The position numbers and the translations under genes are program-made. This document shows positions 1 to 64,000 of a stretch of 64,000 bases of DNA, in pieces. The stretch covers positions 1 through 64,000 of the forward strand of contig NZ_QUNG01000008.1 in NCBI RefSeq assembly GCF_003387375.1, read 5' to 3'. How positions within the stretch are numbered: position 1 is the stretch's first letter; each line of letters starts with the position of its first letter. The notes under the pieces were generated by a model. The model ran no database searches and had not been told where the DNA came from. It was given only the letters and a program-made list of their open reading frames with translations. The stretch is from Marinomonas pollencensis. Its GTDB lineage: Bacteria > Pseudomonadota > Gammaproteobacteria > Pseudomonadales > Marinomonadaceae.

Positions 1-135
1 AGCATCATCGAAACGGCTAAAGCGAATGGTCTTATCCCTTATGATTATCTAGTAAAGCTCTTCGAAGAACTGCCCAAAAGACAGGCTAACGACAGTCTTG
101 ATAATCTTCTGCCATGGAATGTCCAGCGCCTCTAG
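1..135 (+). pseudogene. IS66-family transposase, C-terminal fragment (runs in from left edge)
   Basis: The frame is open from base 1 to a TAG at 133-135 and encodes 44 residues. The fragment contains an A-x-ANGLIPYDYL-type stretch, an ELPK motif and a terminal DNLLPWNV, which is the classic end of IS66 TnpC transposases (IS66_C domain). The upstream part lies outside the window, so an intact copy cannot be excluded. An inverted-repeat-like end follows directly. The identification is from recognised family motifs, not a search. Confidence 0.75.
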
Positions 136-157
136 GTGGGGATGCCCGGACGCTCAC
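136..157 (-). repeat. IS66-type terminal inverted repeat (right end)
   Basis: Read on the minus strand this begins GTGAGCGTCCGGGCATCCCC, matching the GTAAGCG/GTGAGCG opening of IS66-family ends. It begins right after the transposase stop, as expected for the downstream end of the element. The other end is outside the window, so target-site duplication cannot be tested. Confidence 0.55.
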
Positions 158-317
158 CTTTTCTTCATCATCGATCTTACGACGAACAATATCAATCAAG
201 TCATCCTGTTCGCTAAGTCATCCTGTTCTCTGGCAGAGTGATCTCCCCACTCCTTATATCGCTTGATGGCCAACGCTACCGAGCGATGTCAGTTGTAGGG
301 CTTTGTTAGTAGAATGG
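158..317. other. coding debris with a 17-bp tandem duplication
   Basis: No intact gene. On the minus strand, from about 285 down to 165, there is coding-like sequence (A-L-A-I-K-R-Y-K-E-W then A-R-E-Q-D-D-L and later I-V-R-R-K-I-D-D-E-E-K). It is interrupted because a 14-base unit is repeated at 198-211 and 215-228 (a 17-bp step), which shifts the frame. This is probably a gene disrupted near the IS66 insertion. I do not recognise the family. Confidence 0.3.
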
Positions 318-764
318 TTATTCTTTTTGCTGTATTTCGTATGGGCTAAATTCATCAGATTCTAGTAAATTCTGTAAGAGTATATCTACAAAATTTTTTA
401 TAGAATCACTCTCTAATAGCGGGTATCGACGACTTTCTTCGGTGGGCGTGTCTTGTGCATTTCCGTTAGGATCGAACCATACTTGGTTTAAATCAATGCC
501 TTTTTTAGGTAGTCCATCTTCTTCTATTAGAGTATATGCCCTGATTTGACCTAAAAATTTTATTTGTGGGCGTCCGGGTTGGTTCCGAACCATAGAGAAT
601 TTGAATTCAAAGAGCTTTCCAAAAACTTCAAATCTAGCATCACCACCATCTACCTTCTCTACACCGCCGGTCTCTCCTGCCATGCTTGTAAATTTTTCGA
701 TGAAGCTTTGGAAATTTTTTAAAAGCTCAGGATATGCAACTTTTGCGTCTCGAATAGCAATCAT
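318..764 (-). CDS. hypothetical protein, 148 aa
   Basis: No family recognised. It is a soluble, acidic protein without signal peptide or membrane segment. The ATG has a good upstream AGGAAAG ribosome site at normal spacing, and the frame is uninterrupted, which supports a real gene. The predicted fold is mixed alpha/beta, with a beta-rich centre (residues about 40-80, aromatic and basic) and a helical C-terminus. The base composition is AT-rich compared with the chromosomal genes downstream, and it sits beside an IS66 end, so it is probably accessory. Function unknown. Confidence 0.6.
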   Translation of the reverse strand: MIAIRDAKVAYPELLKNFQSFIEKFTSMAGETGGVEKVDGGDARFEVFGKLFEFKFSMVRNQPGRPQIKFLGQIRAYTLIEEDGLPKKGIDLNQVWFDPNGNAQDTPTEESRRYPLLESDSIKNFVDILLQNLLESDEFSPYEIQQKE

Positions 765-1156
765 TTTCTTTCCTTGAATGTTTTTTTTGATCGCTTAGCA
801 GATTAACAGGTGGTTGCTCGATTTGTCAGTATCTAGTCAATAAAATGTTTTCAAATGGTGACAAACAAGACGCCATTGGTGATATTGATCTGAATTCAAA
901 ATTATATAAGGACATTAAATGGAAGAGGCAAAGGTTACATTTTCTTCAATTTCAAAGTGTGGGTTGTATGAATATGGATCTGGGGATCTTGTCCTTGTGG
1001 ATCTTTTCTGTCCGTTCTCATAATGAGAAAAGTTGATGGCAATACAAGTTGATCTAGTTGGCCGCTGTTACATTTCCTTCATATTGTTACTGTATTGTGA
1101 CGACTCATAAATTGCGCTTGATGCGTGGTGTTCCTTTCTTCTTCGGAGTCATAGAT
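765..1156. other. intergenic region upstream of chemoreceptor
   Basis: AT-rich. A 63-codon rightward open frame (845-1036) has no convincing ribosome site and an unlikely composition, so it is not called. The promoter of the chemoreceptor should lie here, but no clear -35/-10 pair could be assigned. No repeats or RNA gene seen. Confidence 0.4.
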
Positions 1157-2839
1157 TTGAGTATCAATAAAAAAATGTGGCTACTTTCTGCCATTACTGC
1201 AGTCAGCATTATTTTGGTGGGTGTTTTCAGCGCTTATACTCTCTCTGGTTTGCGCGCTAGCTTTAGTCGTTATCAAGGCCAAGTTGCGATCTCCCAGAGC
1301 TTTTTTGCGATTAAAGCCACGGCATTGTCGGTGGCGAAAAATGACCCTATCTTGCCGAACACTAAGACCGCATTGGATGCAGCAAATACTAAGATCATGA
1401 TGCTATTGGCGCAAATAGAACAAACCTTACCCGCTGAACAAAAACCAGCAGATGAGACTGAGCAAGATCAAGCGGCAGAAAAAGCCAGTTCGGGTCAGGA
1501 TGACTCGGAGTCAGCCGACGCTCTTGCCTCGATTAGCGTAGAAGAAAGCCGAGCTTTGCTGGTCGACATTACCAATTTGTGGTCGGAGTACAACAAGCAA
1601 TTTAATAGTGCGATAACGATTGCACCAGAAAGCCCTCAAGATGCGCTGCAAATTCCAGATGCGATTTATGGTCTGCAGCTTATTCCTATGATCGAGCGAA
1701 TCGATCGCTTGATTAATGACAATCAAGTCAGAGAGCAAATCTCCTATGACACGATATCTAAGCTGATGAGCAGCATATTATGGATGATCCTAATACCCTT
1801 GTTAGCCGGTGGTGTTTTCGTTGTATTGATTCAGCGCCTGGTGGCGAGTGATTTACGCAAACGGGTGTTTCGAATACAAACTGTGGTAAAGCAGCTTGGT
1901 GAAGGAGATTTAACTCGGCGTCTACCTGTGGAAGGGCGTGATGAATTGGCGGCTATTGCAGGATCGATCAATGAATTTGTTGAGAAGACCCATACTATTT
2001 TGTGCCATGTAAAAGAAGGCTCAAATGAAGTGTCTGTGGCGGCGAGCGAATTATACGATGTGTCAGAACACAGTGCTCATAGTTCGATAGGACAGAGTGA
2101 GGCGGCAACGTCTGTGGCGGCAACGGTGCAAGAGTTATCTGTCAGTATCGGACAGGTTGCTGAGCAGGCGAAGAATGCGCAAGATTATTCTGTTCAGTCA
2201 GGCAAATTATCGGCCGAAGCGGGTGGTGTTGTGTTATCGGCAACCGACGAGATGACTAAGATTTCTCTGTTGTCACAAGATTCTGCGGAGTTAATCCGTG
2301 ACCTAGAGCAGCGCTCCAGTGATATTAATAACATTATGCAGGTGATTCGAGATGTGGCTGACCAAACCAATTTATTGGCTTTGAATGCGGCGATTGAAGC
2401 GGCGCGTGCTGGTGAACAGGGGCGAGGCTTTTCGGTTGTTGCAGATGAAATTCGTAACTTGGCTCAGCGTACCGCAGAGTCGACAAAAGAAATCACTTTT
2501 ATTGTGACTAAAATCCAAGAAGTCACGGTGGCGGTTGCTGGCAGTATGGAAACCGAGTTACAGCAGGTGGAAAAAGGTGTGCAGCTAGCTGAAAAAGCCG
2601 GTGGCTCAATGGCGCAAGTACGCGGCAGTACCGATCAGGTAGAAGAAGCCATTAATTACATCTGTAATGCGCTCTTGGAGCAAAGTAATGCCAGTGATGA
2701 CATTGCGCGTAAAATAGATGAAATAGCGACTATTTCAGAAGAAGGCTCGGAAGCGGCTAAAAATACGGTATCCACGGCAAAACGAATGGATGACCTGTCA
2801 GAAAAGTTAACCTTAGCAGTGAATCAATTCCAGTTATAG
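1157..2839 (+). CDS. methyl-accepting chemotaxis protein
   Basis: A transmembrane chemoreceptor that passes ligand signals to CheA/CheW. I chose the TTG at 1157 because GGAG (1145-1148) lies 8 nt upstream and the product then starts with a short basic segment before TM1 (about residues 8-30). Earlier in-frame ATGs would add an implausible leader. The periplasmic domain (about 31-200) contains an acidic low-complexity insert rich in Glu, Gln and Asp. TM2 is at about 203-226, followed by a HAMP domain and an MCP signalling domain. The conserved hairpin tip ([20 protein letters not shown]) is near residue 402. There is no C-terminal NWETF-type pentapeptide, so CheR/CheB tethering is not expected. 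The ligand cannot be told from sequence. Confidence 0.93.
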
Positions 2840-2865
2840 GCGCAAGTTAGCTTGTTATATTCAGC

Positions 2866-2895
2866 AAAGGCGCGCTCTTAGAGCGCGCCTTTTTT
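2866..2895 (+). terminator. intrinsic terminator after chemoreceptor gene
   Basis: A 12-bp GC-rich stem (AAAGGCGCGCTC with its complement) with a TTA loop, followed by a T-run, 26 bases after the stop codon. Confidence 0.9.
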
Positions 2896-3111
2896 ATGCT
2901 CTGCGAGCCGCTATCAGGTTCCCATCTAGTACTCTAGCGAGAGAGAAGTATATCAATCAGGGTTATTACATATCGTAACGCTTTAAAGGAGGATGTCAGC
3001 TAGGGTTTTTGTCTACACTAATAGGAATCTTATTCTTGGCCTTTAAAGATAGTTCAAAGTGCGAATGGATAACCCCACTGAAACATCTAACGAGAAGAGT
3101 AGCCCTCAATT

Positions 3112-6100
3112 ATGCGCAAAGGAATGACGATTACCGCTCTGACTATGTTTGGTTACATTATTCTAGGGTGGCTCGGCATGTTAGAAGTAGTGCCGCCAGG
3201 TTATGCGACGATTGTCTTTCCTGCTGCAGGTTTCGCGTTGATGAGCGTCATCTTGTTTCGTTACTGGGCGTTGCTCGGGGTGTTTCTTGGTTCTCTCGCC
3301 GTTAATAGCATTGCAGCGGAACTGCATCATCATACTTTCCACTTACCTCTGTTTCTTGCTCTGTCTGGTGCTGCCGCATTACAAGCTTATGTGGGGCGCT
3401 TTCTGGTTTACCGCTATGTGTCTTTTCCATTTGCCTTTTACCGTCTTACGTTAGTTCTGCGTTTTATTATCTTAGCTGGGCTTGTTTCTACCTTGATCAG
3501 TGCGAGTGTGGCTGTGCCGGCGCTGTATGCAGCAGGGCGAATTCAGTCAATATCGCTGTGGGGCGAGTGGCTAAGTTGGTGGACAGGAGATTTTATTGGG
3601 GTGTTGGTAGTGGTGCCATGGTTAGTGGTGCTTTTTCCTAAGCTTGTTAACTGCAAGTTAGAGCGTCCCTTTCAGCTGCTACTAGGGCTACTAATAGTGA
3701 TTGTAATCACCATCGCCCTCGCTTTTGGCGTGCGCCATTTTGAGCTCGTTAAGCAAACAGAAGAATTTAATTCCAATGCCGAATTACTGGATATTTCATT
3801 AAATAATCGAATAAAAAATATGGAAGATATTCTGTATGGCGTCATGGGGCTGGTGAAAGGCAGTGATGAAATCACAGTAGAAGAATTTAACAAATACACG
3901 GATTCTATTTTACAAAGAGACAATTCTATTTTTGCTGTGTCGTTAAATATGGCGGTGTATGCAGGAGGGTTAGAAGCGTTTGAAAATGAAATTCAAAAGA
4001 ACTATGACGATATTGTGTTCTATGTGAAAGAGAAGAATAAGGATGGCGATTTCGTTCCTGTTGCCCCTAGAGAAAAGTATATTGTGGTGGTTTTTGTCAA
4101 CCCGTTAGAAGGCAATCAGGCGGCATTGGGTTATGACATCTACTCTCAAGAAAACCGCTCTTATGCTTTAGATAAAGCCATTAGCATGAGAAAGCCGTAT
4201 CCGACAAGCCGGCTAGAATTGGTACAAGACGATGTCGCAGTGTTGCTCTTTTTGCCACTCTTTGATGAGAAAACCGACAGGTTACAGGGCGTGGCCACCA
4301 TTGTTTTACGGCTGGATGCTTTAGCGCAAGCGATTGTAGACAGAGGTGTGTTACCAAATACCCAGCTTTATTTAGTCGACATCAGTGAGGATGGGCAGAC
4401 TTCATCGATATTGGCGAGCAGTCAGGGTGCTCACTTGTCTTCGCAGGAAGTATTGGATCGTTATGCGAGCCATGATTTTGGTCGAGCAACACGGCATGAG
4501 GTGACCGTTGGCGCCAAACAATGGTATTTATTTCAAGTTACTGAAGGAGGGTTTTATCGCCAACCTTGGGGCGTGCATTTTGTCTTAGCGGGTGGCTTTT
4601 TCTTAGCCGCCTTGCTTGGCTGGTTTTTGTTAGTGGTGAGCAGCCATACCGCAGAAATAGAAAACCGGGTTCGCTTACGAACAAGAGATCTGTCATTGGC
4701 CAATCAATCATTACAAAGGGCACAGCAAGCCCACAGTGATGCGCAATTGGCCGCGGAAAACGCCAACCGGGCGAAAAGTGCTTTTCTGGCCAATATGAGC
4801 CATGAGATTAGAACGCCGCTCAATGGGGTAATCGGTTGTTTGTCGCTATTGGAAAATACCGGACTACGGCCTGAGCAGAGTAATCTTGCTAACCTCTCAA
4901 AGCAAAGTGCCGAGTCATTATTGGATATAATTAATGACATTCTGGATTTGTCTAAGATTGAAATTGGCAGCATTTCATTAGAGAGTGAGCCATTTAATAT
5001 TCAAGACTTGGTTGACGAAATTGCACACCTGTTGGTTGTTAAAGCAGAGGAAAAAGGCATTGTCTTTAATGTGCCTGCGGTCTTTATTCCAGCGACAGTG
5101 CTAGTCGGCGACCGCTTAAGAATCAAACAGGTGTTGATGAATCTATTAGGTAACGCAATTAAGTTTACCAAGCGAGGAGAGGTGAATTTATATCTTACTG
5201 TGCGCAGCTTAAGTGATCGCTCAAGCGAGCTGTATGTGCGTGTTGATGATACTGGGATTGGTATTCCAGAAGAGCAGCATGAGCGCTTATTTCAACGTTT
5301 CAAACAAGCCGATAGCTCTACCACCCGACAATATGGTGGAACTGGCTTGGGGTTAGCGATCAGCAAAGAAATGATCGAGTTGATGGGCGGCGAAATTGGC
5401 TTTTCTTCGCAGCAAGGAAAGGGCGCCTCTTTTTGGTTTCATGTGGCGCTTGGGCACGAACCACAGCGAGCGATCACGCCAGAATATGACTTATCGCTGG
5501 CCGTGGTGTATAAAAATGAAACGGGGCGGCAATATGTCAGTCAGCTATTATCTCATTTTAAGGTGCGTCATGAATTACATGAGACGCTAGGCTCCTTGCT
5601 TGACTCACAGCTACAGGGCATAGATGCTTTGTTGTTGGATAATGAAGCAGTGGAAAGCGCGACAACAGAACAACAGTCTGCTGTTTTGGCGGCTTGTCGC
5701 CATTCCAAGATCCAAATAGTTCGTCTACAATCGAACCTAGAAGAAGTGGAAAAACTAGGCTTTGATTCTATCCAAAAGCCCATAAGCTATTCTCAACTAG
5801 AAGCATTATTGTCCACAATGACCTTGTCGGCAAAAGGAGAGTCTACTATGACAGCAAGCTCGTTATCTGATGTGTCGGCCAACACCAATCCGCACTTTAG
5901 CGCTAATGTTTTGGTAGTAGAAGACAATTTGACCAATCAAATTGTCGTGCGGGGCTTGCTCAATATGTTTGGCTTAGAGGTTGAAGTTGCCGAGCACGGG
6001 CAAAAAGCTGTTGAAAAAGCGAGCTTAAAAAAATACGACCTGATTTTTATGGATTGCCAAATGCCCATTATGGATGGCTATGAAGCAACCCGTGAAATTC

Positions 6101-6291
6101 GGCGTATGAAGGCTGGGGCAACCTCGCACGATGTGCCCATCGTCGCCTTGAGTGCCAACGCCATGAAAGGGGATAAGGATCTGTGCCTTGACGCCGGCAT
6201 GAATGATCATCTCGCCAAACCTATTGCCAAAGATCAATTGCAACTGCAGCTTGAAAAGTGGTTACCAGAAGAGTTAGAACAAACTGAATAA
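3112..6291 (+). CDS. MASE1-CHASE hybrid sensor histidine kinase
   Basis: A 1059-residue membrane hybrid kinase. Residues about 1-225 hold many hydrophobic helices with the MASE1 look ([16 protein letters not shown] near the start). A periplasmic CHASE-like sensor follows (about 235-480), then a further TM near 488-508 and a short coiled linker. HisKA carries the phosphoacceptor His564 in [12 protein letters not shown]. HATPase_c has an N box near 681 (NLLGNAIKF) and the DDTGIGI and GGTGLGLAI boxes. A degenerate spacer leads to a receiver domain (about 925-1050) with phospho-acceptor Asp981 in FMDCQMP. The Hpt protein needed to complete the phosphorelay is encoded 10 bp downstream. The output response regulator is not visible nearby. 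The stimulus is unknown. Confidence 0.93.
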
Positions 6292-6301
6292 AGAGGAAAG
6301 G

Positions 6302-6637
6302 ATGCAAGATTTCGATATAGTCGATTATGGAAATCGGCTAGGCAACAATAAAATGCTAATGACCTTGGTTGCGAAAGAGTTCTTAACAGAAGGCGCAGGC
6401 TTGGTTGAGCAAATTATGGCGCAAGCCGCAGCAGATGACTGGAATGCAGTTGCACGTACCGCCCACCGTATTAAAGGAGCCAGTGCAGAAGTATCTGGCT
6501 TGGCCATGAGTGCCACCGCGCAACAGCTGGAAGTGGTATTAGAAAAACAAGACATAGACGCCGCGAAGCAAGTCTTAGAGCAGCTGCAAAAGGATTATGT
6601 CGCACTGGCCAGCGCGCTGTCTAACAGCGCATTTTAA
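6302..6637 (+). CDS. Hpt (histidine phosphotransfer) domain protein
   Basis: A 111-residue single-domain Hpt protein. The phosphorylatable His55 is in AHRIKGASAEV, the usual H-x-x-K-G-x-S/A pattern, within an all-helical bundle. The gene starts 10 bp after the hybrid kinase stop, with a strong AGAGGAAAGG ribosome site, so the two are almost certainly one operon and one phosphorelay. The kinase itself ends in a receiver and lacks an Hpt domain, so this protein is the natural next step to an unlinked response regulator. Length is normal for a free Hpt protein. Confidence 0.92.
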   Translation: MQDFDIVDYGNRLGNNKMLMTLVAKEFLTEGAGLVEQIMAQAAADDWNAVARTAHRIKGASAEVSGLAMSATAQQLEVVLEKQDIDAAKQVLEQLQKDYVALASALSNSAF

Positions 6638-6791
6638 GCGTCCTAGAGAAGCCTAAACTATTTTGCGCTTCACCTGTTATCCCCCATTCCCCCTCACCCT
6701 AAGCGTTTTTTCATTGTAAAAGGTCTGAAATGGCCTGATTGTCTGGGCTACTCGTTTGAGTGGTTATGGCGATTTTATTTTGCCTTTACAC

Positions 6792-6836
6792 TTTCATTTG
6801 AAACTTAAACATAATAAAAATGAAACATCGAGCGAT
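6792..6836 (+). promoter_or_regulatory. candidate operators upstream of ugpB
   Basis: Two short dyads lie in the AT-rich leader of the ugp operon: TTTCATTTGAAA (6792-6803) and ATCGAGCGAT (6827-6836). The second resembles the TCGA-containing half-sites of GlpR/DeoR-type repressors, and such a repressor is encoded in this operon. Both are short, so this is tentative. Confidence 0.3.
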
Positions 6837-6884
6837 TAAAGTGCTTCCTCAACCAATAACAAAATCACATGAGGAACTCCGAAA

Positions 6885-8186
6885 ATGCGTAAATTAATGC
6901 TCGCGACAAGCGTTTTAGGTTTGTCTATTGCTAGTTCCAGCTTTGCCGCTACCCAAATTGAATGGTGGCATGCTATGGGTGGCGCTAACGGTGAAAAATT
7001 AAATGAGATCGTTAAAGAATTTAACGACTCGCAAACGCAATACACAGTAGATCCAGTCTTCAAAGGGACCTACACGGAAACCATGACGTCGGCGATTGCC
7101 GCGTTTCGAGCCCATAAACAACCAGCCATAGTTCAAGTTTTCGAAGTGGGTACTGCCACCATGATGGCAGCGAAAGGTGCCGTCTATCCTGTTTATAAGT
7201 TGATGCAAGACACCAAAGCAGACTTTGATCCCAATGCGTATCTTAGCTCTGTAACAAGCTATTACTCTGATGTAGACGGCAATATGCTGTCGATGCCCTT
7301 CAACAGCTCTACCCCAGTGCTGTATTACAACAAAGAGATGTTTAAAAAAGCCGGTTTAACCTCGGCGCCAAAAACATGGGAAGAAGTCGAGTCTTACTCG
7401 AAAAAATTATTGGCCAGTGGCGCGCAATGTGGTTTCACCACTGGCTGGCAGTCATGGGTGCAGCTGGAAAACTTAAGCGCGCGTCATGATGTCGCGTTTG
7501 CCAGCAATGACGATGGTTTTGCTGGTTTGGATACAAATTTGTTATTTAATAGCCCTCTGCAGGTTAAGCATATTAGTAAGATGCGTGAATGGCAGCAGAA
7601 CGGTATTTTCAGCTATGGTGGTCGTCGTAGTGATTCCGCGCCTAAGTTCTATAGCCAGCAGTGTGCTATGTACACAGGTTCTTCTTCTGCGTTCGGTGGT
7701 ATGACTCGTAACGCGAAATTTGATTTTGGCGTGTCTTCTTTGCCGTATTGGGCAAGCGAAGTAAAACAACCTAACAACACCATCATTGGTGGTGCTTCGT
7801 TATGGGTTCTGCAAGGCAAAGACAAAGCAGAATACCAAGCTGCAGCGGCTTTCCTACATTTCTTATCTACCCCAGAAATCCAAGCTCAATGGCACCAGTT
7901 CACCGGTTACTTACCTATTACCCATGCTGCTTATGAGCTAACCAAAAAAGAAGGTTTCTACCAATCTCACCCAGGTACCGAAGCAGCGGTTCTACAAATG
8001 ACCGCGTCAGAGCCGACGGTCAATTCTCGTGGTTTGCGCTTGGGTAATTTTGTGCAAATTCGTGATGTGATTAATGGTGCGCTAGAAAGTGTGTGGAGTG
8101 GTAAAGAATCGCCTCAGGCGGCATTAGATACCGCGGTGAAACGTGGTGATGTGTTGTTGCGTAAGTTCGAAAAAGCGCACAACTAA
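6885..8186 (+). CDS. ugpB: sn-glycerol-3-phosphate ABC transporter, binding protein UgpB
   Basis: Periplasmic substrate-binding protein for glycerol-3-phosphate and glycerophosphodiesters. Signal peptide residues 1-22 (basic start, hydrophobic core, SSSFAA cleavage site). The mature protein follows E. coli UgpB closely: EVGTATMMAAKGA, PFNSSTPVLYYNKEMF, GFTTGWQSWVQLEN, IIGGASLWV, GYLPIT and GLRLGN are all present. At 433 aa the length is normal. The start has AGGAA at good spacing. It is first in a seven-gene rightward unit. A strong hairpin separates it from ugpA and may raise the amount of binding protein relative to the permease. Confidence 0.96.
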   Translation: MRKLMLATSVLGLSIASSSFAATQIEWWHAMGGANGEKLNEIVKEFNDSQTQYTVDPVFKGTYTETMTSAIAAFRAHKQPAIVQVFEVGTATMMAAKGAVYPVYKLMQDTKADFDPNAYLSSVTSYYSDVDGNMLSMPFNSSTPVLYYNKEMFKKAGLTSAPKTWEEVESYSKKLLASGAQCGFTTGWQSWVQLENLSARHDVAFASNDDGFAGLDTNLLFNSPLQVKHISKMREWQQNGIFSYGGRRSDSAPKFYSQQCAMYTGSSSAFGGMTRNAKFDFGVSSLPYWASEVKQPNNTIIGGASLWVLQGKDKAEYQAAAAFLHFLSTPEIQAQWHQFTGYLPITHAAYELTKKEGFYQSHPGTEAAVLQMTASEPTVNSRGLRLGNFVQIRDVINGALESVWSGKESPQAALDTAVKRGDVLLRKFEKAHN

Positions 8187-8199
8187 TTCCTCTGCTTGT

Positions 8200-8228
8200 T
8201 ACCCCTATCCAGCATCTGGGTAGGGGTA
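8200..8228 (+). other. intercistronic mRNA hairpin between ugpB and ugpA
   Basis: Thirteen-base arms (TACCCCTATCCAG against CTGGGTAGGGGTA) pair fully, with one G-U, around a CAT loop. No T-run follows, so it is more likely an mRNA-stabilising or partial attenuation structure than a full terminator. Such structures commonly follow the binding-protein gene of ABC operons. Confidence 0.7.
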
Positions 8229-8259
8229 TTGGATTTCCTGTTTTTGTTCGAGTGACGTT

Positions 8260-9135
8260 ATGTCTGTTTATTTCCCACAAAAAAAGCTGCCTTACTTGCT
8301 GGTATTACCACAGCTAGTGATTACCGCTATTTTCTTCCTTTGGCCCGCTGGCCAAGCCGTCCTTCAAGCCTTCTACCGAGAAGACGCCTTTGGCTTAAGT
8401 CAGCAGTTTGTCGGCCTTGAGAACTTTGTTGATTTGTTTCAAGACCCGCTTTATTACAAGTCGATGATGGTGACCATGGTGTTCAGTTTCTCGGTCGCCT
8501 TTTTGGGGATTGCGGTGGCGCTCTGGTTAGCAGTGATGGCAGACCGCGTCATTCGAGGAAAAATGGTTTATCAAACCTTATTGGTTTGGCCTTATGCCGT
8601 GGCACCGGCGTTAGCTGGGGTTTTGTGGTGGATTTTGTTCGATCCAAACATCGGGCCAGTGGCGTTGTTTTTGGATCGTATTGGTCTGCACTGGAACCAC
8701 TTTTTAGACGGTGACCAAGCGATGATCTTGGTGGTGATTTCGGCGACCTGGAAACAGATTAGTTATAACTTCTTGTTTTTCTTAGCTGGGCTGCAAGCGA
8801 TTCCTCGTTCGTTAATTGAAGCGGCGGCAATCGACGGTGCCAGCTCTTTTAAACGCTTTTGGGATATTGTGTTTCCTTTGTTATCACCCACGACGTTTTT
8901 CTTGCTGGTGGTGAATTTAGTGTATGCCTTTTTTGAAACATTCGGGGTGATTGACACCACCACACAAGGTGGCCCAGACGGCAGCACCAATACCCTTGTC
9001 TATAAAGTATTTAAGGACGGTTTCATTGGCTTAGACAGCGGTGGTTCTGCTGCCCAATCTATTGTCTTGATGGCGATTGTCGGGCTCATGACGGTAATCC
9101 AATTCCGCTTCATTGAGCGTAAGGTGCAGTACTAA
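8260..9135 (+). CDS. ugpA: sn-glycerol-3-phosphate ABC transporter, permease UgpA
   Basis: An inner-membrane permease of 291 aa with six predicted helices. The EAA cytoplasmic loop ([20 protein letters not shown]) contacts the UgpC ATPase. The N-terminal PYLLVLPQL and the central [15 protein letters not shown] are typical of UgpA/MalF-like sugar permeases. It overlaps the ugpE start by one base, showing translational coupling. With UgpE it forms the heterodimeric channel. Confidence 0.95.
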
Positions 9136-9983
9136 TGATAGAGAATCGTCCTTGGCTAAGGTTCTTTAGCCACCTTATTTTAGTGGTCGGTGTGTTTCTG
9201 GTGGCGTTGCCGGTGTGGGTCGCTTTAGTGGGCTCAACCCAGCCGGAAGGGTCGTTTAATTCGGGCAGTATTCCAATGTGGTTTGGGGACCAAGGCGTAC
9301 AAAACTGGGCCCATGTATTGTTTGCTGAGGCGGGCAGTACATTGCAAATTCCAGTTTGGCATCTACTGCTTAATTCTTTGGTGATGGCGCTGGGTATTAC
9401 CCTAGGTAAGATCGCCATTTCGATTGTTTCAGCCTATGCGATTGTGTTTTTCCGTTTCCCGTTTCGTGGGGTGATCTTTTGGATCATTTTTATCACCTTA
9501 ATGTTGCCGGTTGAAGTGCGTATTGTGCCGACTTATCAGGTGATCGCGAACTTGGACATGCTGAATTCATACAGCGGTTTGATTTTGCCTTTGATCGCCA
9601 GCGCAACAGCGACTTTCTTGTTTCGTCAGTGTTTTATGTCGATCCCAGGAGAGTTGGTGGAAGCCGCTCGGATTGATGGCGCAGGGCCGATTCGTTTCTT
9701 TTTTGACATCTTGTTGCCCATGTCGCGTACCAATATCGCGGCATTGTTTGTGATTATGTTTATTTACGGTTGGAACCAATATTTATGGCCCTTGATCATT
9801 ACCACAGATGACACCTATTACACCTTGGTAATGAGCATTAAGAGTATGTTGTCTGTTCCTGACGGCGACATTCAGTGGAATTATGTGATGGTGACTACCT
9901 TGCTAGCCATGCTGCCTCCGGTTGCGGTTGTGGTGGGCATGCAGAAATTATTTGTGAAAGGCTTGGTTGACGCGGAGAAGTAA
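9135..9983 (+). CDS. ugpE: sn-glycerol-3-phosphate ABC transporter, permease UgpE
   Basis: A 282-aa MalG-type permease. The EAA loop reads LVEAARIDGAGPIRFFFDIL, and IMFIYGWNQYLWPLIIT near residue 210 is characteristic of UgpE. Six helices are predicted. The ATG overlaps the TAA of ugpA. It lies 3 bp before ugpC and is clearly one unit with its neighbours. Confidence 0.95.
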   Translation: MIENRPWLRFFSHLILVVGVFLVALPVWVALVGSTQPEGSFNSGSIPMWFGDQGVQNWAHVLFAEAGSTLQIPVWHLLLNSLVMALGITLGKIAISIVSAYAIVFFRFPFRGVIFWIIFITLMLPVEVRIVPTYQVIANLDMLNSYSGLILPLIASATATFLFRQCFMSIPGELVEAARIDGAGPIRFFFDILLPMSRTNIAALFVIMFIYGWNQYLWPLIITTDDTYYTLVMSIKSMLSVPDGDIQWNYVMVTTLLAMLPPVAVVVGMQKLFVKGLVDAEK

Positions 9984-9986
9984 GCA

Positions 9987-11054
9987 ATGACCGATTTAGT
10001 ATTAGAAAACATAGGCAAAACCTACCCGAATGGTTACCAAGCGATACCAAGTATTGATTTAAGCATTGAAGAAGGTGAGTTCATCGTTTTGGTCGGCCCA
10101 TCAGGTTGCGGCAAGTCTACCTTATTACGCATGGTTGCCGGCCTTGAAACGATTACTCAGGGCGACCTGTTGATCAAAGGCAATCGCGTCAATGACAAAG
10201 AGCCTGCAGATCGTGATATCGCCATGGTATTTCAGAACTATGCTTTGTACCCGCATATGACGGTGCGCGCCAACATGGAGTATGGGCTAAAAAACCGCGG
10301 TGTCAGTAAACAAGAGCGCCATAACAAGGTTATGGATGTGGCGGCGATGTTGGGGTTAGATGAGTTGTTGGAGCGTCGTCCTGGCCAATTATCCGGTGGC
10401 CAACGTCAGCGAGTAGCGATGGGGCGTGCTATGGTGCGCGACCCTAAAGTGTTTTTGTTTGATGAACCTTTGTCGAACTTAGACGCCAAATTGCGGGTGC
10501 AGATGCGCGTCGAAATTCGTCAATTACAGCGTAAGCTGGCCACAACGACCTTATATGTGACCCACGATCAAGTGGAAGCCATGACCCTAGCGGATCGTTT
10601 GGTGGTGCTGAACAAGGGCAAAGCCGAGCAGATAGGCACACCGATGGAATTGTATGATAAGCCTGCGACCACGTTTGTGGCGGAATTTATTGGCTCGCCA
10701 TCGATGAACCTATTGGACGGTATGTTGACGGAGCGAGGCATAGCATTATCTGACCGCCTAGCCTTGCCAATGGCGCACGATTATCGTGGTGCCATTAAAT
10801 GGGGAATTCGTCCAGAACATTTACAGCAGAGCGATGCCGTAAATGGGGACTTTTCTTTACAGGTACAAGCGGTAGAATCCCTAGGTGCAGAAACATTAAT
10901 ACATGGTGTGCTTGAGGATGGAGCTGAGCAACCTAACCCTATTGTAGTGCGACTCAGCGGGCCTCATTTACCTGATATAGGAAGTCGAATGTGGTTAACG
11001 GCCCCGTTGCAGCACTGGCATTTGTTTGATGCCATTACCCAACAACGTTTGTGA
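9987..11054 (+). CDS. ugpC: sn-glycerol-3-phosphate ABC transporter, ATPase UgpC
   Basis: A 355-aa MalK/UgpC-type ATPase. Walker A GPSGCGKST near residue 37, Q-loop FQNYALYPHM, signature LSGGQRQRVAMGRA, Walker B FLFDEPLSNLD and switch His in VTHDQVEAM are all intact. The C-terminal TOBE/regulatory region (about 240-355) contains IRPEHL, as in MalK relatives. It couples ATP hydrolysis to transport through UgpA/UgpE. Seven bases separate it from ugpQ. Confidence 0.96.
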   Translation: MTDLVLENIGKTYPNGYQAIPSIDLSIEEGEFIVLVGPSGCGKSTLLRMVAGLETITQGDLLIKGNRVNDKEPADRDIAMVFQNYALYPHMTVRANMEYGLKNRGVSKQERHNKVMDVAAMLGLDELLERRPGQLSGGQRQRVAMGRAMVRDPKVFLFDEPLSNLDAKLRVQMRVEIRQLQRKLATTTLYVTHDQVEAMTLADRLVVLNKGKAEQIGTPMELYDKPATTFVAEFIGSPSMNLLDGMLTERGIALSDRLALPMAHDYRGAIKWGIRPEHLQQSDAVNGDFSLQVQAVESLGAETLIHGVLEDGAEQPNPIVVRLSGPHLPDIGSRMWLTAPLQHWHLFDAITQQRL

Positions 11055-11061
11055 GGCTGAT

Positions 11062-11817
11062 ATGCAATCTAATCCGGCGCTAAAGAAAGACATTTTGAAA
11101 AGCAAAGTAATGGGGCACCGTGGTGCGGCGTTGTTGGCACCGGAAAACACCCTGGCGTCTTTACAAGCCGCCGCGGCAACGGGCGTGAAATGGGTAGAGA
11201 TTGATGTCTATTTGATTGATAAAGGTGGCTTGATTATCTTTCATGACGACACCCTAGAGCGCTGTACGAATGGCTCTGGTTTGACCCGAGAAACCGACCC
11301 GCTGGTAGCCAGCATGCTGGATGCAGGCGCTTGGTTTGGTGACCAGTTTAAGGGTGAATTAGTACCGACTTTGATCGAAGCGCTGGATTGTATTCAGGCG
11401 TTGGGCTTAGGGCTAAACCTAGAAATTAAACACGATGCGGCGGATGTGGAAAACATTGTTCCGACCGTATTAGACACCTTAAAAGAGTATTGGGTGGATA
11501 ACGATAAACTGCTGATTTCCAGCTTTAACCACAGTGCCCTGAAAATGGTATTTGAGCTGGATCCACAGCGCCATCTTGGCCAGCTCTACGAAGTGGTTCC
11601 AGAGGATTGGCTGGCGCAATTAGAGCAGATTCATGGCTACAGTGTGAACTGTGATTATGCACAGTTAACCCAGCAACAAGCGCAGGCGATTAAAGCGCAA
11701 GGTTATAAATTGATGTGTTATACCGCCAATGATGTCGACGCAGTTGCAGAGCACTGGCACTGGGGGATGGATATGGTAATAACCGATGACCCATCTTTGT
11801 TTGCTTCTTTAATTTAG
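11062..11817 (+). CDS. ugpQ: glycerophosphodiester phosphodiesterase UgpQ
   Basis: A cytoplasmic GDPD that hydrolyses imported glycerophosphodiesters to glycerol-3-phosphate and an alcohol. I start it at the ATG 11062 (GAGG five bases upstream, beyond the ugpC stop), giving 251 aa, close to E. coli UgpQ. GHRGAALLAPENT, the EIDVY acidic pair, HDDTLERCTNG and NLEIKH form the GDPD metal site, and ITDDP is near the end. No signal peptide, which fits a cytoplasmic enzyme acting after Ugp import. Confidence 0.93.
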   Translation: MQSNPALKKDILKSKVMGHRGAALLAPENTLASLQAAAATGVKWVEIDVYLIDKGGLIIFHDDTLERCTNGSGLTRETDPLVASMLDAGAWFGDQFKGELVPTLIEALDCIQALGLGLNLEIKHDAADVENIVPTVLDTLKEYWVDNDKLLISSFNHSALKMVFELDPQRHLGQLYEVVPEDWLAQLEQIHGYSVNCDYAQLTQQQAQAIKAQGYKLMCYTANDVDAVAEHWHWGMDMVITDDPSLFASLI

Positions 11818-11830
11818 TAACAGGAACTAG

Positions 11831-12592
11831 ATGTTAAGCCTTAATGAACGACAGAGCCAAATACTGAACTGGGTTCAGCAAGTAGATAACTTGCAAGTAG
11901 AAGAAATGGTAGCGCGGTTTGATGTGTCTTCACAAACCATACGTAAAGACATTAATCAGCTTGCAGAGCGGAGCTTGGTACGCCGTATCCATGGCGGTAT
12001 CGCCCCTGTTTCCAGTATGGAGAATTTGCCGTTTGAGCACAGACATAACCTGAACATTGCCGCTAAATTAGCCATCGCGGAACGCGTGGCGAAAGCCATT
12101 CCTGATGGTGCCTCGTTATTCTTAGGAGTGGGGACGACGGTGGAATATGTGAGTCGCGCGTTATTGAATCATAACGCTTTGCAGGTGTTTACCAATAATC
12201 TGACGGTGGCGAGTATTTTTGGTGTTCGGCCCAATATTCAAGTGCGTGTTTTAAGTGGCAAATTGCGTCATAAACACCATGATTTGGTCGGTGAAGAAAC
12301 CATCGCAGGGTTGCGCCAATATTACTTTGATTACGGTATTTTAGGCTGTGGCGGGCTAGACGATGTGCAGGGGATCTTGGATTTTGACCCAGAAGAAGCG
12401 GCAATTGGCCGAACTTTAATAGAGCAAAGCCGTCATACATTTTTAGTGGCAGACCAGCATAAATGGAATCGCAAAGCGATGGCACGAGTAGAGTCTTTTG
12501 ACCGAATAGACTGTTTTTTTAGCGATGAAATGACCGCGCCAAGGCAGCAATTGTTGCAGCGTTTTGGTGTTAAATTAGAACTGGTTAATTAG
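11831..12592 (+). CDS. glpR: DeoR/GlpR-family transcriptional repressor
   Basis: A 253-aa regulator resembling GlpR throughout: an N-terminal DeoR helix-turn-helix (VSSQTIRKDINQLAERSLV, then RRIHGG) and a DeoR sensor domain with IPDGASLFLGVGTT, VFTNNLTVASIF, DYGILGCGGLD and FLVADQHKWNRKAM. GlpR repressors respond to glycerol-3-phosphate. The position inside the ugp unit, 13 bp after ugpQ, suggests local control of glycerophosphate uptake. The symbol is given by similarity. A chromosomal glpR next to glpFKD could also exist, making this a paralogue. Confidence 0.85.
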   Translation: MLSLNERQSQILNWVQQVDNLQVEEMVARFDVSSQTIRKDINQLAERSLVRRIHGGIAPVSSMENLPFEHRHNLNIAAKLAIAERVAKAIPDGASLFLGVGTTVEYVSRALLNHNALQVFTNNLTVASIFGVRPNIQVRVLSGKLRHKHHDLVGEETIAGLRQYYFDYGILGCGGLDDVQGILDFDPEEAAIGRTLIEQSRHTFLVADQHKWNRKAMARVESFDRIDCFFSDEMTAPRQQLLQRFGVKLELVN

Positions 12593-12599
12593 GAATATG

Positions 12600-13394
12600 A
12601 TGTCAATAAATTCGCTAGAAGAGTTAAGCAAAGCGGCCTGTCATGGGGTGCGATTTATTCTTACCGATGTCGATGATACTTTAACCTGGCATGGGCGCTT
12701 ACCAGAACAAACTCTCGCGGCATTGACGGGATTAAGTCGTGCCGGCATTAAAGTCGTGCCAGTAACGGGCGGTTGTGCGGGCTGGTCAGACATGATTGCA
12801 CGAACTTTACCTGTAGAAGGTGTTATCACAGAAGGTGGCGGGTGCTTTATTGCGAATACAGAAGGAGTATTAGATTACCACTTCTGGCGAGATGAGGCCC
12901 AAATGCGAGCCGACCAAACCGCAATTATGGAGAAGGTTAAGCAGTCGTTGAGCGCGTTTCCTGCTTTGCGTTTGGCCCGCGATCAGTCTTATCGACTCAC
13001 CGATGTCGCCATCGATTATGCCCAAGACGTGAGGCCTGCGGCGATTACCGAAAAAGACGCTTTATTGGCCAAGCTGTTAGCGCAAGGCTTAAATGCTAAA
13101 GCCAGCTCGATTCATATTAATGTCAGTGGCGGTGGGTATGACAAATTTTCCATGGCAGAAAGAGTGCTGCGGGAGCGTTACGGGTTGAGTGACGAGGCTT
13201 GTCGCCAGCAAGTGTTGTATGTGGGCGATGCGCCCAATGATGAAAGTATGTTTGCCCGTTTTCCGTTAAGTGTTGGGGTCGCCAATATTGCTCAGCACCT
13301 AGAGAATATGCAGCATCACCCCAGTTTTCAAACACAGCAGCCAGGTGGTTTTGGCTTTGCCGAATTAGCGGCGCATTTATTGGCAAATCGATAA
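12600..13394 (+). CDS. HAD-superfamily (type IIB, Cof-like) phosphatase
   Basis: A 264-aa HAD hydrolase. Motif I is TDVDDTLTWHG (nucleophile and acid/base Asp), motif II is PVTGG, and motif IV is GDAPNDESMF. The large cap between them places it in HAD-IIB (Cof, sucrose- or mannosylglycerate-phosphatase-like). Two ATGs overlap at 12597 and 12600. AGGA at 12591-12594 is better spaced for the second. It follows the regulator by 7 bp. Context suggests dephosphorylation of glycerol-3-phosphate or a related sugar phosphate, but this is inference. Confidence 0.85.
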   Translation: MSINSLEELSKAACHGVRFILTDVDDTLTWHGRLPEQTLAALTGLSRAGIKVVPVTGGCAGWSDMIARTLPVEGVITEGGGCFIANTEGVLDYHFWRDEAQMRADQTAIMEKVKQSLSAFPALRLARDQSYRLTDVAIDYAQDVRPAAITEKDALLAKLLAQGLNAKASSIHINVSGGGYDKFSMAERVLRERYGLSDEACRQQVLYVGDAPNDESMFARFPLSVGVANIAQHLENMQHHPSFQTQQPGGFGFAELAAHLLANR

Positions 13395-13453
13395 CACTCA
13401 ATGGGGCACTGCTGATTCGGAGTTGGGCCAGCTTTTAGTTAGCAAGGTGTGTG

Positions 13454-14389
13454 TTAGCCTTGTTGATGGGGGCGTATTTTTTGCCAATAATGCATTCCTA
13501 GTGCGACCGCAGCGCCGAGCAGAAGACCAACCAATAAACTGATGCTGGTGTTGATGACCATGTTAACCAAGGGGAACTGCGCGATTTGCCCCGACGCCGC
13601 ATATTGAGCAAGGTGATGCAGTGCCGGTAAGCCATGGACGACAATGCCACCACCAACTAAAAACATGGCGATGGTTCCGATAATAGATAACAGGCGGATC
13701 ACCCAGGGTGAACTGGCTAGAATACTTGAGCCGACATGGTTGATCCATGTATGTTTGGCCCGCATTAAATACAGCCCAATGTCATCAAGTCGCACAATCA
13801 AACCTACCAGAGCGTACACCCCTACGGTCACCACGAGCGCAATAAGACTCACCACAAGTGCTTGCGTTAATAATGGCTGACTATTTACTGAGCCAAGTGC
13901 AATGACGATGATTTCCGCAGACAAAACAAAATCGGTGCGGATCGCGCCACGCACCTTATTTTTTTCTAAAGCGAGTAGAGCATGGTCGGACAAGCTTTGT
14001 TGTTCGACTATGTCATTGTGTCTCTGTTGTTGATCGTCATGGCGGTGCTGATAGGCGTGAAGAATCTTTTCTATGCCTTCGTAGCATAAATAAGCGCCGC
14101 CCAGCATCAACAGAGGTTGGATAAGCCAAGGAATAAACGCACTAATGGTCAAAGCCAGGGGCACAAGAATGATTTTATTAACAAACGAGCCTTTGGCAAC
14201 GGCCCATACAACTGGAAGCTCGCGATCTGCTTTGACGCCTGTCACTTGTTCTGCATTTAGGGCAAGGTCATCTCCTAATACCCCCGCGGTTTTCTTTGCC
14301 GCGAGTTTGGAAAACAGCGCCACATCGTCAAGCAAAGTAGTAATGTCGTCGAGCAGTGCAAGCAGTCCTGTCATGGCCATTTTAGGCAT
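13454..14389 (-). CDS. DUF808/YedI-family inner-membrane protein
   Basis: A 311-aa polytopic protein. The N-terminus (LLALLDDITTLLDDVA, then KLAAKKTAGVLGDDLALN) is diagnostic of DUF808 (E. coli YedI). Several hydrophobic helices follow, at about 75-105, 160-215 and 225-300. It is predicted to be in the inner membrane. No biochemical function is established for the family. It is transcribed alone and convergent with the ugp unit, with no shared context. An internal Met at residue 5 is an alternative start. Confidence 0.85.
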   Translation of the reverse strand: MPKMAMTGLLALLDDITTLLDDVALFSKLAAKKTAGVLGDDLALNAEQVTGVKADRELPVVWAVAKGSFVNKIILVPLALTISAFIPWLIQPLLMLGGAYLCYEGIEKILHAYQHRHDDQQQRHNDIVEQQSLSDHALLALEKNKVRGAIRTDFVLSAEIIVIALGSVNSQPLLTQALVVSLIALVVTVGVYALVGLIVRLDDIGLYLMRAKHTWINHVGSSILASSPWVIRLLSIIGTIAMFLVGGGIVVHGLPALHHLAQYAASGQIAQFPLVNMVINTSISLLVGLLLGAAVALGMHYWQKIRPHQQG

Positions 14390-14627
14390 TCCATCGCATG
14401 GTTTGTGAAGTGTTTTATTGTGCGTTAATCATGCTAAAAAAGCGAAGTTAAACAATAACATCATAAAGTTTTCGAGAGTAAAAATAGGGAAAAATGGCCC
14501 CGCAATGCGGTTGCCTGCTGTTTCTGCGCTTGATGTTGGCTTTTGTAAGCCGTATTAACACTTTTCCTCTTGTTGTCATGGGCTAGGTTATTTAAGGTAG
14601 GGCCAGTTCTATGGTTTTGAGGTCAAT

Positions 14628-15818
14628 ATGTCTAGTAGTTGTCGCATTTGGCGGCGCATGCAAATGCCCGATCTTGCTCGGATACACCGTTATCACAGTT
14701 TGCCAGAGCAAGGCCCCAAAGTGTTGTTCTTTAGTGGCGGGTCGGCGTTGAATAAAATAAGTCGGGTGCTCAAAGGCTACACTCATCATTCTATTCACCT
14801 CGTTACCCCTTTTGATTCTGGTGGCAGCTCAGCGCGCCTGCGTGCTGAGTTTGATATGCCAGCAGTGGGCGACCTGCGTAGCCGCCTGATGGCCCTAGCA
14901 GACGAAACTGTTATGGGGCAGCCTGAGGTCTATGCGCTGTTTACCCATCGTTTTGAGATGACAGCGACCTTGGCTGAGTTAACAGAGGAGTTAAAGCAGC
15001 TGGTGGCGGGAACCCACCCACTGATCCAACCGATTCTGAACCCAATGCGTGAGCTTATCCAAACTCAGCTTGGCGTAACACAAGCTAAGATTAGTGAAGG
15101 TTTTGATTTACGCGGCGCCAGTATAGGCAATCTCATTATTGCTGGGGGGTATTTAAATAATCAGCAACAGTTAGACCCTATAGTGTTTCTTTTCTCCCGT
15201 CTGGTGAAAGCATTAGGAGAAGTAAAAACAGTCTTGGATGAGCCTTACCATTTAAGTGTTGAGCTTGAAAATGGCGAGAAGATTTTAGGCCAGCACCGGA
15301 TTACTGGTAAAGAACAGGCGGCCTTAGATAGCCCGATAAAACGCATGTGGTTGAATAAAGGTTTAAAAGCGGTAGCACCGATCAACAGTGAAATCGCAGA
15401 CGATCGGCGAGACATGATAGAGCAGGCGGATTTGATTTGTTACCCGCCTGGCAGTTTCTATAGCAGCCTACTGGCGAACTTATTACCGATTGGTGTGGGC
15501 CGAGCGATTTGCCAAAACCCTAACCCTAAAATTTACTTACCTAATTTAGGCGTGGATCCTGAGCAATTTGGTCTGTCGTTAATGACACAGGTAGAGCGCT
15601 TGGTGACTACGATTCTAGCGGATACCCAATCTATTGAAGCGATTCATTTTGGCGGGTTGGATTTTCTGCTGTTGGACGATCGTTATGATTATGGCGACAT
15701 TGATGAGAATAAACTGAACTCACTAGGTGTTAGTGTGATCAAAACTCCACTGATTACTGAAAAAGAAGACAAGTACGATGAGCAAATGGTTGTTAAGGCT
15801 TTGCTGTCTTTGATGTGA
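14628..15818 (+). CDS. CofD/YvcK-like protein (GAK-system type)
   Basis: A 396-aa member of the 2-phospho-L-lactate transferase CofD/YvcK (UPF0052) superfamily. FFSGGSALNKISRVL is the nucleotide-binding start, HLVTPFDSGGSSARLR the substrate loop, and DLRGASIGNLIIAG and LICYPPGSFYSSLLANLL the later signature segments. It looks closest to the subset named CofD-related protein of the GAK system (about 390 aa, with an insert). No F420 genes and no GAK-system partners are seen in this window, so it seems an orphan. GAGG at 14619-14622 supports the ATG at 14628. Substrate unknown. Confidence 0.85.
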   Translation: MSSSCRIWRRMQMPDLARIHRYHSLPEQGPKVLFFSGGSALNKISRVLKGYTHHSIHLVTPFDSGGSSARLRAEFDMPAVGDLRSRLMALADETVMGQPEVYALFTHRFEMTATLAELTEELKQLVAGTHPLIQPILNPMRELIQTQLGVTQAKISEGFDLRGASIGNLIIAGGYLNNQQQLDPIVFLFSRLVKALGEVKTVLDEPYHLSVELENGEKILGQHRITGKEQAALDSPIKRMWLNKGLKAVAPINSEIADDRRDMIEQADLICYPPGSFYSSLLANLLPIGVGRAICQNPNPKIYLPNLGVDPEQFGLSLMTQVERLVTTILADTQSIEAIHFGGLDFLLLDDRYDYGDIDENKLNSLGVSVIKTPLITEKEDKYDEQMVVKALLSLM

Positions 15819-15877
15819 TGGCATGAAAGGCGAGGTTAGATGCTAACCAAGACCGATTGCTTCTGGGGGAAACACAT

Positions 15878-16882
15878 ATGAAAAAAAGTGTATTAATTTG
15901 CGACGACTCCAGTATTGCAAGGAAGCAATTGGCAAAGACTTTGCCTGCTGATTGGGACATAGATTTAGATTACGCTCAAGACGGACAGGAAGCCCTAGAG
16001 ATAATAGAGAAAAAGAACATCGACATTCTTTTTCTAGATTTAAACATGCCCGTTATGGACGGTTATCAAACTTTAGAAGCATTGCAACGCCGCGAAACAA
16101 TGCCTCAAGTGCTGGTTATATCTGGTGATGTACAGCCTCAAGCATTGCAGCGAGTGAAAGACCTTGGTGCTCTAGAGTTTCATAAAAAGCCGATACAAGC
16201 TAAGGTGTTACGAGATTCTCTTGTGTCATTAGGTTTGCTCACACAAGAGCCAGGTAAGCGTGATTTTAGAATTGAGAACGCCGCTGACGAGTTCTCTTTT
16301 TCTGAGTGTCTGCAAGAAGTTTCGAATATTGCCATGGGACAAGCTGCCAGCGTGCTGGCCGATATGCTCAATGTTTTTGTCAAATTGCCGGTGCCTACCG
16401 TTAATGTATTAGAGGTCAGTGAGCTGCAAATGGCCCTTGGTTATGGTAGCAAAGACAGCCGCTTTTCTGCTATTTCTCAGGGCTTTGTTGGCTCAGGTGT
16501 TGCCTTTGAAGCCTTACTGATTTTTAACGACACTAGCCTGCCAGATATTGCTAAATTATTAAGCTCTACAGGGCGCATTGATCAGGACCGTGAAATAGAG
16601 TTATTAATGGAAGTATCTGCTGTGTTGGTGGGGCCTTTTATGGCAGCATTGGGCAAGCAAATGAACATTGATTTTAGTTTTGGGCACCCCTCCTTACTTG
16701 GTCAGAACGTCAAAATGTCGAATTTAATTGATGTAAAAAGAGCGAGCTGGAAGCGGACCTTAACGGTGGAGATCGTTTACGAAATTGAGAACTATAACGT
16801 GAGCTGTGATTTACTTTTGTTATTTACCGAAGACTCCATTCCAGTACTCGAAAATCTACTGTCATACTTGGTTGAGGATTAG
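15878..16882 (+). CDS. response regulator with CheC/CheX-like C-terminal domain
   Basis: A 334-aa two-domain protein. The receiver (1-120) has ICDDSSIARK, phospho-acceptor Asp in LFLDLNMPVMDGYQ, and the conserved Lys in FHKKPI. The C-terminal region (about 140-330) resembles CheC/CheX phosphatases: FSECLQEVSNIAMGQAASVL carries the E-x-x-N pattern of the CheX/CheC active helix. It may therefore remove phosphate from a partner receiver. I start at ATG 15878, where GGGGGA is 7 nt upstream. It is followed 2 bp later by a diguanylate cyclase gene, so the pair probably links phosphorelay state to c-di-GMP. Confidence 0.85.
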   Translation: MKKSVLICDDSSIARKQLAKTLPADWDIDLDYAQDGQEALEIIEKKNIDILFLDLNMPVMDGYQTLEALQRRETMPQVLVISGDVQPQALQRVKDLGALEFHKKPIQAKVLRDSLVSLGLLTQEPGKRDFRIENAADEFSFSECLQEVSNIAMGQAASVLADMLNVFVKLPVPTVNVLEVSELQMALGYGSKDSRFSAISQGFVGSGVAFEALLIFNDTSLPDIAKLLSSTGRIDQDREIELLMEVSAVLVGPFMAALGKQMNIDFSFGHPSLLGQNVKMSNLIDVKRASWKRTLTVEIVYEIENYNVSCDLLLLFTEDSIPVLENLLSYLVED

Positions 16883-16884
16883 CC

Positions 16885-17838
16885 ATGCCTAACTCTTTGA
16901 AAGATATAATGGAACTGCATTGGCTGTTTGATATGTTGAACCATATTGACCTTGGCTTGGTTGTGCTTGATCAAAACTACAAGGTAACCCTGTGGAACAG
17001 TTTTATGGAAAACCACAGCGGCAAGAGCTCTTCCATCGCCAAGGATCAGTCACTATTTGACCTATTCCCCGAAATCGACAAAGAGTGGCTACAGCGCAAG
17101 CTAGATAATGTAATTGCCCTGAAAACACCAATTTTTGTGTCTTGGGAGCAACAGCCTTATTTGTTTGCTTTTAAGAGCTACCGGCCGATTACTGGCCTTG
17201 CTGATAACATGTATCAGAATATTACATTACGTCCTTTGGCGAATGCCGATGGCACAATTCATCATGTTTGTATTGCTGTTTATGATGTTACAGATGCCGC
17301 GACCCATAAACTGGCATTGTCCTCCGCGAATCGACAACTTGAACAACTCAGCAAAACAGATGCGTTAACTGAGTTGCATAACCGTGGCAGCTTAGAAAAA
17401 GCCTTGAGTATTATTTTTTCTGCCTATCAAGAAAAGCCAACCAGCGCCCATTCATTGGCGATTGTTGATCTGGACTATTTCAAGAAGATCAATGATCAGT
17501 ATGGGCATCCCATTGGCGACCTGGTGTTAAAAGAAGTGGCTAAACTGATGTCTGAATCGACCCGCAGAGGGGACTTCGTTGGGCGCTATGGCGGTGAGGA
17601 ATTTGTGGTGTTGTTACCCAATACCTCCAGTGAAGGTGCCGTTAGTTTTTGTGAGAAACTGCGTAAAAAAATCGAGGCCACCGATTTTAAAACCGATAAA
17701 GGGAATATTAAAATCACCATCAGCCTAGGTGTCGCGCAATTGACCGAGCAAGATGTGAATACTTCCTCCTGGTTGACGCGTGCCGATGAGGCTTTGTATA
17801 AAGCTAAGACAGCGGGGCGCAACCAGACAGTGTGTTAA
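16885..17838 (+). CDS. PAS-GGDEF diguanylate cyclase
   Basis: A 317-aa soluble protein. A PAS-like domain (about 12-140: NHIDLGLVVLDQNYKVTLWN) is joined by a short coil to a GGDEF domain. The active motif is GGEEF at 236-240. The inhibitory I-site RxxD (R-R-G-D) sits five residues upstream, so product feedback inhibition is expected. It makes c-di-GMP from two GTP. The gene begins 2 bp after the receiver-CheX gene, pointing to joint expression and function. Confidence 0.93.
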   Translation: MPNSLKDIMELHWLFDMLNHIDLGLVVLDQNYKVTLWNSFMENHSGKSSSIAKDQSLFDLFPEIDKEWLQRKLDNVIALKTPIFVSWEQQPYLFAFKSYRPITGLADNMYQNITLRPLANADGTIHHVCIAVYDVTDAATHKLALSSANRQLEQLSKTDALTELHNRGSLEKALSIIFSAYQEKPTSAHSLAIVDLDYFKKINDQYGHPIGDLVLKEVAKLMSESTRRGDFVGRYGGEEFVVLLPNTSSEGAVSFCEKLRKKIEATDFKTDKGNIKITISLGVAQLTEQDVNTSSWLTRADEALYKAKTAGRNQTVC

Positions 17839-17861
17839 AGCGATCAGCCACGCGTCGCTTT
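17837..17861 (+). terminator. weak hairpin after diguanylate cyclase gene
   Basis: A seven-base stem (AAAGCGA / TCGCTTT) overlaps the stop codon region. It lacks a proper T-run, so function as a terminator is uncertain. Confidence 0.3.
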
Positions 17862-17898
17862 AACAACTCGGCACGCGTATGAGCCGTCTGGCAGGCTG

Positions 17899-18381
17899 TT
17901 AGTCTGCACTCTGATACAAAGCAGGTAGCTCACTTTTGAGGCGCTCACCCTGTAAGCACAAGCCTTCAGGGTCAATAAGAATGCGGCCATTCATGGCCTC
18001 ACGGCCGAGCAACATACGATAGCCCATACTGTCACGATCTGTCAGCGTGAGCTCGATTTGCCAGTCTTTTCCTCCCAGCGTTAATTGCGCCTGAATAACT
18101 GGGCGTTTTTCTTTGTCTCCGCTTGAGCTCTTGACGATTCGTTGGTCAATGATTTTGGCCTCGCAATGCACGGTGATTTTTCTATTGCGCTGCAAAGGAT
18201 GAACCTCAAAGTGAGCCCATTGCTCATCATCGCGGTTAAAATAGCGAATGTTAATGGCGTGCAAAGAAGAGGTTTTAGCGCCTGAGTCAATGCGCGCCTT
18301 CACGGCTGGAATATGCAAGCTGGGAAAGGCGCACCATTCTTCGCTACCGATGACCATTTTGGGTTCGTTTGGTGGATTCAT
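17899..18381 (-). CDS. RimK-associated retropepsin-like protease domain protein (COG4067/DUF785)
   Basis: A 160-aa protein of the family annotated as putative ATP-dependent zinc protease. The fold is predicted to be a retropepsin-like single domain: ARIDSGAKTSSLHA carries the D-S/T-G catalytic motif and MLLGREAMNGRILIDP the second conserved part. In many proteobacteria it is linked to RimK ATP-grasp ligases, and RimB of pseudomonads belongs here. No rimK is adjacent in this window. It is convergent with the cyclase and transcribed alone. Confidence 0.85.
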   Translation of the reverse strand: MNPPNEPKMVIGSEEWCAFPSLHIPAVKARIDSGAKTSSLHAINIRYFNRDDEQWAHFEVHPLQRNRKITVHCEAKIIDQRIVKSSSGDKEKRPVIQAQLTLGGKDWQIELTLTDRDSMGYRMLLGREAMNGRILIDPEGLCLQGERLKSELPALYQSAD

Positions 18382-18619
18382 AAAACTTAAGCTCCGACTG
18401 AAATGTCGATAATCGCAAAAACAACAAGCCGCTCTTTTCTATCGAAGAAGACGCTATCATATGGCTTGGCTTTATAGCCTAAAAAGCCTATTAGGTTAAG
18501 TTTTATTCGCTGTAAAACGAATATTAAACTTATTAAATAGTCAGCATAAGCACAAACTATTGTAATCGTATTGTCTGGGGCTAATATGTGCTTACTAGAT
18601 TAAGCTTATGGAGTCTTGA

Positions 18620-19537
18620 ATGAATGGCCAACTGATTCGAGAGTTGGAAACACTAGGTGGTGAGATTCTTCCTGCTAGCCTAAAAGATTGTGATGAAATT
18701 GTAATTAACCAGCCGGACTTTAGCGCGCGTATCGCGCTGTGGGGTGGTCATTTGGTGAGCTTTGTTCCCACTGGGCAAGCAGACCTTTTATTTCAATCTG
18801 CTAATGAGGGCGCTGACACGCGTTTTGGGCGTCGTCATTTTGGCGTTCCTATATGCTGGCCTTGGTTTGGGGCACATGAAAAGCACAGTGATTACCCTGC
18901 CCATGGATTAGCTCGCTACTTCCGCTGGCAATTGGCTGAGGTTGGTCGTTTTAAAAACGAAGATGTGAAGATCGTATTGCGCTTAGCATCTGAAGACCAT
19001 CCGCTGATTGAAGAAATGTGGCCACAAGCATTTGAATTAAGACAAGTGTTCCGTTTCACCAAAGACGGTTTTAGCATCAATTTTTCTGCGGCAAACCTCT
19101 CCGAGAAGAGCATGTCTATTAGCGAGGCTTTGCATACCTATTTTCATGTGGGTGACAATAAGGCGACCTCGGTACATGGTCTGGATGGGGGGATTTATGT
19201 TGATAAATTGGCGAAAAATGCGCGCAAGCAACAAGAAGGTGCGGTTACGCCGTTTGAGTGCCTAGACAGTGTCTATTTAGAGTCTCCAGACGTGTGTGAG
19301 ATCCATGACAGCGAATTTAAGCGTAAGCTTATTGTTAGCAGTGAAGGTAGCCAAAGTACCGTGTTGTGGAACCCAGGCCCGGAACTAGCGAAACAGCGCA
19401 GCGATATGGAAGACGAAGATTATCGTCACTTTGTGTGTGTAGAAACCGCGAATGCTTTGAACGATAGTTACGAGATTAAGCCTGGCGATATGCATCAGTT
19501 AAGATTGAACGTCAGTGTCGTGCCAACCGAATCCTAG
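18620..19537 (+). CDS. D-hexose-6-phosphate mutarotase (YeaD-like)
   Basis: A 305-aa aldose-1-epimerase superfamily member. FGVPICWPWFGAH is the family signature, ALHTYFHVGD holds the catalytic His, and the closing VCVETAN contains the conserved Glu. It interconverts alpha and beta anomers of glucose-6-phosphate and similar sugars. Monocistronic, with GGAG before the ATG (GGAGTCTTGA spacing) and a strong terminator after it. Confidence 0.92.
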   Translation: MNGQLIRELETLGGEILPASLKDCDEIVINQPDFSARIALWGGHLVSFVPTGQADLLFQSANEGADTRFGRRHFGVPICWPWFGAHEKHSDYPAHGLARYFRWQLAEVGRFKNEDVKIVLRLASEDHPLIEEMWPQAFELRQVFRFTKDGFSINFSAANLSEKSMSISEALHTYFHVGDNKATSVHGLDGGIYVDKLAKNARKQQEGAVTPFECLDSVYLESPDVCEIHDSEFKRKLIVSSEGSQSTVLWNPGPELAKQRSDMEDEDYRHFVCVETANALNDSYEIKPGDMHQLRLNVSVVPTES

Positions 19538-19551
19538 ATTGGTGCAAACAT

Positions 19552-19622
19552 AAAAAGCCCATGCCACGCTTATCAACAACGCGTTCATCACGTGAAGTAT
19601 AAGTGCAGCATGGGCTTTTTTA
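19552..19622. terminator. bidirectional terminator between mutarotase and crc
   Basis: AAAAAGCCCATGC at 19552-19564 pairs with GCATGGGCTTTTTT at 19608-19621, with further partial pairing inside. The A-run and T-run on opposite sides allow it to serve both convergent genes. Confidence 0.85.
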
Positions 19623-19655
19623 TCGATCCGTTGTGCGCGCCAAAGGCTAGGCAAA

Positions 19656-20432
19656 TCAGTCGATGTTGTATTCCATGATCAATGGCGCATGGTCAGAGAA
19701 GCGCTGGCCTTTGTAGACACTGCCGCCTTGTACTAGGTGCTTGATGCCTGGCGTGGTAATTTGGTAATCCAAACGTCCACCTTCATCCAGTTTCCAAGCG
19801 CGTTCATAATCCGGCCACCAAGTGTATTGCTTGTCTTGTTTGTTCACCTGACGAAAAGCATCAACGTATTCAAGCTCATTAAAGATTTCGTTAATCCACT
19901 TGCGCTCTTCAGCTAAGAAGCCGGAATTACGCTGATTAACAAACCAGCTGCTTACGTCAATTGGCGAACGCGCGACATTGGCGGTTCCACAAAAAATAAA
20001 CTCACGACGTTTGCGACGCGTTTTGATTAGGTGGTTTTTAAAACCTTCCATAAAGCGGTATTTGTGTTCTTGTAGCTCGTTTTCATGGTTTGACCCATGT
20101 GGCGTTAAGAAAGCACCAATACTGACCTTATCGAAGTCAGCTTGAATAAAGCGCCCTTCAAAGTCGCATTCAGGAAAACCCATGCCTGTCATAATTGCTT
20201 TAGGCATCGTCTTGCAATAAATGGCCACACCTGCTTGCTCTGGATCTTCCAATGAGTCAAAAAAGTAAGTGTTGTAGCCAGGTGGAAAGAAGACGCTGTC
20301 ATTCAGGCTGCGTTCGTCTGCTTGAATATCTTGCAGGCAGACAACATCAGGGTCCTGACGAACCATCCACTCGAAAAAGCCGCGATCGGCTGCTTGTCTT
20401 ATACCGTTTACATTAAGGCTGATGACCTTCAT
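19656..20432 (-). CDS. crc: catabolite repression control protein Crc (ExoIII-fold)
   Basis: A 258-aa protein with the exonuclease III/EEP fold that matches Pseudomonas Crc better than Xth[25 protein letters not shown] and [14 protein letters not shown] are Crc-like, and the gene is divergent from pyrE exactly as in Pseudomonas. Crc acts with Hfq to repress translation of catabolic mRNAs. Active-site residues of XthA are partly lost: the LQE Glu is Asp35, and the GDxN Asp is Thr150. Asn152, Asp222 and Asp247-His248 remain. It is thus unlikely to be a full nuclease, though residual activity cannot be excluded. Generic annotation would call it exodeoxyribonuclease III. Confidence 0.85.
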
Positions 20433-20549
20433 TTCTGGTCCCTACAATTCCTAGCCGTGTGTTATATTAGCGCCTATCCAATGTTGGCATGGCTTCGCTC
20501 GTTCTTGGCGGCGCTTTGTTCTATTTTAAAAAATCTGTCTGGAGTCGGC

Positions 20550-21203
20550 ATGAAACCTTACCAAAGAGAATTTATCGAGTTCGCCATTGAGCAAAATGTA
20601 TTGCGTTTTGGCGAGTTTACACTCAAATCTGGCCGTGTAAGCCCTTACTTCTTTAATGCAGGCTTATTTAATTCAGGGCAAGCATTAGCAAAGTTAGGTC
20701 GCTTTTATGCGGCCGCATTAATGGAAGCTAATGTTCCATTTGATGTTCTGTTTGGCCCTGCTTATAAGGGCATTCCGTTAGCAACCACAACCGCGGTGGC
20801 GTTGTTCGATCACCATGATGTGGACACACCTTATGTTTTCAACCGCAAAGAAGCAAAAGCGCACGGTGAAGGTGGTTCTCTTGTGGGTGCACCTTTGGCC
20901 GGTAAAGTCATGATCATTGATGACGTTATTACCGCGGGTACTGCCATTCGAGAAGTCATGGCTATTATTCAACAAGCAAAAGCCGTTCCGGCTGGCGTGC
21001 TGATTGCCCTAGATCGTCAAGAACGTGGTCAAGGCGAGCTATCTGCAATCCAAGAAGTCGAACGTGACTTCGCTATGCCAGTGGTCAGTATTGTTTCTCT
21101 TAATGACATCATGACCTACTTAGCAGAACAAGCAACGCCTGAGTTTGCTGAGCATCTTGATGCTGTTAAAGCGTACCGTCAACAGTATGGGATCGAATCC
21201 TAA
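20550..21203 (+). CDS. pyrE: orotate phosphoribosyltransferase
   Basis: De novo pyrimidine synthesis: orotate plus PRPP to OMP. The PRPP loop [18 protein letters not shown] and the substrate segments [19 protein letters not shown] and [11 protein letters not shown] are intact. The ATG at 20550 has GGAG five bases upstream and gives 217 aa, matching the family. The upstream in-frame extension overlaps crc and lacks the family sequence. Divergent from crc, sharing a 117-bp promoter region. Confidence 0.96.
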
Positions 21204-21249
21204 TCGAGCCTTACTGGGACATAGTGCTAGGGAGCGTTTGCTCCCAGTA

Positions 21250-21843
21250 CTAGCGGTTAAGCATTAGTGTTTTAGCTAATGCTGTCCATTGTTCAGACCA
21301 CGCTTCTGTTGGTTTTACTTTAAATTCACTGCGCACATAATGACGAATTTTACCCTCAATTATGGCCAGTAAAAAATTGGCACAAGGCGCCACTCCCATT
21401 ACGGGACGCAAACCTTGTTTCAAGTCAGCTTCACGCATAACTTGCTTTAGCTGGGTTTCGATGCGATCGAAAAGTTGTGCAATACGGGCTCGTAATCTTT
21501 CTGTTTCACCTGCCAAGGCATCAGCAGTAAGCAGGCGACACATGCCAGGGTTTTGGCTAGAAAAGCCCAATACCAAGGTGACAATCATTTCAATGCGAGC
21601 CAAGACATCACTTTCTTCTTGTACGATACGATGAATACGTGAAAACAATGACTCTTCAATAAACTCGATTAGGCCTTCAAACATTTTTGCCTTGCTTGGG
21701 AAATGACGGTACAAAGCGGCTTCTGATACACCGACTTGTTTCGCCAATGCGGCAGTCGTGATACGCGCGCCAGGGCTGCTTTCTAGCATTTGAGCCAGCG
21801 CCTGTAGTATCTGTGTTCGACGATCGCTTTTTTTGTTGCTCAT
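21250..21843 (-). CDS. slmA: nucleoid occlusion factor SlmA
   Basis: A 197-aa TetR-family DNA-binding protein that blocks FtsZ assembly over the nucleoid. The helix-turn-helix covers about residues 28-60 (TTAALAKQVGVSEAALYRHF, then PSKAKMFEGLIEFIE), the hallmark SlmA start. The all-helical C-terminal domain contains NPGMCRLLTADALAGE and FLLAIIEGKIRHYVRS, typical of SlmA. Placement beside argB/dut/coaBC is the usual gammaproteobacterial context. It lies 66 bp after argB on the same strand. Confidence 0.95.
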   Translation of the reverse strand: MSNKKSDRRTQILQALAQMLESSPGARITTAALAKQVGVSEAALYRHFPSKAKMFEGLIEFIEESLFSRIHRIVQEESDVLARIEMIVTLVLGFSSQNPGMCRLLTADALAGETERLRARIAQLFDRIETQLKQVMREADLKQGLRPVMGVAPCANFLLAIIEGKIRHYVRSEFKVKPTEAWSEQWTALAKTLMLNR

Positions 21844-21909
21844 CTATCTATTGTTCCCAAACTCGTTATTGTTAATATGTTGTGTTGAAAAACGTGTTTT
21901 ACAAGCCGC

Positions 21910-23147
<1,238 letters not shown>

Positions 23148-23606
23148 TTATTTCGTGCCGGTGTGGCCAAAGCCACCTTCGCCACGTTCGGTGCTTTCAA
23201 ACTCAGTAACGATATCAAACTCGGCTTGAACAACAGGCACTAAGACAAGTTGAGCGACACGCTCACCTGGCTCGATAGTAAAGGTTGAATGGCCACGGTT
23301 CCAACAAGACACCATCAACTCACCTTGGTAGTCTGAATCAATCAGGCCGACAAGATTACCCAGTACGATACCATGCTTATGGCCTAGGCCTGAGCGCGGT
23401 AACAACACCGCAGCCAGACTAGGGTCCTGGATATAAATAGACAATCCAGTGGGTAGCAGGGTAGTGTCGCCAGGAGCGAGTTCAATGGCTTGATCCAGGC
23501 AAGCGCGTAGGTCAAGTCCAGCAGAGCCTTCTGTTGCATAAGTTGGCAATGGGATTTCCTTGCCGATTTTGTCGTTAAGGATTTTTAATTGAATAGCATG
23601 TTTCAT
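23148..23606 (-). CDS. dut: dUTP diphosphatase
   Basis: Trimeric dUTPase that converts dUTP to dUMP and PPi, keeping uracil out of DNA. All five motifs are present: [38 protein letters not shown] and [11 protein letters not shown] use the ATG at 23606 (152 aa), because the upstream GTG at 23615 overlaps the probable ribosome site and the family starts here. Transcribed after coaBC with a 28-bp gap, the standard coaBC-dut arrangement. Confidence 0.95.
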
Positions 23607-23634
23607 AATCTTCACTTTATCTTGTTAATAGATA

Positions 23635-24858
23635 TTAATGGGTGGCGTGGGTATGTTGTGCAATCAGGCTCACTAGTTCACTGGCTAACGCCGTTTTAGT
23701 GGCTTTTTCTGGTGACAAAATAGCGTCTTTAGTAATGACAGAGACTTGGTTATCGTCTTGATTAAAGCCAATGTCGGTGCGCGAGACATCGTTGGCGATA
23801 ATCATATCCAGACCTTTCTTATTTAGTTTGCTTTTTGCGTATTCGATCACATTTTGGGTTTCTGCCGCAAAGCCGATGACACATTTGGCTAGATTGTTTT
23901 TGGCAACATGGGCAATGATGTCAGGGTTTTTGACCAAGGTCAGTTGCAGCTCGTCGATGTCACCCTGCTTTTTCATTTTTTGTTCAGACGCGTGCTTCAT
24001 TTTAAAGTCGGCAACGGCTGCCGCGCCGATAAAAACATCCGCTTGATGCGCCATTGCGGCTGTGCACGCGGCCAACATGTCATCGGCGCTTTTGACCGAG
24101 ATTAAGTGTGCTCCAGCTGGTGCTGGCAATTGTACTGGGCCACTTATTAAGGTCACGGTCGCACCACGTTCTAGGGCTGCTTGTGCTAAGGCGTAGCCCA
24201 TTTTTCCTGAGCTGTGATTGCTAATAAAGCGCACCGGATCGATCGCTTCCATAGTAGGGCCCGCGGTAATAACCCAATGTTGTTTGGCTAAATCTTGAGG
24301 GCTCGCCGTTGTTTTGAAGTGGTCATTGATCGCGGCAAAAATATCGCTTGGCTCACTCATTCGCCCAGCCCCCACATCGCCACAAGCTTGAACGCCACTG
24401 GCTGGGCCAATTGTTAACACGCCACGGCCAGACAGTAAGGAAGCATTTGTTTGGGTAGCTGGGTGCTTCCACATGGCTTGGTTCATGGCGGGTGCAAGCA
24501 ACACAGGCGATTCAGTGGCGAGACATAAAGTGCTTAATAAATCATTGGCCATGCCTTGGGCGTAGCGTGCCATAAAGTCAGCAGACGCCGGTGCAATCAC
24601 GATTAAGTCGGCCCATTTGGCAAGCTCAATATGCCCCATGCCAGCTTCTGCATTGGGGTCTAAAAGCGTGCTGCGTACTGGGTGCCCAGAGACAGCTTGA
24701 AGCGTCATTTCTGTAACGAACGCTTTAGCGCCTTCTGTAATCACAACCTGTATATCAGCGCCGGCTTTGCTTAATAAGCGTACTAGCTCAATGCTTTTGT
24801 ACGCCGCAATACCGCCAGTAATGCCTAATAAAATGCGTTTTTGCGCGAGCTTTGACAT
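23635..24858 (-). CDS. coaBC: bifunctional phosphopantothenoylcysteine decarboxylase/synthase
   Basis: Steps two and three of CoA synthesis from phosphopantothenate. Starting at ATG 24858 (GAGAAG upstream) gives 407 aa, as in E. coli Dfp. A much longer open frame upstream overlaps radC and is spurious. The CoaC half has LGITGGIAAYKSIEL, the PAMNQAMW motif and the ACGDVGAGRMSEP flap with its active Cys. The CoaB half has ITAGPTMEAIDPVRFISNHS, SSGKMG and VKNPDIIAHVAK. Divergent from radC, a conserved arrangement. Confidence 0.95.
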   Translation of the reverse strand: MSKLAQKRILLGITGGIAAYKSIELVRLLSKAGADIQVVITEGAKAFVTEMTLQAVSGHPVRSTLLDPNAEAGMGHIELAKWADLIVIAPASADFMARYAQGMANDLLSTLCLATESPVLLAPAMNQAMWKHPATQTNASLLSGRGVLTIGPASGVQACGDVGAGRMSEPSDIFAAINDHFKTTASPQDLAKQHWVITAGPTMEAIDPVRFISNHSSGKMGYALAQAALERGATVTLISGPVQLPAPAGAHLISVKSADDMLAACTAAMAHQADVFIGAAAVADFKMKHASEQKMKKQGDIDELQLTLVKNPDIIAHVAKNNLAKCVIGFAAETQNVIEYAKSKLNKKGLDMIIANDVSRTDIGFNQDDNQVSVITKDAILSPEKATKTALASELVSLIAQHTHATH

Positions 24859-24994
24859 AGAAAACTTCTCAATCTGAGTGGTGGCCGAAAAGGTAAAGTA
24901 TCCAATCGATAAATAACGACTAAAATAGTCATGATAGAGACAGGATGTCTCTGTTTTATTGCTGCCAAGATTAACATGGATCAAGGAGTAGATC

Positions 24995-25669
24995 ATGAGT
25001 ATTAAGCATTGGCCTGAACAAGAGAGACCTAGAGAAAAGTTGATTAAGCATGGGGCCAGCGTCTTAACCGACTCAGAGTTGTTGGCCATATTTTTACGCA
25101 CCGGAACACAAGGTGTCAGTGCGGTGGAGTTGGCGCGCCAGGTGTTGCTGCAATTTGGTGGGCTACGGGCCTTATTGTCTGCCAGTCGCGAAGAGTTTTG
25201 CCAAGGCTTTGGTCTGGGCGATGCCAAATACACCCAGCTGCAAGCGGTGCTTGAAATGTCTAAACGCCATTTGCAGGAGCAATTGCAGCGAGAAACAGTT
25301 TTCACCAGCGCAGAACATGTCCGTCAGTATCTTTCTGCGCAATTAAGGCACGCCCAAAGAGAAGTGTTTGCCGTGCTGTTTTTAGACAGTCAGCACCGTT
25401 TGATTCGATATCAAGAGCTTTTTATGGGCACCATAGATGCCGCAGCAGTATATCCTCGGGAAGTGGTGAAGGCCGCGCTGCAATATAATGCGGCAGCGGT
25501 GATCGTCGCTCATAATCATCCCAGTGGTGTGGCTGAACCCAGCCAAGCGGACATTTCCATCACTGGCAGAATAAAACAGGCTCTTGATCTTGTGGATGTG
25601 CGTCTGTTGGATCACTTTGTTATAGGGGAGGGTGAACCTGTGTCGCTCGCTGAGCGCGGGGTGTTATGA
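24995..25669 (+). CDS. radC: RadC (JAB/JAMM-domain) protein
   Basis: A 224-aa RadC family protein. The N-terminal helix-hairpin-helix part contains [20 protein letters not shown]. The C-terminal JAMM domain has the full metal pattern [14 protein letters not shown] (H-x-H-x10-D) with an upstream Glu. The role in DNA repair proposed earlier is not supported for all members, so function remains open. AAGGAG precedes the ATG. Divergent from coaBC. Confidence 0.94.
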
Positions 25670-25830
25670 AAGCGACAGGTGTTTTGCCCATTTTTGCACT
25701 ATATTCGCCACGAATCGGCTTTATTTCGTGACTAACTTTGAAAAGTTGATCATTTTTTAACAAAGTATTTGCCCAGCAGAGCTGCTTATGGGAGAATGCG
25801 CGCCGCTATTCCTCGGTACGGGATATTTTT

Positions 25831-25877
25831 GATTCATAAGGAATCATGCTCCGCCTGAGGAAGTGAAGCACACTTCC
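25831..25877 (+). promoter_or_regulatory. tandem hairpins in the rpmB-rpmG leader
   Basis: GATTC/GAATC (25831-25845) and GGAAGTG/CACTTCC (25859-25877, loop AAGCA) form two small stems in the untranslated leader of the L28-L33 mRNA. Ribosomal protein leaders often hold autoregulatory structures. No known motif is recognised, so the role is conjecture. Confidence 0.35.
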
Positions 25878-25910
25878 AATAATCTTCTGGATAGCAAAAG
25901 GTATTTAATT

Positions 25911-26147
25911 ATGTCTCGCGTATGTCAAGTTACTGGGAAACGTCCTGTTACAGGTAATAACGTTTCTCACTCAAAACGCCGTACTAAGCGTCGTTTTCTT
26001 CCTAACCTTCACTGGCACCGTTTTTGGGTCGAAGGTGAAAACCGTTACATCCGTTTACGTGTATCTTCTAAAGGTATGCGTATTATCGATAAAAAAGGCA
26101 TCGAAACAGTTCTTACTGAAATTCGTGCTAACGGCGAAAAAGTATAA
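25911..26147 (+). CDS. rpmB: 50S ribosomal protein L28
   Basis: 78 aa, same as E. coli. [20 protein letters not shown] and the basic [12 protein letters not shown] stretch are diagnostic. Start at ATG 25911, with AAAAGG upstream. It forms the usual rpmB-rpmG pair with L33 11 bp downstream. It has no paired Cys motif, so it is the zinc-free form. Confidence 0.97.
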
Positions 26148-26158
26148 GGATCTGAATC

Positions 26159-26329
26159 ATGGCTTCTAAAGGCGCTCGCGATTTAATTCGCATGGTATCT
26201 TCCGCTGGTACTGGTCACTTTTACACAACTGACAAGAACAAGCGTAATACTCCAGACAAACTAGAAATGAAAAAGTTTGATCCTGTTGTACGTAAGCATG
26301 TTATGTACAAAGAAGCGAAAATTAAATAA
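26159..26329 (+). CDS. rpmG: 50S ribosomal protein L33
   Basis: A 56-aa ribosomal protein. It starts [20 protein letters not shown] and ends [16 protein letters not shown], a clear L33. It has no CxxC pairs (zinc-independent type). AAGGA lies just before the ATG, overlapping the end of rpmB. A strong terminator follows. Confidence 0.97.
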
Positions 26330-26349
26330 TTTTCGATCTTTGTAAAAAG

Positions 26350-26376
26350 AAACCGACTCTTAGAGTCGGTTTTTTT
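26350..26376 (+). terminator. terminator of rpmB-rpmG
   Basis: AAACCGACTC/GAGTCGGTTT stem with a TTA-type loop and a seven-T tail, about 20 bp after the L33 stop. Confidence 0.93.
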
Positions 26377-26451
26377 GTATCTACTATATAGTAGAACCCA
26401 TTGAACATTTGGTCAGCATTGTTTTCAGCGTGCATTTTTGCCGAGGTCCCT

Positions 26452-27270
26452 ATGCCTGAATTACCAGAAGTAGAAACAACCCTACGTGGAATAGAACCGC
26501 ATCTTGTTGAGCGAACGGTAGCTCGCATTGATGTGCGACAACCAAAGTTGCGCTGGCCGATTACGCCAGAGTTAGTGTCTGAGATGCAAGGCCAAGTGGT
26601 CACGCACCTGACACGACGGGGCAAATACATCGGTATACATACCGCAGCCGGTACCTTGATTATCCATCTTGGGATGTCGGGGAGTTTGTATTTTGTTGAG
26701 CCTGAAACGGAACCTCTGTTTCATGATCATGTGGACTTTCGCTTTGCCGGTGATGGGCCTTGGTTGAGGTATACAGACCCGCGCCGCTTTGGGGCTGTGC
26801 TATGGACTCAAGGTGACTGGCTAGAGCATGAGCTGTTAGCGCACCTTGGCCCAGAGCCTTTGTCTGAAGCGTTTAATATCGACTACCTTTATCAGAAGGC
26901 TAAAGGTCGGAAAGTTGCGATCAAAAGCTTCATTATGGACAGCAAGGTGGTTGTCGGTGTCGGTAACATCTACGCCAATGAAGCGCTTTTTATGGCAGGT
27001 ATCCGCCCAACGCGCATGGCAGGGAATATTAGTAAAGCACGCTATGCTGTGTTGTTAGAGTGCATTAAAGCAGTGCTGGCAGCGGCAATAAAACAGGGCG
27101 GCACCACCTTAAAAGACTTTGTCGGAGGGGATGGTAAGCCTGGTTATTTTAAGCAAGAGCTTGCCGTTTATGGCCGTGCAAATGAAGCCTGTACCGTTTG
27201 TGGCACGGGATTAAAGGAAATAAGACAAGGTCAACGAAGTACGGTATATTGTAGCAAATGCCAAACTTGA
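26452..27270 (+). CDS. mutM: formamidopyrimidine-DNA glycosylase
   Basis: Base-excision repair glycosylase/AP lyase for 8-oxoguanine and FaPy. The start at ATG 26452 yields [17 protein letters not shown], with catalytic Pro2 and Glu3. [15 protein letters not shown] carries the H2TH region, and the C-terminal zinc finger ([11 protein letters not shown] through YCSKC) has four Cys. The 272-aa length is normal. It follows rpmBG as in many gammaproteobacteria. Confidence 0.96.
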
Positions 27271-27492
27271 CCTGTTGGTTAAGTTTTAGGCATGTTTATT
27301 GCTGTTGTTCTTGCGAATCTTGATTAATCTAGTATCGCATTTTTGTATTTTTGGGTGCCGCTTGAAATAAGCCGTGTATCTGAACGTTGTTGTCATTGCG
27401 GTATGACATTAATCAGTTTATTTTTGACCAGTTAGGCAGCTTCATAATAAAAATTGAGCGCGCCATCATTAAAAAACATGAGAGGAATTGGA

Positions 27493-28485
27493 ATGAAAGG
27501 TATCTTTCTTGCGACCGTAACAGCATTGGCTGTATCTGTAAGTGTGGCTCATGCTGCGGACAAGCCTGCGGTTGTCTACGATCAGGCCGGTAAATTCGAT
27601 AAGTCTTTTAACGAAGGCGTATACGACGGCATTATGAAATACACAAAAGAAAGTGGTGTCAAAGTACGTGAATTTGAACCAAAGAATGAAGCGCAGGTTG
27701 AGCAGGGTTTACGCCGCTTAGCTAAACGTGGTTATTCACCAATCGTTGCAGTTGGCTTCACGATGACGTCTTCTGTTCAGAAAGTAGCGAAAGATTTCCC
27801 TAATATTCATTTCACTCTAATTGACAGTGTGGTTGATCTACCAAACGTTGAATCAATTGTCTTTAAAGAGCACGAAGGTTCTTTCCTAGTGGGCGCGCTA
27901 GCGGCAATGAAGTCTAAAACCGGTACGGTTGGCTTTATTGGCGGTATGGATATTCCTTTGGTACGTAAGTTCGGTTGTGGTTTTGAGCAAGGCGTTAAAT
28001 ACGTCGCGCCAAACGACACAGTGATCCAAAACATGACAGGATCAACGGGGGCAGCATTTAATGACCCTACTAAAGGTTCTGAACTGGCTAAAAGCCAATT
28101 CTCACAAGGCGCTGACGTTGTCTTTGCAGCCGCTGGCGGAACAGGCATTGGTGTTTACCAAGCCGCTGCCGATGCGGGGCATTATGCGATTGGGGTAGAC
28201 TCTAACCAAAACCATTTACACCCAGGTGTCATGCTTTCCTCTATGGTAAAACGTGTTGACCAAGCAGCCTACAACACATTCAAAGAGGCCGCAGCAGGAG
28301 AGTGGAAGCCAGGTTTACAAGTGCTAGGCCTTGCTGAAGATGGTGTAGATTGGGCACTAGATGACAACAACAAGAGCTTAGTAAGTGCTGATATGGAAGC
28401 GAAATTAGCGGACATTAAAGCCAAAATCATCAGTGGTGATATTAAAGTACATGACTACATGTCAGACAGTACTTGTAACTACTAA
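27493..28485 (+). CDS. BMP-family ABC transporter substrate-binding protein (nucleoside)
   Basis: A 330-aa periplasmic protein of the Bmp/PnrA family, which bind nucleosides. The signal peptide ends near residue 22 (VSVAHAA). VVYDQAGKFDKSFNEGVYDG, VGFTMTSSVQKVA, FKEHEGSFLVGALAAMKS, GFIGGMDIPLVRKFGCGFEQG and VGVDSNQ-type segments are diagnostic. It is not a lipoprotein here (no lipobox Cys). ATG 27493 has AGGA at ideal spacing. The partner ABC genes begin 267 bp downstream, beyond a terminator, and cytidine deaminase ends the cluster, which points to nucleoside uptake. Confidence 0.93.
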   Translation: MKGIFLATVTALAVSVSVAHAADKPAVVYDQAGKFDKSFNEGVYDGIMKYTKESGVKVREFEPKNEAQVEQGLRRLAKRGYSPIVAVGFTMTSSVQKVAKDFPNIHFTLIDSVVDLPNVESIVFKEHEGSFLVGALAAMKSKTGTVGFIGGMDIPLVRKFGCGFEQGVKYVAPNDTVIQNMTGSTGAAFNDPTKGSELAKSQFSQGADVVFAAAGGTGIGVYQAAADAGHYAIGVDSNQNHLHPGVMLSSMVKRVDQAAYNTFKEAAAGEWKPGLQVLGLAEDGVDWALDDNNKSLVSADMEAKLADIKAKIISGDIKVHDYMSDSTCNY

Positions 28486-28497
28486 ATAATATCGGGA

Positions 28498-28532
28498 AAC
28501 AGCCGCTCACCTTGTTGGGCGGCTGTTTTTTT
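28498..28532 (+). terminator. terminator after BMP gene
   Basis: AACAGCCGC/GCGGCTGTT stem and a run of T. It lies between the binding-protein gene and the ABC genes, so these may be separately expressed or only partly read through. Confidence 0.9.
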
Positions 28533-28752
28533 GTCTTAGTGCTTCTGTGAGAGTGTTTCTGCTAAAGAAAAATGAGCAGCTGTTAGACCCTGAATAATCT
28601 AATTTTCATTGGCTAATATTGTTGAGTTTTTATCTGCGTAGCAGGCATTGATAGCCATCAAACTAAGGTAGCGATATAGGCAGGTTGAGTGTATTTTGAA
28701 CAAAATGTGTTTTCACCGCCTTAACATCAAGCAGACGAATTATTATTGAGAT

Positions 28753-30309
28753 ATGACAAACAATAAAACGCCATACGCAATTGAATTGCGTGATATTAGC
28801 AAACGCTTTGGCGCCGTTCAGGCAAACAAAGATATTTGCCTACAAGTCCCAGCCGGCACGGTTCACGGTATCATTGGTGAAAACGGTGCAGGTAAATCGA
28901 CTCTGATGAGTATTATTTATGGTTTTTACGAGGCAGACTCGGGCCATATAGAAGTCGATGGACAAATTGTAGATATTCGCAACTCACAAGATGCGATTAA
29001 AGCCGGCATAGGTATGGTGCATCAGCACTTTATGTTGGTTGAAAACTTCACGGTATTGGAAAACGTGATGTTGGGGGCCGAGGGTGGTGCCTTATTGCAG
29101 CAAGGTATGGATGCAGCGCGAGCCGAATTGAAACGACTTGCTCACGAATACAGTCTAGATATCGATGTGGATGCCGTTGTGGAAGAACTTCCAGTCGGTC
29201 TACAGCAGCGTGTCGAGATTCTTAAGGCCTTGTATCGTGGTGCTCGTATTTTGATTTTGGATGAGCCTACTGGGGTTCTAACACCACAAGAGGCGGATCA
29301 TTTGTTCCGTATTTTGCGCTCTTTAACGGAGCAAGGTGTGACCGTTTTATTGATTACCCATAAGTTACGCGAAATTTTGGCTTCTACTACCAATGTTTCA
29401 GTAATGCGCCAAGGGGAAATGGTCGCTCATCGCGAGACCGCCAACACAGATAAAGAAGAGTTGGCTGAATTGATGGTGGGTAAGAAAGTACGCTTAAAAG
29501 TCGACAAAGACGAAGCGACTCCGGCAGAGGTCTTCTTGTCTGCCAAGCACCTGTCTCAACTTGATAGCCAAGGGGTTAAACGCCTGAAAGATGTCAGCCT
29601 AGAGCTGCGTGCTGGTGAAATATTGGGGATTGCAGGCGTTTCGGGTAATGGTCAGAGCGAGCTATTAAATGTGTTATCTGGTATTACGCCGCTGGACGAA
29701 GGTGAAATTCAATTCGCCGGTCAAACCATCACTGCCAGCGCACCGAAAAATGCCGCCGAACTACGTGATCTGAAGATGGCTCATGTGCCAGAAGATCGTC
29801 ATAAAATGGGCTTAGTCACAGGCTTTGAAGCCTACGAAGCGGCGGTTTTGGGTTACCACAATTCAGATGCTTATAACGGTAAAATTCTGATGAATCGCAA
29901 AGCGATGTTGGAAGAGTGTAATAGCCGTATGGCAGCGTGGGATGTGCGACCACCGAATCCCCACCTCAAAACAGCCAACTTTTCTGGTGGTAATCAGCAA
30001 AAAATCGTTATTGCTCGTGAAGTAGAGCAAAACCCTGATGTGTTGCTGATTGGTCAACCAACCCGAGGTGTCGACATTGGCGCCATCGAAAACATTCATG
30101 AACAAATTGTAAAATTACGAGATTCTGGCAAAGCAATTTTGCTGGTATCGGTAGAGTTGGACGAAATTATGGCACTGAGTGATCGTATCCTAGTGATGTT
30201 TGACGGTGCGGTTGTCGGTGAGCTTGATGCCAAAGACGCTGATGAACGTACTCTTGGTTTGATGATGGCGAACGCCTACAACGAAGACCAAAAAGGAGCA
30301 GCGCAATGA
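28753..30309 (+). CDS. nucleoside ABC importer, fused ATPase (two ABC domains)
   Basis: A 518-aa protein with two tandem ABC domains, as in the RbsA/YufO class. Domain 1: Walker A GENGAGKSTL, signature-like LPVGLQQRVEIL, Walker B ILILDEPTGVLTP. Domain 2: Walker A is degenerate (GVSGNGQSELL lacks Lys), while the signature SGGNQQKIVIARE and Walker B LLIGQPTRGVDIG remain. This asymmetry is usual for the class. The ATG has only a weak ribosome site. It overlaps the first permease by 4 bp. Confidence 0.93.
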   Translation: MTNNKTPYAIELRDISKRFGAVQANKDICLQVPAGTVHGIIGENGAGKSTLMSIIYGFYEADSGHIEVDGQIVDIRNSQDAIKAGIGMVHQHFMLVENFTVLENVMLGAEGGALLQQGMDAARAELKRLAHEYSLDIDVDAVVEELPVGLQQRVEILKALYRGARILILDEPTGVLTPQEADHLFRILRSLTEQGVTVLLITHKLREILASTTNVSVMRQGEMVAHRETANTDKEELAELMVGKKVRLKVDKDEATPAEVFLSAKHLSQLDSQGVKRLKDVSLELRAGEILGIAGVSGNGQSELLNVLSGITPLDEGEIQFAGQTITASAPKNAAELRDLKMAHVPEDRHKMGLVTGFEAYEAAVLGYHNSDAYNGKILMNRKAMLEECNSRMAAWDVRPPNPHLKTANFSGGNQQKIVIAREVEQNPDVLLIGQPTRGVDIGAIENIHEQIVKLRDSGKAILLVSVELDEIMALSDRILVMFDGAVVGELDAKDADERTLGLMMANAYNEDQKGAAQ

Positions 30310-31412
30310 GTCAAGCTAAGGTTCCTGTTTGGGTCAATGTTGGCCTGATTCCATTTATTAACATTGTGTTGGCCTTTTTAGTTTCTGGTTTAGTGTTTGT
30401 TGCCATTGGTCAGAACCCAATCGAAGCCGCTGGTTACTTAGTATATGGCGCGTTTGGCTATGATGAAGGGGTTGGTTACACCCTGTATTATGCGACCAAC
30501 TTTATTTTTACTGGCTTAGCCGTATCGATCGCCTTTAAAGCTGGTTTGTTCAACATCGGTGGTGAGGGTCAAGCCTACATTGGTGGTTTAGGGGTTGGCC
30601 TGGTGTGTCTTTCTCTTGATCATTCCATGCCCTTTATTGTGATTATGCCATTGGCGATCATTGCTGCGGCACTGTTTGGTGCGGCGTGGGCTTATGTGCC
30701 TGCTTACCTACAAGCAAAACGTGGTAGTCACATCGTAATTACCACCATTATGTTTAACTTTATTGCCTCTTCTTTAATGGTTTACCTGATGGTGAACTGG
30801 CTTAAAGAAAAGTCAGGAATGGCACCGAATAGCCGTACTTTCGAAGAAAATGCCTGGATGCCTTATTTGCATAACATGTTGTCACCATTAGGTATTGATA
30901 TCGGTGACTCGCCGTTAAATGGTGCCTTTATTCTGGCGCTGATTTGCTGTGTATTGGTGTGGGCATTAATTTGGCATACCCGTTGGGGCTATCAGTTAAG
31001 AACGCTAGGAACCAACCCGACAGCGGCGAAATACGCGGGGATTGATACCGCTAAAGTCACTATTTGGGTAATGCTTATTTCCGGTGGTTTGGCTGGTTTT
31101 GTTGGTATTAACGAAATCATGGGGGTCAATCATAGTCTACTACTGAACTTTACTGCGGGTTATGGTTTTGCCGGAATTGCTGTGTCTTTAATGGGCCGTA
31201 ATCACCCAATTGGTATCGTTCTAGCTGCGGTTCTCTTTGGTGCTTTGTATCAAGGTGGCGCTGAGCTTGCCTTTGAGATCCCAACTATCACACCTGAAGT
31301 GGTGGTGGTTATTCAAGGTTTGGTGATTCTGTTCAGTGGTGCCCTAGAGCACATGTTTAAAGGTCGCATCGAAGGCTTCTTTATTCGCAGAGCTGCGGCG
31401 CAGGAGAAATAA
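30306..31412 (+). CDS. nucleoside ABC importer, permease 1
   Basis: A 368-aa BPD_transp_2 permease (YufP/NupP type) with about ten hydrophobic helices. FNIGGEGQAYIGGLGVG and the segment ending TLGTNPTAAKYAGIDTAK are family hallmarks. The ATG lies inside the ATPase stop (ATGA), so translation is coupled. It pairs with the second permease 1 bp downstream. Confidence 0.93.
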   Translation: MSQAKVPVWVNVGLIPFINIVLAFLVSGLVFVAIGQNPIEAAGYLVYGAFGYDEGVGYTLYYATNFIFTGLAVSIAFKAGLFNIGGEGQAYIGGLGVGLVCLSLDHSMPFIVIMPLAIIAAALFGAAWAYVPAYLQAKRGSHIVITTIMFNFIASSLMVYLMVNWLKEKSGMAPNSRTFEENAWMPYLHNMLSPLGIDIGDSPLNGAFILALICCVLVWALIWHTRWGYQLRTLGTNPTAAKYAGIDTAKVTIWVMLISGGLAGFVGINEIMGVNHSLLLNFTAGYGFAGIAVSLMGRNHPIGIVLAAVLFGALYQGGAELAFEIPTITPEVVVVIQGLVILFSGALEHMFKGRIEGFFIRRAAAQEK

Positions 31413-31413
31413 T

Positions 31414-32382
31414 ATGTTTGATACGTTAATCATAATGTTGGATGCCACCTTACGTGTCTCCACTCCTTTGATTCTCGCCGCATTAGCCGGTTTGTACGCT
31501 GAGCGTTCTGGTATCGTGGATATCGGCTTGGAAGGTAAAATATTAGGCAGTGCTTTTGCCGCAGCAGCAGGGGCGGCGGTGTTTGGTTCTGCTTGGATTG
31601 GCCTTGCATGTGGTGTGCTGGCGTCCATCGTATTAGCACTGATACATGGCTTTGCTTGTATCACTCACCGCGGTGATCATATTGTATCGGGTGTGGCTAT
31701 TAACACCATTGTGGCGGGCTTAACCGTAACCTTGGGGTTAGATTGGTTTGGTATGGGCGGACAAACGCCGACCCTGTCTGGGGACCAACGCTTCACCGAA
31801 ATTACTCTGCCTTTTGCCGATGCATTACGTGATGTGCCTGTGATTGGACAGATCTATTCCAATTTGTTGAGTGGTCATAACATCATCGTTTACTTGGCGT
31901 TTTTGATGGTACCAGCGACTTACTGGATTATTTATAAAACGCGCTTTGGTTTACGCCTTCGCGCTGTGGGTGAGAACCCTCACGCGGTGGACACAGCGGG
32001 TATTTCTGTTGCTTGGATTCGTTACCGTGCTTTGATTGTATGTGGCATCTTGTGTGGTATTGCAGGCGCGTATTTGTCTACTGCACATAACGCAGGCTTC
32101 CTAAAAGACATGAGTGCTGGTAAAGGCTACATGGCGTTGGCGGCTTTGATCTTCGGTAAATGGCGTCCGGTTCCTGTGTTGTTCGCTTGTTTGTTGTTTG
32201 GTTTCTTAGACGCGGTAGCGGTGCGTTTGCAAGGGGTTGTGATCCCTGGCATGGGCGAAGTTCCGGTTCAATTGATCGAAGTATTGCCTTATGTGTTAAC
32301 CGTCTTGTTACTCGCGGGCTTTATCGGTAAAGCGGTGGCGCCGAAAGCCGTGGGCCGTCCTTATGTGAAAGAGCGAGCTTAG
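31414..32382 (+). CDS. nucleoside ABC importer, permease 2
   Basis: A 322-aa BPD_transp_2 permease (YufQ/NupQ type). ERSGIVDIGLEGKILGSAFA and LRAVGENPHAVDTAGI are typical. The last base of its stop codon abuts the start of cytidine deaminase, so import and deamination of nucleosides are made from one message. Confidence 0.93.
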   Translation: MFDTLIIMLDATLRVSTPLILAALAGLYAERSGIVDIGLEGKILGSAFAAAAGAAVFGSAWIGLACGVLASIVLALIHGFACITHRGDHIVSGVAINTIVAGLTVTLGLDWFGMGGQTPTLSGDQRFTEITLPFADALRDVPVIGQIYSNLLSGHNIIVYLAFLMVPATYWIIYKTRFGLRLRAVGENPHAVDTAGISVAWIRYRALIVCGILCGIAGAYLSTAHNAGFLKDMSAGKGYMALAALIFGKWRPVPVLFACLLFGFLDAVAVRLQGVVIPGMGEVPVQLIEVLPYVLTVLLLAGFIGKAVAPKAVGRPYVKERA

Positions 32383-32384
32383 TG

Positions 32385-32786
32385 ATGGCTGCTGATGGAC
32401 AGGCGTTTGAGCTTGCTAAGGCTGCAATGAGTAAGGCCTATGTGCCTTACTCTCAGTTTAAGGTTGGTGTGGCCATTGAAACCAGCAGTGGGCGTTATTA
32501 CTCTGGTTGTAATGTTGAAAATGCCTCTTACCCTGAAGGCACATGTGCTGAAGCAGGGGCGATTGCTGCCATGGTATTAGACGGTGAAAGCCAGATTAAA
32601 AATATCTATGTAATGGGCAATGGCGCTGAGCTGGTGACCCCTTGTGGTGGTTGTCGCCAACGGATCCGTGAGTTTGCATCAGAGCAGACCCGCATCCATG
32701 TCTGCAGCAGCTCACAAGTACGCCGTACATTTACTATGGAAGAGTTATTGCCTTGCTCATTTGGACCAGAGAATCTCGCCAAATAA
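32385..32786 (+). CDS. cdd: cytidine deaminase
   Basis: A small tetrameric-type enzyme of 133 aa (ATG 32385; a GTG at 32382 is also possible). It converts cytidine and deoxycytidine to uridine and deoxyuridine. The zinc site is C-A-E (TCAEAGAIAAM) with PCGGCRQ, and FKVGVAIETSSGRYYSGCNV gives the substrate loop. Last gene of the importer operon and followed by a terminator. Confidence 0.95.
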   Translation: MAADGQAFELAKAAMSKAYVPYSQFKVGVAIETSSGRYYSGCNVENASYPEGTCAEAGAIAAMVLDGESQIKNIYVMGNGAELVTPCGGCRQRIREFASEQTRIHVCSSSQVRRTFTMEELLPCSFGPENLAK

Positions 32787-32828
32787 GCAACACAGGTAGC
32801 GCTTAGCCCTGGCACTAAGTTCGATATT

Positions 32829-32855
32829 AAAAACCACGCATTTGCGTGGTTTTTT
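32829..32855. terminator. bidirectional terminator between cdd and AbrB-family gene
   Basis: AAAAACCACGC/GCGTGGTTTTT with a short ATTT loop. The A-run and T-run on each side suit both convergent genes. Confidence 0.9.
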
Positions 32856-32862
32856 ATGCCTG

Positions 32863-33945
32863 TTAATGACCGGCTGGAAGGCGTTTGTTTACCGATAGCC
32901 AACGTGCCAACATCGGACCTGCGACCAAGACGACAAAAAAGCGCATGATTTGCATGGCCATCACGAACGCCACGTCGGCATGAGTGGACGCTGCAATAAT
33001 GGCCACCGAGTCGGCGCCACCTGGGCTGGTTGCGAGAAAGGCAGTAAGAGGGTCAATATCAGCGAAGAGCACAAGCAACATGGCAAAGCCGCCATTAATA
33101 ACAATTAGTGCAATAATGGCCCCCAAAACATGAGGAAAAACATGCAGTGCGTGGCGTAAGACGGCAGGTGAAAAGCGAAAGCCGATTCCCCAGCCTAGAA
33201 TGCCAAAGCTAATGGCGAGATACCAATAGGGCAGTTCGATAGGAAACCAGCCTGAAAACTTCACTAGCATGCCAACGGCAATAGACAGCAACATAGCGCC
33301 ACCCGGAAGGCGCAATTTGGTGCCCAGCCATACAGTCACAACACTCATCATAACGGTAATCATGAAATGATAAGGAGAGCTCGTTGCAAACCAATCTATC
33401 GGTTTGGCGGCCTCCACATTGAATAAGGTAGCGACCACCATAGCCGCAAGCGCACAACAGGCAACACGCAGATATTGCATAAAGGCGACCAAGCGCATAT
33501 CGGCGCCATAGGACTCAGACATGATGGTCATAACCGAAGCGGCTCCAGGAGATGACCCCCAAATAGCGGTGGTTCCAGGTAACAATCCTGTACGGCTTAA
33601 AAGCCAGCCTAGAAGACTGGAGGCGACAATGGTTGAGCAAGTACCAAGCAGAAAGAGAGGCCACTCTTGGGTGATTTCTAAATAAATGTTAGTTGGTAAG
33701 TGTCCGGCAATCATCCAGCCAAGTGTGCCTTGGGCCATCAAGAAGAGTGGTTTAGGTAAAGCCAGTTTGGCGCCCTTTATAGTGACGAAAATACTGGCGA
33801 TCATAGGGCCCAGCAGTAAAGCGGCAGGCAAGTGGAAATATTCCAATAAGCTGGCAAACACAGATGAGAGAATAAAAAGCAGGAAAAACCGCCAAGGCAT
33901 TGGCCTGTTAGCTAAAGTGGCTTTTTTAATCTCGGGCGATGACAT
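32863..33945 (-). CDS. AbrB-family (AmoA/Gneg_AbrB) transporter-like membrane protein
   Basis: About 360 aa with ten or so helices, arranged as two similar halves, as in the Gneg_AbrB_dup family (sometimes annotated ammonia monooxygenase). HLPAALLLGPMIASI in the first half and the SPGGADSVAIIAAS signature in the second (SPGAASVMTIMSES in the first) are diagnostic. The start is chosen at ATG 33945 (MSSPEIKKA). An upstream frame extends to 34026 with little family likeness. Substrate unknown. Confidence 0.87.
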   Translation of the reverse strand: MSSPEIKKATLANRPMPWRFFLLFILSSVFASLLEYFHLPAALLLGPMIASIFVTIKGAKLALPKPLFLMAQGTLGWMIAGHLPTNIYLEITQEWPLFLLGTCSTIVASSLLGWLLSRTGLLPGTTAIWGSSPGAASVMTIMSESYGADMRLVAFMQYLRVACCALAAMVVATLFNVEAAKPIDWFATSSPYHFMITVMMSVVTVWLGTKLRLPGGAMLLSIAVGMLVKFSGWFPIELPYWYLAISFGILGWGIGFRFSPAVLRHALHVFPHVLGAIIALIVINGGFAMLLVLFADIDPLTAFLATSPGGADSVAIIAASTHADVAFVMAMQIMRFFVVLVAGPMLARWLSVNKRLPAGH

Positions 33946-34229
33946 GTTTCTAATCCAAAAGATAATCATGGGAAGAGCTCGCCAAAAGCATACCTGAAAT
34001 AGAAGAATAATAAGATAAGGACACAAGGAGTCACTAATCTATTCACATTTCTATAGCGGGCGAGAGTGCCGCGCTTGCTTGAAAAGCGTAAAAGATTGCG
34101 AGGAAACTGAAAAGTTATCGAGGATTCGTTTTATAAAACATAGTATTTGCTAGTATTTTCAAAGAGATACGCAAGCTTCAGACAGGCTCTAAAGCGATGG
34201 ATAGAGCCCCACCATAAAGAGAGCATTAT

Positions 34230-34613
34230 ATGAACAAAATCGCGCCTATCTATTGGTTCGTATTATCCTTATTACTCACCGCCTGTTCGAGCGCACCATT
34301 AACCAAGTCGGCAGCAACTGGCTATGAGGAATCCGGAGAAGCCTCGTATTATGCGGCGAAGTATCAAGGCCGCCAAACCGCCAGTGGAGAACGTTTTAAT
34401 CAAAATGCTCTTACCGCAGCGCACAAACGCTTACCATTTGGTAGCAGGGTTAAGGTAACGAATATTGCGAATGGGAAAAGCGTCATTGTTCGCATTAATG
34501 ACCGTGGTCCGTTTGTTCGTGGGCGTATTATTGATCTAAGCAAGTCCGCGTTCCAGCGCATTGGGAATACTCGACACGGGGTAATTGATGTTGAAATCAG
34601 GGTGCTTAATTAA
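34230..34613 (+). CDS. RlpA-like septal lytic transglycosylase domain lipoprotein
   Basis: 127 aa. A lipoprotein signal ends with LLLTAC (Cys19), followed by a double-psi beta-barrel: [35 protein letters not shown] and [16 protein letters not shown] are RlpA hallmarks. The SPOR domain of full RlpA is absent, so this is a short variant. RlpA in Pseudomonas cleaves naked glycan strands. Activity here is inferred. The 3' end overlaps the LysR gene by 8 bp (convergent). Confidence 0.9.
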
Positions 34614-35517
34614 GCCTTTCGTCCTTCATGGAGGCGACCAAGGACTCTAGCCAATCCATAAAAACCGTTAGGCGTTTAGTTGGCTGACGGCGAGAGGGAT
34701 ACAGTAGGGAGACAGGCATAGGTTCAGCTTCGTATTGGGGTAATACCTGCAGCAAGTCTCCTTGGGCCAGCCAATCAGCGACACCAATTGCCGGAATTTG
34801 TGCTATTCCTAATCCTGACAAGCAGGCGGACAAATAGGCGTCAGTGCCATTGACCGCGATGCTGCTTGGCATGACGCATTGTTTGGCTAGGCCATTTTCC
34901 ATGTATTCAAAATACGCTTTTGCATGGCCAAGAGTGTGAGAATAATCAATCAGCTTATGTTGGCAAAGGTCGCTAAGTGCTGTTGGTGTGCCATATTTTT
35001 TGACGTAGCTGGGAGACACACAATTCACGGTGCGGTATTGGGTAAGTGGTCTAGCGATAAGGCTACTGTCTTCTAATTCTCCAACACGAACCACACAATC
35101 CATGCTTTCGCGAACCAGATCAACCCGATAATCAGCACTGCTGATTTTGAGTTGGATATTAGGGTACTTGTCGAGGAAGTCAGATAAATTGGGCAGCACA
35201 ATGGTTGAGGCAAAGCGACTGGGCATGTCGACCCGTAAAACCCCTCGGATATCCTCTGGCGCATGACGGAATTGGCTGTCTATGGCATCCAGTTCTGCCA
35301 GCAGGTCTAAGCATTGTGGCAGATAACGTTCGCCATCTTGGGTTAACGTCACGTTGCGTGTGCTGCGGTGTAAGAGGCGCGTTCCAAGTGCTTTTTCTAG
35401 GCCTTGAACTGAGCTGGAAATACTCGATTTGGGCAACCCTAAGGTGTCCGCTGCCTTAGTAAAACTGCCTGACTGTGCGACTAAAACAAAACGTTGCATC
35501 GCTTCAAACTTATCCAT
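34606..35517 (-). CDS. LysR-family transcriptional regulator
   Basis: 303 aa. N-terminal winged helix ([20 protein letters not shown], then [20 protein letters not shown]) and a LysR substrate domain. Of the AaeR/CrgA-like subgroup by general look. Divergent from an SDR gene with two dyads in the gap, so it likely controls that gene and itself. Inducer unknown. Confidence 0.93.
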
Positions 35518-35530
35518 ACGACCTACTTTT

Positions 35531-35569
35531 GTTCGTTATATCCGAACAATGATATCACTTTTAGGTGAT
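35531..35569. promoter_or_regulatory. candidate LysR-type operators between divergent LysR and SDR genes
   Basis: Two dyads: GTTCG-N7-CGAAC (35531-35547) and ATCAC-N6-GTGAT (35554-35569). The second fits the T-N11-A LysR box class. Their spacing is typical of recognition and activation sites of LysR regulators. Confidence 0.5.
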
Positions 35570-35662
35570 TTATTAATCACAATCCCTCGCTTACCCTACA
35601 CCAAGGTTTGGCGCCTCAGCTCAACCATCGCAAGCAACTTAATGTGTAGAGAGGAAACAGAC

Positions 35663-36418
35663 ATGAGTAAATTAGCCATTATTACTGGCGGCAGCCGAGG
35701 GTTAGGAAAAAGCAGCGCGCTGGCGTTGGCCGACGCGGGTGTGGATATTGTGCTGACTTATCATCACAACCGTGACGCCGCAGAAGCGGTTGTGGCTGAG
35801 ATCAAAAACAAAGGCCAAAAGGCTTATGCCTTGTCTCTAGATACGCGAGATGTGGCGGCTTTTCCGAGTTTTATCAACACTTTAAGCCGGGTGTTGGAAG
35901 AGGAATTCGGTCGTCATGAGTTTGACTACTTGCTTAATAATGCCGGCACCGGCATACAAGCAAAAATAGAAGAAACCAGTTACGAAGGGTTAGAAGACAT
36001 GTTGGCTGTCCATGTGAAAGGGCCTTATTTTATGACGCAGGCGTTGCTGCCGCTGATTAAAAACGGCGGTCATATTTTAAATGTCTCGTCTGGATTAGCG
36101 CGCTTTACCTTGCCTGGCTCGAGTGCTTATGCCATCGCAAAAGGTGGTGTAGAAGTGATGACACGTTATATGGCGAAAGAATTTGCCGCGCGACAAATTC
36201 GCGTCAATACGCTTGCTCCAGGAGCGATTGCCACTGATTTTCGTGATGGTAATGTGCGCGATAACCCTCAGATGAATAACATGGTCTCTTCTGTCACCGC
36301 GTTAGGACGTGTCGGTGAGGCCGACGATATTGGTCAGGCAGTGGCTATGCTATTTAGTGATGGCGCAGGCTGGATAACCGGGCAGCGTATTGAAGCGTCC
36401 GGCGGGATGTTTTTATAA
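35663..36418 (+). CDS. SDR-family oxidoreductase
   Basis: 251 aa. NAD(P) site GGSRGLGKSS, NNAGTG, catalytic Ser in NVSSG and the Y-x-x-x-K motif in SAYAIAKGGVEVM. APGAIATDF and the terminal GWITGQRIEASGGMFL are typical of classical SDRs. ATG 35663 has GAGG upstream (AGAGGAAACAGAC). An in-frame upstream extension into the LysR gene is spurious. Substrate not predictable. Confidence 0.93.
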   Translation: MSKLAIITGGSRGLGKSSALALADAGVDIVLTYHHNRDAAEAVVAEIKNKGQKAYALSLDTRDVAAFPSFINTLSRVLEEEFGRHEFDYLLNNAGTGIQAKIEETSYEGLEDMLAVHVKGPYFMTQALLPLIKNGGHILNVSSGLARFTLPGSSAYAIAKGGVEVMTRYMAKEFAARQIRVNTLAPGAIATDFRDGNVRDNPQMNNMVSSVTALGRVGEADDIGQAVAMLFSDGAGWITGQRIEASGGMFL

Positions 36419-36475
36419 CCTAGCTGGTAAGAAGAGACTCAGATCGCGTTTAACAGAGAAGTTCTGATGCACAGT

Positions 36476-36769
36476 GCTTCTCTCGATAAATTCGGGCTGA
36501 CAAAAACCTGTATCAAGTTTTTATATTAGAATCGAACTAGGCTCTCCTGCCCAATTGTATAGCTCTCCAAAAAGCGCTTTATGGAGTGAGCATAGATGGG
36601 AGAAGCGGTACGGAGCAGGGGTAAAATCGATGTCCGCTAATGCCAAAGTAGAAAGCGGGTTTGCTAATTCACAAAGCTGTTTTTCGTCTTTGATATGAAA
36701 CTTATTAACCAGGGTGTTGGAGTTAGGGCAGGTGTACGGATCTTGTCCTACGCGATATTTGCCGACCAT
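36476..36769 (-). pseudogene. Fic-family toxin, N-terminal remnant with in-frame stop
   Basis: Starts MVGKYRVGQDPYTCPNS and runs through the Fic_N-type segment, with LCSLHKALFGELYNWAGE matching the helix before the Fic core. It ends at a TAA (36521-36523). In frame beyond the stop, KLDTGFCQPEFIER matches the ISK-x-x-x-x-FC-x-P-E-x-I continuation of Fic proteins; the stop sits where Ser is usual, so one base change could explain it. Homology then ceases, and the HPFxxGNGR AMPylation motif is missing. Probably inactive. It is 4 bp after an antitoxin-like gene. Confidence 0.75.
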
Positions 36770-36773
36770 TATA

Positions 36774-36956
36774 TTAGCCTAGGTATTTGGCCAAAATCTG
36801 TTCTTTTTTAGCTTTGCGTTCTGCTGCGCTAAGCGAAAATAAAGATTTATCTACAGAATAGCCTTCTAAGCGCATGCTATCGACGAAATTGTCGCCTTTT
36901 TTATTTGAGTAGGCTTGTTGTTTAGCCGTTAGGCTGAGTGTTGAACCTTGTTTCAT
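36774..36956 (-). CDS. YhfG-like Fic antitoxin
   Basis: A 60-aa protein. LTAKQQAYSNKK, then SMRLEGYSVD and the basic C-terminal AERKAKKEQILAKYLG follow the YhfG pattern (LTxKQ ... RLEG ... LT/SxxE). In E. coli and others, yhfG is just upstream of fic. GGAG is well spaced before the ATG (GGAGATCAATATG). The toxin remnant downstream is broken, so this antitoxin may now be purposeless. Not certain because the protein is short. Confidence 0.65.
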   Translation of the reverse strand: MKQGSTLSLTAKQQAYSNKKGDNFVDSMRLEGYSVDKSLFSLSAAERKAKKEQILAKYLG

Positions 36957-37059
36957 ATTGATCTCCTGAAGCTATCTCATCGTTCCAGCGTAGCCTCGTA
37001 GGTAGATGGCTTCTACGATTAGATTGGTCAGAATATGGTTAAGTTAGGAGCAAGAATGC

Positions 37060-37164
37060 ATGGATAATTACGATACGCTTTGGGCATTTGATGTGTTTTA
37101 CGAAGAAGCAAAAGCAACGAGCCGGCACTTTTTATCAGATAAGACATTGAAGTTCTGGGACTGA
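37060..37164 (+). CDS. small open frame, 34 aa, possibly truncated gene
   Basis: An ATG with AGGAG nine bases upstream opens a 34-codon frame rich in aromatic and acidic residues (DNYDTLWAFDVFYEEAKA), which looks coding. It stops abruptly after KFWD. It could be the 5' remnant of a gene cut at the island edge. Not recognised. Confidence 0.3.
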   Translation: MDNYDTLWAFDVFYEEAKATSRHFLSDKTLKFWD

Positions 37165-37211
37165 TTGAATAGCGTTGCTTTGGGAGTCTAGGTCTCGCAA
37201 GTAGTTCATTG

Positions 37212-38519
37212 TTAATCTTCCCCATAATTTACAGGTCCGCCACTAATTTCTAATTGGTAATCAAATAAGCCAAATTTGCCCACTGATGGTGAACAAGTCG
37301 CAACAACTTGTACGTCTAAATCGACTCCAGGTATATTAGCTTCCTTTCTATGATGGCCACTGGCGTAACCACTCATTGTGACTTCAAAAGAGGCATCAAA
37401 ATTAAAGTTATCTATTCCTAACTCAATTTCTTCAAATACCGTGTCGGTTTCAGCCATTGGTCCGGACAGTTCGTCACTACCTAAAATATCGAAGCTATTT
37501 TCATTGATGCTTTCACAAATTTTCTCAGCAAGAGCACCTTCTGATAGAAGGTCAAATGGGTAGCTTTCAATAATCCACTGTAGGTGATCGAAAAGCATTT
37601 CGCCGGACAGATCTACGTTATCTGACTCTTCATTTTTGACGACCTGATCGAGTGCTTTAGCAAGAAATGATGACTCATGATAAAGATACTTTACTTCATT
37701 CAACCTCTCATTGTTGAAGTTCTCATCATCCATCATTTCTTTAGCATCCCTATATCCAAATAGTGACGCTATTGATCTGGAAAGCCCATCAAGACTGAGA
37801 AAAATGTCATCTTCACGTAGGCTTGTTGAGAGCATCTCCATCAACTGGTAGGCAGCAGGGAAGCGAGAAGAAGCCATCGTCGCGTTTTGGACTGCGGCCT
37901 GTGTGTTAAATCGGAGCTTTTCACTCTCGTCTTGCCTTTTCTGACTCTCAAGGTCTAAACGCTCTTTTTCAGCTTGAGCAGCTTTTATATCAGCATCTGC
38001 TCTAGTGGTCTTTGTCTTCTGATCGATGTACTCTTGGATTTTATTTCTACGTTCAAGCCTCTCTTTTTCGCCTTGAAGATCGAGTCTGATTTCTTCTGCA
38101 AGGAATTCTTTTGCAGGGTTTGCTCGAAAAACTGCTTTGTTCAGCTCTTTTTGTTTATTTACTCGTTCTGTATCGAGATCAATAGCATGAGAGTGCTGCA
38201 GCAGAACTGCTCTATCCTGTAACTTCTTTACCCATAGTGATAACCAAGGCAGGGCGAAAAGGTAGGCTAATGCAATTATTCCGGGGGTAATTACCAAGTC
38301 TAAGTCAGTCCATAATAGGCTAGGGTTGGAAGTTACTGACATGTTGCTTGATAGGTCTTTAATACGTTGATCAACCTTGTCAGCTCCCCAAAACAAAAGA
38401 GCTAACTTGTCCCAGTTACAAAAACACCATGAAACAATAAATGTTCCAATGATAGGGTCCTTCACTCTGGTCTGAGTGTGCCCTTTAATAGAGGACCAAA
38501 TATCATCTAATGCTTTCAT
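37212..38519 (-). CDS. two-TM coiled-coil protein in McrBC-like defence cassette
   Basis: 435 aa, no family recognised with certainty. The N-terminal part has two hydrophobic segments (about 24-46 and 72-98), starting IIGTFIVSWCFCNWDKLAL. Charged coiled-coil follows (about 105-225, rich in Glu, Lys and Arg repeats), then an acidic helical region, then a beta-rich C-terminus (about 365-435) with a FEVTMSGYASG segment and GGPVNYGE near the end. Such a layout suggests a membrane-anchored effector or sensor. It lies 180 bp after the nuclease gene on the same strand. The start is ATG 38519, with AAGAGA upstream. Confidence 0.75.
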   Translation of the reverse strand: MKALDDIWSSIKGHTQTRVKDPIIGTFIVSWCFCNWDKLALLFWGADKVDQRIKDLSSNMSVTSNPSLLWTDLDLVITPGIIALAYLFALPWLSLWVKKLQDRAVLLQHSHAIDLDTERVNKQKELNKAVFRANPAKEFLAEEIRLDLQGEKERLERRNKIQEYIDQKTKTTRADADIKAAQAEKERLDLESQKRQDESEKLRFNTQAAVQNATMASSRFPAAYQLMEMLSTSLREDDIFLSLDGLSRSIASLFGYRDAKEMMDDENFNNERLNEVKYLYHESSFLAKALDQVVKNEESDNVDLSGEMLFDHLQWIIESYPFDLLSEGALAEKICESINENSFDILGSDELSGPMAETDTVFEEIELGIDNFNFDASFEVTMSGYASGHHRKEANIPGVDLDVQVVATCSPSVGKFGLFDYQLEISGGPVNYGED

Positions 38520-38702
38520 CAATCTCTTGGTTTCCTATTAGTAATACACTAAAACTCTACTAAAAAGACATGCTGTTCTTTGTTCTCAGGCTTAAGCTCA
38601 GGCCTAAATATGCTTCGTGCATGATAAGCCTCTCAATTGTCTTAATTAAGTACTCAGATACTTAGACTTTTCAGCTCAATTTGTAAGGCTAATCTATCTA
38701 AT

Positions 38703-40568
38703 TTAGGCAGACTCCTTTGATGGAATATTACTCAGTTTTATAGGTTTGACTCCTACTAACTCCAAGGTTTTTTCAACTAACTCCTTTAATATATCTGACT
38801 GTCGGTTCTCGCCCAGAATAATCCCACAACATAGTAACGAAGGCGTTGCAGGAGTTGAGCCAAAAATTTCGAAATCTCCCTGATGGAAGCTTCTGTATTT
38901 TCCACTATCGTCTGGATGAAGAATGATTAAGGAGTCAATCAATGGTTCTCGTTGACCTAATCTATGTATACCATGAAGGTATTTCATCGTAAGTGCAGGA
39001 AGGTAATCACGGAATGATCGATCGGGACTACTATACTTAGCATCCATCACAATCAGTTTGATGTTTCCGTTAGGGCGCTTGATTTGAATCACTACATCTG
39101 GAGCGCGTCTACTGTTTACCCCTTGACCTCGTCTTCGAATTGATGAATCTCTGACTGTATAAGCTTCGCTGTTTACTATTGCTTCTGGATGCTGCCTAGT
39201 ATGCCCGATAGTCCAATAGTTGGGCTCACGTTCGATTTTGATTTCATTGTTGAATTGATCAATAAAGGTATTTTTAAATATCAGATGTTCAGAGCTAGGG
39301 TGCTCAATCGTTTGGCGTGCGAAGAAGCGATTAACATGATCCAAAACACGAAAGTAAGTGTAGGCTTCGAATAGCATTGGAATGCTTTCTATTGCGAATA
39401 GATTTTGAAATGCAGTCCAATCAACTTTACCTTTTTCATGCCACTTTATGATCTCTAAAAAAAGGTTCTGATATGCTGGTCTATTGATTGTTTTAGGCGT
39501 GATTATTGGCCTACTATGAATCGATCTGTTCACTGGTAGTTGTTGCTCTAATAACAACTTGAATTGTTTCAGTACCTTGATAGCTTCTTCTATCTTGCTG
39601 ATTTGAGTTCCTATAAGTAACGATTTAAATCGTGTGAGCTTTTCAAAGAATGAAACGTATCCACTGGGTATAGAGGCGGCTGAGGTATATCTCCCCATTT
39701 CAGATTCCATTCGGCTTCCAAGGTTCTTAGCTGTATGTATCAATTGTTCTACAAAGCCATGTATAACCCAGTTTTCATATATGTCGGAAGTCTCATCTAA
39801 CTCCGGTAGCATTAGGACATTAGCCTTATAATAATCACCATCAAAAGTAATATGGGCTTCATCAGGGCAGTCTGTCGGTTCTAAAACCGAGAGGTTTTCT
39901 AGTAGCCAACCAACAGATGAATCATCAAGATCTTCTTGTCCATTTACTGGCTTTAAACGGTGCTTTGGAACGAGACGGGTTAATGGTTTTTGTAGTATTC
40001 CCTGTATGAGCTCTTTGAATGCTGCTAGAGCATGTTCAATACGTTCAAATGTATGATTTGGAGAAATAAGCCCTTCTTCAAAACCAACGCTATGACGAGT
40101 TGCGCTGAAAGTTGAGTGTAGTGTCTCTGGTGAGACCTTAGCAAGATACTCAAACATCTGTTCAACTTTTTCGGCTTGGCTTTTAGATGCTGCGACTTGT
40201 AAAGGTTGGAATGAAACTAGCTCAATAATTTCTCCGGCGTCATTCATTAGAATGACAGAAAGCTCGGCCACGCCAAAGTAGTTCCAGAAAAGCTTACTAT
40301 TCGTAGAATAGGAACCAGTAGTAGGAATCCAAGTAAGCTTAATCATTCCAGGATGCTCAGAAGGATATGTGACCTCTGAAACTGAAATACTATGTTGATA
40401 AAGTTCCAGAGATGCTGATTGATACATATCGGGTACAATCAGCTCGAACTGGATCATTTCATTCTCCAGTACTACCGGCAACTCATGCAGTAAATTTTCT
40501 GAAGTATCAGGTAGAAATTGAACTGTTCCTCGCCTGTGACCATTCAATATTTCTAATTGAAGCTTCAT
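38703..40568 (-). CDS. McrC-like DUF2357 PD-(D/E)XK nuclease
   Basis: 621 aa. The N-terminal half resembles DUF2357, the McrC-related region that contacts an AAA+ partner. The C-terminal nuclease core has APDVVIQI with Asp491 and VMDAKYSS with Asp509 and Lys511, the D-x18-D-x-K form of PD-(D/E)XK. The start has an excellent AAGGAG seven bases ahead, inside the end of the AAA+ gene, with only 9 bp between them, so the two are translated together. It presumably cuts DNA when driven by the ATPase. Identification of DUF2357 is from memory of the family pattern and not searched. Confidence 0.8.
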   Translation of the reverse strand: MKLQLEILNGHRRGTVQFLPDTSENLLHELPVVLENEMIQFELIVPDMYQSASLELYQHSISVSEVTYPSEHPGMIKLTWIPTTGSYSTNSKLFWNYFGVAELSVILMNDAGEIIELVSFQPLQVAASKSQAEKVEQMFEYLAKVSPETLHSTFSATRHSVGFEEGLISPNHTFERIEHALAAFKELIQGILQKPLTRLVPKHRLKPVNGQEDLDDSSVGWLLENLSVLEPTDCPDEAHITFDGDYYKANVLMLPELDETSDIYENWVIHGFVEQLIHTAKNLGSRMESEMGRYTSAASIPSGYVSFFEKLTRFKSLLIGTQISKIEEAIKVLKQFKLLLEQQLPVNRSIHSRPIITPKTINRPAYQNLFLEIIKWHEKGKVDWTAFQNLFAIESIPMLFEAYTYFRVLDHVNRFFARQTIEHPSSEHLIFKNTFIDQFNNEIKIEREPNYWTIGHTRQHPEAIVNSEAYTVRDSSIRRRGQGVNSRRAPDVVIQIKRPNGNIKLIVMDAKYSSPDRSFRDYLPALTMKYLHGIHRLGQREPLIDSLIILHPDDSGKYRSFHQGDFEIFGSTPATPSLLCCGIILGENRQSDILKELVEKTLELVGVKPIKLSNIPSKESA

Positions 40569-40577
40569 GTCATCTCC

Positions 40578-43082
40578 TTAGAAAAATGAATACGTGCCTG
40601 TAAAGTCACTGCCACTGGCTAGAATTCGCTCTAGGTGTTTGTTTGTTCTAGGAAAAGCTTTGTCTAATGCCTCTTGTAACTTAACTATTCTGTTCCTGAA
40701 TTTTGAACCATATCCTTCAATGTGCGGAAGAACATGCTGGCTAATTGCAAAGTCTAGAGCTGTGTCAGCATCCATTAACTCGTTGTTGATAGCTGCGGCA
40801 CAATAGTTAGCAATTGCTGCGCGTTTCCTATGAGAAATAGAGATAGGTTGGCCAAGTTCAGGGTCTCGAGCACCAAGAATAGAAATTAGATTATCGAGAA
40901 TAGTTTTGTGAGTGCCGGAAAGCTCTGCATCATCGCTTCTACCAAAGAATTTCTCGAATAATGTGTAGTTTAATGTTCCATCTAATGTAATGCTTCCAGT
41001 CTCAAATCCATAATCTAGATCATCTTCGTGATCAATTGAGATCACTGGGACCCTATCAATAAAACGAGGTGATAGTCTTTCAGTAGTTGAATCATGGTTG
41101 ATCGTAGCGATAAAACGGACATTTTCGCGAACTTGAAGGAAGCGGTCTTCTTCGTGAGGTATACCTGTATCAATAGGGCGTCTTCGTCCTTCGTAATCAC
41201 ACATGCCTAAGAAATCAGACCAATAATGCTCCATCGGTGATAAGTTGCTTTCGTCGAGAAGAACCATTTGTAGCGCTCTTGAACCTTCATCTTCACGACG
41301 TAAGAAGTCGTATAGGCCTGTACGTGCTCTTTGATACATGCCAGTTAAAGAGTTGTGGAATCCTAAAATATCTCGAGATGATACCCAACCTCGTGAAACC
41401 GGCATATAGAGAAAATTTTTCTTTTCGTCTGGCGACCCCAATTTGAGAGCTTGAGCAAGTCTAATGACCGTTGAGGTTTTTCCTACACCAGGAGAACCAG
41501 CCAAGACGGTTAAGAATGACTGAGTGATGCTGATCATTATGTTGCTAAGTTCTGTTCTAGAGAACGACTTCCCATTATCCCACTCTAGATAGCTTCCAAC
41601 TCTATCAATCAAATCTATAGCATTGGATGGAGGTGAGTTCGTGAACTCTACATTGGTATAGTCGAAACGGGCTTCTTGTGTTACATCACCACCTTTCAGA
41701 ACCTTTCCGATTACGTGATATTCGCCAATACGCTTGGAAAGCTCAGCTGTATTTTGAAGTTGGTCTTGGTAACCTTTAGCCGCAGCCTCTAATACTTTGT
41801 TACTTTCCTCTAGATAAATTTTCTTTCTATTTAATTCATCAGACTCACATGCGATTTCTAGTTTCTCTCCTATTTTTGCCAACTCATTCGAACGCTGCTC
41901 CTTTTCCTTTTCCAATATGCTGATTTTGTCTTGCAGCTCTTGTTCCCTGCTACGCATACGAGCCTGAATTTCTTCATCAGCTTCGTTGTTTATTTCTTGG
42001 ATCCGCTTCTCCGCTTCTTGCTTCTCTCTTTCAATCTTGTTGTTAATTTGAATTAACTCGTTCTCTTTGGAAGTAATCTGACCTTCGATCTTATGTAGAG
42101 TTTGTTTGAGTTCATCTTCTTGTCTCTCAATATCTTCTTTAAAGGAAGAGAGTTGTTTGCTTAGTAGGTTGCCTTGATTATCCTCTACGTAATCATTAAG
42201 AAAGCGTTCACCTTGTGCTGTAGCGAAGTAATCTCGCACGACTTGATATCCAATATCGCTTTCGTTTAGATACCTATCTAGTATAGATTTCAGTCGCTCT
42301 AGACGTTCATCTTTTGTGTTGTAACTCCGTCTCATCTTCTCAAAATCCGCGATAGCACCAGCTAACCGTTCTGCTTCTTTACGAGACAATGTTTTTACGT
42401 TTCGGCCTACCTTCAAACCATTGAAATGTCTAATTAGTTTGCGGTCTGACATGAAGTCTATGGCAGAGTGATTATGATTGGCGAGATCGTTCGCAGATGA
42501 GATAAAGTGGAACTTTTGTCCATGGATGACTAGAGGAAATAATATGTTGTTCAGTTCACTCGCAATAAAAACACCAAGGTTATCTGCACCATACGAGAGT
42601 TTAGGGGTTGCAACAGCTTCCATGACTTGATGGGATTCTTCAGGTATGGTTGCTGCTTGGGCAGGGCCATATAGTTTATTTTGTTCTTCATCGAAAAGAA
42701 AAAACATTCCCCGTGGAGCTTTAACTGTCTCAGGGAGCTGTCCAGTTTCAATTGGTGGGAGTTTACATGCGATGACAGGAAGTAAGGTGTTTGGTGGAAG
42801 TGACGTTGCATCACGTCCAAAGCCCCAATAGCGATCTATACCATCGTTTTCTGTTTTTGCTTCATCCTTCCGGTATTCTTTCAGAATGAAAAGAGCATTA
42901 TCTTCATAAGCATTATCTAATGTGCTGTAGCCTTTAGATATGAGTATTCCTGTAGGGAAGCGAGATGAATCAAGCTTAATGAATTTACCCTGACTATCGA
43001 TCCCTAGCACTGGTCTAACTATCCCTTGTTCATCATTTATAGCTCTATCCTTGTAAACTACTAGCTGCTCTGAATTGTCCAT
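40578..43082 (-). CDS. coiled-coil AAA+ ATPase, McrB/MoxR-type
   Basis: 834 aa. Residues 1-300 form an unrecognised N-terminal region. A long coiled coil follows (about 305-450, Glu/Lys/Gln heptads). The AAA+ module begins near 485: Walker A GSPGVGKTS with Lys535, Walker B MVLLDESN with Asp610 and Glu611, sensor-1 like ATINHD near 660, and RLSPRFIDR near 669-677. The order is that of McrB-family helicases or GTPases, but the NTAD-type GTPase motif of McrB is replaced by INHD, so ATP may be the substrate. GGAAAG precedes the ATG. First gene of the cassette. Confidence 0.85.
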   Translation of the reverse strand: MDNSEQLVVYKDRAINDEQGIVRPVLGIDSQGKFIKLDSSRFPTGILISKGYSTLDNAYEDNALFILKEYRKDEAKTENDGIDRYWGFGRDATSLPPNTLLPVIACKLPPIETGQLPETVKAPRGMFFLFDEEQNKLYGPAQAATIPEESHQVMEAVATPKLSYGADNLGVFIASELNNILFPLVIHGQKFHFISSANDLANHNHSAIDFMSDRKLIRHFNGLKVGRNVKTLSRKEAERLAGAIADFEKMRRSYNTKDERLERLKSILDRYLNESDIGYQVVRDYFATAQGERFLNDYVEDNQGNLLSKQLSSFKEDIERQEDELKQTLHKIEGQITSKENELIQINNKIEREKQEAEKRIQEINNEADEEIQARMRSREQELQDKISILEKEKEQRSNELAKIGEKLEIACESDELNRKKIYLEESNKVLEAAAKGYQDQLQNTAELSKRIGEYHVIGKVLKGGDVTQEARFDYTNVEFTNSPPSNAIDLIDRVGSYLEWDNGKSFSRTELSNIMISITQSFLTVLAGSPGVGKTSTVIRLAQALKLGSPDEKKNFLYMPVSRGWVSSRDILGFHNSLTGMYQRARTGLYDFLRREDEGSRALQMVLLDESNLSPMEHYWSDFLGMCDYEGRRRPIDTGIPHEEDRFLQVRENVRFIATINHDSTTERLSPRFIDRVPVISIDHEDDLDYGFETGSITLDGTLNYTLFEKFFGRSDDAELSGTHKTILDNLISILGARDPELGQPISISHRKRAAIANYCAAAINNELMDADTALDFAISQHVLPHIEGYGSKFRNRIVKLQEALDKAFPRTNKHLERILASGSDFTGTYSFF

Positions 43083-43376
43083 TATAGTCTTTCCATTTTA
43101 TGCGTATGTTATATAAGACGATGTAAACATCTTTTATCTAAAGGTGATTCTGATGAGAATACATGTATTTTTGAAAAGAGCATATGCGATTAATCCTCTA
43201 AATCTTTAACTTACAAGGTTTATATTACTGAAATAGAGTGATTTCGGTAACAGAATTGAGGGAGAATCGGTACTGAGATGTAAATTGCCAGTAGTAAGCT
43301 AGATATCTCGAAACTGATATGCAAATGAGGCGCACTGTCAATCACCAACTTTATTGCAAATCACCACTCAGACCTC
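43083..43376. other. AT-rich region between defence cassette and trp operon
   Basis: No gene. It holds the divergent promoter area of the AAA+ gene. A repeated segment (CAATCACC at 43339-43346 and CAAATCACC at 43357-43365) may be an old transposon end, but this could not be shown. No open frame above noise. Confidence 0.4.
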
Positions 43377-43414
43377 TTGCGTCACTCCTTTGAAATCTAT
43401 ATTGTACTAGTACA
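43377..43414 (+). promoter_or_regulatory. trp operon promoter and TrpR operator
   Basis: TGTACTAGTACA (43403-43414) is a perfect 12-bp palindrome with the CTAG core of TrpR sites. It begins at the end of a likely -10 box TATATT (43398-43403), with TTGCGT (43377-43382) as a weak -35 at 15 bp spacing. Placement would block the start of transcription, fitting tryptophan repression of trpR-trpE-trpG. Confidence 0.6.
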
Positions 43415-43458
43415 TGAATACGTAGCCCTTTTTATAAGAGTCATTAGAGACGCATCCT

Positions 43459-43689
43459 ATGAAGGACTTGGTCCAATTTTTATCCGAAGTTGATGATGCC
43501 GCTGAGTTAGAAAAGCGTTTGACCGTGTTGCTGACGCCGAATGAGATCAGTGAAATGGCGCGTCGCTTGAAAATTATCGCTTTGTTAGACGAAGGTGTGC
43601 CGCAGCGGGACATCGCGAAACAGTTAGGTGTGGGCATTGCCACCGTTACCCGTGGCTCCCGTGCATTGAAGGAATTAAAAGAATCATGA
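43459..43689 (+). CDS. trpR: Trp repressor family protein
   Basis: A 76-aa protein shorter at the N-terminus than E. coli TrpR (108 aa). LTPNEISEMARRLKIIALLD, VPQRDIAKQLGVGIATVTRG and SRALK align with the TrpR core and its helix-turn-helix. Its stop overlaps the trpE ATG (ATGA), so repressor and target enzyme come from one message. A TrpR-like palindrome lies 45 bp upstream of the start. Confidence 0.88.
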   Translation: MKDLVQFLSEVDDAAELEKRLTVLLTPNEISEMARRLKIIALLDEGVPQRDIAKQLGVGIATVTRGSRALKELKES

Positions 43690-45116
43690 GTACAACCTCG
43701 AAAAGACCTGAGCGTATTACGCTGCCGCGCAAGCCGAAGTACATTACCATCAGCGCAGATTGTGACTTTTTTGCCTTGTTTAAAACGGTCGAGAAGCAAT
43801 TTGATAACTGCTTTATGTTGGAATCCCTTGGCGAAGAGAGCTTTATTTCCCGCCATTCGATCATTGGTTTTGACCCTGAGAAATTGATCTGGGCCGAAGG
43901 CAAACAGCTGTTTATTCAAGAGCGTGATGGCACGACTGAGTCCTACGAATCTGAGAACCCATACTATTTGTTACGCGACATTGTGCCGCAGAATATTTTG
44001 TCGCGCGGTTTCGCTGGTGGTCTGACCGGTTATCTTGGTTATGACAGTATGAACTACTTTGAGCCAAGCTTGGATCTGCAATCGAGCGAGATGTTTGATG
44101 CCTTCCGTTTTGGCCTGTACAAAGACGGTCTCATCTACGACAAGATGACGGGTGAGGTGGTTTATTTCTACTACGAAGATGGTCAAGAGGGCGCCAACCG
44201 TGTAGCTCTAGTGAACCAGATGATGGCAGAAGAAACACCAGAAAACGGCCCATTTGTGGTGACGCCAGCGGGTGAATCTATGTCGAAATCTGACCACGCC
44301 GATGCCGTTGCAAAAGTGAAGCAAGACATAGTCGACGGCAAAATCTTCCAGTGTGAAGTGGGCTTCAAAATGTGGTTCAACATGGAAGGCGACACCATTA
44401 ACTTGTATGAGCAACTGCGTGAAGTGAACCCTTCTCCACAGATGTATTACATCAAGTTTGGTGAGCAGAAGGTTATTGGTGCCAGCCCTGAGCTGTTGTT
44501 CCGAGTACGCCAAGGGGAAATGGAAACCTTCCCGCTGGCGGGTACGGCAAAGCGTGGCGTTGACGAGAAAGAAGACGTAGCCTTGGCGCGCGCTTTGTTG
44601 AACGACCCGAAAGAAATTGCCGAGCATAATATGATCGTCGATCTGCATCGCAACGACATTGGCCGCGTGGCGCGTTTTGGTACGGTAAAAGTTCGCAGCC
44701 TGATGGACATTAAACGTTTTAGCCATGTTCAGCACATTTCCAGTGAGATTGTCGGTATTATGGCAGAAGATCACGACATGTTTTCGGCATTGGCTAGCAA
44801 CTTCCCGGCGGGCACCTTAACCGGTGCACCCAAGATTGAAGCAATGAAGATCATCGACGACTTGGAAAATGACGGTCGTGGCCCTTACGGTGGTGCAGTG
44901 GGGCAGTTTTCTTTCAATGGCGATTGCATGTTTGCGATTCCGATTCGTACGGTGTTTGCTAACGGTGAAAAAGCCTACGTTCAGACCTGTGGTGGCAATG
45001 TTTATGATTCCAATGCAGAAGATGAATACGAAGAAATCCAACGTAAGTTTGCTGGCACGCGTCGAGTGTTAGAAAGCTTTGCAGCCAATGCCGGACAAGA
45101 TGCAGGTCAGGAGTAA
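43686..45116 (+). CDS. trpE: anthranilate synthase component I
   Basis: 476 aa. Chorismate-binding domain with FPLAGTAKRG (the Ala of PIAGT is TrpE-like; PabB has Lys), MIVDLHRNDIGRVA, FPAGTLTGAPKIEAM and GPYGGAVG. The N-terminal FMLESLGEESFISRHSIIGF corresponds to the LLES feedback site for tryptophan. The usual DIFQVV-x-SQR is replaced by KIFQCEVGFKMWF, a variant. Works with TrpG encoded 5 bp later. Confidence 0.92.
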   Translation: MSTTSKRPERITLPRKPKYITISADCDFFALFKTVEKQFDNCFMLESLGEESFISRHSIIGFDPEKLIWAEGKQLFIQERDGTTESYESENPYYLLRDIVPQNILSRGFAGGLTGYLGYDSMNYFEPSLDLQSSEMFDAFRFGLYKDGLIYDKMTGEVVYFYYEDGQEGANRVALVNQMMAEETPENGPFVVTPAGESMSKSDHADAVAKVKQDIVDGKIFQCEVGFKMWFNMEGDTINLYEQLREVNPSPQMYYIKFGEQKVIGASPELLFRVRQGEMETFPLAGTAKRGVDEKEDVALARALLNDPKEIAEHNMIVDLHRNDIGRVARFGTVKVRSLMDIKRFSHVQHISSEIVGIMAEDHDMFSALASNFPAGTLTGAPKIEAMKIIDDLENDGRGPYGGAVGQFSFNGDCMFAIPIRTVFANGEKAYVQTCGGNVYDSNAEDEYEEIQRKFAGTRRVLESFAANAGQDAGQE

Positions 45117-45121
45117 CACAG

Positions 45122-45784
45122 ATGAAAGTATACATTATTGATAACTACGACTCCTTTACCTACAACCTGTATCAGTTTATTGGTGAAGTGCTAGAAACGG
45201 AGCAAAGCAAAGGCACTGTGTCGAATTTTGAGGTGATCGTTAAGCGTAACGATGAGGTTACGTTAGACGACATTCGTCGCGCGGCGCCAGACCGTATTAT
45301 CATTTCACCAGGGCCAGGTTCTCCAGATGATAAAGCCTATTTTGGTATCTGTGCTGATGTGATTCTAGAATTTGGCAAAACCATCCCATTAATGGGAGTG
45401 TGTCTTGGCATGCAGGGTATTTGTCATGTGTTTGGTGGCAAGGTAGTGAAAGCGCCCTTGCCAATGCACGGTAAAACCAGCCCTATTGCGCACAATGGCG
45501 AAGGTATCTTCCATGATATTCCTGACCAGTTAGAAGTGATGCGCTATCACTCTTTGATCGCAGAAGCAGAGAGCTTTCCTGAAGCATTAGAAGTGACAGC
45601 GACAGTGGGTGATTTACAGCCAGCCGATTTCAATAATATCTCGGCGATTCACCGAGGTGGTGATTTTGAATTAATGGGTGTGCGCCATAAAGAATATCCG
45701 ATTCAAGGTATTCAGTTTCATCCAGAATCCTTCGCCACAGAGGGCGGCAAAGATTTGATTAAGAACTTCCTGTTTCAAGCCTAA
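45122..45784 (+). CDS. trpG: anthranilate synthase component II (glutamine amidotransferase)
   Basis: 220 aa class-I glutamine amidotransferase. IIDNYDSFTYNLYQF, ISPGPGSP, GVCLGMQGI with nucleophile Cys, and HPESFAT with catalytic His and Glu. Supplies ammonia to TrpE. Could also serve PabB in bacteria with one shared subunit. Last gene of the trio. A terminator follows. Confidence 0.93.
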   Translation: MKVYIIDNYDSFTYNLYQFIGEVLETEQSKGTVSNFEVIVKRNDEVTLDDIRRAAPDRIIISPGPGSPDDKAYFGICADVILEFGKTIPLMGVCLGMQGICHVFGGKVVKAPLPMHGKTSPIAHNGEGIFHDIPDQLEVMRYHSLIAEAESFPEALEVTATVGDLQPADFNNISAIHRGGDFELMGVRHKEYPIQGIQFHPESFATEGGKDLIKNFLFQA

Positions 45785-45815
45785 TAGGGCTTGTCGGAGG
45801 CACTGACATCCAATC

Positions 45816-45845
45816 AAAGGCTGAGCATTTGCTCGGCCTTTTTTG
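45816..45845 (+). terminator. terminator after trpG
   Basis: AAAGGC-TGAGC with GCTC-G-GCCTTTTTT, an imperfect stem ending in T6, about 32 bp after trpG. Confidence 0.8.
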
Positions 45846-45874
45846 TTTCCTAGCCTCGTTTTGGAGCCTGTATG

Positions 45875-46618
45875 CTAGCCCGCCATTTTGGCTTTTAGCC
45901 ATTGCCACGCGAGCCCTAAATACTCATAAAATGCCCGCTGGGATTTGTAGTTTTCAGAAGCACCTATGCGCCATTCTGTTCGGGAGTCACTTAAACGAAA
46001 GGCTGGGGCGGGCATTGCCGTGATGCCCGTTTGTTGGAAAAAACCAAGAGCGCGTTTTAAATGGGAGGCTTCGCTGACCAGCGCGACGCGTTTCCCGATT
46101 AGTTTCGATGCCATGGCATTGGCTTCCGCTTCCGTGTCTTTTGGTTTTGGAAACATGACTATTCTGCTTGGTTTTGTTCCTAACTCTATTGCCGCATCGT
46201 GCATAATTTTGGCGTGGCCTGCAAAGCCTGAAACAAACAACTGAGCGTCTGGGTTGGCTTTTAAAATCCGCAACCCTTCTTCAAGGCGGTAAATAGCACT
46301 TCTTCCTAGCTGCATCACGGCAGGGTCATTAGGGTAAGTCTGGTGGGCGCTGCCCAAAACGACCACCACATCCACCGTTTGTTGGGTGTTAAAAACTGGG
46401 TAGCTATTTTCCAAGGGCGCAATCAGGCGGTTGGCAACAGGGTCAAAGCTGGTCAAACCTAAGAGAGCAATGGCCGCCACCAATAAGCCTTTGGCCGTTT
46501 TGGGTTTTGATGCCATGAAAAGCAAGCCAAGTAAGATAAAAATAAGCGACAATGGAATAGGCATAAGCGCCATGCCAATGAGTTTTTTGAGGGTGAAGAG
46601 GCTGATGTCCATGGTCAA
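45875..46618 (-). CDS. elyC: ElyC/DUF218-family envelope protein
   Basis: 247 aa with two N-terminal membrane helices, then a periplasmic DUF218 domain: VDVVVVLGSAHQTY, LFVSGFAGH and DTEAEANAMA match ElyC (YcbC), which takes part in cell-wall precursor metabolism. AAAGGA is best placed for the TTG at 46618; an in-frame ATG at 46612 is an alternative start. Symbol by similarity. Confidence 0.85.
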   Translation of the reverse strand: MTMDISLFTLKKLIGMALMPIPLSLIFILLGLLFMASKPKTAKGLLVAAIALLGLTSFDPVANRLIAPLENSYPVFNTQQTVDVVVVLGSAHQTYPNDPAVMQLGRSAIYRLEEGLRILKANPDAQLFVSGFAGHAKIMHDAAIELGTKPSRIVMFPKPKDTEAEANAMASKLIGKRVALVSEASHLKRALGFFQQTGITAMPAPAFRLSDSRTEWRIGASENYKSQRAFYEYLGLAWQWLKAKMAG

Positions 46619-46719
46619 CGAGATCCTTTTGATAAAAGCGACAGAATACCTTGTTTACGTGTCGAGATATAATGCTAAGGCGTCGACCAAAAGGGCGCCT
46701 TTAGGGAGGATTGAACGCT

Positions 46720-47385
46720 ATGAACAACCCCAGTCATTTAAAGCCCTTAAGCATAGTGCCAGTCCCACAGGAAGTCGATTGGTGGCTACCAAGGCATGAG
46801 CAAAAATTGGCTGAGAAAAACGCCATGGAAAGCGTGGATCTCGTATTTTTAGGCGATTCCATTACCCAGGGTTGGGAAGACGTGGGGGGCGATGTATGGG
46901 CGGAGTATTATGCGCCTTTAAATGCCTTAAACTTGGGCTTTAATGGTGATCGTACCGAGCATCTGCTTTGGCGCTTACATCATGGTGCGGTGGATGATAT
47001 TGCGCCCAAGTTATTGGTGTTGTTGATTGGTACTAATAACACAGGGCACAGACAAGACGCCCCTGAAGAAACGGCGTTTGCTATTCAACAAATTGTCAGT
47101 CTATTACGCAGTAAGCTGCCTCAGACCAAGATATTGTTATTAGGGATCTTTCCTAGAAGCGCTAAACCTACCCAGAGATTACGTCTATTGAATAATGAAG
47201 TGAATCGTTTAATAGCCACCTATGATGATGGGGACAGTTTGCGTTATCTTGATATTGGTGACTGCTTTGTCGATGAGGAAGGTCGAGTGCGTCCCGAGAT
47301 AATGTCAGATTACTTGCATCTAAACGCCTCTCAGTACCGAGTCTGGGCGCATGCCATCGCGGCTTATGTTTCCTTGTATTGTTAG
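46720..47385 (+). CDS. SGNH/GDSL hydrolase
   Basis: 221 aa. Block I FLGDSITQGW with Ser, NLGFNGDRTE with Gly, LLIGTNNT with Asn, and DYLHLNASQY with Asp-x-x-His: all catalytic blocks present. Close in layout to platelet-activating-factor acetylhydrolase-like esterases. No signal peptide, so cytoplasmic. ATG 46720 has GGAGG ten bases upstream. Substrate unknown. Confidence 0.92.
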   Translation: MNNPSHLKPLSIVPVPQEVDWWLPRHEQKLAEKNAMESVDLVFLGDSITQGWEDVGGDVWAEYYAPLNALNLGFNGDRTEHLLWRLHHGAVDDIAPKLLVLLIGTNNTGHRQDAPEETAFAIQQIVSLLRSKLPQTKILLLGIFPRSAKPTQRLRLLNNEVNRLIATYDDGDSLRYLDIGDCFVDEEGRVRPEIMSDYLHLNASQYRVWAHAIAAYVSLYC

Positions 47386-47538
47386 TGGCAGATGGGGAAG
47401 CTCCGTCATGGATGGGTGGGGAAAATGACAAGGAAATACCTTAATTGGTCATAATTACTAAATGTTTTGTTAATAAAGGCGTGATAATATTTGGATTATT
47501 AATTTTTAATATATTTTATCTCTGAGGGAGTAATCCAT

Positions 47539-47835
47539 ATGATTCGCCATATACTATTTATTCAATTTAAAGACGAAGCAAATTCCGCTGATGTGACGCG
47601 CTGTCTTGAAAACATTGCTGGACTAAAAGACAAAATCGATGGTATCGAAGGTGTTGAGTGGGGGGAAAATAACAGCCCTGTAGGGTTTAAAAATTACACA
47701 CATTGTGTGTTGATGACCTTTATCGACGAAGCGGCTCGTGATGCATACCTTCCTCACCCTGTGCATCAAGCTTTGGTAAACGACGAGTTAATGCCTATCT
47801 TAGAAGATGTGGTGATGTTGGATTTCGAAGTCTAA
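47539..47835 (+). CDS. Dabb-family (stress-responsive A/B barrel) protein
   Basis: 98 aa. MIRHILFIQFKDEA and the ending HPVHQALVNDELMPILEDVV are diagnostic of the Dabb dimeric alpha-beta barrel. The family function is poorly known. Good GGGAG ribosome site. Monocistronic with a terminator after it. Confidence 0.9.
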   Translation: MIRHILFIQFKDEANSADVTRCLENIAGLKDKIDGIEGVEWGENNSPVGFKNYTHCVLMTFIDEAARDAYLPHPVHQALVNDELMPILEDVVMLDFEV

Positions 47836-47856
47836 AGCAGCTTACTGTTTTTACTT

Positions 47857-47896
47857 CAAAAAAGGCCAGGACTCTTACGAATGCTGGCCTTTTTTG
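47857..47896 (+). terminator. terminator after Dabb gene
   Basis: AAAAAAGGCCAG pairs with CTGGCCTTTTTT around a loop of about 15 bases, followed by T-rich sequence. Confidence 0.88.
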
Positions 47897-48263
47897 TTGC
47901 TTATAAAAAGCAGAACTAAACAGAGTACAACCAAAAATAAGCAGCACTTGCGACAAGAACAACAGTCATAATAAGAACTCCAAAAGGGTCAATAATGTGT
48001 CAGGTTTTGAATTGTTTTTAGTATAAATCCCTTGATGGTACGAATCTATAAAACGAGCTTTGAATCAATAATTGGTCCAATTGTTTGAATCAAATATGCG
48101 GAATGTAAGATATAAATGCATTTTATAGTCGAATTCGCAAATAGATGTGCTTTTTTTTAGGCCGCTTTAACAGTGTTGAAGAATTGAGGCGCCTTGCGCT
48201 GTGGTAATGGGATGTTTCGGTTTTTGCTTCTTTATGGCAAGTTGATTCAACCTGTTAAAGCAT
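47897..48263. other. long AT-rich gap, no gene seen
   Basis: No open frame of useful length. A 17-codon minus-strand frame (47916-47969) encodes a hydrophobic peptide but has no good ribosome site. It may contain decayed sequence. Confidence 0.35.
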
Positions 48264-48302
48264 AAAAAAACCTCGTTTTATTAGCGAAATAAAACGAGGT
48301 TG
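48264..48302 (-). terminator. terminator of DJ-1/PfpI gene
   Basis: AACCTCGTTTTAT with its perfect complement, and T7 after the stem on the minus strand. About 45 bp after the stop codon. Confidence 0.9.
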
Positions 48303-48343
48303 GTAGTGACTGAAGACGCCACTATCTAGTGGTTAGTGGTCAG

Positions 48344-49033
48344 TTATTGCTTAACCGCGGCCAACAATTTCTCTGCAACAAGCTCAGAGCTTGCTGGGTT
48401 TTGGCCTGTAATCATCAATCCATCTTGTACTGCAAAAGCATTCCAATCCGCGCTGCTTTGATAGTCTGCACCACGTTTTTTAAGCTCATCTTCTAGTAAG
48501 AAAGGCACGACATCTGTCAGTTGTACTGCGTCTTCTTCCGTGTTTTTGAAGCTGGTGACGGTTTTGCCTTTTATGAAGTATTCGCCTGCGCTGTCTTTGA
48601 TATTGAGAAACGCGCTTGGGGCGTGACAAACAGAGGCTATAGGCTTCTTGGCGTGCAGGAAGCTTTCGATCAACGCAATAGAAGTGGTGTTCTCCGTTAA
48701 ATCCCATAGCGGTCCATGGCCACCTGGGTAGAAAATAGCATCAAACTCTTCTTGCTTCATGTCACTTAACAAGTGAGTGTTGGCAATCATGTCTTGTGCT
48801 GTAGGGTCAGCGTAGAAACGTTTTGTCGCCTCAGTTTGGGCATCGCTAAGTTCACTGTTTGGGTCGATAGGTGCTTGACCACCTTTTGGGGTCGCGATTG
48901 TGACTTCGGCACCGGCATCAATGAAGGCGTAATAAGGTGCAGCGAATTCTTCTACCCAAAAACCGGTCTTATGGCCTGTGTTACCCATTTCTGAATGAGA
49001 AGTTAGAACGACGAGTATTTTTTTAGTGCTCAT
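48344..49033 (-). CDS. DJ-1/PfpI-superfamily protein (Hsp31-like)
   Basis: 229 aa. KILVVLTSHSEMG start, YPGGHGPLWDL and the nucleophile elbow IASVCHAPSAFL with Cys. The acidic and His partners are consistent with the class I glutamine amidotransferase-like glyoxalase/chaperone group. It probably protects against glyoxals or oxidative stress. Divergent from a LysR regulator. Confidence 0.9.
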   Translation of the reverse strand: MSTKKILVVLTSHSEMGNTGHKTGFWVEEFAAPYYAFIDAGAEVTIATPKGGQAPIDPNSELSDAQTEATKRFYADPTAQDMIANTHLLSDMKQEEFDAIFYPGGHGPLWDLTENTTSIALIESFLHAKKPIASVCHAPSAFLNIKDSAGEYFIKGKTVTSFKNTEEDAVQLTDVVPFLLEDELKKRGADYQSSADWNAFAVQDGLMITGQNPASSELVAEKLLAAVKQ

Positions 49034-49216
49034 TGAGTGCTCCTTAATATGAAAATCTATGCTTGTGTATTATTGCCCGTTGGCGAAGCCAAGCTGTGTC
49101 GATAGGCGTGGGATTAGTATAGAAGTCCTCTCAAATCTTGACTACGGGGACAGAATTGACATCATTGGTTTAATTATTGATACAATGCTCTTCTTGATTA
49201 TTAGCAGAGCCAGCGA

Positions 49217-50113
49217 ATGGATATTTCCTTTGAGCAACTAAAAAGTATGGTGGTGTTTGCCCAAGTCGTGGAGCAAGGTAGTTTAACGGCGGCTGCGAAA
49301 GCCATGGGCATTTCTCGTGGCGTGGTGAGTTATCACCTGAAAAAGCTAGAAGATCAGTTGGCTGTGGTGTTGCTGAATCGAACCACGCGGTCGATTTCTT
49401 TGACGGAGACGGGAGAGGCGTACTATCAGCGTTGTCGAACGATTGCCCATCAGGCACATGAAGCCAGCCTACAAGTGGAAAAAGCCAAACAGGAGCCGAT
49501 TGGTAAGTTGAAGATTAATTGCCCAGTTAATTTGGGCTTGCAAGTTGTCGTGCCTGCATTGAATGAGTTTCGTCGTTTGTACCCTTTGATTGAGCTGGAT
49601 GTGTCATTGAGTGATGAGGTCGTCAATGTGATGAAAGACGGCGTCGATTTGGCCATTCGTGGTGCACCATTAGCGGATTCTGGTTTGCAGGCAAGTAAAC
49701 TGGCGTCTTTTGAAACCTATTTATGTGGCGCTCCTGAGTATTTTCGCTTGCATGGGAAGCCTACTAAACCGCAGGATTTGTATGATCACAACTGGGTTGT
49801 ATATCGACCAGCGGCCACTTCAGTGCATTTAAGCCAAGGGGAGCGTTCCTTTAGTATTTCGGTGGTTGGTGCGGTTAGCACTAATAACTCAGCCGCTCGT
49901 ACTCTGTTTTTAGAGGGAGGTAATGGCATCGGCCGTGTTCCTAGTTATGATGCGAAGCCACGCCTTAAACAAGGTTCGCTGGAACGTATTTTAGAAGAAT
50001 ATCGGTGTCCAGATATTGATGTCTTTGCAGTGTTCCCACCGGGGACTGCAAACGCAAAAAAACTTCGACTGGTGATCGACTTTATGAAACAGGCATTTGC
50101 TCGTATTCAATAA
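49217..50113 (+). CDS. LysR-family transcriptional regulator
   Basis: 298 aa. FAQVVEQGSLTAAAKAMGIS, then VSYHLKKLEDQLAVVLLNRT; substrate domain includes GKLKINCPVNLGLQVVVPAL. Divergent from the DJ-1-like gene, which it may control. Of the CrgA/AaeR-like branch by look. Confidence 0.92.
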   Translation: MDISFEQLKSMVVFAQVVEQGSLTAAAKAMGISRGVVSYHLKKLEDQLAVVLLNRTTRSISLTETGEAYYQRCRTIAHQAHEASLQVEKAKQEPIGKLKINCPVNLGLQVVVPALNEFRRLYPLIELDVSLSDEVVNVMKDGVDLAIRGAPLADSGLQASKLASFETYLCGAPEYFRLHGKPTKPQDLYDHNWVVYRPAATSVHLSQGERSFSISVVGAVSTNNSAARTLFLEGGNGIGRVPSYDAKPRLKQGSLERILEEYRCPDIDVFAVFPPGTANAKKLRLVIDFMKQAFARIQ

Positions 50114-50208
50114 TGTAAAGACGCAAAAGAGAGAGGCAAGAGGCTAGCCAGATTTGCTTAGATACCGTTATGATGCGCTTATCACTCTAGCAGAAATGGG
50201 TCTTTTTC

Positions 50209-50568
50209 ATGTTGCAGCGCATCTTTATCTTTTGTTTACTCAGTGGCTTTGCTTTGCCAGCCATGGCGCTGCAATCACAGCCTGATAAGGAGACTCAACG
50301 CCTAGCTGAAAAGGTGATTGAGTTAGAGAGAAGCTTGGCCATTTTACAGATATCCACAGCGACCAGCGATGACTATCAAGCATTAGAGAGCCAGATAGAG
50401 ACCTTGTCGAGCCAACAGAAAACCAGCCAACAGGCGACCGCTCGCATTAATTTCCTCAGCAACTTGGTGTTTTTAATGTTTGTCGCTCTGTTGCTGTGCT
50501 TGTTCCAGCTACGCCGACAGTCACGTCAGCTCAGCGCTTTATCGAATAGTAGACAAGATGAGAAATGA
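50209..50568 (+). CDS. small signal-peptide and TM coiled-coil protein
   Basis: 119 aa, family not recognised. Signal peptide 1-21 (LPAMA cleavage), a periplasmic coiled coil (about 25-80, Glu/Gln/Leu), a single TM at about 83-101 (LSNLVFLMFVALLLCLFQL), and a short basic tail. Its stop overlaps the next ATG by 4 bp, so the two are co-translated. Confidence 0.8.
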   Translation: MLQRIFIFCLLSGFALPAMALQSQPDKETQRLAEKVIELERSLAILQISTATSDDYQALESQIETLSSQQKTSQQATARINFLSNLVFLMFVALLLCLFQLRRQSRQLSALSNSRQDEK

Positions 50569-51146
50569 CCATGAAAAGTATGCCGTGTCTGATTGTCATT
50601 GATATGCAAAAAGGAATGTCGTGGCCCCAAGCTGGAGAGCGCAATAATCCTAATGCGGAGCAGGATATTATAGAGTTATTGGCCCATTGGCGCGTTCACC
50701 ATGGCCCCATTGTTCATGTACGCCATTTGTCTGACGAGCCAGAGTCTTTGTTTTGGCCTGAGCAAGATGGTGCATTATTCCAAGATGTTTTTCAGCCCTT
50801 GCCCCATGAAATGGTGGTCGAGAAGCCCGTGCCAGATGCCTTTATCTACTCCGAGTTGGCATCTTGGTTACGTGATCAACAAATACAAGACCTAGTAGTG
50901 GTAGGGGTCAGCACCAACAACTCGGTGGAGTCGACAGTGCGCTCAGCGGGCAATTTAGGCTTCAATACTTATGTGGTTCAGAATGCTTGTTTTGCTTTTG
51001 CTAAAGTGGATTTCGATGGCTATGAGCGCACCGCAGATGAAGTTCATGCCATGTCGCTGGCCAATCTAGATGGAGAATATGCCACCGTCATTTCCCAAGA
51101 GAAAGCGTTTGCTTTGCTTTCTGCCGCGGTGGGGCAAAGCCAATAG
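50565..51146 (+). CDS. isochorismatase-fold hydrolase-like protein with Cys replaced
   Basis: 193 aa. Asp in CLIVIDMQKGM and Lys in VEKPVPDAFIYS fit the cysteine-hydrolase triad, but the nucleophile position (TNxCV in the nicotinamidase group) is NNSVEST, giving Ser for Cys. It may be an isochorismatase-type enzyme or an inactive variant. The second ATG at 50571 is an alternative start. Confidence 0.85.
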   Translation: MTMKSMPCLIVIDMQKGMSWPQAGERNNPNAEQDIIELLAHWRVHHGPIVHVRHLSDEPESLFWPEQDGALFQDVFQPLPHEMVVEKPVPDAFIYSELASWLRDQQIQDLVVVGVSTNNSVESTVRSAGNLGFNTYVVQNACFAFAKVDFDGYERTADEVHAMSLANLDGEYATVISQEKAFALLSAAVGQSQ

Positions 51147-51206
51147 CCAAATGGCTACTGGCATTGTGGTCTGGCTGTTGCGTTAGGAAAGGCTAGAGGC
51201 TTTTCC

Positions 51207-53633
51207 CTAGAACGTACTACTCATTGATAATTTGATTCCACGCGGACTGCCTTGGGTTAAATAACCTGAGCTACTGGCGCTTTCCCAATACCCTTTGTTC
51301 ATTAGGTTGGTGATGTTTAAGCGCCATGTTACTTCATGCTCTGAAATTTGGGTCTGGTAGCGTGCGCTTAAATCGATACGTGTCCATGAATCTAGCTCGC
51401 TGGTATTGGCAGCGTCTAAATACTGCGGACCACTGCGAATGACTTTGCCGCCAAGCGTGGCGCCAGCGAAGAAGGGTAAGTCGTACTCTCCTCCAACAAC
51501 AAGACGATACTTGGCGACGCCAGCGGCATCATTGCCATTATTGCCGCTGTCTTCTGCATTGCGCAACTCTGGGTCCAGAACCGTCGCTGAGGTATGCAGG
51601 CGTACTCCAGCCATAGGTTCGCCATACAGGCTGACTTCCACTCCGCGGTTACGCTGTTCTCCATGCAGACCATAGTCGCCATTTAAGGTATAGGCTTCTG
51701 GTTTGGTGATTTCAAAGAGCGCCAGCTCTGCGCCTAGGGTGCCATTTTCGTACTTCACACCGATTTCATTTTGCTTAGAAACGTAAGGCGCTAATACGCT
51801 GCCATAGTTGGCGGCGGAGGTGTCGGTAACCTGGTCTCCCTGTTGCAGCGCTTCCACATGGTTTGCGTACAAGGAAACATTCTCTATGGGTTTATAGACG
51901 ATTCCGTAAATAGGGGACGTGGCCGCGTCGTCGTAATAGCTGGATTCAATACCGTCATAGTCGTAATTGTTTACCGTTATATTTTGGCGGCGTAGACCTA
52001 CGGTAATCAGCAAGGTGTCATCCAGAAAACCTAGGGTATCCGCAAGGGAAACACCTTGGGCGTTGGTTTTGCTGCGGATATGAGGATTGTCCATGTTGCC
52101 AGCCGCTAAGGAAGAGGCTGTAGGGTACTCGGTATCGTTCGGGTGATAGATATTCGTCGAATTATCTGAGGCGCTACCATAGGTATACGCGTTGTAGGCT
52201 TTATTCAAAAAGCCCGAATAGGCAAGGTTAATCCTATGAGTAACATCGCCAGTATTAACATGACCGACTAGACCCAGTGTCGAGGCGAAGGTGTTTGACT
52301 CATAAGGTACAGATAAGCGGGTCAAAGTGGCATCACCATCGGCATTACTCAAAGTAGGGGACGAATAATCGCCATACTCCTTGTTTTTATTCACACCTAG
52401 GCCAGCATGAAGGGTCCAATCATCATTCAAATCGTAGTCAGCATTGATCATGCCATAAAGGGTTTTTAAGCGCGATTTCGCCCACGATGGTGAGTAGTTT
52501 GTTGTGGCGTCTGGTGCTGAAACATCAAAATAAGATGAGTTGTGAACCACGGAACGACCGCTGTCTATTTTAAGGTTCTGATAGCCAATGTCCGTTGACA
52601 CTCTAAGGGTGTCTGAGCGGTAATCGGCGCCAATACTAATGGCCGTCTCTTCGCGGGATTCATTGTCTATGGCGCTGTCACCATCACGATACAGTACATT
52701 GCTGCGCACTCCCCATTGTTTTTTGCTACCAAAGCGTCGCGCCACATCTAGGTTAATCCCCGTTTGGCCTTTTGCGCTGGTATCAAGGGAGATCTTGTTT
52801 AGATCGGTGTCGGCACGCTTGGGTTGGAGGTTAATCGCACCGCCAATGCCTGAGCCCCCGGGAGTGACGCCATTGAGAAAGGCACTGGAGCCTTTTAGTA
52901 ACTGTACGCTTTCGATGGCGTTAGTCGACACCACTTGGCGCGGTAAAATACCGTATAAACCGTTGTAAGAGATGGCGTCACTGTCGAGCGCAAACCCCCG
53001 CACCATAAAGGTTTCTGAATAGTTACCGTAACCATAGCCAGATTGAACAGAGGCGTCGTTATCCAGCACCTCGGCGATGCTTTCGGCTTGTTGATTATCG
53101 ATGGTCTTATCGGTATAAGAAATCACGCTGAAGGGCACATTGGCGCTGTTTTGCTCACCAAAAGTGCCTAAGCGTCCACCGGCTTCGATTTGGCCGCCTG
53201 AGTAGGCTGTTGACTTGCTCTGCGCCACCTTGTCGGCCGACACAGCAACACCGGGTAAGGTGTAATCTTGTTGGTCTAGTAAACTGTAGGTGCCATCTTT
53301 ATTGGCGACCATCAATAAGTTCGAACCACTGAGTAGACGATCAATCAATTCGAGAGGCGTAAACTCTCCGTGAATAGCAGGGTTTTTTAGCCCCTGAGTT
53401 AACTCTGGATTAAAAGACAAGGCTATGTGGTGTTGCGCCGCGACCTCGGTGATGTTCTTGCCTAAGTCGCCAGCCGGCACAGTGAACAACTGACGTGCGC
53501 TGTGTTGCGCCGATTCAGCGGCAATGGCAACCAGGCTGATGCTGCTACCAAGCAATAAGCCAGTACTGCAAAGTGCCACTTTTATTGCCTGCTGCAATGG
53601 CGTTTTCACCATGTTGTTTTTACGAGTAGCCAC
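51207..53633 (-). CDS. TonB-dependent siderophore receptor with STN domain (FecA-like)
   Basis: 808 aa using GTG 53633 (AAAGGAGG five bases before). Signal peptide about 1-38. STN domain about 45-115 (signalling to FecR). Plug about 160-280 with VRGFALDSDAISYNG and GVTPGGSGIGGAINLQPKR, then a 22-strand barrel closing with YLTQGSPRGIKLSMSSTF, aromatic-ended. Ferrichrome/hydroxamate receptors share this look; the ligand is not fixed by sequence. Expected to be transcribed by the FecI-type sigma factor encoded just upstream. Confidence 0.93.
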   Translation of the reverse strand: MATRKNNMVKTPLQQAIKVALCSTGLLLGSSISLVAIAAESAQHSARQLFTVPAGDLGKNITEVAAQHHIALSFNPELTQGLKNPAIHGEFTPLELIDRLLSGSNLLMVANKDGTYSLLDQQDYTLPGVAVSADKVAQSKSTAYSGGQIEAGGRLGTFGEQNSANVPFSVISYTDKTIDNQQAESIAEVLDNDASVQSGYGYGNYSETFMVRGFALDSDAISYNGLYGILPRQVVSTNAIESVQLLKGSSAFLNGVTPGGSGIGGAINLQPKRADTDLNKISLDTSAKGQTGINLDVARRFGSKKQWGVRSNVLYRDGDSAIDNESREETAISIGADYRSDTLRVSTDIGYQNLKIDSGRSVVHNSSYFDVSAPDATTNYSPSWAKSRLKTLYGMINADYDLNDDWTLHAGLGVNKNKEYGDYSSPTLSNADGDATLTRLSVPYESNTFASTLGLVGHVNTGDVTHRINLAYSGFLNKAYNAYTYGSASDNSTNIYHPNDTEYPTASSLAAGNMDNPHIRSKTNAQGVSLADTLGFLDDTLLITVGLRRQNITVNNYDYDGIESSYYDDAATSPIYGIVYKPIENVSLYANHVEALQQGDQVTDTSAANYGSVLAPYVSKQNEIGVKYENGTLGAELALFEITKPEAYTLNGDYGLHGEQRNRGVEVSLYGEPMAGVRLHTSATVLDPELRNAEDSGNNGNDAAGVAKYRLVVGGEYDLPFFAGATLGGKVIRSGPQYLDAANTSELDSWTRIDLSARYQTQISEHEVTWRLNITNLMNKGYWESASSSGYLTQGSPRGIKLSMSSTF

Positions 53634-53719
53634 AGCCACCTCCTTTCTTTTCGATTGAGTGTGTTTAGTTGTTTTATTTACTGTTACTAACTAAGCCACT
53701 CGAAAATAAAAAAGGTATC

Positions 53720-53745
53720 AATGATAATGAAAATTATTACTATCA
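53720..53745 (-). promoter_or_regulatory. Fur-box-like site before the receptor gene
   Basis: ATGATAATGAAAATTATTAC followed by TATCA resembles overlapping GATAAT repeats of the Fur box. It lies 87-112 bp ahead of the receptor start. Confidence 0.6.
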
Positions 53746-53772
53746 GTTTCTTTTGGCTGCGCTGTCATCGCC

Positions 53773-54744
53773 TCAACTGGCTTCTAATGTTACCCAGTAG
53801 CCTCCAAGATGACGTGACACTGTCAGCGGGTAAGTGTGCGAAAGCATGGTAAGAATTGTGTCTGTATTCGTGGTGGGAAATGAACCAGAAATAGGCAGCG
53901 CAGCGAGCTTGGGTGACACTCGTAACAGGCCAAGGCGGTAGCGGGACACTTCATTAATAAAAGTACTCAATGGCATTTTGTGAACGGCGAGCATGCGTTG
54001 TAGCCAAGCAGTCGATTCTGGCGTTAAGGTTTTGCGAGCATGAAGCTGATAGCGGGAAAAACTGACTTCTTGTCCTGCCTCTATGATGTTATTTTGGCTT
54101 TGTTTAGTGTGCTCTGGTGTGGCTTTGACGCGGCCTTCTATGACGGCTAGATGCGTCATTTCTTGGTGCTGTCGAACCGTGAAACGTGTCCCTAGCGGTA
54201 TCAATCTCCCTTCTTGAGTGGTGACAAGAAAAGGACCGAATTGTTTGCTGTTCACTGGCGCGGTGACAATTTCAATCTCTCCTTCGCGTAGGGTTAAAAG
54301 CCGATGCGTTGGATTAAATTGAATATCAAATGCCGTGGCTGTATTCAGCTTTACGATAGAGCCATCCGGCAGCGTGACCGAGCTAAAGCCACCTTTTGTT
54401 GTGCGATAATCGGCACTCCATTGTTGGCTTTCGACCAATTTGCTGCCGCCCCAAATAGTGGGACCAGCGGCTAGCAGTAGGGCAAGTTTACCAATAGCAA
54501 GGCGGCGGCCTTCGTCGTCTGCACGGTTGAGAATTGGCCTTGCGATGTCTTTTGGCATTTGTGCCATGCCATGCATCAAGCGCTGCGCTTTTTCCCATGC
54601 AGCTTGGTTGTCAGCGTTGGCTTGTTGCCAGTCTAAAAATGTTTGCTGTTCGAGCTTGGACAAGGGGGCATCTTGGAGTTTGAGTAGCCATTCTGCGGCT
54701 TCCTCTAACGCTCGTAAGGGGATTTTCTGGTTAGATTTCGGCAA
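53773..54744 (-). CDS. FecR-type anti-sigma/regulatory protein
   Basis: 323 aa. N-terminal DUF4880-like part with the Trp pattern (EEAAEWLLKL, FLDWQQANADNQAAWEKAQR), one likely TM near 78-95, and a periplasmic FecR domain (GGFSSVTLPDGSIVKLNTAT, LREGEIEIV). It relays receptor signal to the sigma factor. Its start overlaps the sigma gene end by 14 bp. Confidence 0.92.
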   Translation of the reverse strand: MPKSNQKIPLRALEEAAEWLLKLQDAPLSKLEQQTFLDWQQANADNQAAWEKAQRLMHGMAQMPKDIARPILNRADDEGRRLAIGKLALLLAAGPTIWGGSKLVESQQWSADYRTTKGGFSSVTLPDGSIVKLNTATAFDIQFNPTHRLLTLREGEIEIVTAPVNSKQFGPFLVTTQEGRLIPLGTRFTVRQHQEMTHLAVIEGRVKATPEHTKQSQNNIIEAGQEVSFSRYQLHARKTLTPESTAWLQRMLAVHKMPLSTFINEVSRYRLGLLRVSPKLAALPISGSFPTTNTDTILTMLSHTYPLTVSRHLGGYWVTLEAS

Positions 54745-55264
54745 AAAAATCCTCCTCCATAAACATCAGACACTGCAGGTAGGCTTGCTTCATATAACGT
54801 TTTACGCTGATCAGCGAAATGCCCATCTCAGCGGCGATTTCTTGGTACTTTTTACCCTCAATTTGAGACAGCAAAAAGGCGGTTTTGACTTTCTTTGGCA
54901 AGTTATCAAGCAGGGCATCTATTTGCTCAAGGGTTTGCAAAATAATCAGTTGGTGTTCTTGGGAGGGCATTGCCTGTTTTGGTAATAAGGCAAGTTGCTC
55001 AAGGTAGGCCTGTTCGATGGAGCGACGGCGATAAAAGTGGCTAATGATGCCTTTTGCCACCGTGAGCAAATAGGCGCGCGGTGAATCTATCTTGTGCGAC
55101 TCTTGGCGAGTATGAATCCGAACAAAAGTGTCTTGTGTGAGATCTGCCGCATCACATTGATTTTCCAAGCGTTTGCGCATCCATGTAAACAGCCAACTAT
55201 GGTGATCTGAATAAAGAGAGTGCATTAGCTCCTGCTGCACTCTTGGATCCGCACGGTGCGGCAT
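54731..55264 (-). CDS. FecI-type ECF sigma factor
   Basis: 177 aa. Sigma-2 region with HHSWLFTWMRKRLENQCDAA and DLTQDTFVRIHTR, sigma-4 region with LPKKVKTAFLLSQIEGKKYQ and EIAAEMGISLISVKRYMKQA. Drives the receptor gene in response to siderophore. A Fur-box-like dyad is 17-51 bp ahead of its start, so iron also controls it. Confidence 0.94.
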   Translation of the reverse strand: MPHRADPRVQQELMHSLYSDHHSWLFTWMRKRLENQCDAADLTQDTFVRIHTRQESHKIDSPRAYLLTVAKGIISHFYRRRSIEQAYLEQLALLPKQAMPSQEHQLIILQTLEQIDALLDNLPKKVKTAFLLSQIEGKKYQEIAAEMGISLISVKRYMKQAYLQCLMFMEEDFFAEI

Positions 55265-55280
55265 GTTGTCGCCTCTTATT

Positions 55281-55315
55281 TAATGAGAATTATCAAATGA
55301 TAATAAGTCTCATTA
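55281..55315 (-). promoter_or_regulatory. Fur-box-like dyad before fecI-type gene
   Basis: AATGAGA ... ATTATC-AAAT-GATAAT ... TCTCATT: inner arms are perfect complements, outer arms also. Fits a double Fur site in the promoter area. Confidence 0.7.
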
Positions 55316-55395
55316 AATAGATGTGCTGCTTTTTTGTCAATTCAATAGTCACATTTTCTGCTAGATTGGCGCCAAATTTATCACACAAGTTTGTG

Positions 55396-56391
55396 CTAGA
55401 GGCTTTCGCCTGCTTCTATTTTAAAAGGCAAATCGATGACCCTTTGTTGGATCGGGTTACCTTGTAAGCGAGACAACAGATGTTCGGCAGCTAGGCGGCC
55501 GATTTCCTCTCGAGGAGTAATCACGGTAGCGAGTAATGGCACCATGGCGCGGGAGATGTCGTGACCGTGAAACCCCGCAATGCCTATTTGCTCCGGCACC
55601 TTGATACCGGCTTTTTGACAGGCATAAAGCGCCCCGATGGCCAAATCATCATTGGTGCAAAAAATTCCATCGGTGTCCGGTTGTTGCTTCAGAACTTCTT
55701 CTAAAAAAGTCGCACCAAGCGTAAATGAAGAAGCGCTGGTGGTTTTGACACATAAAGGGGTCAGCCCTTGATCCTGCATTGCGCGCTCATAACCTTTTAT
55801 TTTGAGTAGGGTTCGTTCGTCCATGCGAGCGGCAAAATAAACCACTTTTCGATGGCCCTTCTCAATCATAAAATGGGTCATAGCATAGGCGGCGGCTTCA
55901 TTATCAATACCGATGGCTTGTTCAATCGGTGGTGACACAGAATCCATGATTTCAATCACAGGAACCCCAGCCACTTCGAGCATTTTTCGTACTCGATCAG
56001 TGTGGAAACTTTCGGAGATAATCAGCCCATCAACGTTATAGGACAACAGAGTGGCAATTCGAGCTTCTTCTGATTCTCGGCTATAGCCATAGTGCGCGAG
56101 CATCGTTTGGTAGCCAGCAGGCTCAAACACACCCTCAACACCACGGATGACTTCAGAAAATACTTGGTTGGTTAAAGAGGGCAGCAGTACGCCAATCGCA
56201 TGGCTTTTCGAATTAGATAAAATATCGGGTGCGCGATTAGGAATATAGCCTAGAGTGTCTAACGCCTCACGAATGCGAATTTGTAATGGAGAAGAAACAA
56301 GATCTGCGTTTTTTAAATAACGACTGACGGTCATTTTCGTGACACCGACAAGGTCTGCGACGTCTTGGAGTGTGGGGCGTTTCTTTTTCAT
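55396..56391 (-). CDS. gntR: gluconate-utilisation repressor GntR (LacI family)
   Basis: 331 aa from ATG 56391 (an in-frame TTG at 56397 is the other option), the same length as E. coli GntR, which it follows closely: KKKRPTLQDVADLVGVTKMT, YIPNRAPDILSNSKSHAIGV, PSLTNQVFSEV and GYQTMLAHYGY. Binds gluconate and releases palindromic operators. A TGTTAC-AC-GTAACA site is just upstream of its own start, and two more are ahead of the TRAP operon. Confidence 0.95.
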   Translation of the reverse strand: MKKKRPTLQDVADLVGVTKMTVSRYLKNADLVSSPLQIRIREALDTLGYIPNRAPDILSNSKSHAIGVLLPSLTNQVFSEVIRGVEGVFEPAGYQTMLAHYGYSRESEEARIATLLSYNVDGLIISESFHTDRVRKMLEVAGVPVIEIMDSVSPPIEQAIGIDNEAAAYAMTHFMIEKGHRKVVYFAARMDERTLLKIKGYERAMQDQGLTPLCVKTTSASSFTLGATFLEEVLKQQPDTDGIFCTNDDLAIGALYACQKAGIKVPEQIGIAGFHGHDISRAMVPLLATVITPREEIGRLAAEHLLSRLQGNPIQQRVIDLPFKIEAGESL

Positions 56392-56413
56392 TCTCAAATC
56401 AAATCCATATTAT

Positions 56414-56427
56414 TGTTACACGTAACA
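56414..56427 (-). promoter_or_regulatory. GntR operator before gntR
   Basis: TGTTACACGTAACA is a dyad with 6-base perfect arms, one step from the E. coli ATGTTACCGGTAACA consensus. Implies autoregulation. Confidence 0.8.
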
Positions 56428-56538
56428 TTAACATATCAATTCCCTTTCGAGAAATAAAAATAATGCATTATTTTATGTTAAGTCTCTTTGTTTGTAGGTA
56501 ATTGTGAAGGAGTAAGTGTTTACTTATATGGCGAGTAT

Positions 56539-56568
56539 AAAAAGGCATTCAAGTAAGAATGCCTTTTG
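56539..56568 (-). terminator. terminator of gluconate operon after gntK
   Basis: AAAAGGCATTC/GAATGCCTTTT with a six-base loop and T5 after it on the minus strand. It separates gntK from gntR. Confidence 0.88.
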
Positions 56569-56572
56569 TATA

Positions 56573-57061
56573 TTATGCCTGTAATTGTGCTAACGCTTGG
56601 TGATAAACCGCATCAACATCTTGGTTAATGTCGACGATGATGGCTTCATCAGAAGTGGGTTCAACCAAGGTAGCAAATTGACTTTCTAACATGCTACGTC
56701 CGTTAAAATAATGGCCGTCACGTTTCTGATGGCGCTGCCATATAGTCTCAATGTCGCCTTTTAGATACACCATAGCGAGTTGGTCGATATTGTTACGTAA
56801 GATCTGGCGGTATTCAGGCTTTAGTCCTGAGCAGGCAATGACCGCTGTATCGTGTTCAACCAGCAGCTGGTTCAATGTTTCTAGCCAGCCCATACGATCG
56901 TCATCATTTAACGGGGTACCAGCGGCCATTTTTTTGACATTGGCTTCGCTATGGTAGTCATCACCATCAAAGAATGGGTAACCTAGTTGATCAGCAAGGC
57001 GCTGGCCAATAGAGGATTTCCCTGAGCCAGATACACCCAATACAATTACTTTTTTAATCAT
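56573..57061 (-). CDS. gntK: gluconokinase
   Basis: 162 aa. P-loop GVSGSGKSSIG, FDGDDYHSEANVKKMAAG and CSGLKPEYRQILR are the GntK motifs. Phosphorylates gluconate to 6-phosphogluconate for the Entner-Doudoroff or pentose phosphate route. It ends the TRAP operon, 87 bp after the large permease, with two hairpins in the gap. Confidence 0.95.
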   Translation of the reverse strand: MIKKVIVLGVSGSGKSSIGQRLADQLGYPFFDGDDYHSEANVKKMAAGTPLNDDDRMGWLETLNQLLVEHDTAVIACSGLKPEYRQILRNNIDQLAMVYLKGDIETIWQRHQKRDGHYFNGRSMLESQFATLVEPTSDEAIIVDINQDVDAVYHQALAQLQA

Positions 57062-57077
57062 TTCTTCATGTCTCCTA

Positions 57078-57131
57078 GCGGTTTATCTTGATTCAGAGAT
57101 AAACCGCACGTTCAAAAAGCCGTGTTGAACG
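57078..57131 (-). other. tandem hairpins between TRAP permease gene and gntK
   Basis: GCGGTTTATC/GATAAACCGC (57078-57107) and CGTTCAA/TTGAACG (57109-57131). No T-run, so processing or stability is more likely than termination. Confidence 0.6.
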
Positions 57132-57148
57132 GCATGACTGTGAGGTAA

Positions 57149-58465
57149 TTATTGCCACCACAAAGCCAGCTGAGGGAAGAAGACAACCAGTGCTAATACC
57201 AGAATTTGTAAGCCGATAAAGGGCAACAAAGAGCTGAAGATTTCGCCTAGGCTAATGTCTTTAGGGGCCACAGATTTTAGGTAAAACGCCGCTGGGCCAA
57301 ACGGTGGTGATAAAAATGAAACCTGCATGTTCAAACAGAAAACCACACCAAACCACACAGGATCAAGTCCTAAGTTCATGATAATAGGGACAAAAATCGG
57401 CATTGTAAGAAGCGCAACACCAACCCAGTCAAGGAACATACCGAGCACAAACAGTACGAGCATCATGATCAGCACTGTGCCGAGCACACTGCCACCGCTC
57501 AATGCTAAAATGGTGCTTTCAACGAAATCGATACCACCCATTAGGTTGTACACGCCGACTAGGGCTGTGGCGCCAATACCAATCCAAATGATCATGCCAC
57601 AAGTGCTCATGGTGGCTTTGGCACTTTCTTTTAGCATTGAGAAGCTCATCTCACCACGGATGATGGCACTGATCATGATGCCGACCACACCTAATGCAGA
57701 GGCTTCCGTTACCGAAGCGACGCCGGTATAGATACTGCCAAGTACCACAGCCACAGAAAGTAGTGGGAAGAACAAGGCTTTGAAGTAATTCACGTTTGCG
57801 TCTTCTGCCAGCTCTTCTTCACTTGGAAGCGGGGCATACTCTGGGTTTAGACGACAAATAATCAGGACATAAGCCATATAGGCAAAAGCCAACAATAACG
57901 CCGGTAGAAAAGCCGCTTTAAACAAATCACCAATCGATACGCTAGCGGTTAAACCATAGATGATCAGGACGATACTCGGTGGCAGCATAGTGCCTAAAGC
58001 ACCGCCGGCACAGGTAGTACCAATGGCAAGTTTACGGTTATAACCAAGGCGCAACATTTGCGGCAAAGCGAGAATGCCCAACAGCACGGTTTCGCCACCA
58101 ATTACCCCAGACATGGAAGCAAGTACCACGGCAACTAATAGGGTTTGTACCGCGACACCGCCACGCAGTTTGCGACCAAAGACCTTCATTGCGTCAAACA
58201 GGTCTCGAGCAATCCCAGAACGGTCGAGTAAGGCGGCCATTAGGACAAACATCGGCACCGCTAAAAAGACGTAACTGCCGACAAAACTGTATAACCGACT
58301 GGTCACCAGAGGTAAGGCGCCAAAGCCGAACCAGCCAACCGCAAAAAACATCGCCACAAGTAGGGTTACGAAAGCGAGCTGCATGCCGGTTAACAATAAA
58401 AAGATCATTGACCCCAGCATTAATAGGCTACCGTAGCCTATGCCAAGGGAGGATAAATCAAACAT
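57149..58465 (-). CDS. TRAP transporter large permease (DctM type), gluconate
   Basis: 438 aa with about 12 helices. VPMFVLMAALLDRSGIARDL, GALGTMLPPSIVLIIYG and a region ending SFLSPPFGPAAFYLKSVAP are DctM hallmarks. Uses the sodium gradient to import the substrate delivered by DctP. Overlaps the small permease by 8 bp. Substrate inferred from gntR/gntK and the operators. Confidence 0.93.
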   Translation of the reverse strand: MFDLSSLGIGYGSLLMLGSMIFLLLTGMQLAFVTLLVAMFFAVGWFGFGALPLVTSRLYSFVGSYVFLAVPMFVLMAALLDRSGIARDLFDAMKVFGRKLRGGVAVQTLLVAVVLASMSGVIGGETVLLGILALPQMLRLGYNRKLAIGTTCAGGALGTMLPPSIVLIIYGLTASVSIGDLFKAAFLPALLLAFAYMAYVLIICRLNPEYAPLPSEEELAEDANVNYFKALFFPLLSVAVVLGSIYTGVASVTEASALGVVGIMISAIIRGEMSFSMLKESAKATMSTCGMIIWIGIGATALVGVYNLMGGIDFVESTILALSGGSVLGTVLIMMLVLFVLGMFLDWVGVALLTMPIFVPIIMNLGLDPVWFGVVFCLNMQVSFLSPPFGPAAFYLKSVAPKDISLGEIFSSLLPFIGLQILVLALVVFFPQLALWWQ

Positions 58466-59015
58466 TTTTATGCTTCCTTAGGCCATTAATTTCTTGAATA
58501 AGGTGTAAAAAGAATTGCGCGAACATCAAACAAATTGTCAGAAAAATAGTACCTTTAACAAGCGCTGGAAAAGCTGGGTTCCAAGCGGAGCCAGAGGTTT
58601 CTAATGACCAATCGCCCAGTGGAGATAGCCAAGAATCTTCTACCATTTGGAAGGATGCCCAAATTAGCAGACTGGTAAAAATCAAACCTAGAATATGATG
58701 GAACAGGTTTAAATAACGACGTGTCGTATCAGACACTATGTCGTAGATCAGCACCACACGAACGTGTTTATTCGTCGCCATGGCATAACTACCGCCGTAG
58801 ACAAATAAACAACCACCGATAAAAGAGGCGGTTTCATGCACCCAAATAGTCGGCGAGTCGAATAGGTAGCGCATTAATACTTCATAAAAAGAAATACCAA
58901 CAGTAAAAATAAATAACAGACTTAATAGATTGCCCAACCCATGAATAACACGATCTAAATCGTTACGAGGTTGTTCAGATGGGTCTATTTCAGGATGAAT
59001 CATTTCGGGTTTCAT
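58458..59015 (-). CDS. TRAP transporter small permease (DctQ type), gluconate
   Basis: About 185 aa from ATG 59015. Four helices and the FYEVLMRYLFDSPTIWVHET segment typical of DctQ. An upstream in-frame Met (59102) gives a basic leader unlike the family. Follows dctP with a strong hairpin between. Confidence 0.9.
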   Translation of the reverse strand: MKPEMIHPEIDPSEQPRNDLDRVIHGLGNLLSLLFIFTVGISFYEVLMRYLFDSPTIWVHETASFIGGCLFVYGGSYAMATNKHVRVVLIYDIVSDTTRRYLNLFHHILGLIFTSLLIWASFQMVEDSWLSPLGDWSLETSGSAWNPAFPALVKGTIFLTICLMFAQFFLHLIQEINGLRKHKNV

Positions 59016-59091
59016 GGCGGTAATCCAATGTAAAGCTGAGACTGAAGTTCTCTTCTTTTTGCGAGGCGCATAAACGAGGCTGACGAAAATG

Positions 59092-59122
59092 CGATAGAAC
59101 AACTCAGAGAGTTGTTCTATCG
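59092..59122 (-). other. 14-bp perfect hairpin between dctP and dctQ
   Basis: CGATAGAACAACTC with its exact complement around an AGA loop. No T-run, so it probably protects the upstream dctP message, which is needed in excess. Confidence 0.75.
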
Positions 59123-59137
59123 GACAAAAACGGCAAA

Positions 59138-60154
59138 TTACAGTAAGCCGTTTTCTTCTAGGTATTTTGTAATAGAGTCATATACTTTTTGTGCATTTGG
59201 AGAGCGTTTAGCAAACTCTTTCCATTGTACACGGGCAATAGCACGGAACTTTTTACGTTCTTCTGGAGACCAGTTATGAATAGTGATCTCTGGGTTAGCA
59301 TTGGCTTCTTTCACCGCGGCTTCGTCCGCAATGCGCAACTGTGTGGTGATATCTTCTGCAAAATCACGTACTGAAACGGTTAAGATCGCTTGGATATCAG
59401 CAGGCAGTTTATCCCACTTTTTCTTGCTCATAGATACGTCGATCAATGGCAAAGAGTGGAAGCCTGGGTAAACCGGGTGAGTGGCAATGTCGTTCATTCC
59501 TGCTTTCTGGTTGGTAGAGAAAACAGTGTAATCTGCGGCATCAATAACGCCCTTACTCAGACCAGTAAAAACTTCTGAGCCAGGTAGGTTAACCGGTGCT
59601 GCACCAGCAGCGGCGAAAACTTGTTGCACCAGGCCTTCTGGGGCACGAATTTTCAAGCCTTTTAAGTCAGCAACACTGTCTAGAGGAACACGGGAAACCA
59701 GTGCTTCAACCCCAGTCGTAGAGCCACCGATGAATTTAACGCCGTACGGTGCGTAAAGCTCGTTCATTAGTTGGTAGCCACCGCCGTAATTAATGTATTG
59801 CAGCAGTTGTTGAGTATTAGACCATGCACCAACGGTATTACCAATTAAGCCAAACGCTGGGTCTTTACCGGAGAAGTAACTTGTCGCAGTAATTTGGCCA
59901 TCCAAGATACCCATTTTGATGCCATCTAGGGTTTCAGTGTGTTTGAACACACTGCCAACAGGTAGCAAGTCAATCTGGACACGGCCGCCGGACATAGTCT
60001 CAACGCGCTTTACCCACTCTTGCTGGATTTGGTAGTTCTTGTCTCCTGATGGGTCAGAAGATTGAAACTTAAACTTGTAATCCGCCGCGAATGCGGAAGT
60101 AGACATAACCCCTGCTAGAGCAACAGTGGTAAGAGTTGTCATTAGCTTGCTCAT
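59138..60154 (-). CDS. TRAP transporter substrate-binding protein (DctP type), gluconate
   Basis: 338 aa. Signal peptide 1-23 (TSAFAA). LKGLKIRAPEG carries the conserved Arg that pairs with a carboxylate, and LSKGVIDAADYTVFSTN fits the DctP fold. First gene of the operon. Two GntR operators sit 57-95 bp upstream. Confidence 0.94.
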   Translation of the reverse strand: MSKLMTTLTTVALAGVMSTSAFAADYKFKFQSSDPSGDKNYQIQQEWVKRVETMSGGRVQIDLLPVGSVFKHTETLDGIKMGILDGQITATSYFSGKDPAFGLIGNTVGAWSNTQQLLQYINYGGGYQLMNELYAPYGVKFIGGSTTGVEALVSRVPLDSVADLKGLKIRAPEGLVQQVFAAAGAAPVNLPGSEVFTGLSKGVIDAADYTVFSTNQKAGMNDIATHPVYPGFHSLPLIDVSMSKKKWDKLPADIQAILTVSVRDFAEDITTQLRIADEAAVKEANANPEITIHNWSPEERKKFRAIARVQWKEFAKRSPNAQKVYDSITKYLEENGLL

Positions 60155-60210
60155 AAGATCATTTCCCGATGTTTATTGTTGTAGGAACTTGGCTGCCTGT
60201 TACAGATAAT

Positions 60211-60249
60211 TGTTACCGGTAACTTAAGGGCTATATGTTACCGGTAACT
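60211..60249 (-). promoter_or_regulatory. two GntR operators before the TRAP operon
   Basis: TGTTACCGGTAACT (60211-60224) and ATGTTACCGGTAACT (60235-60249), centres 25 bp apart. They match the E. coli GntR consensus almost exactly. A partial third copy, TGTTACAGATAAT, begins at 60198. Confidence 0.92.
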
Positions 60250-60500
60250 TTCTATTCTGGTCAAGTTAGACAGATCGATTTTTTTGTTTTTTTTATAATC
60301 TATTGATAACTATAGAAATCTTCTTAGATAAAAGGTAACGCGAAAGTAAAGAGGCTAAAAGAATGTGTTTTTTATGTTTTATTGTCTTATGCCAGTAAAG
60401 CAAAGTACCAGAGTCGATTAATCATAATGCCTGTAGTAGCATGTGGGTTTTATTCTTGCGACAGCAGATAAATCTATATATCACGGGTTGGCTGGTAATA
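60250..60500. other. intergenic region between gluconate operon and EAL-GGDEF gene
   Basis: AT-rich with long T-runs; contains both divergent promoters. No further gene seen. Confidence 0.4.
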
Positions 60501-63464
60501 ATGCATCGACTATTTCAAAACATGATGGCACGACCGAAACACGCGAGTATTTTTGCTTTTTTGCTCGTTTTGTTTATGTTCAGTCTTGCCACGACAAAAA
60601 TTATTCATCAGCAACATGAGACTAAAAAAACCCTCGCCCTTTCTCTCGCTCAAAGTAATGCCCTGTTATTAAAAACCGCTTTAGATAAAAACCTGTCTGC
60701 GAATTACACTCTTGCGGCAGCAGCAGGCCGAGACCATGTCCACGAAAACTGGTTTCCAGCTTTTGCCGCAAGGCTAAAAAAAGAGTACCCAGACGTCTCT
60801 GCTTTTGCGCTTTCTCCTGATGGGGTTGTGCGCCAAGTATTTCCCTATAAAAGTAACGAAGCGGCGATAGGTTTTGATCAACTGGCTGACTTAGCGCAAG
60901 GTAGTGAAACCCTAAAAGCCAAAGAAGACGGCAGGCTGACCCTTGCCGGGCCAATGGAATTGGTTCAGGGTGGACAGGGTGTCATCGGCCGCTTACCTGT
61001 CTATTTGCCTCGCTACGACGGTCGTGAGGCGGCTTTTTGGGGATTTACTAATGTGGTGATTCATGTCGACACATTACTTCACTATGTCAACTTCGCTGAT
61101 CTGAACAAAAGTGGTTTTGATTACCAGCTGGTAAAGGTGAGCCAAGAGAAGGATCAACCAGCTACCGTCATTAGTACCTCATCGGAACGCATTAGTAAGC
61201 AACAGGTGGCGGTATCAATCAGTGTTCCAAATGGTGAATGGCAGTTAATCCTGTCACCACAAGGTTTTTGGTTATCCCCTTGGATTATCTTGGGCGATGC
61301 TCTTATCGTGTTACTGATAAGCTTTTTGATTGGTCGCTTGGTGTTTATGGCGTTAACCCTACGAGCAGGCAAAGCTGACTTGGAACGTCAAGTTGAGCGG
61401 CGTACCGAACAATTAAGTAATTCTAATCGACGTATGAAAGCGGTTTTGTCCGCACTTCCTGATTCCTTTTATGAAGCGGACGATAACGGTGTGGTGACCT
61501 CTTACCATTCGCCGCGTATGGATGAGTGGTTGCAGGCGAAAAATTGGCCGCTTGGCAAGCATTTCAGCGAACTATTAGGGCCTGAAACAGTGGCCATATT
61601 TGAACGAGTAATGGCTGAAGCGAAAATCAAAGGCTTTTCTAATGGACATGAATACTATTACGACTTTGGTGAGCATCGTCGTTGGTTTGAGATGTCCATG
61701 ACTTATACCTATGGCAGTGAGGAGCAGAATGGTTTTTATATTTTGCTGTCACGCGAAATTACTGAGCGAAAGGCGGTAGAGTCTGAACTGCGCATCGCAG
61801 CGACAGCCTTTCAAACCCAAGATGGCATCTTGATCTCAGATGCAGAAAACAAAATTATTCGGGTGAATTCTGCCTTTGAGTCCATCACAGGTTATCAAGA
61901 AGCAGAAGTTCTTGGCGAGTCGCCGAGTGTAATTAGCTCAGGCCGCCACCCTAAAGCCTTTTATCGAGAAATGTTTCAGCGTATTCAAGAATATGGCAGC
62001 TGGGAAGGCGAAGTCTGGAATCGCCGTAAAAACGGTGAAATTTTCCCTGAGTGGCTCAGTATTTCTGTGGTGAAAGACGATGAAGGAAAGTTAACCCACT
62101 ATGTGGCGACTTTTAAAGATATTTCAGAAAGCAAAGCCAATGAACGCCGTATCAACCAACTGAATTACTACGATAGCCTAACCCGTTTGCCGAATCGGCG
62201 TATGCTCTGTGAAGAAATCGACTACCTGCTGACTCACATTGACCTTAAATGTCGTCGTAGTGCGGTTCTTTTTATTGATTTAGACCACTTCAAAGATGTG
62301 AACGATTTGAAGGGGCATCACCTAGGGGACATTTTACTGCAACAAGTAGCATCACGTTTAATGGATGCCACGCGATCTGGTGATTCTGTGGCTCGCTTTA
62401 GTGGTGATGAATTTGTCGTGGTACTAGAAGATGTGGATATTTCAGAAAATTCAGATCGTATTGCTTACCGAGCAAAGCATGTGGCCAACAAGGTCATGGC
62501 TGCCTTAAGGCAAGCGTTTGAGCTCAATGAGCAACCTTATGCGTTAACCGCCAGTATTGGTATTGCGATTTTTGGTCAAGACGCCATTGGCAGTGATGAA
62601 ATTATTAAACAAGCTGAAATGGCCATGTATGAAGCCAAAGGCCATGGTCGTAATCATGTGTGTTTCTATGCCCCTCAAATGCACGAGAAGATCCTTGAAA
62701 GGGTGACTTTAGACACCAGTTTCCGGTTGGCGCTACAGCGCGAGGAATTTGTACTCTACTATCAGCCGCAATGGGATGGTGAGAGAAATATGGTTGGGGT
62801 AGAGGCGCTAGTGCGCTGGATTCACCCGACTAAAGGTATGATATCTCCAGGGGTATTTATTCCCTTCGCTGAAGAATCTAAATTGATTCTTCCTCTCGGG
62901 CGCTGGGTTATGAAAAATGCCATGGTGCAGTTGGCAAAGTGGCAAGAAAACCCTTCTTTAAGCCATTTGGTGATGTCGATAAACGTCAGTGTGCTGCAAT
63001 TTACTACAGTCGATTTTGTCTCAGAAGTAGAAGAAGCGCTGCGGCAAACTGGGGTAAATCCTGCGCAAGTGCAGCTTGAGCTGACGGAAAGTATGTTGGT
63101 CAGAGATCAGCTGGATATTATTCAAAAAATGCAGGCACTGAAGACCTTAGGTGTGCTTATTTCTTTGGATGATTTTGGCACAGGCTATTCTTCATTGTCT
63201 TATCTTCAGCAGTTGCCGATAGATCAGTTGAAAATTGATCAGTCCTTTACTCGTGCTATCGAAGAGAGTGATAAGCAAGCGTCACTGGCCGCGTCGATTA
63301 TTGGTCTTGGTCAGAATTTAGGTATGGAAGTGATTGCCGAAGGCGTAGAGACGCAGGCGCAATTTGAATGGCTGAAGAATCATGGATGTAATCTTTATCA
63401 GGGCTTTCTACTCGGTCGCCCACAACCTAGCAACGAGTTCGTTAGAACGGAAGAAATCGACTAA
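60501..63464 (+). CDS. CHASE-PAS-PAS-GGDEF-EAL protein
   Basis: About 987 aa. One TM near 17-36, a periplasmic CHASE-like domain, a second TM at about 278-300, two PAS domains, then GGDEF (RFSGDEFVVVLED, Gly to Ser, still with acidic residues) and EAL (EALVRWIHP, DDFGTGYSSLSYL, EGVETQAQFEWLK). EAL catalytic residues are present, so phosphodiesterase is likely, and the cyclase may also be active. Start at ATG 60501 is a choice among weak sites; a longer frame opens at 60441. Confidence 0.9.
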   Translation: MHRLFQNMMARPKHASIFAFLLVLFMFSLATTKIIHQQHETKKTLALSLAQSNALLLKTALDKNLSANYTLAAAAGRDHVHENWFPAFAARLKKEYPDVSAFALSPDGVVRQVFPYKSNEAAIGFDQLADLAQGSETLKAKEDGRLTLAGPMELVQGGQGVIGRLPVYLPRYDGREAAFWGFTNVVIHVDTLLHYVNFADLNKSGFDYQLVKVSQEKDQPATVISTSSERISKQQVAVSISVPNGEWQLILSPQGFWLSPWIILGDALIVLLISFLIGRLVFMALTLRAGKADLERQVERRTEQLSNSNRRMKAVLSALPDSFYEADDNGVVTSYHSPRMDEWLQAKNWPLGKHFSELLGPETVAIFERVMAEAKIKGFSNGHEYYYDFGEHRRWFEMSMTYTYGSEEQNGFYILLSREITERKAVESELRIAATAFQTQDGILISDAENKIIRVNSAFESITGYQEAEVLGESPSVISSGRHPKAFYREMFQRIQEYGSWEGEVWNRRKNGEIFPEWLSISVVKDDEGKLTHYVATFKDISESKANERRINQLNYYDSLTRLPNRRMLCEEIDYLLTHIDLKCRRSAVLFIDLDHFKDVNDLKGHHLGDILLQQVASRLMDATRSGDSVARFSGDEFVVVLEDVDISENSDRIAYRAKHVANKVMAALRQAFELNEQPYALTASIGIAIFGQDAIGSDEIIKQAEMAMYEAKGHGRNHVCFYAPQMHEKILERVTLDTSFRLALQREEFVLYYQPQWDGERNMVGVEALVRWIHPTKGMISPGVFIPFAEESKLILPLGRWVMKNAMVQLAKWQENPSLSHLVMSINVSVLQFTTVDFVSEVEEALRQTGVNPAQVQLELTESMLVRDQLDIIQKMQALKTLGVLISLDDFGTGYSSLSYLQQLPIDQLKIDQSFTRAIEESDKQASLAASIIGLGQNLGMEVIAEGVETQAQFEWLKNHGCNLYQGFLLGRPQPSNEFVRTEEID

Positions 63465-63540
63465 TTCGTTTCATTGTCTCAACTAAAATAATCGTTTTTC
63501 ATTGTTGTAATGTTTAACTTATTAGTAAGGTTTTATCTGT

Positions 63541-64000
63541 ATGGCTCGTTGGGGATTACGTGGTAAGTCATTGTTTGCATTGGCAGTCACCTGTATTTTG
63601 GCGTTGTTTTTTACTGCCTTTATTGGTTGGTTACTGCTCAAAGAAGGCAAGGTTTATTCAGCCAAAAATTATGCAAAAAGTTTCACCGAGCTGAATTATC
63701 AGAAAATCTTAACCCCAATCTCACGGGAGCTCGCATTAGCCGAACGCTTTGCAGACACCTCAACGGTTCGGGAGTGGATGCAAGACCCTACGAATGCCGA
63801 AAAACAGGCTGCCTTTGTTGAGGATGCGAAGGGGTTTTTAAGCGTTTTTCAAGATCACTCCATGTTTTTCATTACAGATACGACCAAAGATTACTACTTT
63901 GCGGATGTTAATAACCCTTTTAGTATGACGCCAAAATACCGCATTTCGTACGCTAACCCACGAGATGATTGGTATTTTCATAGCCGCCAACAGTTGGCCC
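63541..64000 (+). CDS. membrane sensor protein, N-terminal part (runs off the window)
   Basis: Open to the window end, 153 residues seen. ATG 63541, with AAGG upstream. TM at about 12-33, then a periplasmic region starting LLLKEGKVYSAKNYA, with PRDDWYFHSRQQ near residue 145, as in dCache sensors. The output domain lies beyond the edge, likely GGDEF or MCP. Confidence 0.75.
   Translation, partial: MARWGLRGKSLFALAVTCILALFFTAFIGWLLLKEGKVYSAKNYAKSFTELNYQKILTPISRELALAERFADTSTVREWMQDPTNAEKQAAFVEDAKGFLSVFQDHSMFFITDTTKDYYFADVNNPFSMTPKYRISYANPRDDWYFHSRQQLA

Follow-up and report, generated by a model that had tools for sequence, protein, structure and literature searches.

The crc locus

The window analysed here is the whole stretch of 64,000 nucleotides from Marinomonas pollencensis. 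The gene of interest in this window, crc, is divergent from its neighbour pyrE; the coordinates of both genes, and of the codons discussed below, are collected in Table 1. The protein matches Pfam PF03372 and has the exonuclease III/EEP fold. Among solved structures its best relative is Crc of P. aeruginosa (4jg3, E 3e-78), and its second best is Neisseria NApe (E 5e-62 to 7e-62). The predicted fold, modelled from a 34-sequence alignment, has a mean pLDDT of 93.7; when the model is superposed, the best chains are those of Crc, with a Z of 41.4, followed by NApe at 40.0, which is 1.4 Z lower. The protein scores 198 bits against the NCBIfam exodeoxyribonuclease III model TIGR00633, whose cut-off is 99, and slightly under the cut-off of TIGR00195; a TIGR00633 score above the cut-off is no proof of catalysis. 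The count of promoter-like sequences near crc is at chance level.

Table 1. Coordinates of the genes and codons discussed in the text. Counts refer to alignment rows, either in the Crc clade or with an intact nuclease site.
Feature	Position in window	Strand	Remarks
crc (P0001), 258 aa	19656..20432	-	ATG start, real open reading frame
D247-H248, kept	19689..19694	-	D in 15/60, H in 57/60 Crc rows
D222, kept	19767..19769	-	60/60 Crc, 131/131 intact rows
N152, kept	19977..19979	-	N in 30/60 Crc rows; Tyr or His in f21 rows and P. aeruginosa
T150 (GDxN Asp in nucleases), lost	19983..19985	-	D in 131/131 intact, 2/60 Crc rows
K141-R142-R143 (Pseudomonas K139-R140-R141), RNA patch	20004..20012	-	72/72 Crc rows, one with R at 139
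K137 (Pseudomonas K135), RNA contact	20022..20024	-	60/60 Crc, 28/131 intact rows
L109 (active-site Tyr in nucleases), lost	20106..20108	-	Y in 131/131 intact, 3/60 Crc rows
K78-A79 (Pseudomonas K77-A78), RNA/Hfq contact	20196..20201	-	K or R, then A, in 72/72 Crc rows
D35 (catalytic Glu in nucleases), lost	20328..20330	-	E in 131/131 intact, 0/60 Crc rows
pyrE, divergent neighbour of crc	20550..21203	+	ATG at 20550

Sequences compared

Our comparison draws on 56 relatives, 54 of which matched at 1e-20; on 48 genomes of the family, all 48 of them from a single genus; on 293 genomes of the order, among which 242 matched at 1e-20; and on 274 genomes of the class, which were searched with a profile of intact enzymes and gave a match at 1e-40 in 214 cases. 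Eighty stretches were taken for comparison among the matches listed, and loci were added from three sources: 80 ranked by their similarity to an intact enzyme, 30 from the class search, and 26 from another search. Before any counts were made, we set aside NApe, as an engineered mutant, together with three XthA rows of other types (L002, L106 and L107). The figure of 131 rows with an intact catalytic site counts identical rows once, and 5 of the 30 genus rows enter the larger trees. The rows on both sides of the comparison are top-scoring hits, and a real intermediate could escape such sampling.

Placement of the window protein

A quick tree of 198 rows unites 60 of them in one Crc clade with a support of 100. 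This clade stays intact, with 60/60 rows and a support of 99, after the removal of 41 trait columns, catalytic and interface positions among them, and it grew to 72 rows from 31 family codes when 27 rows were added. A careful tree of 54 rows, 25 of them Crc, gives the clade a support of 100/99. Since it is a single clade nested among NApe-type AP endonucleases with an intact site, and since its rows hold together without the trait columns, the earlier note's idea that Crc descends from AP endonucleases is upheld. The deep backbone support in the careful tree is low, and the nearest nuclease relative of Crc is thus not fixed by the tree.

The Crc identity proposed for the window protein likewise survives placement on a Crc/XthA tree. 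The protein falls inside the Crc clade along with P. aeruginosa Crc, and clustering with XthA fails: a tree in which the window genus is forced to lie with the other endonucleases is worse by 99.6 log units (AU p 2e-49). Within the clade, the genus groups with family f37, with a support of 100/97 in the careful tree and of 79 without the trait columns. A tree in which the genus splits off first from the remaining Crc rows is still allowed (AU p 0.187), and the exact branching within Crc may thus be different; a transitional status of the window protein, by the measure of its residues, is not supported.

Residues of the catalytic site

The full catalytic set of the nucleases comprises N7, Glu, Tyr, Asp, Asn, Asp, Asp and His, and three of these eight residues are lost from the window protein. 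The earlier note had listed N152, D222, D247 and H248 as kept, and the Glu and the GDxN Asp as lost at D35 and T150. Alignment to P. aeruginosa Crc and NApe confirms each of these states; it also places N7 and N9 among the kept residues, and it adds a third loss, L109 in the place of the Tyr, that is absent from the note. All 30 genus rows examined (L001 and L003-L031) are identical at every one of the catalytic positions noted, in an alignment in which 65 of the 258 columns vary within the genus. Their agreement excludes a sequencing accident or chance as the cause of the residue states.

The same losses run through the Crc rows: the Glu is lost from 60/60, the GDxN Asp from 58/60, and the Tyr from 57/60, and a single change on the tree is needed for the loss of Glu35. 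Pseudomonas D220 and H246 are kept in 60/60 and 57/60 rows, respectively. The Asn at N152, present in half of the Crc rows, requires 10 or more changes within the clade; the Asp at Pseudomonas position 245 (D247 in the window protein), present in a quarter of them, requires at least 6, and parsimony allows a regain of D247. Because both residues vary repeatedly inside the Crc clade, N152 and D247 mark no intermediate stage.

Different remnants of the site are found in other Crc rows; the Tyr, for example, is kept by two f8 rows and one f37 row. The combination in the window protein is one of 37 seen in the clade at six positions, and its residues D-T-N-D-D-H (at the Glu, Asp, Asn, Asp, Asp and His positions) recur in L036, which belongs to another family, f37. 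The two Crc rows that form the exceptions at the GDxN Asp, L103 and L105, are without the Asn and the Glu. In these two and in L241, L242, L244 and L246, all rows of the Crc clade from families f5, f15 and f23, the GDxN Asp is present and the Asn has become Gln or Gly; the Asp may have been either regained or kept.

According to PMC3662782, P. aeruginosa Crc is without nuclease activity and keeps two of four catalytic residues (D220 and H246), with Ser and Tyr150 replacing the Asp and the Asn. The window protein keeps three of the four residues scored in that study, plus D247. It is conceivable, then, that we are dealing with a bifunctional intermediate, that is, with an Hfq partner whose pocket of N7, D35, N152, D222, D247 and H248 retains some metal-dependent nuclease or phosphatase activity. 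All members of this pocket other than D35 are kept, D35 itself could still hold a metal, and the phosphate place contains no Tyr, unlike P. aeruginosa with its Tyr150. However, the GDxN Asp, the Glu and the Tyr are all gone, and N152 and D247 vary from row to row within the clade as if weakly constrained. Moreover, the GDxN Asp is replaced by Asn, a change that we take to be D149N, in the NApe structure PDB 4b5h, which is described as that of an inactive mutant. We consider such an intermediate quite improbable, and it seems to us that N152, D222, D247 and H248 do not make up a working site but have survived as remnants or for structural reasons.

Residues of the Hfq/RNA interface

PMC9890229 gives the basic patch of the cryo-EM structures as K77/K135/K138/K139/R140/R141 (Pseudomonas numbering). 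According to PMC6422490, the 2:4:2 complex has the A78 amide in contact with Hfq Thr49, and repression in P. aeruginosa is abolished by R140E. We scanned our alignment for columns that are at least 90% fixed in the 60 Crc rows while reaching no more than 50% in the 131 intact rows, and only six columns were returned: K77, A78, K135, K139, R140 and P205. The core of interface residues used below consists of K77, A78, K135, K139, R140 and R141, of which R141 was added to the scan result; it is present in 60/60 Crc rows, yet also in 116/131 intact rows. Five of the six core residues belong to the published RNA patch, and the sixth, A78, contacts Hfq. As for position 205 (P207 in the window protein), the Ser of WWSNRG stands there in 131/131 intact rows and a Pro in 57/60 Crc rows; the Arg at position 207 is lost in 60/60 Crc rows.

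We defined the core on the 60 rows before applying it to the 27 new ones, where it was found in 12/12 rows of the clade versus 0/15 outside it; three of the 12 belong to f15, a family already represented. If either K or R is accepted at 77 and at 139, the core is present in each of the 72 Crc-clade rows, and the whole core in 0/149 rows outside the clade. The full catalytic set, by comparison, is found in 149/149 rows outside (146 of them distinct) and in 0/72 rows inside.

The window protein has all six core residues, as K78, A79, K137, K141, R142 and R143. The description of this protein as caught between a nuclease and an RNA-regulatory form is therefore not supported: it combines the three losses that mark the clade, at the frequencies given above, with every one of the six interface residues.

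Outside the core, a number of Pseudomonas contacts are changed in the window protein: K155 to P157, R162 to F164, E193 to Q195, R196 to K198, R229 to K231, R230 to H232, F231 to L233, and R233 to Q235. The P. aeruginosa dimer triangle E142-R229-R230 is represented by E144, K231 and H232, and the contact of E142 with R229/R230 is altered. This triangle is no defining feature of the clade, R230 being Arg in just 13/60 Crc rows, and the columns of the changed contacts vary all over the clade. One might read the altered dimer and second-patch contacts, along with the failure to find CrcZ (RF01675) in the organism's own genome, as signs of a Crc-clade protein that has taken on another role, independent of Hfq, in this genus. 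We hold this to be highly improbable, given that the six core residues are fixed in the genus (30/30 rows) and that the core columns show 0 or 1 change inside the clade, versus 7-19 per column on the whole trait-free tree.

Predicted function

Because of its clade, its lost catalytic set and its kept interface residues, we regard the window protein as very probably a bona fide Crc, a co-repressor acting with Hfq and RNA and lacking nuclease activity. Its membership in the Crc clade, its three lost site residues and its six kept interface residues can be read off the sequence itself. An Hfq gene is present in the same genome. The protein would bind A-rich (ARN)n RNA on the distal face of Hfq, and the K78/K137/KRR patch and the A79 strand would form the surface in contact with the RNA laid out by Hfq. 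In this way it would strengthen the repression by Hfq of mRNAs for less preferred carbon sources, that is, it would serve in carbon catabolite repression. AP endonuclease work would be done by the separate intact XthA of the genome. This second copy (L002) has the full catalytic site, as read for that row, and a second exonuclease III-type gene is present in 47/48 genomes of the genus, the exception being a genome that is 77% complete.

Linkage to pyrE and intact nucleases

Synteny with pyrE had been offered in the earlier note as a mark of Crc. Although pyrE does lie beside 69/71 of the Crc-clade loci used in the trees, 68/131 rows with an intact site are pyrE-linked as well. Because intact nucleases sit there too, pyrE synteny is no proof of Crc.

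The motif [KR]RR at 139-141 is already present in 49/131 intact-site rows, namely in 27/68 of those linked to pyrE and in 22/63 of those not linked or not determinable. Either part of the surface for Hfq and RNA would predate Crc, in enzymes with an intact site, or the 139-141 stretch may be merely prone to basic residues. The best intact rows (4/131) reach five of the six core residues. These four endonucleases are L041 (from f22), L127 and L199, which are pyrE-linked, and L123, for which no pyrE was found within its stretch; their residues suggest that they are the best candidates for a nuclease already touching Hfq.

Several genomes contain, besides a Crc at pyrE, an intact NApe-type enzyme at another locus (L043/L044, L046/L047, L048/L049 and similar pairs). 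Such two-gene genomes occur in families f47, f40, f13, f31, f9, f4 and f42; in the other families just one of the two genes was seen.

CrcZ and RNA motifs

In the tree, P. aeruginosa Crc is surrounded by rows of family f21. CrcZ (RF01675) was found in 6/6 genomes of this family and in 0/8 genomes from outside it, the window organism's own included, where an RNA unlike the model would be missed. That is, among the 14 genomes tested, CrcZ was found in Pseudomonadaceae alone, and it is no defining feature of the Crc protein. PMC8871633 describes the Cbr system with crcZ as unique to Pseudomonadaceae.

A pattern search for a CrcZ-like RNA with three CA motifs, in which the spacing was guessed and no positive control was available, gave 0 matches, and an Rfam scan of the window found nothing at gathering scores. 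CA motifs number 27 in the window, versus 17.1 by shuffling. The sequence AACAATAA, at 21866-21873 on the minus strand and roughly 23-30 bases upstream of the start of slmA, is a possible Hfq-Crc target motif, or else a chance occurrence.

Comparison with known systems

Compared with Pseudomonas Crc (P. aeruginosa 4jg3/4f1r; Hfq-Crc-RNA 8bvm, 8bvj), the window protein is 46-47% identical by structure alignment, with a Z of 39-41. The two have in common the pyrE locus, the core RNA/Hfq patch, and the loss of the Glu, Asp and Tyr. They differ in that the window protein keeps N152 and D247, where P. aeruginosa Crc has Tyr and Gln, in that it is without several of the dimer and second-patch contacts, and in that its genome gives no match to CrcZ. 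With the NApe-type AP endonucleases (Neisseria, 2jc5, 4b5f-m) the window protein has in common the fold and framework elements such as NQxNSGFL, and, for such enzymes in many Gammaproteobacteria, the pyrE locus as well. The NApe-type enzymes have the Glu, the Tyr and the GDxN Asp, whereas the window protein has lost all three; it is also more acidic, with a net charge of -7 versus a mean of -0.2 for the 149 outside rows.

The Acinetobacter 'Crc', a pyrE-linked xth gene, has its locus and its name in common with the window gene. The A. baumannii gene (L223:2962-3786, plus strand) is annotated xth and was studied with two relatives, L224 and L225; pyrE linkage was observed in L223 and L224 but not in L225. 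Both relatives, too, have all eight catalytic residues, are without the core and group outside the Crc clade. In contrast to the window protein, to which it is 37% identical, the Acinetobacter protein has the full catalytic set and no patch (its core reads V-S-Q-E-N-K), and it lies outside the Crc clade. Its grouping with Pseudomonas Crc is rejected (AU p 0.0076), and a sister-group relation to the entire Crc clade is still allowed (AU p 0.211). The 'crc' qPCR primers given in PMC8312277 match the A. baumannii gene with 0 mismatches in the forward and four in the reverse primer, and the pyrE-linked gene is most likely the one called crc there. In PMC2907835, A. baylyi Crc is cited as proposed to affect transcript stability and is just 38% identical to P. 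stutzeri Crc. In the literature within reach, which excludes most subscription journals, we found no account of the residue history described here and nothing that questions the Acinetobacter gene as Crc; this is weak evidence of absence.

Discussion

The window gene is an ordinary new member of Crc. For the history of the family as a whole, we propose a scenario whose chances we consider evenly balanced. Crc would have arisen once, from a pyrE-linked AP endonuclease whose relatives often had part of the basic patch; the six interface residues would have become fixed when the Glu and the GDxN Asp were lost, and would have been kept since then in the 31 family codes. Repression by Hfq and Crc would thus be order-wide, mostly without CrcZ, and would be released by another antagonist, and the Acinetobacter 'Crc' would be a nuclease with an intact site that stands outside this system.

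Partial retention of the active site, it follows from the counts above, is no guide to Crc function, and neither pyrE synteny nor annotation as exodeoxyribonuclease III can separate Crc from the nucleases. In the rows examined, the six interface residues and the lost Glu do separate them. Doubt is thereby cast on the naming of the Acinetobacter gene as Crc; if its product is indeed a nuclease with an intact site, this could explain its reported action on transcript stability. Which organisms have catabolite repression by Hfq and Crc, and what its antagonist is outside Pseudomonas, become questions that can be tested by sequence.
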